A stretch of 44,063 nucleotides of DNA, taken from Nitrososphaerota archaeon. GTDB taxonomy: Archaea; Thermoproteota; Nitrososphaeria; Nitrososphaerales; Nitrosopumilaceae. Numbering within the stretch: the stretch's first letter is position 1; every line of letters begins with the position of its first letter. The DNA lies in contig VBPW01000018.1 of assembly GCA_005877305.1 (NCBI GenBank), positions 1 through 44,063 on the forward strand. The letters run 5' to 3'. The notes beneath the pieces are model-generated. The model was not told the DNA's origin and made no database searches. It saw only the letters and a list, made by a program, of their open reading frames with translations. A program made the position numbers and the translations under genes. Shown here one piece after another: positions 1-44,063 of this stretch.

Positions 1-2
1 CA

Positions 3-263
3 TATATTACTGTCACCGTTACTAACTCAACTCCAGTTAGTGGTGCATCAGTTACATTGACGGTAAAGAATCCAAATGGAGGTACCTCACAGGGCACTGG
101 TACAACTAATTCCCACGGACAGGTGACTTTCTCATATCATATTGGAAGATATGCTACGAGTGGTGCATACACAGCAAGTGCTATTGCAACTAAATCCGGA
201 TACATCTCTGGTAGTGGTCCGGCAACATTTATCGTCAATGCCGCACTGACTAACAACGGATAG
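3..263 (+). CDS. C-terminal fragment of a secreted Ig-like/repeat protein, truncated by the window start
   Basis: The frame of the 57..263 ORF is open back to base 3 (YITVTVTNSTPVSGASVTLTVKNPNGGT...), a typical Ig-like beta-sandwich repeat. Confidence 0.6.
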   Translation, partial: YITVTVTNSTPVSGASVTLTVKNPNGGTSQGTGTTNSHGQVTFSYHIGRYATSGAYTASAIATKSGYISGSGPATFIVNAALTNNG

Positions 264-326
264 TTTAAAGCTAGACTCAAACTATTTACTAACTTGGAAG
301 GATTTTACATGTCTTCATGATGGTAC

Positions 327-890
327 CTAGAGTTTAAACAAATTATGATTCTTCCTTGAAACAATCACTATAGCTGATATTGTAGCTAGTGTAAATATCA
401 CTACGGGAATGGAAGGAAATTCTGGGACGGATGTTCTTTCTGATATATCAAAGGTAAACAATTTTGAAATGGTATTTTCTGATTTATTTTCGGTCTCATA
501 TGAGAATGTCACATTTGCATTTGTAGTGCCAGATGATGTTGCAGTATACGAATTGTCTCGGCTTGGTCCAACTACCGTAGTGTTCTTTCCTGGCTTGAGC
601 TCGATATTAAATATTGCAAAGCAACCCATTGCTTGACCTAAAGCCACGTTCTTGTCAAAGATTGCAGAAAGTGGAGGCTGGCATCCGCCATGAAAGTAGA
701 CTGTACCAGGAGAATCGTTTACTACTGTTGCATTAATCTGAAAAGAATCTCCAACATGAATCTGCGACGGACTTGTCTGAATATCTGTAAGTTCAATTCC
801 TTGCCCAAAAACTGGCGAACCGGCTAAGAAGCAAGCAATAAAAATCAATGACGGTAGGATCATTATTTTTTGTAAGTTCATGAGCTTCAC
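327..890 (-). CDS. Secreted protein with N-terminal signal peptide and PEF(G)-CTERM-like C-terminal sorting signal
   Basis: N-terminal hydrophobic signal (IMILPSLIFIACFLAGSPVFGQ); C-terminus VPEFPSIPVVIFTLATISAIVIVSRKN = PEF motif + TM helix + basic tail. Confidence 0.7.
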   Translation of the reverse strand: MKLMNLQKIMILPSLIFIACFLAGSPVFGQGIELTDIQTSPSQIHVGDSFQINATVVNDSPGTVYFHGGCQPPLSAIFDKNVALGQAMGCFAIFNIELKPGKNTTVVGPSRDNSYTATSSGTTNANVTFSYETENKSENTISKLFTFDISERTSVPEFPSIPVVIFTLATISAIVIVSRKNHNLFKL

Positions 891-1041
891 CTTTTTACTC
901 TGGGAGAAATGACTCTTAAAGGATGGGTTCAGACCTGTGAGAGTCAGAGTCTCATAGGACTAGCTGATCTCTCAGATTTTTTATTAATCTAATGTAAATA
1001 ATTACGACAACGAATAAAAAGAGCATTTGTTATTCATAGAT

Positions 1042-2651
1042 ATGCAGGCAGAATCTGTAAAGTATATTTTTGTAACGGGAGGAGTAATGTCAGGCCTTGG
1101 CAAGGGAGTAGTCTCATCTTCGATCGCAAAATTATTGCAGCTTTCAAATCAAAAAGTTTCTTGTGTAAAAATTGATCCCTATTTGAACTATGACGCAGGT
1201 ACAATGAATCCCATAGCACATGGTGAAGTCTTTGTGACTGAAGATGGCGGAGAATGTGATATGGATATTGGAAACTATGAAAGATTTCTTAACCAGAACA
1301 TACCCAAGTCTCACAACATAACGACTGCTCAAATTTATTCAAGAGTTATTGAAGCTGAAAGACAAGGTGAGTATCTCGGTGCATGTGTCCAGATAATACC
1401 ACATGTTACTGATGCAATAAAAGAACGGATCAGAAATATTGCAAAAACAGAAGATTTGGGTGTTCTAGTAGTAGAGTGTGGCGGAACTGTTGGCGATATT
1501 GAGAGTCTTCCTTTTTTGGAGGCATTAAGACAGATAGGTTGGAGGAAGGTCCAGAAAATGTCATTTTCGTACATGTTACACTTGCACCATCTCTTGATGT
1601 GGTAGGGGAACAAAAGACAAAACCCACACAACATAGCGTACAAGAGCTTCGTAGAATCGGTATACAGCCAGACCTATTAGCGGTAAGATGTACATATCCA
1701 CTTGAAACGGCAGCCAAAAAGAAGATCTCACTTTTCTCAAATGTATCTGTTAAAGACGTATTTTCCTGTCATGATGCCGATTCAATTTTGAAAGTTCCCC
1801 AAATGCTGTATGATCAAGGAATTATAGACATTATTTTTAAAAAGTTTGGCAAAGTTGGTCTAGTAAATACTTCGGCAAACTGGGACAAGTGGAATGCAAT
1901 TATAAATTCTTTTGCTAACATAAAGGAGACTGTGAAGATTGCAATGGTTGGAAAATATGTAAAGCTTACAGATAGTTACGTCAGTGTAAACCAAGCGCTC
2001 AAACACGCAGGTGCCAAAATTGGAAAAAATGTAACGCTAGATTGGATTGATTCTGAGGAATTAAATGGAAATATTGACAAGCTTTCATCATACCAAGGGA
2101 TCCTAGTCCCTGGCGGTTTTGGAGAGAGAGGGTCTGAAGGAATTATAAGGACAGCAAACTATGCGAGAGAGAGAAACATACCATATCTTGGAATATGTTT
2201 TGGATTCCAGCTTGCAGCAGTGGCTTTTGGGCGGTATGTTTGTGGATTACAAAACGCAAATTCTACTGAGATTGCTCCAAAGACTGAGAATCCAGTAATA
2301 GATCTTTTGCCAGAACAAAAAACAATTGAAAACAAAGGTGGTTCTCTAAGACTTGGTTCAAACGAAATCAAAGTTGAGGATAATACTCTAGCATTCAAAC
2401 TTTACAAATCAAATTCTATTCTAAAGAGACATAGACACAGATACGAATTCAATCAAAAATATCTTGATTTATTTAATAAAAAAGGAATGGTTTTTTCAGG
2501 ATATAGTGACAACAAAAAACGAATGGAAATACTTGAAATTCCCACACATAGATTCTATTTGGGAGTACAATTCCACCCAGAATTTAACAGTAGACCGGGA
2601 TTTCCAGAGGCATCCTTTGAAGCCTTTGTAAATGCTGCAGTTTACGCGTAA
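1042..2651 (+). CDS. pyrG: CTP synthase, interrupted by an apparent -1 frameshift near 1534-1538
   Basis: ORF 1027..1605 carries the synthase N-terminus ([26 protein letters not shown]) and ORF 1539..2651 continues with [37 protein letters not shown] and a GATase domain ([12 protein letters not shown]); ATG at 1042. Confidence 0.9.
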
Positions 2652-3644
2652 TTATTTTGGAATTTCGTAGATTCTTTGTCTTGTATCTCGTAAGGAGACT
2701 CTTCTTTTGACATAGCCTTTATCAAGCAGATGACGTAAGGCAAGCCTTACTGTCCTATCTGGCAAAAGTGTTTTTGCAGCCAATTCTTTTTGGGTCAACG
2801 AACCCTCATACTCTAGTGTCTTTAACAAAAGCTTCGAGCTTGGCGGCATGTTGAGAAGATCATCGGCAAGCTTTACCTTCTTTGTTAACGCAGACACAGT
2901 AGTTGAATCCTTTTTCATCCTAATGATATTTGCAGGTTGTGGAAATTTAGTACAGGAAACCGTCTTGTCTACTTTGAAACGGTCTTTTCCGTCCATGACA
3001 ACCTCACATCTAAGACTAGAGGATATGTCATCAATTTCAATGAAGCTGTCATCGGACACAATTAGTGGTCTCCTTGTAATATCCAACGAATTTACTGAAA
3101 CAATTCCAAAAACTTTGGAATCCTGAAATATTGCAGGACCTCCTGCCGACATAGAATATGCAGACGAGCCAATCGGTGTTGTTATAATAACACCATCACT
3201 GCTGTCATGCCAGACTTCCTCACCGTTTATTCGTAAAACATGTTCAACCAGAGTTGCGCTTTTTGATGAAAACATTGCAAGGTCATTTAATACTGGATAA
3301 ACACTTTTTCCGTCAATTTTTACACCAAGGCGTGTAACATGTTCTATTGTAAAGTCGCTTTTTTTTAGTCTGTTTAGAATTGTGGGAAATTCTTTTAGAT
3401 CAATTTGGGCCAGATAACCGCTTGATTCAAATTCATTTATTCCAAGTACTGGTACGCTAGAATTCAGATCATGATGAAAATAATTCCTAACTCCTCTATC
3501 ACCGCCGGTAACTATTACATAATCAATATCGTTGGGAATTGGTTTATTGCCTAGAACAAACGATTCGATGCCATGACTTTCAAGTGATAGTTTTACTGAT
3601 TTTACAGTTCTTTCTTGGTCTTGGCTAAATATTGCTATTCGCAT
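2652..3644 (-). CDS. NAD kinase-family protein with C-terminal winged-helix domain
   Basis: VLNDLAMFSS and DGVIITTPIGSSAYSMSAGGPAI motifs of NAD kinase; C-terminal LTQKELAAKTLLPDRTVRLALRHLLDKGYVKRR is wHTH-like. Confidence 0.85.
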   Translation of the reverse strand: MRIAIFSQDQERTVKSVKLSLESHGIESFVLGNKPIPNDIDYVIVTGGDRGVRNYFHHDLNSSVPVLGINEFESSGYLAQIDLKEFPTILNRLKKSDFTIEHVTRLGVKIDGKSVYPVLNDLAMFSSKSATLVEHVLRINGEEVWHDSSDGVIITTPIGSSAYSMSAGGPAIFQDSKVFGIVSVNSLDITRRPLIVSDDSFIEIDDISSSLRCEVVMDGKDRFKVDKTVSCTKFPQPANIIRMKKDSTTVSALTKKVKLADDLLNMPPSSKLLLKTLEYEGSLTQKELAAKTLLPDRTVRLALRHLLDKGYVKRRVSLRDTRQRIYEIPK

Positions 3645-3815
3645 GGTGTGATTTCAGATTTTGTACAATAATAAACTATCATTAATACGGTTTTAGATGC
3701 AATATGAAAGCAAGCGAGTTCATAGGCAATCAGTAAAAATGATTTACCCTCTATTTGGGCTTGGGAATATGCTGTGTGTAGTAAAACTTTAGTGTAGAGT
3801 AAAAAGTTAGATCTT

Positions 3816-4748
3816 GTGAAAAAAAAATCTACCCTTATTGGCGTCATAATTGGTGTAATTGTAGCCTTTGTTGTCTTTCAACATCTTCCAAATCCTAATG
3901 AGCCCGATAATACGATAATTAAAAAACCGTCACCTTATAATCAAACTACAAGAGTATATGATGGTCCTGCCAGGATAGACATTGTAAATAATACAATGTA
4001 TATCAAAGCTAAATTTGAGGATAATGAAACTAGCAAGATTATAATTCCAATAGATGCACTTCTTTTCAAAAACAAGTTTCTTTTTAATGAGGATAGTAGA
4101 TCAAATAGTTCAGAGATTTCACCACAACCAGCATATTCTGAGGTATACAAAAAAATTGGATTATTCAATACATCAGAAAACATTGTATTTGTCTATCCTA
4201 TTTTTACTCAGGCGGCTTATGATGAAAATGGATTTTATTATTATTATAACAAATTATGTGATTCAACATGTCTTACTGTTAATATTCCACCAGAAGAACA
4301 TGGTAAATACACGTCTAGTATAAGGGCTGCTGCAATCTTGTCAATACTAAACTATCCCCACATAACTGACGTTGATATTGACAAAAACCCAGACATCTTA
4401 AAAAAATTTGACAGAATAATCGTACTACATAATGAATATGTAACACAGAAAGAATTTGATGGCATTACTAAGCATCCCGATGTAGTCTATCTTTATCCTA
4501 ATGCATTATATGCTGAAGTTAAGACTGATTATGCTAATAACACAATTACGCTAGTCAGGGGTCACGGTTATCCTGATGCAAATATTAGAAATGGTTTTAA
4601 TTGGAAATTTGATAATTCTCAATATGAATATGATAATCAATGCGATAACTGGTCCTTTTACAAAGTTGATAATGGTAAAATGCTAAATTGTTATCCTGCA
4701 TTTAGAATGTATTATGATAGAGATCTGTTGACTGCAATAAAAGAATGA
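3816..4748 (+). CDS. Membrane-anchored protein of unknown function
   Basis: 310-aa ORF with N-terminal TM segment (STLIGVIIGVIVAFVVFQHL); GTG start. Confidence 0.6.
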   Translation: MKKKSTLIGVIIGVIVAFVVFQHLPNPNEPDNTIIKKPSPYNQTTRVYDGPARIDIVNNTMYIKAKFEDNETSKIIIPIDALLFKNKFLFNEDSRSNSSEISPQPAYSEVYKKIGLFNTSENIVFVYPIFTQAAYDENGFYYYYNKLCDSTCLTVNIPPEEHGKYTSSIRAAAILSILNYPHITDVDIDKNPDILKKFDRIIVLHNEYVTQKEFDGITKHPDVVYLYPNALYAEVKTDYANNTITLVRGHGYPDANIRNGFNWKFDNSQYEYDNQCDNWSFYKVDNGKMLNCYPAFRMYYDRDLLTAIKE

Positions 4749-4867
4749 TTGTAACCTAATGTCTGCTTTCATAAAAATCATAACGTACGATACAACCAGA
4801 GCTTCTATTTTCGTGTGTAAATACAGCATAAATTTTTGTTTTGGCTATTATTTTGTACAATAAAAGC

Positions 4868-5743
4868 CTAGATGTGCTTGAATTTCACTTGGTTATACAA
4901 GTAGGCAGCATTTTTTTCAATGTCACCATAATATGGAATCTTGGAAAGCCCAGTCTCTTTTGTCTCTAACGCTGCTTGTGCTGAACCAACCGCAAAACAA
5001 ATTGCCCACAAAACATCTTTTTCCTTCAGAAGGGTGCAAGCAAAAGTAGCACAAAAAATATCACCTACACCGGTGCTATCGCTTATGTCGATGTTTGGAA
5101 TTGTCAAGTAGTACAATCTATCTCCTGCAAGCAGTGTAATTTCACGCTTGTTTGTATACAGGATGTATTTTGTACCTTTTTTTTGCAATGAAAGCATTGC
5201 GCTAGTTTCTGTTTGGCCAGTGAGTGAAAAGGCTTCATCAGGATCTACTTTGATTGCAGAGATTTTTGAAAGATCAAGGCTTGTTCGTTCAAGATATATC
5301 TTATTTTTTTCATCTATTCTTCGCAGAAAACCCTGTGGGTCAAGCAATGTAAATTCGGAATTTTCTTTTATTTTTTCAAGTGTATCTTCTGATATCTCGT
5401 CAAATACAGGACTAACTATACAGCCATCTGCCTCAGATTTTTCATATTCTATAGGATCACACTTTGTTTTTAAATACAGAGTCCTGTCTGTTCCAGAAAT
5501 CTCAAGTAAAAATCTTGTAGTTGGGTTTTTTGATACGGCATTTTGTGGAACGAAGAGTTTATTTTTTTCCAAATACTCCTGAAATCCAAAATCTGGACCT
5601 ATTTTTGTATGAAATTCGACATCAAATTTTAGGCCCCTAGCAGTTAACCCGCAATAGCAAGCTGGTCCGCCAGCTGTTTCAACGACGATACCGCCTCTAG
5701 AAATTTCATCAATAGTACAATGTGAAAATATTCCAATCTTCAT
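4868..5743 (-). CDS. PfkB-family (ribokinase-like) carbohydrate kinase
   Basis: STGVGDIFCATFACTLL signature near the C-terminus (PfkB DTxGAGD-type); AGGPACYCG near the N-terminus. Confidence 0.8.
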   Translation of the reverse strand: MKIGIFSHCTIDEISRGGIVVETAGGPACYCGLTARGLKFDVEFHTKIGPDFGFQEYLEKNKLFVPQNAVSKNPTTRFLLEISGTDRTLYLKTKCDPIEYEKSEADGCIVSPVFDEISEDTLEKIKENSEFTLLDPQGFLRRIDEKNKIYLERTSLDLSKISAIKVDPDEAFSLTGQTETSAMLSLQKKGTKYILYTNKREITLLAGDRLYYLTIPNIDISDSTGVGDIFCATFACTLLKEKDVLWAICFAVGSAQAALETKETGLSKIPYYGDIEKNAAYLYNQVKFKHI

Positions 5744-5769
5744 CTATTTCTTGCATAAATTGTACCCAT

Positions 5770-5880
5770 TTAGTCTTTTTTCGATCTTCGTTTCTGCAAA
5801 CATGACAGGCACAATATCTGGCCTTTTTCTATTGCCAGTTCAACGTTTGATGATAAACAATCACGGCACAGGCCACGCAC
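5770..5880 (-). CDS. 36-aa CxxC...CxxC zinc-ribbon-like microprotein, not in the ORF track
   Basis: GTG-initiated ORF V(M)RGLCRDCLSSNVELAIEKGQILCLSCLQKRRSKKD*; lies 26 nt upstream of the PfkB gene on the same strand. Confidence 0.5.
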   Translation of the reverse strand: MRGLCRDCLSSNVELAIEKGQILCLSCLQKRRSKKD

Positions 5881-6052
5881 GAAACTAAAAGAATTATACT
5901 GATTTAAATTTGTTAAAATCTACCAGTTACTTTCGTAAGAGTTATTGAAATTTACTCATCAATTCAATAGCCACTTGGTGTGTTCCTCAAAGGCAGCTAC
6001 AATTTGTGTGAGTTTAGAAACAAGATATAAAGAGGCAAATTAGAGGATACAT

Positions 6053-6340
6053 ATGCCGTTAAAGCGAGCAAGTCGTGGACGACAAAAGGGAGGAAAGGGT
6101 TCCGCTGGTCGTATCCAGTGTACAAACTGTGGCGCTACCGTTCCACGAGACAAGGCAAAAAAAGTTACATCCAGATTAAACTTGGTTGAACATACCCTTG
6201 CAAAGGAGCTTAGAGCTCAGGGCGCCTACATTGCCTCACCAACAGTATTGAAATGGTATTGCATATCATGTGCAATTCACTTTGGCATACTAAAGATTAG
6301 ATCTGCAGATTCTAGAAGAAAAACAGGCAGACTACGATAA
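6053..6340 (+). CDS. rps26e: 30S ribosomal protein S26e
   Basis: RIQCTNCGATVPRDKAKK...YCISCAIHFGILKIRS; CxxC pair; basic N-terminus. Confidence 0.93.
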   Translation: MPLKRASRGRQKGGKGSAGRIQCTNCGATVPRDKAKKVTSRLNLVEHTLAKELRAQGAYIASPTVLKWYCISCAIHFGILKIRSADSRRKTGRLR

Positions 6341-6913
6341 TCAATCTTTGATATTTCTAGCCGTTGCAATTATTCTTTGAATCAATGTGATTCCAGCAAT
6401 GATTGCCACAATTATTACAGCATAATTTAAGAATCCAATAATTCCGATAATTGCAATCACTAATAGTCTTTCTGCTCTTTCTCCAATTCCAATTCCTTGA
6501 AGTTGTACTCCAAATGATTCGGCTCTTGCTCTTGTATAACTTACAAGAAGCGAAAGTGTAATTGCTAAAAGAACTACATAGCCATCAGAATATCCACCAA
6601 TTAATATTCCAAGGAATATTGCTACTTCTGCAATCTTATCAAACACAGAATCTAAAAAGGCACCTTTTTTTGATGTCTTTTGTGTAACTCTTGCTACCTG
6701 ACCATCAACAATATCAAAAAATCCAGAAATTAAAAGTAGAATTCCTCCAATTAGAAAAGAATATTCAAAGTGTAAAGCATAGATCACTGCTGACGCAAAA
6801 GCAAATACAAGAGCTATTGCAGTCCAAAAATTTGCAGGTAAACCTGTAGATGCAAATATAGTTCCAATTTTTTGCAAGGTAGGTTTTAGACCTTCTCTGA
6901 AATTGTTAAGCAT
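6341..6913 (-). CDS. CDP-alcohol phosphatidyltransferase (possible archaetidylinositol phosphate synthase)
   Basis: DIVDGQVARVTQKTSKKGAFLDSVFDKIAE matches DGx2ARx8Gx3Dx3D; multiple TM helices. Confidence 0.85.
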   Translation of the reverse strand: MLNNFREGLKPTLQKIGTIFASTGLPANFWTAIALVFAFASAVIYALHFEYSFLIGGILLLISGFFDIVDGQVARVTQKTSKKGAFLDSVFDKIAEVAIFLGILIGGYSDGYVVLLAITLSLLVSYTRARAESFGVQLQGIGIGERAERLLVIAIIGIIGFLNYAVIIVAIIAGITLIQRIIATARNIKD

Positions 6914-6992
6914 TGGATACCAAACAATTTGTCAATAATTTATACCATTATAAACAAATCAAGCATATCTATGCAAATGAATTATTTCCTTT

Positions 6993-8921
6993 CTAAATTA
7001 CAGTTGGCTGTTGCTGAATAACACAGTGAATTGCACCCATTCCATATATCATGTCTCTGCAATCAATTCCGACAACCTTCCTTCCTTGGAATTGGTCTTG
7101 AATAATTCTTAGTGCTAAACGGTCGTTCTTATGTTTGAATATAGGAACTAAAATCACTTTGTTGGCAACATAAAAGTTGAGGTAACTTGCTGGCAATCTT
7201 GTTTTTTTCCCTTTGACATTTGTGCTAATGGCAGGAGGCATTGGAATTTTTATGACTTTCAATTTCTTTCCATCTTGGTTTGTTGATTGAAGAAGTGTCT
7301 CATAGTTAACTCTCAATATAGAATGATTCTCATCACTCTCATCTTCTTCATATGCACACAAAACGGTTTTTGAATTGACAAAACGGGCCAAATTATCAAT
7401 ATGACCATCAGTATCATCACCTGCAACACCAGATTTTAGCCAGATAATATGACTTATCCCAAAATAGTTTATCAAATATTTTTCAATTTCATCTTTTGAA
7501 AGATGTGGATTCCTGTTACTGTTCAGCAAGCATTGTTCGGTAGTAAGAAGAGTTCCTTTCCCATTGACATCAACAGAACCGCCTTCTAAGACTATACCCG
7601 GCCTGAAATTATTTAACTGCAATCTATTACTTATAATGAAAGGAATTTGAGCGTCTTTCATAAGATCATTGTATTTTCCTCCCCACGCATTGAATATCCA
7701 ATGCACAAAAGCTATCTGTTTTTTTTCTTTGTTAAGTACGAAAATCGGGCCATAGTCTCTAAACCAAACATCTGCATAATCCCATACATACAAATTAATT
7801 TTCTGGAGATCAATACCTTTTTGCACCATGAGTTTTGTTACTCTTGACTTCATATTCAAATCTGTGACGAAAAGATTAATGTTTTCACTTTTGTGTAGAA
7901 CCAAAATCATTTGTAGATATATATTTTCGATTTTTTTTACTCTATTTGGAAACGTAGCAGGATCATGGGGCCATGCCAACCAAGTTGCATCGTGCTTTTC
8001 CCATTCTGCTGGCATTGAATATCCTAAGCTCTTAGGTGTCTCGTTCAAAACGCGCGAACTGATCAAACCATAAGTTGAAGGAAGTCGATTCCTGAGAAAT
8101 CCCCAACCATCTTGTACTCTTTTGTTCTGGCTAATGTCCAACTCTGCAACCACAACTTCTTCATTTTCTTCGCTTGCCCTTTTGATCAGTCTTCCAAAAG
8201 CGTCACAAACAAACGAAGCTCCCCAAAATTTTATCTTACCTTCGGTTCCAACTCGGTTAATTGAGGCAACGTGGATGCCATTAGCTATGGCATGAGAGCG
8301 TTGAATATTTTCCCAAGCATAGTGCCAATCTTCTTTGGATAAAGGATCATCTTCGAGATACCCAATTGCTGAAGGATAAAAAATAAGATCTGCCCCCTGC
8401 AAAGCTAAGGTTCTTGCTGCTTCAGGAAACCACTGGTCATAGCAGATAAGCACCCCAAAGGAAAGATTAGGTGTTCTGAATATCTGATATCCCGAGTCTC
8501 CTACATCGAAATAGCTTTTTTCATAAAAAAATGGGTCATGCGGGATATGCATTTTACGATAACTCCCCATGAGAATTCCATCTTCACCAATGACCACAGC
8601 TGTGTTGTAATGTTTGCCGGAACCGTCTACTTCGAATATAGGTGCAATGATTACCACGTTCAATTCTTTTGCTAGATTTGAAAGCGTTGATGTGGTTTCT
8701 CCGGGGATTGTTTCAGCCAATAGAGTAACATCTTTTCTTTCGTCTGTTGGAAAATACTTGGTTCTGTATAATTCCTGCAAACAAATGATTTGTGCACCTT
8801 TCTTAGCCGCTTCTCTTATCTTAACAATGGTTTTTTCCATGTTATTTTTAATATCCTCCGAAAGACTGGTTTGAATCAGTCCTATAGTAACGGCATTCTT
8901 TTTTGTCACCATCACGGGCAC
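6993..8921 (-). CDS. Fusion of nitrilase-superfamily N-carbamoylputrescine amidase (N-terminal) and agmatine deiminase (C-terminal)
   Basis: N-terminal half has E-K-C nitrilase elements (CLQELYRTKYF, YRKMHIPHDPFF, LICYDQWFPEAAR); C-terminal half has agmatine deiminase motifs (MPAEWEKHDATWLAWPHD, VLEGGSVDVNGKGTLLTTEQCLLN, DGHIDNLARFV, MGAIHCVIQQQP). Confidence 0.9.
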   Translation of the reverse strand: MPVMVTKKNAVTIGLIQTSLSEDIKNNMEKTIVKIREAAKKGAQIICLQELYRTKYFPTDERKDVTLLAETIPGETTSTLSNLAKELNVVIIAPIFEVDGSGKHYNTAVVIGEDGILMGSYRKMHIPHDPFFYEKSYFDVGDSGYQIFRTPNLSFGVLICYDQWFPEAARTLALQGADLIFYPSAIGYLEDDPLSKEDWHYAWENIQRSHAIANGIHVASINRVGTEGKIKFWGASFVCDAFGRLIKRASEENEEVVVAELDISQNKRVQDGWGFLRNRLPSTYGLISSRVLNETPKSLGYSMPAEWEKHDATWLAWPHDPATFPNRVKKIENIYLQMILVLHKSENINLFVTDLNMKSRVTKLMVQKGIDLQKINLYVWDYADVWFRDYGPIFVLNKEKKQIAFVHWIFNAWGGKYNDLMKDAQIPFIISNRLQLNNFRPGIVLEGGSVDVNGKGTLLTTEQCLLNSNRNPHLSKDEIEKYLINYFGISHIIWLKSGVAGDDTDGHIDNLARFVNSKTVLCAYEEDESDENHSILRVNYETLLQSTNQDGKKLKVIKIPMPPAISTNVKGKKTRLPASYLNFYVANKVILVPIFKHKNDRLALRIIQDQFQGRKVVGIDCRDMIYGMGAIHCVIQQQPTVI

Positions 8922-9038
8922 CTTTGATTTAAGGTCTTATTTACCTTTAACCGTAATTCTAAATCCAAAATTGGTTCTAGAGTAAGACAAGAAAATGAAC
9001 CCCATCTGACCAATTACCGTTTTACAAGAAGATTTAGG

Positions 9039-9428
9039 TTAAACCTTAATTAAATTAGAATCTTCATGTATTATTTTGTGTTGAATTTTATTATTCTGAT
9101 CCTTGCTTACACCATATGTATTTTTTATGAGGTTTTTTACCAGCTCTACATCAGCTTCAAGTAACTTTTCATATGGATCTTCGCCTACAAATCTTGCAAA
9201 AGAACCCTCTTGCTCTTGCTTTGGAAGATCAGAGTCATCATAACTAATGAAATATTCCGCAGATACTTTTGCTGAACCTTTGTCTTTTTTATACTGCGAT
9301 TTTTTGATATGAACAGGCAGCTTCTCTTCAATATCTGTCAGAATAATCAAAGGATCGTATCTTCCACCTATGTAATAAGGCGAATTTATAGCAGTAAAAT
9401 CGAATCTAACCTTGCACCTTGCTTGCAC
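9039..9428 (-). CDS. Hypothetical protein
   Basis: 129-aa ORF with normal composition and no dominant overlapping ORF. Confidence 0.5.
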   Translation of the reverse strand: MQARCKVRFDFTAINSPYYIGGRYDPLIILTDIEEKLPVHIKKSQYKKDKGSAKVSAEYFISYDDSDLPKQEQEGSFARFVGEDPYEKLLEADVELVKNLIKNTYGVSKDQNNKIQHKIIHEDSNLIKV

Positions 9429-9593
9429 GTATTACATATACATACCATCAATAAGAATGGTCTTATAGTTCAGAAAATTCACCATCGGACTAACACCTAT
9501 GATAATCTCAGATTATAGAGATCTAAAATGACTCTAATCTATCTAAAATCTATTAAAAGTTACTTTTATAAACTCAATTCAGTGGGTTGAGTC

Positions 9594-9806
9594 ATGGGCA
9601 TTATTGCAAAAGGTGCCAAATGCAACGTTATTGGTTGTGATAAGGACGGAATTCGTTCGTTGACTACATCAAAAGTTGAAGGAACCGGTCTAAGCATTTC
9701 TGGTAGTTCAAAAAAAACTGTACTCTGTAAGGAACATTATAAGGAATGGAAAAAAGCAACAAAAGAAGATAGAGATGTTGAGAGAGCTAGATACGATAGA
9801 TTCTAG
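9594..9806 (+). CDS. Small Cys/His-containing protein (CKxHY motif)
   Basis: CNVIGCDKDG...VLCKEHYKEW; TATA-like TTTATAAA about 40 nt upstream. Confidence 0.65.
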   Translation: MGIIAKGAKCNVIGCDKDGIRSLTTSKVEGTGLSISGSSKKTVLCKEHYKEWKKATKEDRDVERARYDRF

Positions 9807-10867
9807 CGTTTTTTACTGAAATATGTCTCTGCCAAGTCTTTGTAATATTTATTCAATTTTTTGTACAAACGTTTAGGTTTTCTAGGCTTCTCCGTACTTA
9901 GAGCATAAAGGCATAAAATAGGAAATGCAATTGTTGCATCTGCATAAACCATAATGACATCTTCGTGTGCATCCTTTACCTTCCCCCAACTCTTGCCTTC
10001 TTGCAAAGTAGCGCCAGACAGTCCTCCAGTATCTGGTCTTGCATCAGTTATTTGGATGATATAGCTTTGTCCACCATGTCCTAGGCCAAGTATTTGATCT
10101 AAAAGAGGTCCTGTTTGCTGTGCAGTATTTTTTGGAACACCACCACCTATCTCTACTATTCCAGATTTTTTTGAGTTATAGACAATGGCAGCCTGTTCAA
10201 TTATTTCCCTCACAAAATCCAAATTGTAAATTTTATTTGCAAATCTAAGCGGTGCCAAATCAAGTGCAAGTGAAGAGTCTTTGAGTGTCGAGACATAAAC
10301 TGGAACATCATAATCATATGCTGCTACAACAAAACTTTTTTCAGGGTGTTTTGATTTTAGTTTTGAATACTTCCCCATCGCATTACAAAATTCTGCAGTT
10401 GTAAACGGTTTGTTAACCAGTGTGTCATTAAACATTTTCTGTACTATCTTGTCTTCAGCCATCAGTGTTTCTTTGCCCTTGATATACACATCTCGAATTC
10501 TAACAATGTCTTTTTCATATAGAATCATGTCGTCTACTTCAAAGTGTCCTTGTTTTATAGGCAAGTTCCATGCAAAATGGTCTTCATGATATACGTTTGC
10601 ACCTGTAGATATTATCCAGTCCACAAACCCTCGTTCTATGAGAGTTTTGAATAATCCCCCAAATCCTACAGGAGTCATTGCTCCTGAGACAGTAAGACAG
10701 ATCGTTGCATCATCTTCTATCATTTTGCAGTATAGCTTGGCAGCTTCACCTAACTGTCTTGCATTAAAACCAGAACTTGCAAAAATTTCTACAAGATCAT
10801 CTATTCCCATGTTTGGTTTAATTTTAAAATGCGGTATGTCTTTACCATGAAAACTGTGTGGATCCAC
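9803..10867 (-). CDS. Deoxyhypusine synthase-family protein, divergent copy
   Basis: DHS fold motifs and conserved SWGKV lysine near the C-terminus; divergent ITDARPDTGGLSGATLQEGKSWGKV. Confidence 0.85.
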   Translation of the reverse strand: MDPHSFHGKDIPHFKIKPNMGIDDLVEIFASSGFNARQLGEAAKLYCKMIEDDATICLTVSGAMTPVGFGGLFKTLIERGFVDWIISTGANVYHEDHFAWNLPIKQGHFEVDDMILYEKDIVRIRDVYIKGKETLMAEDKIVQKMFNDTLVNKPFTTAEFCNAMGKYSKLKSKHPEKSFVVAAYDYDVPVYVSTLKDSSLALDLAPLRFANKIYNLDFVREIIEQAAIVYNSKKSGIVEIGGGVPKNTAQQTGPLLDQILGLGHGGQSYIIQITDARPDTGGLSGATLQEGKSWGKVKDAHEDVIMVYADATIAFPILCLYALSTEKPRKPKRLYKKLNKYYKDLAETYFSKKR

Positions 10868-11011
10868 GAACGGTTAATCAAGTTTTGGGCTAAATAATAC
10901 TTTGGTCAAAACTTATTTTAGTTAGAAGCCCTTGTAATTTTTACATTAAACGGAACGTTTTGGATCGAAAGTCGACAGTTTGGAGTTTTATGACTAAGGA
11001 GGTGTAACTGA

Positions 11012-11176
11012 GGGTTTAGAAGAAAAAATGACAACTATATTTTACGTGAAGACAATGCTAGTCTGAGATCGTCTTACATTGACAGACTAGACATAGATAG
11101 TTTCACACAGATCATTAGAAACAAAAAGATCAGAGTAGACGTTCAGGTCAAAGAGACCAAACCTCCTTTAATTTAG
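11012..11176 (+). pseudogene. Possible small gene or gene remnant lacking a clear start
   Basis: Open frame ...RKNDNYILREDNASLRSSYIDRLDIDSFTQIIRNKKIRVDVQVKETKPPLI*, no ATG/GTG/TTG upstream in frame; one added A in the A6 run would join it to TEGLEEK upstream. Confidence 0.25.
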
Positions 11177-11199
11177 TGCAGTATTTGATTTGATGTCTC

Positions 11200-11908
11200 A
11201 TGTCAGAAAATTTGGTAAAGCTTGTTGAAGACTTGATAGATTTTGGTTATGGAGACGTTCTAAGACTAGATGCTATTTTAAACGCCCTCAAGCAAGGAAG
11301 ACGACTTTATACTTCCGACCAAAGATATGTGGACCTATTAGTTTCAAAACATCTTTTTCCGCCAAGTGCAGACGCTATAGAGAAACTTAGAGACGAGATA
11401 AAGAATCTAAATGAAAGATTTGATAACGAAATGGCAGGCGGTAAATTCATAGGAATTACCAGATACAAAAGTGAAGGCACCGCACTAATTTTGTCCATGT
11501 TTTTTGGGCTTTTTGGATTCATGGGATTTGGGCATCGTTATGTAGGAAACATGGTGAGAAGCTTGACAATATTATATTCTGGTTGGGTTTTGCTTGGATT
11601 AAACGTATTCAACTTGTATCCCTTAATTGCATCAAGCATATTCCATCAAGAGACATCCCATAGTTTCCCTTTTCTCTTACAACAAATTTTACAAAGTAAT
11701 TTACAATTGAATATTGTTACTTCTATTGTCATAACATCTCTTGTTGAAATTTAATGAATTCGTTGACAGAACAGGCAATGGACTTTATGAGATAACATTT
11801 GAGAAAAAAATAAACTTTGCATTAATTGCACTTGCGCCAGTTATTGCAGGCCTAATAAACTATTTTATGCCATATGCAATTTCATTAAGGCATCTAATGG
11901 GTCAGTAA
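11200..11908 (+). CDS. TM2-domain-like membrane protein, apparently frameshifted near 11749-11756
   Basis: ALILSMFFGLFGFMGFGHRYVGNMVRSL (TM2-like) ends at 11754; frame +2 continues NEFVDRTGNGLYEITFEKKINFALIALAPVIAGLINYFMPYAISLRHLMGQ* to 11908. Confidence 0.55.
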
Positions 11909-11932
11909 ATTAATAAAAAGTCTTTCTAGATT

Positions 11933-12055
11933 TTACACCGTGACTAACTCAATTTGTCTAGGAGAGTGTTTTGCAATATCTTTATGCATGATTGCATGGG
12001 ATTCATGTTTGAAAGTTAAATTACACCTATAACATTTCCATGCTGTCATACTCAT
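11933..12055 (-). CDS. 40-aa zinc-finger microprotein, not in the ORF track
   Basis: ATG...TAA ORF MSMTAWKCYRCNLTFKHESHAIMHKDIAKHSPRQIELVTV*; CxxC plus spaced His residues. Confidence 0.6.
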   Translation of the reverse strand: MSMTAWKCYRCNLTFKHESHAIMHKDIAKHSPRQIELVTV

Positions 12056-12229
12056 GATAACATAGAACTAGTTTTTTGTATATAAAATCCGCGTAGCTTT
12101 CGTCCTTTTCATCCTGTTGTGTCAAGCCAGATGCATTAGAAAAATAATTTATCTATCTCATCTTTTTTTATATACAGGTTAAAAAATATCCAGAGGGTAT
12201 TTTAAGGCCAATAGAGCTCTCGAGATAAA

Positions 12230-14002
12230 ATGACTTTATTTAAACAAGGATGCTGGAATTTATCAGAGCTCGTAACCGATCCAAAAGGTACTGCGTTTAG
12301 AAAACAGCTCAAAGAGATTGAAGCCAAAGTAAGAAATTTTGAAAAGATGAAAAAAAATCTTAAACCAAACATTTCTATCCAAAAGTTTACTCATCTTCTT
12401 CACGGCTTAGAAGAAATATCTGAAAAGTTTAATGTAGTTAGCGGATATGCGTCTTTAGAATATTCTGCAGATACCCAGTCAGATGAGGCCACAACTTTAC
12501 TATCTAGAATGACAAAGCTTGGGTCCCAGATTGAAAATCGTACCTTGTTTTTTGATCAATGGTGGAAAAAACAAATAGACCAAAAAAATGCAGACAGGCT
12601 GATAAAATCATCAGGCGAATTGGCAGAGTTTTTAAGATTCAAAAGACTCTTGGCCAAATATTCACTTTCTGAATCTGAAGAAAAAATAATAAACACTCTA
12701 GATGTTACAGGCAGTACAGCACTAGTCAAACTCTACGATAAAATCACAAATGCATTCCAGTTTGTGGTAAAAATTGATGGAAAAATGAAAAAATACAACA
12801 GAGAAGAACTTAGTTTACTTGTTAGAAACCCTAAATCAAAAACAAGAGAGATTGCGTACAAGGCTCTTTTATCACAATATGATAAACAAAAAGGAGTTCT
12901 TGGCGAGATATATCAAAACCTAGTACAAAACTGGAAAGATGAGAGCATCGAGATAAGAGGATATTTTTCGCCAATATCAGTCAGAAATATTGCTAATGAC
13001 ATAGATGACAAGCCGGTTGGCGCACTTCTTTCTGTTTGTAAGAATAATGCATGGGTATTTCAAAAATTCTTTTTACAAAAGACAAAAATGCTTGGAATGA
13101 AAAAACTTCGACGCTACGACATCTATGCTCCATCATTGAAAGTAAAACAAAGGTCTTACAAGTATGATCAGCCAGTTAAGATGGTATTACAGACACTAAA
13201 TGGTTTTAGCCCAACATTATCAGAATTTGCAAAAAAAGTTTTCATACAAAACCATGTTGATTCCTCTATCAGACATGGAAAAAGAAGTGGGGCATTTTGT
13301 AGTACCATATCACCAAAGATAACACCGTATGTTATGGTAAATTTCAAAGGAAAATCAACTGATGTATTTACACTAGCTCATGAATTGGGTCATGCGATAC
13401 ATAGTATTGCGGCATCAGACAAATCAATTTTTGTAACAGAAGCTCCATTACCTCTAGCCGAAACTGCATCAACATTTTCTGAGATGTTATTGTTTGACGA
13501 GATTCTAAGCAAAGTTACCGATGAAGAAAAAAAATCAATACTAGTGGAACATATTGATGATCTTTATTCAACCATATCACGACAAGCCTTTTTTACATTA
13601 TTTGAAATCTCCGCACATAAAAAAATTGGAGATGGTGCAACTGTAGAAGACATCTCAAAGGAATACATGAAAACTCTCAAGGATCAGTTTGCAGATTCAA
13701 TTAACATCACAGAAAATTTTGGTGTAGAATGGAGTTGCATTCCACATTTTTATCATTCACCATTTTACTGTTATTCCTATTCATTTGGAAATCTACTTGC
13801 CTTGTCTTTTTTCCAGAGATACAAAAAAGAAGGAAAATCCTTTGCTCCTACTTACATCAAAATTCTTTCTGCGGGTGGATCTGAGAAACCAGAAACCCTA
13901 CTAAAAGAACATGGAATTGACATTTCCTCACAAAAATTCTGGCAGGATGGTTTTGAATACATCAAAAATCAGGTAAACACGCTGGTAAAACTAGATAATT
14001 AA
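12230..14002 (+). CDS. pepF: M3-family oligoendopeptidase F-like metallopeptidase
   Basis: HELGHAIHSIA zinc motif, PLPLAETASTFSEMLL, M3 family architecture. Confidence 0.92.
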   Translation: MTLFKQGCWNLSELVTDPKGTAFRKQLKEIEAKVRNFEKMKKNLKPNISIQKFTHLLHGLEEISEKFNVVSGYASLEYSADTQSDEATTLLSRMTKLGSQIENRTLFFDQWWKKQIDQKNADRLIKSSGELAEFLRFKRLLAKYSLSESEEKIINTLDVTGSTALVKLYDKITNAFQFVVKIDGKMKKYNREELSLLVRNPKSKTREIAYKALLSQYDKQKGVLGEIYQNLVQNWKDESIEIRGYFSPISVRNIANDIDDKPVGALLSVCKNNAWVFQKFFLQKTKMLGMKKLRRYDIYAPSLKVKQRSYKYDQPVKMVLQTLNGFSPTLSEFAKKVFIQNHVDSSIRHGKRSGAFCSTISPKITPYVMVNFKGKSTDVFTLAHELGHAIHSIAASDKSIFVTEAPLPLAETASTFSEMLLFDEILSKVTDEEKKSILVEHIDDLYSTISRQAFFTLFEISAHKKIGDGATVEDISKEYMKTLKDQFADSINITENFGVEWSCIPHFYHSPFYCYSYSFGNLLALSFFQRYKKEGKSFAPTYIKILSAGGSEKPETLLKEHGIDISSQKFWQDGFEYIKNQVNTLVKLDN

Positions 14003-14004
14003 TC

Positions 14005-14036
14005 GCCTAGTAGCCAAGCGCCCTCAGCTACTAGGC
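14005..14036. repeat. Perfect 10-bp inverted repeat (GCCTAGTAGC / GCTACTAGGC) with 12-nt loop
   Basis: Read directly: 14005-14014 and 14027-14036. Confidence 0.85.
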
Positions 14037-14059
14037 ATGTTCCCCTACGGTTTGAACCG

Positions 14060-14311
14060 ATGTCAACGAGATTCAATACAAATTACAATTTAAACCATTG
14101 GAATCCAGATCGAATAACTAAAACTATTTTATTTTATTTCACTAACAAAGGCCAAGTGAAATATCCAAGGTGCTGTAACAAAGATCCAGTGTATTTGATT
14201 ACTTATGACTGTGGGCCTGACCCAAATGAAACCATTCTTGTATGCAAGGATCATTACATGGAAGAAGCTTTTCAACGGTTTGCTATCAAAATTGAAAAAT
14301 TACAAGAGTAG
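14060..14311 (+). CDS. Small Cys-rich protein with CKxHY motif
   Basis: YPRCCNKDPVYLITYDCGPDPNETILVCKDHYMEE. Confidence 0.65.
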   Translation: MSTRFNTNYNLNHWNPDRITKTILFYFTNKGQVKYPRCCNKDPVYLITYDCGPDPNETILVCKDHYMEEAFQRFAIKIEKLQE

Positions 14312-14334
14312 ACTTAATAATTAGACTCAAAAAT

Positions 14335-15420
14335 GTGCAATCAATGAAATGTATAATTATTTTTTCTCTTATTTTTTCAATTTTAGTCTTTAATGTTTTT
14401 AGTGCATATGCCCAGCAACCCCAACTTGCCTCATATCGTGAGATTGCTCAAATATTCATAGATGAGAAAATCCAAAATCAAACTACTGCGTTCATTACTC
14501 TTTCAACAACTAGTCCTTTAGAAATGCGTGTACCTGAACAACTCGATCAAAAAATTCACAACAATGGAAACATAACATCAGTAACAGTAACTAATGCAGA
14601 TACATGTGTCCTAGGAATTAAAAACCAGGCTTGTGTTTTGGTTAATCTTTCTGAGCCGTCTCTTATAGGATCCTATGACATCAGAAAAATTCAATCAGAT
14701 GCTAGCGCGGAAGGAGATACTTTGATTGGAGACATAAACAAAGCATTTGGCTTAAGTGCTGAATTTAATTCGGTATACGTAAACACCAAAGGTGAATTAA
14801 GCGGTGCATTAGGTACTTCCGGTGCTGTTTCAGGAAACAGAACCATTTCAGTCGTTTATACAATGTCAAAATCGGATTCAAAATATCTTTATGATGGTTT
14901 AACTACAATATTACTTCCAAATCAAGTAAGAAATAGCGGTGGATTTGTAGATGCTGCAAAAAAAATGGCTAGTTACTCAAATTCAATAGTTACATTTGTG
15001 GATAAACTTGATAGATCAAGTTACTTTAATGCTGGATTTTTCCCGTTAAATTCAATCCTTCAAGTCACATTATTGTCAAATCAACCACTAGCAATTACTA
15101 ACCATGGTGGAGATCTTGTCCCAACCGTAGAAAAAAACGGACAGAACCTTCCAGCTGATCTTACAAAAGCAGGATGGTTATTTGACCCAAGTTCTGGTAA
15201 CCATATAACAGCAGTTTATCTTTTTGGAACAACTTTCTCAGCTAGTAAAAATGACCTGACGTTAACAATAGGGAATACAAAGGCGGGAGTTAAAAACCCA
15301 ATCCAGCTCGCAACACCGACGCCACCTAAACCTGCAATCACAGACTATACATCGTACGTATTAGTTGGTATTGTTGCAGCTGCAGGAATTGCAATATACA
15401 TATTTCTTAGAAAGAGATAG
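14335..15420 (+). CDS. Secreted/C-terminally membrane-anchored protein of unknown function
   Basis: Signal-like N-terminus (CIIIFSLIFSILVFNVFSAYAQ) and C-terminal TM + RKR. Confidence 0.75.
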   Translation: MQSMKCIIIFSLIFSILVFNVFSAYAQQPQLASYREIAQIFIDEKIQNQTTAFITLSTTSPLEMRVPEQLDQKIHNNGNITSVTVTNADTCVLGIKNQACVLVNLSEPSLIGSYDIRKIQSDASAEGDTLIGDINKAFGLSAEFNSVYVNTKGELSGALGTSGAVSGNRTISVVYTMSKSDSKYLYDGLTTILLPNQVRNSGGFVDAAKKMASYSNSIVTFVDKLDRSSYFNAGFFPLNSILQVTLLSNQPLAITNHGGDLVPTVEKNGQNLPADLTKAGWLFDPSSGNHITAVYLFGTTFSASKNDLTLTIGNTKAGVKNPIQLATPTPPKPAITDYTSYVLVGIVAAAGIAIYIFLRKR

Positions 15421-15423
15421 TTA

Positions 15424-15975
15424 CTATAAAATTAAAACGGCTGCTGCAAAAACAGTTGTCCAGTGTCCTTTTGGATCTCCAACGGCACTCTGTGTAATGT
15501 TCCTTGTTTTGTAAATTTCTCCGGATATTTTCCATTGTTTCCTTTTTTCGTCCCAGCTCTTATCTATATCAAATTTTATTCCAAGCGAGGACGCAAGCAT
15601 TTGGGCAGCAATATCCTCAGCATAATCTCCAGCTTCTTTTTCTGTTTCACCAAATGAATGATATTCTGAAAGATATCCATATTTGGTTTTGTCAGCTGGT
15701 TCGGCAATGCCAACAGAAGCTGCCATTAGTCTATGTGGCTCGTTACTTTGTTGTCTAGCATAAATTACAAATTGAACGCCTCCTGGGCGTATCAATTTCA
15801 ATCCCTCAGCACGAGAGATTAGCTTTGCAGCAGGTGGAAAAATGCTAGATATCAAAACCAGGTTTGTACCGGCAATACCAGCATCTCGCAGCGAGTATTC
15901 AAAACTTGTAAGCTGATCCTGGTGAACTCCTTTACCTCTGGTAAGGAATAATTTTTTTGCGACTAGGTCTAACAC
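15424..15975 (-). CDS. pdaD: Pyruvoyl-dependent arginine decarboxylase
   Basis: LVLISSIFPPAAKLI (Ser-Ser processing site), PGGVQFVIYAR, EPHRLMAASVGIA, GYLSEYH. Confidence 0.9.
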   Translation of the reverse strand: MLDLVAKKLFLTRGKGVHQDQLTSFEYSLRDAGIAGTNLVLISSIFPPAAKLISRAEGLKLIRPGGVQFVIYARQQSNEPHRLMAASVGIAEPADKTKYGYLSEYHSFGETEKEAGDYAEDIAAQMLASSLGIKFDIDKSWDEKRKQWKISGEIYKTRNITQSAVGDPKGHWTTVFAAAVLIL

Positions 15976-16031
15976 GACTCAATTCTATTTAACTGATCTT
16001 TAAATATTTATGGAATTACATGCTTGAAAAA

Positions 16032-16493
16032 TTATTTTAAAGATTTTAGAGCTTCGATAATCTCTTTACCATGAGTTTCAACATCGATATCTCGAAAAAT
16101 TTTTGCAATTTTCCTTTCTTTATTAATAATAAAGGTAGAACGTTTAGCCAAACCAGCAATATTAAGGCCAGCATAAGCTTTACAGGCTTCTTTTTTTGGG
16201 TCACTCAGATGCAAATATGGAATTTTATATTCTTCAACGAATTTCTTTTGATCCTCAACAGTATCTACTGATATGGCAAACAAAACAGCATCCAAGGCAA
16301 TAATTTCTGGATACGCCAAAACTATCGTTTTAGCCATTTTGAAGACTTTTTTTGAAGGGCATGCAAATAAATGGTTTTTAGGATAAAAACATAAAATCAC
16401 ATTTTTGTCTCTATAATAGCTGAGTTTAACTACACTACCATCATTAGCCTGCAGTTCAAAGTCAGGTGCTACATCTCCTTGCACAAATATCAT
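16032..16493 (-). CDS. Peroxiredoxin (Bcp/AhpC-TSA family), start near MIFVQGDVAPDF; ORF extends to 16538
   Basis: GDVAPDFELQANDGSVVKLSYYRDKNVILCFYPKNHLFACPSKK; STFIINKERKIAKIF. Confidence 0.8.
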   Translation of the reverse strand: MIFVQGDVAPDFELQANDGSVVKLSYYRDKNVILCFYPKNHLFACPSKKVFKMAKTIVLAYPEIIALDAVLFAISVDTVEDQKKFVEEYKIPYLHLSDPKKEACKAYAGLNIAGLAKRSTFIINKERKIAKIFRDIDVETHGKEIIEALKSLK

Positions 16494-16572
16494 TTTCACA
16501 TCTTGTTTAATACCATTTTGCAATATAACATAGCACAAACAAAAATTAAGACATGTGTTTTAGAGATCTAAT

Positions 16573-17616
16573 ATGAAAGCAGTATACGTAAGAGGTCCTG
16601 CTGATGTTGAAATTAGAACTATAGAAAAACCAACTGTAGGAAGAGGAGAGATATCAGTTAAGATGCATGCATGTGGCGTGTGCGGGTCAGATTTGGAAAA
16701 AATCTATGGTCAGTATAGCCAGCCTTCTATGCGGCTTGGCCATGAGCCATCTGGCACTATATCACAAGTAGGAGAAAATGTCAAAGATTTCAAGAAAGGT
16801 AATAGAGTATTTGTTCATCACCACGTCCCATGTTATTCTTGCCATTTTTGTTTACATGGAAATGAGACCATGTGTCAAAAATATTCTGAAACAAATCTTT
16901 CTCCATGTGGTCTTGCTGAAGAATTTGTTGTACCGGAATGGCACGTATCGCATGGAGGAGTCATAAAAATACCTGATACAATGAGCTTTGATGAGGCAGC
17001 GATGATTGAACCACTTGCATGTTGTGTCAGGGCATGGAATAAAATCAAGATAAAAAAGGGCGATTCAGCTGCAATTTTTGGTGCTGGACCTACTGGCATG
17101 ATGCATGTAATGCTAAGCAAAGTTTACGGATTGAATGAAATTTTTTGTTTTGATGTGAATGATTTTAGATTGAGTTTTGCTAAAAAATTTCAGATAACGG
17201 AATCTATAAAATCAACGGATTCAATGGCACATGAAAAAATTCTTGCAAAAACTCAAAATCGAGGAATAGATATAGCAATTGTCGCTACAGGAAACCTCAG
17301 TGCCATAACTCAAGCTATTGAATTCGTAAGGAAAGGTGGAACAGTTGTTTTGTTTGGTGTTCCATCCAAAGATGCCAAGATGCAACTTGATGTAAGCATG
17401 GTCTATTCAAAAGAAATAACAATTGTTCCAAGCTATGCAGCGTCAGAGATTGATACCATGGTAGCGTTCAAATTAATTCAAGAAAACAAAGTTGAGGTGA
17501 AAAAGCTGATAACACATAGGTTTGATCTGACGGAGTCAAAAAAGGCGTTAGAATACGCACATCAAGGAAATGATGCTATGAAAATAATCATTACAAATTC
17601 AGAAACGCTTAACTAA
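16573..17616 (+). CDS. Zinc-dependent medium-chain alcohol/polyol dehydrogenase
   Basis: GHEPSGTISQVGENVKDFKKGNRVFVHHHVPCYSCHFCLHGNETMC; GAGPTGMMHV Rossmann motif. Confidence 0.9.
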   Translation: MKAVYVRGPADVEIRTIEKPTVGRGEISVKMHACGVCGSDLEKIYGQYSQPSMRLGHEPSGTISQVGENVKDFKKGNRVFVHHHVPCYSCHFCLHGNETMCQKYSETNLSPCGLAEEFVVPEWHVSHGGVIKIPDTMSFDEAAMIEPLACCVRAWNKIKIKKGDSAAIFGAGPTGMMHVMLSKVYGLNEIFCFDVNDFRLSFAKKFQITESIKSTDSMAHEKILAKTQNRGIDIAIVATGNLSAITQAIEFVRKGGTVVLFGVPSKDAKMQLDVSMVYSKEITIVPSYAASEIDTMVAFKLIQENKVEVKKLITHRFDLTESKKALEYAHQGNDAMKIIITNSETLN

Positions 17617-17639
17617 GGCTTATTTTGGAACTTTAAGAC

Positions 17640-18521
17640 ATGGATTGGGGATTAAAAAATAGACTTGCACGCATAATCAAACCGCATAGTGATCGTGGAG
17701 TTATGTTAGCAGTAGATCATGGTTATTTCTTAGGCCCAACAGAACGTCTAGAAGTACCACGAAAGACAATCCAACCGCTATTACCTTATGCAGATTCTCT
17801 AATGTTAACACGTGGTGTTTTAAGAACGTCGGTTGATGAAAGATACCCTATTCCTGTAGTCCTCAGAGTATCAGGAGGTGCGAGTATCATTGGAAAAGAT
17901 CTCTCAAATGAAAAAATAACCACGTCAGTAAAAGAAGCAATTAGACTCAACGCAACTGCACTTGCACTCTCAATCTTTGTTGGCGCACCATATGAACACG
18001 ATTCACTTGTAAATCTAGGAAAACTTGTAGATGAAGGTGAAGAATACGGCATACCAGTCCTTGCAGTAACAGCAGTTGGAAAAGAGCTTGAAAAGCGCGA
18101 TGCAAGATATCTTGCACTTTCCTGTAGAATTGCAGCTGAATTTGGCGCCCACCTTGTCAAGACATATTATTGCGAAAACTTTGAAAAAATTGTGAATAGT
18201 TGTCCTGTACCTGTAATAATAGCGGGCGGACCAAAGTTATCTACCGAGCTTGATGCATTACAATTAACTTATGATGCACTACAGGCAGGTGCAGCCGGAG
18301 TAGATATGGGAAGAAACATCTGGCAGTCAGATTATCCGGTGCCAATGATAAAAGCAGTCCGTGCCCTTGTACATCAACGTGTTACGGTCAAAGAAGCACA
18401 TGAAATATTTACCAAAAATAAAGAAATTGAAAAAACCCCAAAACCTACACCCATAACAAATCCTAGCTACCCAATAAAAGCCAAAACTAAATCGACAAAA
18501 TCAAAAAAGACAGCAAAATAA
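17640..18521 (+). CDS. Class I aldolase, DhnA/LsrF-like family, with Lys-rich C-terminal tail
   Basis: MLAVDHGYFLGPTERLE; HLVKTYYCENFEKIV Schiff-base lysine region; VIIAGGPK; GAAGVDMGRNIWQ. Confidence 0.85.
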   Translation: MDWGLKNRLARIIKPHSDRGVMLAVDHGYFLGPTERLEVPRKTIQPLLPYADSLMLTRGVLRTSVDERYPIPVVLRVSGGASIIGKDLSNEKITTSVKEAIRLNATALALSIFVGAPYEHDSLVNLGKLVDEGEEYGIPVLAVTAVGKELEKRDARYLALSCRIAAEFGAHLVKTYYCENFEKIVNSCPVPVIIAGGPKLSTELDALQLTYDALQAGAAGVDMGRNIWQSDYPVPMIKAVRALVHQRVTVKEAHEIFTKNKEIEKTPKPTPITNPSYPIKAKTKSTKSKKTAK

Positions 18522-18523
18522 CC

Positions 18524-19009
18524 TTATTCTGAAATCTTGGAAAGATGAACGTGTACTATTTTCCATTTAGTAGATTTTATCATGACAAATGTTGCCCTGC
18601 TTAACATAGAAAGGTGTTGTCCTCGGAAACTATAGTTATCAACGATCATTCCTGTCTGCTTTAATTGAAATGTGACGACAGCACTGTTTTCAAAAAGATC
18701 TATTTTTGGATTTATTATTTTATATTCATAATCAGATATGCTAACAAACCTTAATTCTTGTAGTGCAACTGTCGTTGCATAATCTTTGAGATCAAATGGT
18801 GGTATGTCACTGTAACTTGAAAATCTTGTATCGTCAAGTTGTATTGCGGCAAGCGGGGCTAGGTTTTTTGTTTTTCCAGTATCAAAAAAAATCTTAATTA
18901 TTTCTAGTATTTCTTCTCTGTCAGACAAAATCAATCTTGCTTGAGGAACAACTCGTTTAAGTTTTTGGAAAACCATGCTAAAATCGTTATTGTTTATCAC
19001 ACGAGACAT
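18524..19009 (-). CDS. SnoaL/NTF2-like fold protein
   Basis: C-terminal strand pattern YEYKIINPKIDLFENSAVVTFQLK...STKWKIVHVHLSKI. Confidence 0.55.
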   Translation of the reverse strand: MSRVINNNDFSMVFQKLKRVVPQARLILSDREEILEIIKIFFDTGKTKNLAPLAAIQLDDTRFSSYSDIPPFDLKDYATTVALQELRFVSISDYEYKIINPKIDLFENSAVVTFQLKQTGMIVDNYSFRGQHLSMLSRATFVMIKSTKWKIVHVHLSKISE

Positions 19010-19075
19010 AAGAGATAATGAAATAATTATGATATGCCTAGGGTATTTTTAACAAATTTAGACGAATTTTCTAGT

Positions 19076-19088
19076 AATATTTATAAAT
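19076..19088 (+). promoter_or_regulatory. Putative archaeal TATA box for ilvB
   Basis: taatatttataaattatt; about 25-30 nt upstream of a plausible TSS near 19107. Confidence 0.5.
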
Positions 19089-19116
19089 TATTCTTGTTGC
19101 AAAACTATAGACTGAA

Positions 19117-19179
19117 ATGAAGTTAGGAGGATCGGCGAGCATTTCTAGTATTCTGTTGCTAGTCGACCTTATGCTGTAA
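19117..19179 (+). promoter_or_regulatory. Putative leader peptide ORF / structured 5' leader of ilvB
   Basis: MKLGGSASISSILLLVDLML*; 9/20 residues Leu/Ile/Val; hairpin 19128-19141/19157-19169 within it. Confidence 0.45.
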
Positions 19180-19209
19180 ATACACAGCTTAGTTTCTGGT
19201 GAAAAAATT

Positions 19210-20898
19210 ATGGAAAAAATGTCAGGTGCTAGATCATTAATGGTTGCCTTAGAAAAGGAGGGCGTGGAGCTAGTCTTCGGACTACCCGGCGGTGCAAACT
19301 TGCCAATCTACGATGAGCTATACAAGAGTAATATTCGCCACATCTTGGTAAGGCATGAACAGTCTGCTGCGCACATGGCAGATGGATTTGGCAGAGTGAG
19401 CAGGAGACCAGGTGTCTGTTTTGCAACCTCTGGCCCTGGTGCAACAAATATCGTAACTGGAATTGCAACAGCTCAAGCTGATTCGGCTCCAATGATTGCC
19501 ATTACTGGACAAGTTCCTTCAAAGATGATTGGTAGAGACGCATTTCAAGAAAGTGACATCATAGGAATAACAAATCCAATTGTCAAATATGCCTTTCAAC
19601 CAATGGACGCAGCTGAAATTCCAGAGGTAGTAAAAAAAGCATTTTACATTTCATCCACAGGCAGGCCCGGACCAGTATTAATAGACATTCCAAAAGACGT
19701 ACAACAAAATGAAGCTGAAATGCAATTCCCAAATGAAGTTAAAATCAGAGGATATCACCCATGGGTAGACCCCGATATCAGAGAAATCGAACGGGCAATT
19801 GAGATGCTCCTTTCATCAGAAAGACCAATCATTCTTGCAGGTGGCGGAGTAATAATTTCAGGAGCATTTGCAGAATTACAATCAATAGCAGAACTTCTTA
19901 TGATTCCAGTAGTGACAACTTTCAAAGGAAAAGGATCATTCCCAGAAAATCATCCCTTATCACTTGGCCCAATTGGAATGCATGGACATGCAGAGGCAAA
20001 TAAAATGATGGTAGAGGCAGATTGTGTTCTTGCAGCAGGTTCCAGATTTTCAGATAGGTCAGTAGGAACCTTTGAGGAATTTGAAAAGAGATTAAAAATA
20101 ATCCACATGGATGTAGACCCTGCAGAGATTGGTAAAAATCAAACTACAACTGTTGCAGTAGTTGGAGACATCAAGGCTTCGTTGAGAATAATGGTAAAGA
20201 TGTTAGTTCAAAAAGCAATCAAGCGTGGTGATAACAACCCTTGGTTAAAGAAAGTAAATGAAACCAAAGAATATTTTAGAGAAAATTTGAAGCTTCATCC
20301 ACATCCCCTTGGAGCAGCCAAAGTTTTACGCAAGCTAAGAGAAGTGCTTCCACATCAATCAATTGTAACCACAGAAGTTGGTCAACATCAGATGTGGGCC
20401 TCACTATTTTTTGATGTCATTCAACCTGGAACTTTTTTTAGTTCAACAGGTCTTGGAACTATGGGTTGGGGATTTCCTGCAGCAATAGGTGCCAAAGCCG
20501 CAAAACCAAGTGTCCCAGTCTTAGACATTGCTGGAGAAGGAAGCTTTAACATGACAGAAAATTCTCTAGCAGTATCAGTTTTAGATAATTTGCCTGTTAT
20601 TGTTTTGTTGATGAATAACTTTTCACTTGGAATGGTAGCACAGTGGCAGAGAACATTCTACGATAAGAGAATGATTGGCATTGATCTCAAAAACTGTCCA
20701 GATTATGTAAAAATAGCAGAAGCATATGGAGCTCAAGGAATTAGAGCAGAATCCATAGATGAGATTGGTAAAGCTGTTCAAACCGCACTCAAAAGCGATG
20801 TTGCAACTGTAATTGATGTACCGATTGACCCACAAGAGGACGTTTTACCATTTGTAGCGCCAGGTACACCCCTCAAGGACATGATCCTACCCTCATAG
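19210..20898 (+). CDS. ilvB: Acetolactate synthase large subunit
   Basis: ThDP enzyme motifs [58 protein letters not shown]. Confidence 0.95.
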
Positions 20899-20906
20899 GG
20901 ATTTCA

Positions 20907-21345
20907 ATGTGGTCTATAATTTCTGTACTAGTAGAGAATAAACCGGGAGTCTTGTTTAAGGTGACAAATCTTTTTAGATCAAGAAATTACAACATCGATA
21001 GCATCTCCGTAGGGATAACTGAAAATCCAGAATTTTCTAGAATGACAATCACCACATCGGCTGATGAAAAACAACTCAATCAAATAATAAAACAGCTTGA
21101 CAAGATGATCGACTCAGTTGAGGTAAAACACTTAGAAGAGAAGAGACAGCATGGAAATAATGAACCTTGCCAATGCTTTCAAATGCCAAGTTCATGATGT
21201 GAGAAAGACATCAATCATGGTCGAAATAACTGCCACACCAGACAGGATTAATGCGTTTGAGGATCTAGTTCGTGGATACGGAATTTTAGAAATTGCAAGA
21301 ACTGGATTATGTGCGCTCCCAAGAGGCGGGATCAATGAAGATTAG
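20907..21345 (+). CDS. ilvN: Acetolactate synthase small subunit, apparently frameshifted near 21140
   Basis: 20907..21197 gives the ACT domain ([36 protein letters not shown]); 21151..21345 gives the C-terminal domain ([46 protein letters not shown]). Confidence 0.9.
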
Positions 21346-22852
21346 AATTTTTGACACAACATTAAGAGACGGAGAACAAACACCAGGAGTGGCCCTAACT
21401 CCAGAGCAGAAACTAAGTATTGCACAAAAACTTGATGCCCTTGGAGTTGATGCCATAGAAGCTGGATTTCCAGTAATTTCAGATGGTGAAATGCAAGGAA
21501 TCAGATTGATAACAAGTGCAAACTTGAATGCTGAAATTTGTGGACTAGCAAGAACTGAGAAAAAAGATATTGACGCAGCAGTTTCAGTAGGTCTCAAATA
21601 CATCCACACATTTATCGCAACATCAGACATTCACCTAAAGTATAAACTAAAACTTACTAAAGATCAAGCACTAGTAAAGGCAATTGAAGCAGTAGAATAT
21701 GGCAAGTCACTTGGTTTGCAGGTAGAATTCTCTGCAGAAGATGCGACCAGAACAGAAAGAGAATTTCTTAAAAAAGTTTTCAAAGAAATTGCACATGCTG
21801 GTGCAGATAGAATAGACATACCAGACACAGTAGGATATTCCACGCCAGGGTATATTGCAGAAATAACTAAAGATGCTATCGAAGCATCACATCTACCAAT
21901 AAGTGTACATTGTCATAATGATTTTGGTCTTGCAGTTGCAAATACAATTTCTTCAATCCAAGCAGGTGCACAGTGTGCTCATGTTACAATAAATGGTATA
22001 GGTGAGCGAGCTCGCAATGCATCTCTTGAAGAACTTGTAATGGCGCTTCAATGCTTACAGTTTGATAAAAAATATGAGACAAATATTAATACAAAACTTC
22101 TCTATGAGACATCAAGGTACGTTTCTAGTATAGTAGGAATCCACGTTCAACCAAACAAAGCAATAGTTGGCGAAAATGCCTTTGGGCACGAATCTGGGAT
22201 ACACACCCATGGAGTTTTGAATAATCCCTTGACCTACGAACCCATAAGTCCTGAACTTGTAGGCAGAACAAGATGGTTCCAAGTGGGAAAGCATGCAGGA
22301 GCTCATGGTGTTTCTGCAATGCTAGAGGAGTATGGAATTCAGCCAACAAGAAAACAGACTCAGGAAATTTTAGAGAGGGTGAAAAAACTTGGAGACCAGG
22401 GAAAACGTGTCACCGATGTTGAATTGCTTTCAATAACAGGAGAGGTCATGCAAACGCATGGTCTTAAGAGATTAGTACATCTCACGGGCTTTTCTGTGTC
22501 AACTGGCATTGGAAACATGCCATATGCCTTTGTCAAATTAAACATTGAAGGCAAAGACTTTATCGGCACTGATTATGGAGTGGGTCCAGTAGATGCATCA
22601 ATTAATGCAATTCAGAAAATAACTGGCGAAATAGCAAAGGTGCGAATCAAGGATTACAAATTAGATTCAATTGCTGGCGGCTCCGATGCACTTTGTGAAG
22701 TTACAATAAAAGTAGAGGACGTATATGGGAATCTTGCATCAGCAAAATCAATTGGAGAAGACATTGTAATTACAAGTGTGCAGGCAATGATTGATGGTAT
22801 AAACAGAATAATGCTCAAGAAGATTCTAAAACAGAAAAATTTGGGAAAATAA
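21335..22852 (+). CDS. leuA: 2-isopropylmalate synthase-family protein (alpha-IPM or citramalate synthase)
   Basis: IFDTTLRDGEQTPGVALTPEQK, SVHCHNDFGLAVAN, GHESGIHTHGVL; ATG at 21335 overlaps the ilvN end. Confidence 0.9.
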   Translation: MKIRIFDTTLRDGEQTPGVALTPEQKLSIAQKLDALGVDAIEAGFPVISDGEMQGIRLITSANLNAEICGLARTEKKDIDAAVSVGLKYIHTFIATSDIHLKYKLKLTKDQALVKAIEAVEYGKSLGLQVEFSAEDATRTEREFLKKVFKEIAHAGADRIDIPDTVGYSTPGYIAEITKDAIEASHLPISVHCHNDFGLAVANTISSIQAGAQCAHVTINGIGERARNASLEELVMALQCLQFDKKYETNINTKLLYETSRYVSSIVGIHVQPNKAIVGENAFGHESGIHTHGVLNNPLTYEPISPELVGRTRWFQVGKHAGAHGVSAMLEEYGIQPTRKQTQEILERVKKLGDQGKRVTDVELLSITGEVMQTHGLKRLVHLTGFSVSTGIGNMPYAFVKLNIEGKDFIGTDYGVGPVDASINAIQKITGEIAKVRIKDYKLDSIAGGSDALCEVTIKVEDVYGNLASAKSIGEDIVITSVQAMIDGINRIMLKKILKQKNLGK

Positions 22853-23869
22853 ATGTATCAAATCGCACTCATAACAGGAGATGGGATAGGGCCTGAGATA
22901 TCTGAATCTGTTATCAAAGTCTTAGAAACAATAAATGACAAACTTGATTTAAAAATAAAAATAGAAAAACTTGAAGCTGGTGACAATGCACTAGCAAAGA
23001 CTGGAAAAGCATTGCCTGAATCAACCTTAGAATCTATCAAAAAATCAAATGTATGTTTGAAAGCTCCAGTAGGAGAAAGTGCTGCTGACGTAATTGTGGT
23101 TTTAAGAAGAATTTTAAACCTCTATGCAAACATCAGGCCCGCAAAGTCATATCCTAACATGCCAGCACTAAAAGACAACATAGATTTGGTCATAGTGAGG
23201 GAAAATACAGAAGATCTTTACACTGGTATGGAATTTGACGTAGGGAATACGGCAGTAGCGATACGTACAATTTCAGAAAGTGCATCAAAACGAATAGCAA
23301 AATATGCATTTTTAATTGCAACCCAACGTAACCAGAAAAAAAAGGTCACTTGTGTTCACAAATCTAATGTCATGAGAAGAACAGATGGTCTTTTTGCAAG
23401 TTCCTGTAGTGAAATTGCAAAGGATTTCCAAAATATACAATTTGAACAGATGTATGTAGATGCGTGTGCAATGAATCTAATAAGGCAACCAGAAGCATTT
23501 GATGTAATTGTAACCACCAACTTGTTTGGCGATATTTTATCTGATGAGGCAGCACAAGTAGTGGGCGGCCTTGGTATGGCACCCGCTGCAAACATTGGAG
23601 ATGATTTTGCGTTATTTGAACCAGTTCACGGTGCAGCTTTTGATATCGCAGGAAAACAAGCAGCAAATCCCTCGTCGTTCATTCTTTCTGCAAAAATGAT
23701 GTTCGAATGGCTAGGAATGAAATACCAAGATCAAAAATGTTTTACGGTTGCAAAAAAAATAGAATCAGCTGTCTTTGGAGTAGTGAAAAATGGAATAAAA
23801 ACTAAAGACATTGGTGGCAACATGGCAACTAGTGAATTTACTCAGCATGTAATTGCCAACATCATCTAA
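22853..23869 (+). CDS. leuB: Isopropylmalate/isocitrate dehydrogenase family
   Basis: IALITGDGIGPEISESV, VRENTEDLYTGMEF, TNLFGDILSDEAAQVVGGLGMAPAANIGD. Confidence 0.88.
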   Translation: MYQIALITGDGIGPEISESVIKVLETINDKLDLKIKIEKLEAGDNALAKTGKALPESTLESIKKSNVCLKAPVGESAADVIVVLRRILNLYANIRPAKSYPNMPALKDNIDLVIVRENTEDLYTGMEFDVGNTAVAIRTISESASKRIAKYAFLIATQRNQKKKVTCVHKSNVMRRTDGLFASSCSEIAKDFQNIQFEQMYVDACAMNLIRQPEAFDVIVTTNLFGDILSDEAAQVVGGLGMAPAANIGDDFALFEPVHGAAFDIAGKQAANPSSFILSAKMMFEWLGMKYQDQKCFTVAKKIESAVFGVVKNGIKTKDIGGNMATSEFTQHVIANII

Positions 23870-24203
23870 GATCAGAAGATGGCGGTTCTCTTGACCAGAA
23901 AAAGATTGCAAGACCTACAGGAATCATTATCATAATAGCCACACCCAACGAAACCCAATAAAACGTTGGATCAATACCTGGAATGAAAGGTATTGGAAAT
24001 ACGGTGTATGCCCATACAAACGCGATAAATCCAAGCAGCATTTTATTTCTTTTAAAAATTTTCCATCCAAGTTTTCTTTTTGTTATAAAACAACGTTTGC
24101 ATCTTGTCCTATCATCTGTCATGCAGGATGTACAGCAACGTTTTTCACAAAAGTAACATCTACGATCCCCAAATTCCGAACCGCAAAAATCACACTGTTG
24201 CAC
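23862..24203 (-). CDS. Zinc-finger plus two-TM membrane protein
   Basis: CDFCGSEFGDRRCYFCEKRCCTSCMTDDRTRCKRC followed by two hydrophobic segments. Confidence 0.7.
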   Translation of the reverse strand: MQQCDFCGSEFGDRRCYFCEKRCCTSCMTDDRTRCKRCFITKRKLGWKIFKRNKMLLGFIAFVWAYTVFPIPFIPGIDPTFYWVSLGVAIMIMIPVGLAIFFWSREPPSSDLR

Positions 24204-24235
24204 TTGTTATTTTAGTAGAATTTGGATTTATTCTT

Positions 24236-25525
24236 TTATGGATAAAGTCTTTCAGGATCACGCGGATACAAGACAACTTCCCTAACATTATCTATCTTTG
24301 TAAGAACTGACATTAGCCTATCAAGGCCCAAGCCCCAACCTGAATGAGGTGGCATTCCCCAGTCAAATGCTCTAAGATGGTCTGCAAATTGTTCAGGGTT
24401 TAGGCCTTGTTCTTGTAATCTTGATCTTAGTTTTTTCGGATCATGCAATCTTGTACCCCCTGAAGAGAGCTCAAGATAGCCATATTGAAGGTCAAATGAA
24501 CAAGATAATGTAGGATCATCGTCTTTTTCACGAATGTAGAACGGTTTTAGTTTCATGGGCCAGTCAATTAAAAAATAAAATCCATGATGTCGTTCTCCCA
24601 GTATACGTAAATGTGAATCTTGTAAATCATCATCGAGCTCAAGTTTTATTCCATCATGTGACAAGTCTTCGATTGCTTTTTTGTATGTCAGACGTTCAAA
24701 CGGTACCGCTGGTTTTTTGATTTCAATGCCAAGTATTTTTTGTTCAGCTGTACAATTTTTTTCTGTATGTTCAAACACATTGACTACAACTAATTCTAAA
24801 ATATCCATCACATCAGAATAGTCCATAAATGCAGCTTCAATATCTACACTAGTGAATTCTGTAAGGTGCCTTACTGTATGTGATTTTTCTGCTCTATAAT
24901 ACGAAGCAATTTCAAAAACCCGTTCTAAACCAATTGTAAGTTGTTCTTTGTAAAGTTGTGGGCTTTGTGCAAGATACGCTTGTTTATCAAAATATTTCAG
25001 TGAAAAAAGATTTGCTCCTCCTTCACTTGCACTACCAATTATTTTTGGAGTATTCACCTCAATAAAATTATTTTCTGTTAGTGTATTCCTAATTGAAGCA
25101 AGTGCATGATGACGTAGTTTAAAAATTGAGGCAGTTTTTTGATTACGAAGATCAAGTGCCCTTGCGTTTAGTCTGTTATCAATATTACTTTCTAGTCTCC
25201 CAATAGGGTCTATTGGTAATGGATGCACTGCTAATGTTAAGATATCAATTTTCTCAGATTTGATTTCAAATGGAAAATCTCTAGCTTTTGATTGCTGAAC
25301 TGTACCCATTATTCTAACCACGCTTTGTCTGTTGAGTCCTTTTGCGTGTTCTAGGGCTTCATTACCAACAAGAACAATTTGAGCAACGCCAGTAACATCA
25401 CGAAGTGTCAAAAATGTAAGCTTGCCAAGTTCCCGTATGTCCTCTATCCAACCGCCCACTACGACCTTCTTCCCTATCATTGAGGACTCGAGGTGACCAA
25501 TGTAATGAGTTCTTTTGAAATCCAT
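24236..25525 (-). CDS. aspS: Aspartyl-tRNA synthetase (archaeal type)
   Basis: GGWIEDIRELGKLTFLTLRD OB-fold; IGSASEGGANLF, AQSPQLYKEQL, FEIASYYRAEKSHTVRHLTEFTSVDIE, GWGLGLDRLMSVL. Confidence 0.95.
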   Translation of the reverse strand: MDFKRTHYIGHLESSMIGKKVVVGGWIEDIRELGKLTFLTLRDVTGVAQIVLVGNEALEHAKGLNRQSVVRIMGTVQQSKARDFPFEIKSEKIDILTLAVHPLPIDPIGRLESNIDNRLNARALDLRNQKTASIFKLRHHALASIRNTLTENNFIEVNTPKIIGSASEGGANLFSLKYFDKQAYLAQSPQLYKEQLTIGLERVFEIASYYRAEKSHTVRHLTEFTSVDIEAAFMDYSDVMDILELVVVNVFEHTEKNCTAEQKILGIEIKKPAVPFERLTYKKAIEDLSHDGIKLELDDDLQDSHLRILGERHHGFYFLIDWPMKLKPFYIREKDDDPTLSCSFDLQYGYLELSSGGTRLHDPKKLRSRLQEQGLNPEQFADHLRAFDWGMPPHSGWGLGLDRLMSVLTKIDNVREVVLYPRDPERLYP

Positions 25526-25546
25526 AGGTTACTATATCATTTTCTC

Positions 25547-25581
25547 TCGAACTCTATAATAAGTTCGATTCCGCTCGAACT
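25547..25581. repeat. Three alternating 7-nt arms TCGAACT / AGTTCGA / TCGAACT upstream of aspS
   Basis: 25547-25553, 25562-25568, 25575-25581 read directly. Confidence 0.8.
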
Positions 25582-25717
25582 GTAAGACATAAAATACCAT
25601 TTCATTGCATCAAAATTACAAATTAGCGTTCTCAAGTAAATCGGTTTTTTTACTTACTAGAATATAACCCCTTCTTCCTCCAAAACCCACATTTAGATCA
25701 ATGAACTAAAATGATTG

Positions 25718-26653
25718 ATGTCTTACATTTCTGTAAATGATCTTAAAACTCAATATAAAACACAGACTGGCATTGTTCATGCAGTAGATGGCGTAAGTTT
25801 TTTTTTAGAAAAAGGAGAATCTATTGGAATTGCCGGTGAAAGTGCATGTGGGAAAAGCACCCTTGGACTTTCCCTAATGCGGGCACTGCAAGGAGGTATA
25901 GTTGTATCTGGTGACATATTATTAGATGGAAAATCTATCATTAAAATGTCAGAATCAGAGTTTACAAAGAATTATCGGTGGAAAGAGATTTCTATGGTCT
26001 TTCAGGGAGCCATGAATTCATTAGATCCAGTTTTTACGGTGGAACATCAATTTCATGAGATCTTAAAACAACATAATTACACTGGAGACTTTGATAAAAG
26101 AATTGCAGAAATAATAACTTCGGTCGGTCTGAATAATTCTGTACTTAAAAAATTTCCACATGAGCTTAGTGGCGGGATGAAACAAAGAATTGTTATTGCC
26201 ATGGCACTTCTCTTGAATCCAAAATTTGTTATTGCAGATGAACCAACAACTGCCCTAGACGTACTTGTACAAGCACAGGTTATCAGTCTACTCAAAAAAC
26301 TGAAAAAAGAAGGGTTATCCATCATGTTGATAACACATGATCTAGCAATAATATCTGAAATCGCTGAGAAAATTGGTGTTATGTATGGGGGCAAAATGAT
26401 TGAGTTCGGGAGTTCATCTGAGATTTACAAGGACCCAAAACATCCGTACACACAAGGTCTTCTTCAATCAATCCCATCGTTAAAAGAAAACAAAAAACCA
26501 CAGTATATCAGAGGAAATCCTCCTACTTTGCTAAACCCACCTCAAGGATGTAGGTTTTATGACAGATGCCCACACGCAATGGAAAAATGTAAGAAAGATC
26601 CTCCTAAAATTAAAACAGACTCGGGTTATGTCCAATGTTGGCTCTACGAATAA
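25718..26653 (+). CDS. Oligopeptide/dipeptide-type ABC transporter ATPase (DppD-like)
   Basis: GESACGKSTLGLSLM Walker A, LSGGMKQRIVIAMAL signature, IADEPTTALDV; C-terminal Cys-containing GCRFYDRCPHAMEKC. Confidence 0.93.
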   Translation: MSYISVNDLKTQYKTQTGIVHAVDGVSFFLEKGESIGIAGESACGKSTLGLSLMRALQGGIVVSGDILLDGKSIIKMSESEFTKNYRWKEISMVFQGAMNSLDPVFTVEHQFHEILKQHNYTGDFDKRIAEIITSVGLNNSVLKKFPHELSGGMKQRIVIAMALLLNPKFVIADEPTTALDVLVQAQVISLLKKLKKEGLSIMLITHDLAIISEIAEKIGVMYGGKMIEFGSSSEIYKDPKHPYTQGLLQSIPSLKENKKPQYIRGNPPTLLNPPQGCRFYDRCPHAMEKCKKDPPKIKTDSGYVQCWLYE

Positions 26654-26735
26654 ATTCTATCTAAAAAATTTATACAACTGTAGTAAAAGGGTCAGAATTT
26701 TAAATTGTTAAAAATTTAAATTATTTTTTTTAAAA

Positions 26736-27395
26736 TTAAGGAGCGTATTGTACGTATTTTGCGCCACTAGTAATATTACATGTTTTTGGGTGGTCTGCAT
26801 CATAACAACCTACAATTTTTTGATTGATTGTGTCAATCCCCTCTTGTATCATGACATTTCTGTCCCTTCCATTGCTATCTGTTGTTTGCGTATTATCAAT
26901 ACCAACATATTTTGGTTGTATACTTGCTAATGCTTCTATTATTTTGATATTATTTTTGTCCATCTGTGCTAGTGCCAAAGCAATCTGGGTGTTTCTATCA
27001 ATGTGTACTGTTTCATCTGTAGGAGTATTAGTCAATCCAGCATAACCTGCTGAAAATTTGTCCAAGCCCAAAACATGAATCTCACCAAATATTGTTATGC
27101 CTTTTGCAGCTGCATATGTCTGTCCATAAGCAATGTTAGCATTCCTTTCATTGTAAACAGTTTCATCAGTAGGAGTATTAGTCAATCCAGCATAATGAGT
27201 ACTTTGATCTAATGGTAAAACATGGGTATGGGCATATTTCTGTAAAGCCCTTGCTTGTGCATAAGCTGCTGCCTTTTGAATATCACTCCAGCTATCATCA
27301 GCAGATGCCAAATTGACAAGGTATTGACCACTAAAACCGAATAGTAAAATCACCATTAAACCGGCTATTATCTTGATTTGCACGTCTTGTATCAT
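26736..27395 (-). CDS. Secreted repeat protein, unknown function
   Basis: Signal-like N-terminus; repeated YAGLTNTPTDETV...RN blocks, two with a 50-codon spacing and a third degenerate. Confidence 0.75.
   Translation of the reverse strand: MIQDVQIKIIAGLMVILLFGFSGQYLVNLASADDSWSDIQKAAAYAQARALQKYAHTHVLPLDQSTHYAGLTNTPTDETVYNERNANIAYGQTYAAAKGITIFGEIHVLGLDKFSAGYAGLTNTPTDETVHIDRNTQIALALAQMDKNNIKIIEALASIQPKYVGIDNTQTTDSNGRDRNVMIQEGIDTINQKIVGCYDADHPKTCNITSGAKYVQYAP
27007..27195. repeat. Near-identical 39-nt direct repeats 150 nt apart inside the 26736..27395 gene
   Basis: actgtttcatctgtaggagtattagtcaatccagcataa (27007) and acagtttcatcagtaggagtattagtcaatccagcataa (27157). Confidence 0.9.
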
Positions 27396-27478
27396 ATTTC
27401 ATGGGTTTTAAAACCTTGCGATGGATAGGATTTTACTGCAAGGATCGCTTGATATAATTCTGATTTCTTAGTATTGTA

Positions 27479-28447
27479 TTGGAAGAGATCCTTTCAGTAC
27501 AAAATTTAACCAAGTACTTTGTTACAAAGAAAGGAATTTTTTCTTCGTCTGAAAAAATAATCAAAGCTGTTGATGGCATATCCTTTTCTTTAAAAAAAGG
27601 CGAAGTCTTTGTTCTTGCGGGAGAATCGGGGTCTGGCAAAACAACCACTGCAAGACTTATTCTTCGTGCAATAGAGCCAGATTCTGGAACGGTTTTTTTT
27701 GATGATGTAGAAATTGGCAAACAAAGTAAAAACCTAGACAAGCTAAGAATGCAATGTCAGATAATACACCAAGATCCCTATGCAGCTATAAACCCTCGGA
27801 TGAAGATATCGGATATAATAATGGAGCCACTTGAGATTCACAAAATTGGAACTAGACAAGAAAGAAAAAAGATGGTAATTGATGCTCTTCAAGAAGTAAG
27901 GCTTGAACCTGCTGAGGAAATATATGACAAATATCCTCATATGCTTTCTGGCGGTCAAAGGCAGAGAATAGTTCTTGCAAGAGCCCTTGTAACAAAACCA
28001 AAAGTAATCATTGCAGATGAACCAGTATCAATGCTTGATGTTTCAGTAAGAGCTGAAGTTTTAGAATTGATGAGAGAGCTTCAAGAAAAGCATGGAATTT
28101 CTTACATTTACATAACGCATGATTTATCCACTGCAAGATATCTGGGACAAAGAATTGCCATCATGTATCTTGGAAAAATTGTAGAAGTAGGACCCATTGA
28201 TGAAGTGCTCTTACATCCAAGACATCCTTATACTCAAGCTCTCATAGATGCTATATCTGAAGCAGATCCAGAAAATCTTAACCGATACAAAGAAATCAGA
28301 ATTAATGAACCGCTTGATGCTGACGTCTATCAAGGCTGTCGATTTCGTTCTAGATGTCCATATGCTATTGAAAAATGCAAAGACGAACCACCACTTGATG
28401 AAGTAGGAAAAGATAGACTTGCTGCATGCTTTGTTAAAATTGATTAA
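27479..28447 (+). CDS. Oligopeptide/dipeptide-type ABC transporter ATPase (DppF-like)
   Basis: GESGSGKTTTARLILR, LSGGQRQRIVLARAL, IADEPVSMLDVSVRAEVL; TTG start. Confidence 0.92.
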   Translation: MEEILSVQNLTKYFVTKKGIFSSSEKIIKAVDGISFSLKKGEVFVLAGESGSGKTTTARLILRAIEPDSGTVFFDDVEIGKQSKNLDKLRMQCQIIHQDPYAAINPRMKISDIIMEPLEIHKIGTRQERKKMVIDALQEVRLEPAEEIYDKYPHMLSGGQRQRIVLARALVTKPKVIIADEPVSMLDVSVRAEVLELMRELQEKHGISYIYITHDLSTARYLGQRIAIMYLGKIVEVGPIDEVLLHPRHPYTQALIDAISEADPENLNRYKEIRINEPLDADVYQGCRFRSRCPYAIEKCKDEPPLDEVGKDRLAACFVKID

Positions 28448-31400
28448 TTAGCAACTTGTTGCACGTTTGAAATCTTATGTGATACTACTTGTGAAACTCC
28501 ATTCTTTGGGAACACACCATAAATCAAGTTAGCTTTTTGCACAGTAGAATCCTTTAAGGAAACCAAAATAATCTGACTTCCTCTAGAACGTTCTTCAAGT
28601 ATTTTTGAAAGTCGTTCTGTGTTTAATGCATCAAGATGAGCATCAACTTCATCAAGTAGATAAAATGGGGATGGTTTCAACGTCTGTAATGCTAAAAGAA
28701 ATGTTATTGCTGCAAGTGTTTTTTCACCACCACTAATTGAGGTAGATTCTCTTTTTTGCTTATTTGGGAACTGTACAAGAAATGATAACCCTGAAGCAAA
28801 TATGTCATCTTCGTTTTGTATTTCTAGCCAAGCGTTTCCTCCTGTCATTTTATGAAAAACTTCGCGAATATCTTTGTCTACCTTATCATATGATTCCAAA
28901 AATGTTTGTCTCTTGTCTTTATCAATTTCTTCAATGAATTTTACTATGGAATTTCTTTCCTCTTCAAGTTCATTTTTACGAGTAGACATTGAACGATATC
29001 CATCTGAAATCTCGATGTATGTTTCAGGAGCTTTTGTGTTAAGTGAACCACCTAGTCCCTTTCTCTCTGACTCTAGTGCTGTTAGTATTTGTTCTACATC
29101 AAAGGTTTCCAAGCTTTCTTGATATCCAAATGAGGAAAGTGTGTCTCGTATCTTTACTTCATTTTCAGTAAGATCCTTTATATCACGTGAAATAGAATCT
29201 GATTGTCTTTCAAAATTGTTAATTTCCTTTGTAATCGCCTTTTCACTGTCATACAAGTTCTTTAACTTTGCATCATATTCCTTGAGTGCCGAAACCGATG
29301 TTCCGGAAGTTGAAATTAGCTGTTGTTCTCTTTCTCTTAACGAAATTAAGGCAAGATCCACTTTTTCCTTTTCTTTTGTGAGTGTTCGTGACTCTACTTC
29401 TAGTTCATGCTTTTCATGATTAAGAGAGGACTGTTCTTGTGAAAGTGAGCGCATACTCGATTTAAGCGAGTTTTCTTCGTTAGTTAGTAAAGTGAGCTGT
29501 GTGGTTTGTTCCCTGAATTGTGCAGATACGGAGCTTAGTATACTTAGATGGGAGGATTTTTTTTCATTCAATTCTGAAAGAGAGGTTGCTATTCGTGCCT
29601 GCTCTTCATCTGCATAATTTTCTTGCGTCATTGAAATTCGTTCCTCTAAGGAATCAATATAGGAATCTAGCTTTGCGGCGTTTGTTTTCAGACCTTCTTC
29701 ATGTCTTTTAAGCTGTGAAATTCTTGATGTGATTTGTTCTTCTGATAATGAAATTGATTTTAGTTTTGCTTTAACGTCTGTAAAGCTTAGATCAACGTTA
29801 ACAAGTCCTGTATCAGAAGCACTATTTCTATTATCTAAACTTTTTGCTATTCTTTCAATTTTTTTAAGCTGAATTTTTTTATTTTGAATGAATTTTTTTA
29901 AGAGATCTAATGATTGAACTAGGCCATCAACTGACGTACTGAGAAGAATTATTTTAGTAAGATTAGAAATTTTTGAATTTATATCAATTACAATAGCATT
30001 AGCATCTGCTTCAAAGAATTGGCCGTCAATAGTTACTGTTTTGAATCCTTTTTTGGATAAAATATATGCTGATTCTTTTGAATCCACTAAAATAATATTT
30101 CCAAAAATAAAATTCTTTAGAACCACAAGTTTTTCTTCACATTTTATGAAATCAGATAATACACCCATTATTCCCTGCTCTTGTGGTAAAGAAATTTTTG
30201 AATTTGGAATTGCGTCAAGTGGGATAATACGAATTTTTGGAAGCTTCTTTGCTTTTGCAAATTCTGCTAGCCCAAGCAAAGTAGCAAAGTCATTTACAAC
30301 AAGTGCCTTTAGCCAATCAGAGCCAACAGCAAGTATGGGTCTTTCAAATTGTTTGTCCCATGAAAGCATTTCATAAACAAGACCCTGAATGCCTAGTCTT
30401 TTAGAATCTTCTTTGAGTTTTGCAATCGAGTAATCTTCATGCATGACTTCTTTAACAACTCGAATTTTTGCTTCATATTGAGCAGCTGCTTTGCTTGCCT
30501 TTTCAAGAATTAGTGTTGTATCTTCAATGTCTTTTTCGATTTTTGTTTTCTTTTCAGACATGTTTGTGAGTCTTGATTTTAATTCTTTGATTGTTGCTTC
30601 ATGTCCAGCTCGAATTATTTTTAATTTCTGCTCAAGATTTAGCAGTTTTTCTTTTTCCTCTAAAAATGATTTTATTTTTATAGAATTCTGTTCAATTTTA
30701 TTTGCAACACCATTTCTTTCTTGTTCAACTTTAGAATGTGAGAGTTTTGCATTGTTAAGCGAATTTGTAAGATTTTTTATTTTTTCATCTACTTTAAGTC
30801 TGTTTGTTGCTGCTTGTGATTGCTGTTTTAATACCTGATTAATTTCGGAATCAATCGAAAAAAGATCAGTGTTTGCAGTTTTTTTGGTTTCGTTAATAGA
30901 GTTTATTGATTCTTTTAGCTGTTGAATCTGTGCTTCAAGTTGAGATCTTTTTTCCTGTAAATTATTTAATTCTAATTCGATCTCAGGCAGTCGTGAATCT
31001 ATTTGATCTAGTCGTCTTGTATTGGTTGCGATCTTACTGTTTGCTGATTCAAACTGATGCATAGCAGTACTAAGTTCAGAATCTATTGCGGCTTTTGCTA
31101 CATTATACGCATTTACCTCTTCTAGGAACTTTAGTTTTTCTTCTTCAAGTCTTTTAATTTCATCTTTTAACTCTGTGCGTTGTTCTTCAAGTTTCTTTGT
31201 TTCTGAAAGAATCGCATTCAAGTTTCTCTCCTTTGAGATTTTTTGGGATTCAATATCTTTTAATTTATTTGAGGCCAGGATAGCTTGCAGTCGTTTAAGT
31301 TCTCGTTCTAAAAGATCATATCTTAGTTGATAGTTTCTTTCTTCTTCAAGCTCATCTATACGTTTTTTTATCTCATCCATTCTAGCAAGTGCAATTTCAA

Positions 31401-31968
31401 GTCGTCTGTCTGCCTCATCCAGTTGTTTTAATGCTTCTATCTTTTTTTCATCAAAATATGCCAATCCAATAATGTCTTCAATTATCTTTCGTCGCTCTTC
31501 GGCATTAAATTCTGAAATTCTAGTAATCGTACCCTGCTGTACTATGTTCAATTTGTGAATTCCAGCGTTTGCAACTTCTAATATGTCAAGAATATGGTTT
31601 CTTTGCATCTTTTTTTGATTTAGATAGTAGATGTTTTCTCCAGATTCATCCATTTCTCTTGTGATAGTTACTATGTTAGAATCAATAGGAATCTTCCTGT
31701 CAGTATTGTCAAAGTGGCAACTTACACGAGCTATCTTTGCACCATGATGGCTCCCGTCAACATCATGAAGTAGTGAACGTAATTTGTCAACTCTCATTAT
31801 CTTTGGCGCATTCTCACCAAGTGTGAAAGATATAGCGTCAAGGATGTTGCTCTTTCCAGAGCCATTTGCTCCTGAAATAGCCACAAGGCCAGGTTCAAGA
31901 TTAATAATGGTATTTTTATAACCAAATGATTTGAAGCCAAAGATCTCTACCTTACGAATATGAACCAA
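28444..31968 (-). CDS. smc: Chromosome segregation protein SMC
   Basis: SGANGSGKSNILDAISFTLGE Walker A, long coiled coil, hinge region, SISGGEKTLAAITFLLALQTLKPSPFYLLDEVDAHLD. Confidence 0.96.
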   Translation of the reverse strand: MVHIRKVEIFGFKSFGYKNTIINLEPGLVAISGANGSGKSNILDAISFTLGENAPKIMRVDKLRSLLHDVDGSHHGAKIARVSCHFDNTDRKIPIDSNIVTITREMDESGENIYYLNQKKMQRNHILDILEVANAGIHKLNIVQQGTITRISEFNAEERRKIIEDIIGLAYFDEKKIEALKQLDEADRRLEIALARMDEIKKRIDELEEERNYQLRYDLLERELKRLQAILASNKLKDIESQKISKERNLNAILSETKKLEEQRTELKDEIKRLEEEKLKFLEEVNAYNVAKAAIDSELSTAMHQFESANSKIATNTRRLDQIDSRLPEIELELNNLQEKRSQLEAQIQQLKESINSINETKKTANTDLFSIDSEINQVLKQQSQAATNRLKVDEKIKNLTNSLNNAKLSHSKVEQERNGVANKIEQNSIKIKSFLEEKEKLLNLEQKLKIIRAGHEATIKELKSRLTNMSEKKTKIEKDIEDTTLILEKASKAAAQYEAKIRVVKEVMHEDYSIAKLKEDSKRLGIQGLVYEMLSWDKQFERPILAVGSDWLKALVVNDFATLLGLAEFAKAKKLPKIRIIPLDAIPNSKISLPQEQGIMGVLSDFIKCEEKLVVLKNFIFGNIILVDSKESAYILSKKGFKTVTIDGQFFEADANAIVIDINSKISNLTKIILLSTSVDGLVQSLDLLKKFIQNKKIQLKKIERIAKSLDNRNSASDTGLVNVDLSFTDVKAKLKSISLSEEQITSRISQLKRHEEGLKTNAAKLDSYIDSLEERISMTQENYADEEQARIATSLSELNEKKSSHLSILSSVSAQFREQTTQLTLLTNEENSLKSSMRSLSQEQSSLNHEKHELEVESRTLTKEKEKVDLALISLREREQQLISTSGTSVSALKEYDAKLKNLYDSEKAITKEINNFERQSDSISRDIKDLTENEVKIRDTLSSFGYQESLETFDVEQILTALESERKGLGGSLNTKAPETYIEISDGYRSMSTRKNELEEERNSIVKFIEEIDKDKRQTFLESYDKVDKDIREVFHKMTGGNAWLEIQNEDDIFASGLSFLVQFPNKQKRESTSISGGEKTLAAITFLLALQTLKPSPFYLLDEVDAHLDALNTERLSKILEERSRGSQIILVSLKDSTVQKANLIYGVFPKNGVSQVVSHKISNVQQVAN

Positions 31969-32185
31969 TGTACTCGATGCTCTAAAAGACGAAATAACAG
32001 AATATTGACAAGTTTCCTTGACTAGGCTAACAACAATTACAATGTGAATTTAAATGAAAAAGATGTCATGGTTATCCCAAACGAGCAGAGTTAAGGGGCA
32101 AGCTACAATACAAGTAGAGTTTAATTTATCAAAATACATGACCATGAGAAGAAAACAGTTTACAGATTTTAGATAATTTTCCTTG

Positions 32186-33274
32186 TTACCTGTCTCTTTT
32201 TCCTTCTACAAATTCTCTAAATGCCGTTTTTGCCTCTGTATATGGCATCTGTATTGGAGGGTGTTTAAAACAATATGATGAGATGCTAGTCATTGGACCT
32301 ATAAGTTTTCTATCAAGAGCAACTTTTAGGCCCCTAATTGCGTCAATCATAATACCTGCACTGTTATATGCATCAATTACTTTTAGTTTTAAATCAAGTT
32401 TGATTGGAATTTTCCCAAAATATTTTCCTTCAATGTTTATGTAACAAATTTTTTCATTATCAATAAATTCTACAAAGTCACTAGGACCTATTCTCATCGG
32501 AATGTCATAATCAGCCATTGCTTTTACGGCACTTGTTTTGCTTATTCTCTTATCTTCAAGTCTTTCTTCATCTAACATGTTATAAAAATCCATATCGCCT
32601 CCAATGTTAAGCTGATATGTACCATCAATAAGCACTCCTCTATCTACGAAAAGCTTTACCAAAGTCTTGTGAACTACGGTAGCTCCAAGTTGACTCATTA
32701 CATCATCTCCTGCTACTGGGAGTTTTTTTTCTGCAAAGGCTTGTTGCCATTTTGGTTCAGATGCAATAAAAACTGGAATTGCGTTTAGAAAACCAATTCC
32801 TGCTTCAAGAGCTTGAGTAGCATAATATCTCACCGCATTGGTACTTCCAACAGGCAAATAGTTTACAAGCATTTCAGCCCCACTGTCTCGCAAGACATTT
32901 TTGACATCAATCTCAGAATCTTTTGATGGTGTTACAATTTGTCCCAAGTGCCTACCAATTCCATCAAGAGTTGGGCCTCGTTGTACTGTGACACCCATGT
33001 GAGGCACATCGGCTACAGTAATGGTGTTGTTTGGCTTTGCATAGATTGCCTCTGAAATATCTCTTCCAACCTTAGTATCACCAACATCAAATGCAGCAAC
33101 AACCTCGATGTCACCAGGTTCATAGCTTGCAATATTATAGGCGGTTAGTCCTATAGTATCTTGAGGGTTTTTAGAATAATAATGAGCACCTTGTATAAGT
33201 GCAGAGGCACAATTTCCAATGCCTGCAATTGCTATTCGAATCTTTTTTCCCAAATTATATCGATAATTACGCAA
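32186..33274 (-). CDS. ino1: myo-Inositol-1-phosphate synthase
   Basis: IAIAGIGNCASALIQG, VVAAFDVGDTKVGRD, VNYLPVGSTNAVRYYA, GDDVMSQLGATVVHKTLVKLF. Confidence 0.92.
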   Translation of the reverse strand: MRNYRYNLGKKIRIAIAGIGNCASALIQGAHYYSKNPQDTIGLTAYNIASYEPGDIEVVAAFDVGDTKVGRDISEAIYAKPNNTITVADVPHMGVTVQRGPTLDGIGRHLGQIVTPSKDSEIDVKNVLRDSGAEMLVNYLPVGSTNAVRYYATQALEAGIGFLNAIPVFIASEPKWQQAFAEKKLPVAGDDVMSQLGATVVHKTLVKLFVDRGVLIDGTYQLNIGGDMDFYNMLDEERLEDKRISKTSAVKAMADYDIPMRIGPSDFVEFIDNEKICYINIEGKYFGKIPIKLDLKLKVIDAYNSAGIMIDAIRGLKVALDRKLIGPMTSISSYCFKHPPIQMPYTEAKTAFREFVEGKRDR

Positions 33275-33360
33275 ATTATCCTATCATATTAATTACTTGT
33301 GTTTATCTCTCGACAATTTGCGTGCAGAAGATTTTATAACCCGATTTTGATCCGACGTTT

Positions 33361-34299
33361 GTGATAAAACCTGGCAGGCCAGTAAAAGACATTTCAATAA
33401 AAAAAGACGACAGCATTCTAAATATTTTTGATGAAATGTCAAAGTCCGGTGGATTTGAATCAAGAAATTTAGTTGAAGGCTTGGATATTCTTTCCTCTAT
33501 GATTCAAGACAAAAAATGCCTAAAGTTTCTATCATTTGTTGGAGCCGTAACATCCACTGGTCTTCGTGGAATAATCACAGATATGATAAAAAACAAAATG
33601 TTTGACGTGGTAATTACAACATGTGGCGCTTTGGATCATGATATTGCCAGATACTTTTCTAAATATCTAGAAGGTTCGTTTACACTAGACGATAATGAAC
33701 TTGCAGACCAACATATTCACAGACTAGGAAATGTACTTGTCCCTATGGAAAGTTATGGACCGCTAATTGAAGATAAAATGCAAGGATTTTTAGAAAAAAC
33801 CTACAAAGATGGCAAGAAGGAAATGTCTACAGCTGATATCACAAGAATGATAGGAGAAAACCTTGGTGTGGGTTCCTTTCTTTATTGGGCTTACAAAAAC
33901 AACATACCAGTAGTGGTCCCTGGGATGATGGACGGAGCAGTAGGCAGTCAAATTTGGCTTTTCACACAGAAACACCATGATTTTAAGCTAAACGTGTCTA
34001 CAGACGGCGATCTTTTATCGGGATTGATATTCAAGGCAAAAAAATCTGGCGCCCTCATGATTGGTGGAGGCATATCAAAACACCATACCTTGTGGTGGAA
34101 TCAATATAGAAATGGTCTAGATTATGCAGTTTATATCACAACTGCTCAAGAGTTTGATGGAAGTCTAAGTGGTGCACTGATAAGAGAAGCGATCTCATGG
34201 GGCAAAGTCACACAAAAAGCAAAACAGACTACAATTCATGCAGAGGCGACAACAATTTTGCCATTTCTTTATTTTGCCTTACTTTCCAAACTCAAATAG
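33361..34299 (+). CDS. dys: Deoxyhypusine synthase, canonical-looking copy
   Basis: SFVGAVTSTGLRGIITDMI, TTCGALDHDIARYF, YITTAQEFDGSLSGALIREAISWGKV. Confidence 0.92.
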   Translation: MIKPGRPVKDISIKKDDSILNIFDEMSKSGGFESRNLVEGLDILSSMIQDKKCLKFLSFVGAVTSTGLRGIITDMIKNKMFDVVITTCGALDHDIARYFSKYLEGSFTLDDNELADQHIHRLGNVLVPMESYGPLIEDKMQGFLEKTYKDGKKEMSTADITRMIGENLGVGSFLYWAYKNNIPVVVPGMMDGAVGSQIWLFTQKHHDFKLNVSTDGDLLSGLIFKAKKSGALMIGGGISKHHTLWWNQYRNGLDYAVYITTAQEFDGSLSGALIREAISWGKVTQKAKQTTIHAEATTILPFLYFALLSKLK

Positions 34300-34999
34300 T
34301 GTAAATTTTTTTTTCATATACTTTCTCAAACCCTAACTTTGAGTAAAAATCTAAAAAACCATCTCTTTGATATGTTTCAAGCATAAGAAAATCTAAATTT
34401 CTTGATTTTACTTTATTTAATGCATAATTAATTAATAATTTAGCAAGACCTTTTTTCCTTTTTTCAGGTATAGTTCCAAGACAATACAATCCTAAAATTG
34501 AATTTTTTTCAAATAATGCCACACATGATGCATTATGCTCTTCATCTATCAGATATTCGACTTGTAAGGAAGAATCTCTCACAATGCGGTTTACTTCGTT
34601 CACCCAGTCATAACAATCATAGGATTTACAAAATATATCTGCCCATAGAAACGAGTCTTTTTTTCCTATTTGATGTACTAGAAAATTTTTGTTATCTGGA
34701 AGAGCAGATTTTTTTAGGACATATTGAGTGTCATAAAATTTAAAATTTTTTATTAAAAGTAATTCCTCAAGCTTCTGGTTATTTAAGGTGTAAACAAAAG
34801 GATGCATGTTGTTTTCATGAAAAATTTCAATCACATCATCAATCATTTTTTCACTCAAACAGGTAATGTTTGTAAGCTTGTCAAAAAACAAATCGTTGGG
34901 AAGATTAGCATTTATGAATAAAGTACCACATTCAAGCGCCTTCATTTTACTCCAAATTGCTGTAAATCCAAGATCATTTCCTTCTATTCTATCAATCAT
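34292..34999 (-). CDS. GNAT-family N-acetyltransferase
   Basis: LYCLGTIPEKRKKGLAKLLINYALNKVKSRNLDFLMLETYQRDGFLDFYSKLGFEKV. Confidence 0.82.
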   Translation of the reverse strand: MIDRIEGNDLGFTAIWSKMKALECGTLFINANLPNDLFFDKLTNITCLSEKMIDDVIEIFHENNMHPFVYTLNNQKLEELLLIKNFKFYDTQYVLKKSALPDNKNFLVHQIGKKDSFLWADIFCKSYDCYDWVNEVNRIVRDSSLQVEYLIDEEHNASCVALFEKNSILGLYCLGTIPEKRKKGLAKLLINYALNKVKSRNLDFLMLETYQRDGFLDFYSKLGFEKVYEKKIYTI

Positions 35000-36156
35000 A
35001 CAGACAAACCCAATACACCAATGATTTTTTCAAAATCTTGTAATCTTATGCTTTCACCTTGAAGAACTAGTGTACAGATTTTATCGATTATTTCAATGGC
35101 TTTTGGAGAATCAAAATCATCTTCAAATGACTTGAAAAATTCATTTATCAAATTAGAAATAACCTGAGATGTGTTATCAGAAGTTTTGTTTATAGTGTTG
35201 TAGATTTTTTCAAGTAATGATTTTTTATCTATGAGATCGTTTTCATTATAATCTATTTTGTCTCTATAATGTGTAGAGAAAATGTAAAGGCGTAGTAAAT
35301 TCTGGCCATATTTTTCAGCTATCTCTCGTGAAAGAACCATGTTTCCAAGTGATTTTGACATTTTTTCACCATTGGAAAGTACAAGACCTACATGCATCCA
35401 AATCTTTACGGGATTTTCCCCGACGGTTAGTGCTTTGTATTGAGCAAAATGTGCTTCATGATGTGGGTACGCAAGTTCGTTGGCACCTCCATGAATGTCA
35501 TAATGTGTACCAAAATTTTCAAAAGCTACCGTAGTATCTTGGATGTGCCACCATGGAACACCATCTCCAAAATCTCCTCCCCACGAAAATCCAAAATCTT
35601 CTGAGCAATTCCACAGCATAATATCCTCTTGATTTTTTTTATTGGGACCAATATCCATTCTATGCAGGTTTAGTTGTTTTCTCGATTGTTTAGAAATTGC
35701 TCCATAATCATTTACAGTTTTTGTGTCAAAATAGATATTTCCATTTGCAGAATACGCATTTTTGTTTTTCATTAAAAAAATGATATGTTGGATTATGTTT
35801 TTTACATAATCTGAAACATGGGCAAGCCTTGTGATAGTCGTTATGTTTAACAATTTTAGGTCTTTTATGAATTGGTCAGAATAGAACCGTGTTAAGGTTC
35901 TATAATCAGTATATTGTTCCAAGGCTTTGTTAAAGACATTCTGATTTATGTCAGTCATATTTACAAGAACATCTGTTTTGAAGCCTTTAGCTTGTAGAAA
36001 TCTACACAGTAAATCATATGTAAGAAAAATTCTTGCGTGACCTAGATGGGTATAATCATATAGTGTAGGACCACAGATGAATATTTTTACGTCAGGTTTA
36101 TCAAATGGCTCAAAATCTTCTTTCTTTAAAGAAAAGGTATTGAAAATCTTGAGCAT
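34996..36156 (-). CDS. cysS: Cysteinyl-tRNA synthetase-family protein, short C-terminus
   Basis: IFICGPTLYDYTHLGHARIFLTYDLLCRFL, WHIQDTTVAFENFG, DIHGGANELAYPHHEAHFAQ, GEKMSKSLGN. Confidence 0.85.
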   Translation of the reverse strand: MLKIFNTFSLKKEDFEPFDKPDVKIFICGPTLYDYTHLGHARIFLTYDLLCRFLQAKGFKTDVLVNMTDINQNVFNKALEQYTDYRTLTRFYSDQFIKDLKLLNITTITRLAHVSDYVKNIIQHIIFLMKNKNAYSANGNIYFDTKTVNDYGAISKQSRKQLNLHRMDIGPNKKNQEDIMLWNCSEDFGFSWGGDFGDGVPWWHIQDTTVAFENFGTHYDIHGGANELAYPHHEAHFAQYKALTVGENPVKIWMHVGLVLSNGEKMSKSLGNMVLSREIAEKYGQNLLRLYIFSTHYRDKIDYNENDLIDKKSLLEKIYNTINKTSDNTSQVISNLINEFFKSFEDDFDSPKAIEIIDKICTLVLQGESIRLQDFEKIIGVLGLSV

Positions 36157-36164
36157 TTTTGGAC

Positions 36165-36410
36165 CTATCGTCCACCTTGCGTAAGAATTGGAGTCAGGGT
36201 TACTGTGGAACGTATTTTGGATATCCTTCTAATCTTGTGAGTTATGATGTTTTCCAAAGTTGCACTTAAATCACCTTGTAGTTTAACAAAGATGTCATAA
36301 ACGCCATATGTGCCTCTTACTTCCTTTATTTCGGGAATTTTCATTAACTCACTTATGATATCTACTTCAGAGCCTAGGTCACAGTTTATGAGTATGTATA
36401 ATGTTTCCAC
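36165..36410 (-). CDS. Stand-alone Lrp/AsnC ligand-binding (RAM) domain protein
   Basis: YILINCDLGSEVDIISELMKIPEIKEVRGTYGVYDIFVKLQGDL. Confidence 0.8.
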   Translation of the reverse strand: METLYILINCDLGSEVDIISELMKIPEIKEVRGTYGVYDIFVKLQGDLSATLENIITHKIRRISKIRSTVTLTPILTQGGR

Positions 36411-36481
36411 AAGAAAGGGTTCGTATTAACCAAATAAAACGATATCCATGATTTAAAAGGATGCAATGGTAAGTCAAGACG

Positions 36482-37213
36482 TTGGGTTCTGAGATAACTA
36501 TAAGAGAAATCAAACCAATAAACATAGAGGACGGCTACCTGATAGACGGTTTCCCATATGCTGGATTAGCTAATGCAATTGCAACTGAATCTTTGACAAG
36601 TACAATAGATTTCGAATTAGCTGGAGTACTAGATTCAGATTTTTTTCCACCAATAAGTATAATCAAGGATGAGGTTCCTAATTTCCCAGCAAGAATATTT
36701 GTAAATAATATGCTCAAGATCGCAGTTTTCTCATCATATCTAACACCACATGAATCTCTTCATAGAGATGTAGCAAAAACAATGCTAAATTGGGCAAATC
36801 AGCATAAATGTTCTCTAATCCTTAGTAGTTCTCTAATCCTTAGTAGTTCTTTGATCAAACCAGGAAATGATAATAAATCCATTATGGGTGTAGGGAGCAC
36901 AACTGAAGCTAAAAAGAAACTAAACGATGCAAATATACCTATTTTACGAGATGGTACGGTTCCTGGAATCCCAGGAATTTTATTAAATGAAGGAGCTTTA
37001 TCAAAAACAAATGTAATTGTGCTTTTAGTGAAAGGGCAAGAACCTGGACCTGACTTTAGATCTGGCGCTGAAATTTGCATGGCATTATCCAAACTAGTGC
37101 CAGGAACGGCTTGCGATTTACCCACGCTTTTGCATGAAGCTGAAATAATAGAACAGAGTCTCAGGCAAACTGAAGAAGAAGCAACTCCTCTAAAGGATGC
37201 AATGTATGGATGA
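36482..37213 (+). CDS. PAC2-family (proteasome assembly chaperone-like) protein
   Basis: LIDGFPYAGLANAIATESL; GTVPGIPGILLNEGA; TACDLPTLLHEAEIIEQSL. Confidence 0.82.
   Translation: MGSEITIREIKPINIEDGYLIDGFPYAGLANAIATESLTSTIDFELAGVLDSDFFPPISIIKDEVPNFPARIFVNNMLKIAVFSSYLTPHESLHRDVAKTMLNWANQHKCSLILSSSLILSSSLIKPGNDNKSIMGVGSTTEAKKKLNDANIPILRDGTVPGIPGILLNEGALSKTNVIVLLVKGQEPGPDFRSGAEICMALSKLVPGTACDLPTLLHEAEIIEQSLRQTEEEATPLKDAMYG
36811..36846. repeat. In-frame 18-bp tandem duplication in the PAC2-family gene
   Basis: TTCTCTAATCCTTAGTAG twice (36811-36828, 36829-36846). Confidence 0.95.
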
Positions 37214-37458
37214 CTTATCAAGAAAGAGAAATATCAAAAAATCAACTTGAGAAAATCCTTCAAACTCTTGATCTAGATGAGGGAATAAGAATAGAAAACA
37301 AATCTAACATGATCTTCCTTAATAGATCAGCAAAACGATACTGCATAAACATATCCATTCAGGGCAATGAGGAATTTTTTTACCGTGATAATGTAAGAGA
37401 CGTTCTTGATTTTTTAAATGAAAAGATTGAACAGACATCCACAATATTTTCCTACTAA
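37210..37458 (+). CDS. Hypothetical protein overlapping the PAC2-family gene by 4 nt
   Basis: 82-aa ORF, translationally coupled arrangement. Confidence 0.65.
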   Translation: MTYQEREISKNQLEKILQTLDLDEGIRIENKSNMIFLNRSAKRYCINISIQGNEEFFYRDNVRDVLDFLNEKIEQTSTIFSY

Positions 37459-37490
37459 AGCTTAAATCAAAAATTAATGTCTAATTTAGA

Positions 37491-38108
37491 ATGGTAACAC
37501 TTGCAGAATTTGCTATAACAGTAATCACCATTTCAGTATCTGGAGTAATGTCACCAGGACCACTCTTTGCAGGTAATGTTGCCTACGGGTTAAAAGGAGG
37601 AATTAAAACTGGACTGAAAATGGCTTATGGTCATACTGTTGTTGAATTACCACTAGTAGGTCTACTTGGGATTGGCGCCATCTCTCTTACAACAGTACCT
37701 CAGTTTAGAGAAATTATAGCAATTCTTGGTGCACTTAGCCTTTTTGTTTTTGCAGGAATTCAAATAAAATCAACTATAAACAAACCATCAACTATTTTTG
37801 AAGGAAAACATGGGCCCTTTCTTGCTGGAATAATTCTAAGTGGATTAAATCCATTTTTTCTCATATGGTGGTTTACAATTGGGTTCAAGTTAATTTCAGA
37901 TGCGTTAATCCTTTATTCCTTACTAGGAATTGGCATCATGTTTGCATTTCATATATGGATGGATTATGCATGGCTTTGTTCAGTTGCCTTCTTGTCATCA
38001 AAGGGCAAGAAGATAATTTCAAACAAGAACTATAAAATTTTCATGATTGCAATTAGCAGCATTTTGGTATATTTTGGAATTATTTTTCTTTTACATGCAG
38101 AACATTAG
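37491..38108 (+). CDS. LysE-family amino-acid exporter
   Basis: VMSPGPLFAGNVAYGLKGGIKTGLKMAYGHTVVE; GLNPFFLIWW; multiple TM segments. Confidence 0.85.
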   Translation: MVTLAEFAITVITISVSGVMSPGPLFAGNVAYGLKGGIKTGLKMAYGHTVVELPLVGLLGIGAISLTTVPQFREIIAILGALSLFVFAGIQIKSTINKPSTIFEGKHGPFLAGIILSGLNPFFLIWWFTIGFKLISDALILYSLLGIGIMFAFHIWMDYAWLCSVAFLSSKGKKIISNKNYKIFMIAISSILVYFGIIFLLHAEH

Positions 38109-38344
38109 CCACAATCAAGAATTTCCATTTCTATTCCACATTTGTTGTTTAGTTGAATTATTCTATTGTTGATATCATCACAAAGTTCTGGGTCCTTTGT
38201 TATTTCATATTTTTTCATATCATTTAGAACATCAATTTGTTTTATAGGACATTTGTCTGTGACCTCAAAACCATACAAAATTACAATTGCAGCAATTCCT
38301 ACTAAACCAATGACTAGCGCGCGTTTGACAAAAGTGGTTATCAT
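38105..38344 (-). CDS. Small single-TM protein of unknown function
   Basis: MITTFVKRALVIGLVGIAAIVILYG...; ATG at 38344 directly after the alba stop (the track's longer ORF overlaps alba). Confidence 0.55.
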   Translation of the reverse strand: MITTFVKRALVIGLVGIAAIVILYGFEVTDKCPIKQIDVLNDMKKYEITKDPELCDDINNRIIQLNNKCGIEMEILDCG

Positions 38345-38345
38345 G

Positions 38346-38624
38346 TTATGGACGGGAAACATCAACTTCAATTGTGGAAACGTTTCGTTCTTTACCATCT
38401 TGGGATGTCATCCTTTCTGAAAATATCCTAACTCCACTGACTTTGTACCCTACCGCGTTTAGTCTTTTAACTATCATTTGTGAAACATCAACAGCAGTAG
38501 TGATACTTTTCCCACGAGCTTTGATAGTTACGACTGGTTCGTTTGATAGAAGAGTAAGCGTAGCATTAACATAAGTCATAATTGGCTTTTTGCCAATGAA
38601 AATTATGTTTGGAGGACGGCTCAC
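38346..38624 (-). CDS. alba: DNA/RNA-binding protein Alba
   Basis: NIIFIGKKPIMTYVNATLTLLSN...IKARGKSITTAVDVSQMIVKRL. Confidence 0.92.
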   Translation of the reverse strand: MSRPPNIIFIGKKPIMTYVNATLTLLSNEPVVTIKARGKSITTAVDVSQMIVKRLNAVGYKVSGVRIFSERMTSQDGKERNVSTIEVDVSRP

Positions 38625-38649
38625 AAACGCCTCTCACGTAGTGTTTTAT

Positions 38650-38898
38650 TTAATGGTTAACATTCTCTTTATCTATAAATTTCTGAAGAATATTTTCAAT
38701 GTCTTCTGTGGAAGACGATTTTTTTACGGTTTCAACAATTTCTTTATCTTCAATTTCATAACAATTTAGTAATTCATTTTGATCTTTAAAAAAAAGCATT
38801 ATCTTGTCTTGGAATATGCAATAATACAGCTTTTCAATCTCCATTAATTCTGGTTTAAGTTTAACACCTTCGGGTTCTGCAACAACAGGATAATCCAT
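38650..38898 (-). CDS. Hypothetical protein
   Basis: 82-aa acidic ORF upstream of alba on the same strand. Confidence 0.55.
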   Translation of the reverse strand: MDYPVVAEPEGVKLKPELMEIEKLYYCIFQDKIMLFFKDQNELLNCYEIEDKEIVETVKKSSSTEDIENILQKFIDKENVNH

Positions 38899-38977
38899 GG
38901 CATTATAACCCTTATAATATATTTAGACGGTTGTTTTTCGATAGTGTAATAAGCATTTTTCCACTCAAAGTAAACAC

Positions 38978-40015
38978 ATGGAAAAACGAATTGTATTTCA
39001 TATAGATTTTGATTATTTCTTTGCTCAATGTGCTGACAGAGGTGGCGATAGCGGTGCAATAGCTACTGCTAATTACATTGCAAGAAACTATGGAGTAAAA
39101 TCTGGCATGCCTATAAAGTTTGCTAAAAAAAGATTAATAGCACATGATGCAGTTTTTTTGCCGACAGATTTTGAATACTATTCAGAAATTTCACAAAAGG
39201 CAATGAGTACGATACAAGAATTTGCTGACATTTTTGAATATGTGGGAAGGGACGAGGCATATCTTGATGTTTCAAAGAGAACAGAAGGAGATTTTGATAA
39301 AGCCTCACATTTGGCACAGCAGTTAAAAAATGCTGTCAGAAATTCAACAAAACTTTCTTGCACTGTAGGAGTATCATCAAACAAATTAGTATCAAAAATT
39401 GCCTCAAATTTTAAAAAACCTGATGGCTTAACCATAGTTCCACCAGATAGAATCGAAAGTTTTTTGGATCCACTACCAATTAGAACAATTCCAGGAATTG
39501 GTAAAAAGACAGAAGAAAAGTTTTCAGAGATGGGTCTTGAAACTATTTCTCAGTTAAAAAAATTGGATGTTTTTTCGCTTAATAGTCTGTTTGGCAGAAA
39601 AATTGGCACCTACATTTACAATGCCGCAAGAGGCATAGATGATGAACCAGTTTCCCCAAGACAAGAAGCAACACAATACAGCAGAATAACCACATTAAAA
39701 GAAGATTCAAAAGATTATAATTTCTTGGCAAAAGATTTGGAAAAACTTTGTGAAGAAATTCATTCGTCAATTATGGAAGACAATATTATTTTCAAATCAA
39801 TTGGAATACAACTTGTACAATCAGATCTTTCAAACAAAACTAAATCTAGGACTCTAAAGAATCCAACCTCTAGTCTTGACGAACTCAAAAAGACCACTAT
39901 GCAACTTCTTAGGGAAGCCTTGGAAGACCAAAAACTTTTGATACGAAGAATAGGTGTCAGAGTATCTGATCTTTCTAAAGTCTCTGGTCAGGATAATATA
40001 ACTAGATATTTCTAG
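38978..40015 (+). CDS. dinB: DNA polymerase IV (Y-family)
   Basis: VFHIDFDYFFAQCADRG, YVGRDEAYLDVSKR, SCTVGVSSNKLVSKIASNFKKPDGLTIV, IPGIGKKTEEKFSEMG. Confidence 0.95.
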   Translation: MEKRIVFHIDFDYFFAQCADRGGDSGAIATANYIARNYGVKSGMPIKFAKKRLIAHDAVFLPTDFEYYSEISQKAMSTIQEFADIFEYVGRDEAYLDVSKRTEGDFDKASHLAQQLKNAVRNSTKLSCTVGVSSNKLVSKIASNFKKPDGLTIVPPDRIESFLDPLPIRTIPGIGKKTEEKFSEMGLETISQLKKLDVFSLNSLFGRKIGTYIYNAARGIDDEPVSPRQEATQYSRITTLKEDSKDYNFLAKDLEKLCEEIHSSIMEDNIIFKSIGIQLVQSDLSNKTKSRTLKNPTSSLDELKKTTMQLLREALEDQKLLIRRIGVRVSDLSKVSGQDNITRYF

Positions 40016-40488
40016 GATATCCCTACATGTGACGCCAATCTTTTGTGTTCTTCAGGTGTAATCCATTCTACAAATAGATAATCCAAAATTTCTTTCTTAT
40101 TCATACCAAGGTTTTTTGCTTCCCTTACTGCTATCTCATATGCTTCAATCTCTGTTGGCCTATCAACATATGCAAATGATTTGTCATATAGATCAAGGCC
40201 TTTTCTTTGTTGCATTACATGTACAAGTTCATGAATAATATCAAGATACAAAATTTTTGAATCAGAATTTTTTAAATGTTCTAACCCTATTATGATTGAT
40301 GCATCATCATTTTTCACATACATGTAATGATCACTTTCTTCAACAATTACTCTAGTTTTAGAAAAGACATCATCAAGTTCTTTTTTTGTTTTGAAAACTT
40401 TACTTAGAATAGGTACTTCTATCAAGCCATCAAAAATTTCAGCAAGACTGTAAGAACCAGGAGTGACGTTTCTATTTATTTTTATCAT
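40012..40488 (-). CDS. Putative HExxH zinc metallopeptidase
   Basis: LDIIHELVHVMQQRKG...RPTEIEAYEIA; overlaps the upstream archaeosortase-like gene by 17 nt. Confidence 0.6.
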   Translation of the reverse strand: MIKINRNVTPGSYSLAEIFDGLIEVPILSKVFKTKKELDDVFSKTRVIVEESDHYMYVKNDDASIIIGLEHLKNSDSKILYLDIIHELVHVMQQRKGLDLYDKSFAYVDRPTEIEAYEIAVREAKNLGMNKKEILDYLFVEWITPEEHKRLASHVGIS

Positions 40489-41416
40489 TTTCTTGTTTTG
40501 TTATCTCAAGTTTTTTGAGACGTCTTGTTTCTATATATGTCACAACTAGTAAGAAAATAAACAACCATGGTAGGAACATAACTTCTCCAGCAACAGAATG
40601 AAATGATTCAAAGTCACTAACATTTGTAGATACCTTTAGTACAAAAAGGGACAAAGAAAATATTCTAATCACGTTTACTCCAATTGTACCTATAACACCA
40701 AGAACAAAGTACATTGCTTTTCGTTTTGGTGGAATATTCATTTTTAATAAAAATGCCATCATCACAAGTGAATAAATTATAATGCTATGCACTCCAGCAG
40801 ATGGCCAGAAAACTTGTAGAGCAAACGGTCCATGAGAGCCACTAAGAAACATGATGTTACTGTGTGCGGTTGCTATTCCCAGATGAAGAGCAGTAATCAA
40901 ATAGGCATTAAATTTCACCAAGTATGGAACGACATATTGTAGTGGTCCCAAGGTATCATAAGGAAAAAAAGCATCAAGTGATAAAATTATAGCAGTACCA
41001 ACTGTGTATATTGGACCTGCTGGCGATATTCTTATCCATCTTTTTCCAAACAAAATTGTCATGGATGCAACAAAGAAAATTGCCATAACAATAAAGTCCC
41101 ACATCCATGTCCAAGAGTAGATTAACTGAACATGATAGTTTGGCGCAATAGAAATCAGGTAATTTCGCAGTCCAACTTCTAGACTTGTAAGATAGATGAT
41201 TGTAATTGCTGCAAGAGAAATAATTGCTATTAATCTTTTTTTTGGAATTACTAGCTTCAGACCTACAAGTTCGGCTGCAATAAATGCCATTGCAAAAAGA
41301 AATCCTCCTCTGCCTTGGTTCCAGCTCAAACTAAACGAGTCTGGAAAAGCAGCTAAAGCAAACATTGTGGGGCTTGCAATTAGTAAAATTGCAATGATCA
41401 CACTTTTGTTCTGCAT
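40472..41416 (-). CDS. Archaeosortase/exosortase-family protein (thaumarchaeosortase-like)
   Basis: Polytopic; WPSAGVHSIIIYSLVMMAFLL, INVIRIFSLSL and FHSVAGEVMFLPW match the three catalytic positions (Cys/Ser, Arg, His) of exosortase-like enzymes. Confidence 0.7.
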   Translation of the reverse strand: MQNKSVIIAILLIASPTMFALAAFPDSFSLSWNQGRGGFLFAMAFIAAELVGLKLVIPKKRLIAIISLAAITIIYLTSLEVGLRNYLISIAPNYHVQLIYSWTWMWDFIVMAIFFVASMTILFGKRWIRISPAGPIYTVGTAIILSLDAFFPYDTLGPLQYVVPYLVKFNAYLITALHLGIATAHSNIMFLSGSHGPFALQVFWPSAGVHSIIIYSLVMMAFLLKMNIPPKRKAMYFVLGVIGTIGVNVIRIFSLSLFVLKVSTNVSDFESFHSVAGEVMFLPWLFIFLLVVTYIETRRLKKLEITKQENDKNK

Positions 41417-41456
41417 TAAATAAGTAGCAATTTGTGGTAAATAAAAACTCTAGCAA

Positions 41457-42617
41457 CTAGAAAAAGTCTGAGATCGATTTTTGTTTTCTTGCCTTTTGTA
41501 AATTACTTTTTGCAAGCCACTCTTTTTTATCAATACTCAATCGTTTGCAGGCTACGTCAAGACCTTCCTCAAAACTTGAAACTAAAGTTGGTTTTTGTTT
41601 TAACGCCATTCTTATTCCCTCTCGCACTTGCCATACCCCTACCGGAACGGCATATTCAGGCCTTATCTCTCGCAGTACTAAAGATGCTGCCTGTACTTTG
41701 TTTTTAAAAAGATATTCTGCAACGCCAAGCCTTGAAGCAAAATGAGCCCCTGCTGTAACGGGATAATGATCAAGGCCCCTGCCATCCTCAAAGTCAGAAC
41801 CAAATCCAATGTTTCCTTGTTGATCATACCAAGCTTCTTGCATCTCAAACATCCATCTACTTGGAAAAATTATCACAGAAAAAAAGTTTCCCATGTGATT
41901 AAAAGAAAACACTTCATAACTATCAATTATATCAAACTGCATTATTTCTGAGATTAGAGATTTTGATATTATATCGTCTGTAGCAGTTATACTCCACCTA
42001 GTGGGAACTAGTTTTCTATTTTTACCAAACATTCCTATGCTAAAACATTTTTGAATTCTTGTTATTTCGATTCCTTTATTGTAAAGCTCCAAAACAGAAT
42101 CTTGGGCCAACAAATCTTTATCATAGAAAATTTTTTGTATGTTTTTATCAGAGGTAGAATTGGAAAATTTAGCACTCTTGACTTCACCTAATGGTCCAAA
42201 AGGTGGGCTTTCTCCATCAATTGATGTCACAGGAATAGTGTTTTTTAAAAATTCAATGTCAGAATCTATGGGTCTTGACGCCATTGCTACTTCTTGTAGA
42301 CTTTCAATGTATTTTCCATCTGGATTTGAAACTGGAATGTTCTTTATTCCTCTTACCAAGCTTAGTCGATAGTTTACAATTTCTTCTAGGCTTTTGCCCA
42401 GCCAGGCTTCTGGAGAGTCAAGTATCGTGGTCTCTCCGTGTATTGGAGGCAGCATTGGACCTACCGAAACCTTTGGATAACCGTAAGAGCCCACAAACAC
42501 AGAAGGTGGACTAGAGCCACTTATAAAATTAGAAGAAAAAAGATTACCATATCGCGATAAATATTCCCTCCAGTTTGATTCAATTGCCCTGCGAATATCC
42601 CCTGCTGTTCGTGGCAC
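41457..42617 (-). CDS. nreA: DNA repair protein NreA-like with C-terminal PIP box
   Basis: GPMLPPIHGETTILDSPEAWLGKSLEEIVNYRLSLVRG; PVGVWQVREGIRMAL; terminal QKSISDFF PCNA-interaction motif. Confidence 0.87.
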   Translation of the reverse strand: MPRTAGDIRRAIESNWREYLSRYGNLFSSNFISGSSPPSVFVGSYGYPKVSVGPMLPPIHGETTILDSPEAWLGKSLEEIVNYRLSLVRGIKNIPVSNPDGKYIESLQEVAMASRPIDSDIEFLKNTIPVTSIDGESPPFGPLGEVKSAKFSNSTSDKNIQKIFYDKDLLAQDSVLELYNKGIEITRIQKCFSIGMFGKNRKLVPTRWSITATDDIISKSLISEIMQFDIIDSYEVFSFNHMGNFFSVIIFPSRWMFEMQEAWYDQQGNIGFGSDFEDGRGLDHYPVTAGAHFASRLGVAEYLFKNKVQAASLVLREIRPEYAVPVGVWQVREGIRMALKQKPTLVSSFEEGLDVACKRLSIDKKEWLAKSNLQKARKQKSISDFF

Positions 42618-42762
42618 GATGATATGAGACGGGGTCTATCTATTAATATTTCATTATTCATCCAAGCTAGCTTAAAATCAGATTCAAGTGTTCATCCAAA
42701 AAGCTAAAGTTAGAGATTGCTCTGTATTTGCTATACACTAATACTCTTAATCGATTTAGTGT

Positions 42763-42927
42763 TATAGTTATGCTGATGGGTTCGTTTCCCACCAATCAAC
42801 ATTAGAAAAACTTCAACTAGTTACCAAATCTAGTAAAGATCCTTCATACTATATCATTACAGAAAAGGGTCGAGACTTTTTGAAACAGTATAATGGATTT
42901 ATTAAAATGATAGAATTCCATGCTTGA
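42763..42927 (+). pseudogene. Remnant of a small winged-helix regulator
   Basis: Open frame YSYADGFVSHQSTLEKLQLVTKSSKDPSYYIITEKGRDFLKQYNGFIKMIEFHA* without an in-frame start; possible N-terminal part KLEIALYLLYTNTLNRFSV in another frame just upstream. Confidence 0.45.
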
Positions 42928-43029
42928 TTTTTTTGATTAGACAAAATTTGGTTTGTATTAGTTAGAACGATCCCAAAGCTGCAAGAGAATTTTTCTAGAT
43001 CGTTTGTGATCTCACTTTTTCAAATAGTA

Positions 43030-43587
43030 TCAATATCTAACAGTTTTTTTAAATGGTTCTAAAGATGTTTTTTGTTTATAGTTTTCTATTTCATGTCCAC
43101 TATTCGTTCTTAAGACTTGGTTTTGTGTAAACTTGATTTTAACAGTAACATTGCCCTTGTCTATATTGATCTTTATGCTATCAAGTACAGAGACATACTG
43201 TCTAACAATTTTATTGCCACCAACTCGCATCATTCCAATTGGAATTAGAAAATTTTTTTCTATTAATGAATTGATTTTTCTATAACCTGAAGTTTGTGGG
43301 ATTTTACAAACATCTTCTATTTCCCTTATGGTCCTTGGTGTATTTATGGTAACATCTAGAATTTTTTTCTTATCTTCGTCTGCACAGGTTTCTAAGAGTA
43401 ATTTAGCAAGTGATTTTTCTTTTATTGTTATCCATCCAGAATCACTAATACCATTATTTTTGGTAGACTTGTTAGGATAATACCATAAATTACACAAGCT
43501 TTGTAAACTGTCAACATCTGTAGTAAGATCACTATCTAGAGGATCTGATATCTTATGCTTGTGATTAGGATCTGTATCTAATTCCAT
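43030..43587 (-). CDS. Winged-helix (ArsR-like) transcriptional regulator
   Basis: LLLETCADEDKKKILDVTINTPRTIREIEDVCKIPQTSGYRKINSLIEKNFLI. Confidence 0.65.
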   Translation of the reverse strand: MELDTDPNHKHKISDPLDSDLTTDVDSLQSLCNLWYYPNKSTKNNGISDSGWITIKEKSLAKLLLETCADEDKKKILDVTINTPRTIREIEDVCKIPQTSGYRKINSLIEKNFLIPIGMMRVGGNKIVRQYVSVLDSIKINIDKGNVTVKIKFTQNQVLRTNSGHEIENYKQKTSLEPFKKTVRY

Positions 43588-43762
43588 GTTTTCAATTTTT
43601 TTTCAAAGTTTAAAAATCCCATCTACCAAATGTGGAAATGACAAACATTAACATTGATTTAATTCAAAATTCTAAATTACTTGCAACTAGTTTTAGAAAA
43701 TTTTTTCATTATTTTTTAAAGCCAGTTTGTGCCCAAGGTTTAATTCAAGTTTCATATCTGAA

Positions 43763-44063
43763 ATGATATTACAGATGGCAGACTCGGAATCCTTTGGAAT
43801 TAAAAACGGATATGGCAATCAAGCGGTACAATGGATGAACGATGAAGCAAAAAAATTAGACTGGAAATTTGAAGCAAGGCTTTATGGTTATGAAATTACC
43901 ACAAAAAATTTTGGTTCCTTTGAGATGTATTCATGGATTGGTGACCCCAAGACTGCAAGAGATTTGGTAATAAGAGCAAGCAAGAGATTCAAGATCAAAG
44001 TTATTGAAGGAGGTTACAAATCAAGACAACTAATTCTAAAACTTGAGCGAAGCGAGTATGGCA
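43763..44063 (+). CDS. Hypothetical protein, truncated by the window end
   Basis: ATG at 43763 (or 43775): MILQMADSESFGIKNGYGNQAVQWMNDEAKKLDWKFEARLYGYEITTKNFGSFEMYSWIG... open to the end of the window. Confidence 0.6.
   Translation, partial: MILQMADSESFGIKNGYGNQAVQWMNDEAKKLDWKFEARLYGYEITTKNFGSFEMYSWIGDPKTARDLVIRASKRFKIKVIEGGYKSRQLILKLERSEYG

Follow-up and report, generated by a model that had tools for sequence, protein, structure and literature searches.

Does a short open reading frame (ORF) ahead of an archaeal biosynthetic cluster allow the ribosome that reads it to set the expression of the genes behind it? According to Blombach et al. 2021, no transcription attenuation or antitermination mechanism was known in archaea (PMC8448881), and we found no archaeal precedent for an amino-acid-sensing leader peptide in the open-licence literature searched. 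The question arises in the stretch of DNA analysed here (the window, 44,063 nucleotides), where a leader ORF lies between a TATA box and ilvB, the first gene of an ilvB-ilvN-leuA-leuB cluster whose products serve the synthesis of leucine and the other branched-chain amino acids (BCAAs). The locus comprises these parts:

19076 to 19088, plus strand: TATA-like core promoter element of the leader-ilvB transcript, TAATATTTATAAA, backed by the spacing of the motif in relatives
19107 to 19114, plus strand: predicted transcription start region, a few nt 5' of the leader ATG, placed by the TATA position and the established archaeal TATA-to-start spacing
19117 to 19179, plus strand: leader ORF, MKLGGSASISSILLLVDLML and a stop, backed by coding-frame conservation, C-terminal BCAA conservation and CTG enrichment
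19104 to 19200, plus strand: P1, a possible outer stem with arms 19104-19115 and 19189-19200, from the MFE fold of the window only
19127 to 19170, plus strand: P2, a stem within the leader ORF with arms 19127-19141 and 19157-19170, from the MFE fold and 25 distinct 20-codon leaders
19173 to 19188, plus strand: P3, the stop-proximal hairpin GCUGU (19173-19177) / ACAGC (19184-19188) over the leader stop codon, from the MFE fold and relatives
19198 to 19202, plus strand: GGTGA, likely Shine-Dalgarno (SD) motif of ilvB, 12 nt 5' of its start and similar in relatives
19210 to 20898, plus strand: ilvB, acetolactate synthase large subunit (TIGR00118, over cut-off)
20907 to 21197, plus strand: ilvN, acetolactate synthase small subunit (TIGR00119, over cut-off)
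21293 to 22852, plus strand: leuA-type 2-isopropylmalate synthase (NF002085 and TIGR02090, over cut-off)
22853 to 23869, plus strand: leuB-like isopropylmalate/isohomocitrate dehydrogenase (TIGR02088, 409.3 bits, the cut-off being 409.8)

The first-pass annotation had described the TATA-like element at 19076-19088, a 20-codon ORF rich in Leu, Ile and Val, a stem inside that ORF and a second hairpin across its stop codon. The TATA-like element is present, and the coordinates of the ORF agree: its ATG occupies 19117-19119 and its TAA 19177-19179, leaving 30 nt to the ilvB ATG at 19210. Both stems appear in the MFE fold, and the one inside the ORF is retained among 20-codon leaders. The idea was to fall if close relatives kept neither ORF nor stem. 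They do keep them: the ORF with its BCAA codons, and the hairpin near the stop, persist throughout the order and beyond. The divergent neighbour of the leader promoter (18524-19009, minus strand) encodes a protein of 161 aa in which a SnoaL-like domain (PF13474) is borderline and which has no NCBIfam match, and a pyruvoyl-dependent arginine decarboxylase (PF01862) is encoded at 15424-15975 on the minus strand of the window. The best matches to the window's ilvB in the species collection share 92 and 90% identity with it in the case of two Thaumarchaeota MAGs, 90% in a Nitrosotalea MAG and 89% in Candidatus Nitrosotalea devanaterra; by these ilvB relatives, the window is placed beside Nitrosotalea.

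Judged alone, the window's leader is mildly unusual in sequence; it is the comparison with relatives that makes a strong case. The leader folds with z = -1.77, a stability equalled by 5 of 200 shuffles, and nine of the 19 residues after Met are Leu, Ile or Val (P about 0.03 at the window background of 24.8%). We compared the regions upstream of ilvB in relatives from the same family, order, class and phylum, many of whose genomes are MAGs. A leader ORF with a BCAA-rich end precedes ilvB at 50 of 60 loci of the family, representing 17 of 22 genera. Beyond the family, such an ORF also occurs in 13 families of the order, in five more that belong to the class and in one from a different class. Within this range fall the leaders of Candidatus Nitrosotalea devanaterra (L271, MTKVDSTSISSILLQVELVL) and of L048 (MINPVAASSILLLEVLY), whose genome (G047) we take to be that of Nitrosopumilus maritimus SCM1. 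Examples from other families of the order are MKVMSGCQPNIHLGLTVVVGLAPLVLVVV (L073), MGKDFDFQIPVSISILLLSLLL (L078) and MRSSIKLDRELSVTNLLIVNVLLVLSVLLLVVLL (L088), with L060 a weak case, and from another family of the class MSERMSASPSSVALIVLLIVV (L209). Outside the class, the leaders at two loci of family f41 (L230 and L233) end in VVILK.

Within the family, no leader was found in five genera (g2, g5, g6, g10 and g16) or in one member of g11; the leaderless loci are L036, L045, L046, L050-L055 and L057. The g5 genomes measure about 0.8 Mb, so loss of the leader may accompany genome reduction or host association. Most other families of the phylum showed no leader upstream of ilvB, and neither did Methanosarcina and its relatives. 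In several of the leaderless families of the phylum, by our reading of unannotated sequence, ilvB seems to be preceded by the end of a leuA-like gene. Family f2 (L062-L065) carries a different, Met-rich possible leader that begins MLY, contains a GIG..LGL-like part and is not clearly BCAA-terminal. In family f27 (L248 and L250), similar short ORFs, MVRDNPRQLGLL and MVRGSLRQLNLL, lie upstream of ilvB; they are not BCAA-rich and end in Leu-Leu.

As the leaders had been picked by reading the upstream regions, the unbiased contrast is an automatic count over any short ORF in ilvB and control regions, the latter taken from upstream of trpE, hisG, ilvC and ilvD. At least seven Leu, Ile or Val among the last twelve residues of the best short ORF were present in 40 of 70 ilvB regions versus 3 of 115 control regions. 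No convincing BCAA leader was seen upstream of ilvC, ilvD, trpE or hisG. The sole leader-like ORF observed upstream of ilvC was MNTVNGLISTLPLIREPKPSNSTLPLLTVLAVL at L153 (family f2). The window's genome contains a single instance of the C-terminal codon pattern, with no further copies; off-target matches to it in relatives, inspected at L350 and L354, were not leaders upstream of ilvB.

Leaders range from 13 to about 36 codons. Their N-termini drift, and the C-terminus stays rich in Leu, Val and Ile, with the consensus ILLLV-D/E-LVL-stop. When the leaders were aligned at the stop, changed codons in the ORF frame scored a mean BLOSUM62 of 0.85 versus 0.01 expected, with no stops; the other two frames gave means of -0.66 and -0.32 and hundreds of stop-containing comparisons. 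By this measure, the leader frame is under coding selection. Of 1138 Leu codons in ilvB itself (29 re-oriented ilvB genes, loci L001-L029), 0.8% are the rare CTG, versus 25.5% of the non-final Leu codons of leaders, an enrichment of about 30-fold; in the window's genes CTG accounts for 5% of Leu codons. Of 44 distinct leader ends, 35 have CTG as their last codon, and the common Leu codons CTT and TTA are avoided. The final CTG lies within P3, and TTG and CTA lie within P2, so RNA structure shares in this codon bias. We propose that the terminal Leu and Val codons of the ORF are its control codons.

The same data bear on the possibility that the nascent peptide rather than codon supply is sensed, the ...LLVDLxL sequence stalling the ribosome at or near the stop and thereby setting ilvB expression, with free leucine perhaps acting as ligand, as tryptophan does for TnaC. 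Conservation is indeed position-specific: Leu stands immediately 5' of the stop (position -1) in 85% of leaders, Leu, Ile or Val occupies -3, -5 and -6 in 93, 95 and 90%, the favoured residues being Val at -5 and Leu at -6, and -4 is often acidic. We nevertheless regard peptide arrest as improbable, for Leu, Val and Ile interchange, distant leaders are BCAA-rich without a fixed motif (VIIVV.., LVIVVILK, TVVVGLAPLVLVVV), and a sensor of the peptide only would have no need of the enriched rare Leu codons.

The most constant RNA element is P3, with a mean z of -1.91 at the 80 loci (38 groups) taken into the hairpin tests versus -0.14 in a control, the opening 46 nt of ilvB. It begins at the leader stop, a position kept in most related leaders, and its sequence turns over completely: besides GCUGU/ACAGC, the arms read GCGCGU/ACGCGC, AGGACUCACA/UGUGAGUCCU, GCGCCUUAAG/CUUAAGGCGC and others. 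To assess covariation, 5' arms were matched with 3' arms taken from other loci. A locus's own arms ranked in the top 5% in 15 of 37 groups (1.9 expected) and in the top 1% in 12 of 37 (0.4 expected), by a test that is blind within the window's own family because arms there are alike. In 20-codon leaders, P2 shows 83.6% standard pairs versus at most 53% when the arms are slid, and the 25 distinct leaders of this length contain one clean GC/AU compensatory pair, at two third codon positions. An outer stem of the P1 type is, from the folds compared, not general: genus-mates of the window fold otherwise, and cross-locus support was found in 5 of 34 groups. Some genera do have a stem running from the leader start to beyond its stop, though in altered sequence (GAGCACA/UGUGCUC, GACCACA/UGUGGUC, GACUGA/UCAGUC). 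The geometry differs in family f18 (L211, L212 and L217), where a hairpin lies inside the leader ORF (GGTCTAC/GTAGACC in L212), followed by a U-rich stretch, and the leader stop overlaps the ilvB SD.

Could the leader merely supply ilvB with ribosomes that terminate and then reinitiate, without any sensing of amino acids? Its stop lies 29-83 nt from ilvB across the leaders, an SD precedes ilvB, and bacterial leader ORFs can raise downstream translation (PMC4833913). Such constitutive coupling would leave unexplained the BCAA richness, the rare codons and the restriction to ilvB among the genes examined, as well as a conserved hairpin standing in the path of reinitiation, and we think it unlikely. 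Still less probable is a functional small hydrophobic protein, perhaps of the membrane, encoded before ilvB by chance. A hydrophobic C-terminus and coding selection would suit such a protein; a length varying from 13 to about 36 codons, unrelated N-termini, C-termini in some cases too short to span a membrane (L058, MMTTATQTLLVLS), a position always before ilvB and a hairpin at the stop would not. That a chance ORF overlies a structured, non-translated leader RNA is scarcely credible and is already contradicted by the comparative data, as the frame-specific coding conservation and the recurrence of leaders with unrelated sequence in distant families outweigh the weak single-sequence significance and the overlap of pairing constraints with codons.

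In relatives, the TATA-like motif mostly starts 33-38 nt 5' of the leader ATG, with extremes of 23 and 50, which predicts a transcript start a few nt 5' of the leader. This spacing supports a single transcript that would carry the leader and the biosynthetic genes from the upstream promoter. Nitrosopumilus-like lineages (L018-L048 and others, for example L037) have a conserved AATTTTAACACATTAAAATTATGG between the leader stop and ilvB, about 30 nt before the gene. The element AACACATTAAAATTATGG, at that distance from ilvB in these lineages, could act as a second promoter from which transcripts would lack the leader, and we count it against an attenuator. A similar core, AACACTTAAAATTA, persists in the leaderless L045, L053 and L057, so the shared element may serve as a core promoter internal to the region or as the site of a regulator.

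The means by which P3 might act was explored by looking for the elements of known switches. A run of at least four U follows P3 in only 4 of 38 groups, although automatic calling undercounts the family, where it merges hairpins. Such runs exist in some lineages (GCGGCC..GGCCGC followed by UUUUUU in L216; four to five U in several Nitrosopumilaceae) and are absent in G+C-rich ones. Because the latter retain the hairpin and not the U-run, intrinsic termination was rejected as a universal mechanism. Mutually exclusive antiterminator pairing beat cross-locus controls at 5% in 0 of 38 groups. Pairing of P3 with the SD was not conserved across the groups tested, and pairing of the leader with the SD stood out in 3 of 38 groups (1.9 expected), being strong in the single loci L083, L085, L213 and L214. 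Simulated stalling raised SD access in 9 of 36 groups and shifted accessibility little overall; general SD sequestration is unsupported by either the pairing counts or these simulations. A few loci, from three families, have leader codons with complementarity to the SD region. At L083 (family f4), the complementarity between the control codons CTTCTAATCCTCACTG and the ilvB SD region is extensive and would allow direct translational attenuation there. Rfam covariance models gave no match at the gathering score in the window or in 20 related loci.

We consider it likely that the leader is a ribosome-mediated attenuator of ilvB-ilvN-leuA-leuB that senses the charging of Leu, and of Val and Ile, tRNA. 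This reading is based on the conservation of the ORF, its coding selection, the enrichment of BCAA and rare codons, the promoter spacing and the covariation of the hairpin. From these sequence features we infer the transcription start, the translation of the leader, the stalling and the direction of control. Transcription would begin a few nt 5' of the leader ATG, and the leader would be translated first. With ample BCAAs, the ribosome would pass the terminal LLVDLML codons, terminate at 19177 and depart, whereupon P3 would form and lower ilvB expression. When charged BCAA-tRNAs are scarce, ribosomes would stall on the last codons, mask the 5' arm of P3 and hold the hairpin open, so that ilvB is made. 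We favour the hairpin as the off state because the BCAA-rich 3' end of the ORF abuts or overlaps the hairpin at the stop codon: a stalled ribosome would cover its 5' arm and a departing one would free it. P3 might then act through factor-dependent termination by FttA/aCPSF1, through lineage-specific intrinsic termination or by hindering 30S loading just 5' of the SD.

More broadly, we lean slightly towards an attenuation system of ancient archaeal origin that probably existed early in the class Nitrososphaeria, in which a leader peptide and a single stop-proximal hairpin would couple branched-chain tRNA charging to ilvB expression by direct occlusion by the ribosome and the terminator/antiterminator switch of bacteria would be absent. 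Conserved as it is in an archaeal order and beyond, the leader offers a concrete test case for ribosome-position gene control in archaea, and bears on whether transcription and translation are coupled there closely enough for attenuation. It also bears on the control of amino acid synthesis in the ocean's abundant ammonia oxidisers, and it suggests a simpler, one-hairpin attenuator design.

How, then, does the leader compare with known systems? With the bacterial branched-chain attenuators, namely enterobacterial ilvL, leuL and ivbL, the Corynebacterium glutamicum ilvBNC leader (PMC11857589) and actinobacterial leaders (PMC1262725), it shares a short 5' ORF rich in end-product codons, rare Leu codons and hairpins, all before an acetolactate synthase operon. 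It differs in its archaeal host, its one stop-proximal hairpin, its lack of a conserved antiterminator or U-run terminator, and the absence of any sequence or covariance-model match. The resemblance to these attenuators that the first-pass annotation had pointed out thus extends to a conserved ORF, BCAA codons and hairpin, and stops short of a conserved antiterminator, U-run terminator or SD sequestration. We do not file the leader among them because the terminator/antiterminator switch was tested for and not found, and because Rfam gave no match. In pyrBI of Escherichia coli, the position of the ribosome blocks hairpin formation and no separate antiterminator is required. The likeness to our proposal is that the ribosome itself keeps the hairpin from forming; the difference is that pyrBI responds to UTP, sensed via RNA polymerase pausing, instead of to tRNA charging, and that its terminator includes a U-run. 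Archaeal FttA/aCPSF1-dependent termination (PMC8116511) could serve as the off switch if the nascent RNA is left naked once ribosomes are released, although FttA/aCPSF1 is a general termination factor and no link to leader peptides was found in the literature searched. In TnaC-type arrest leaders (PMC8429421), too, stalling near the end of a short ORF alters downstream expression; these rely on peptide sequence and a ligand, whereas in the archaeal leader the peptide drifts and the BCAA codons persist.
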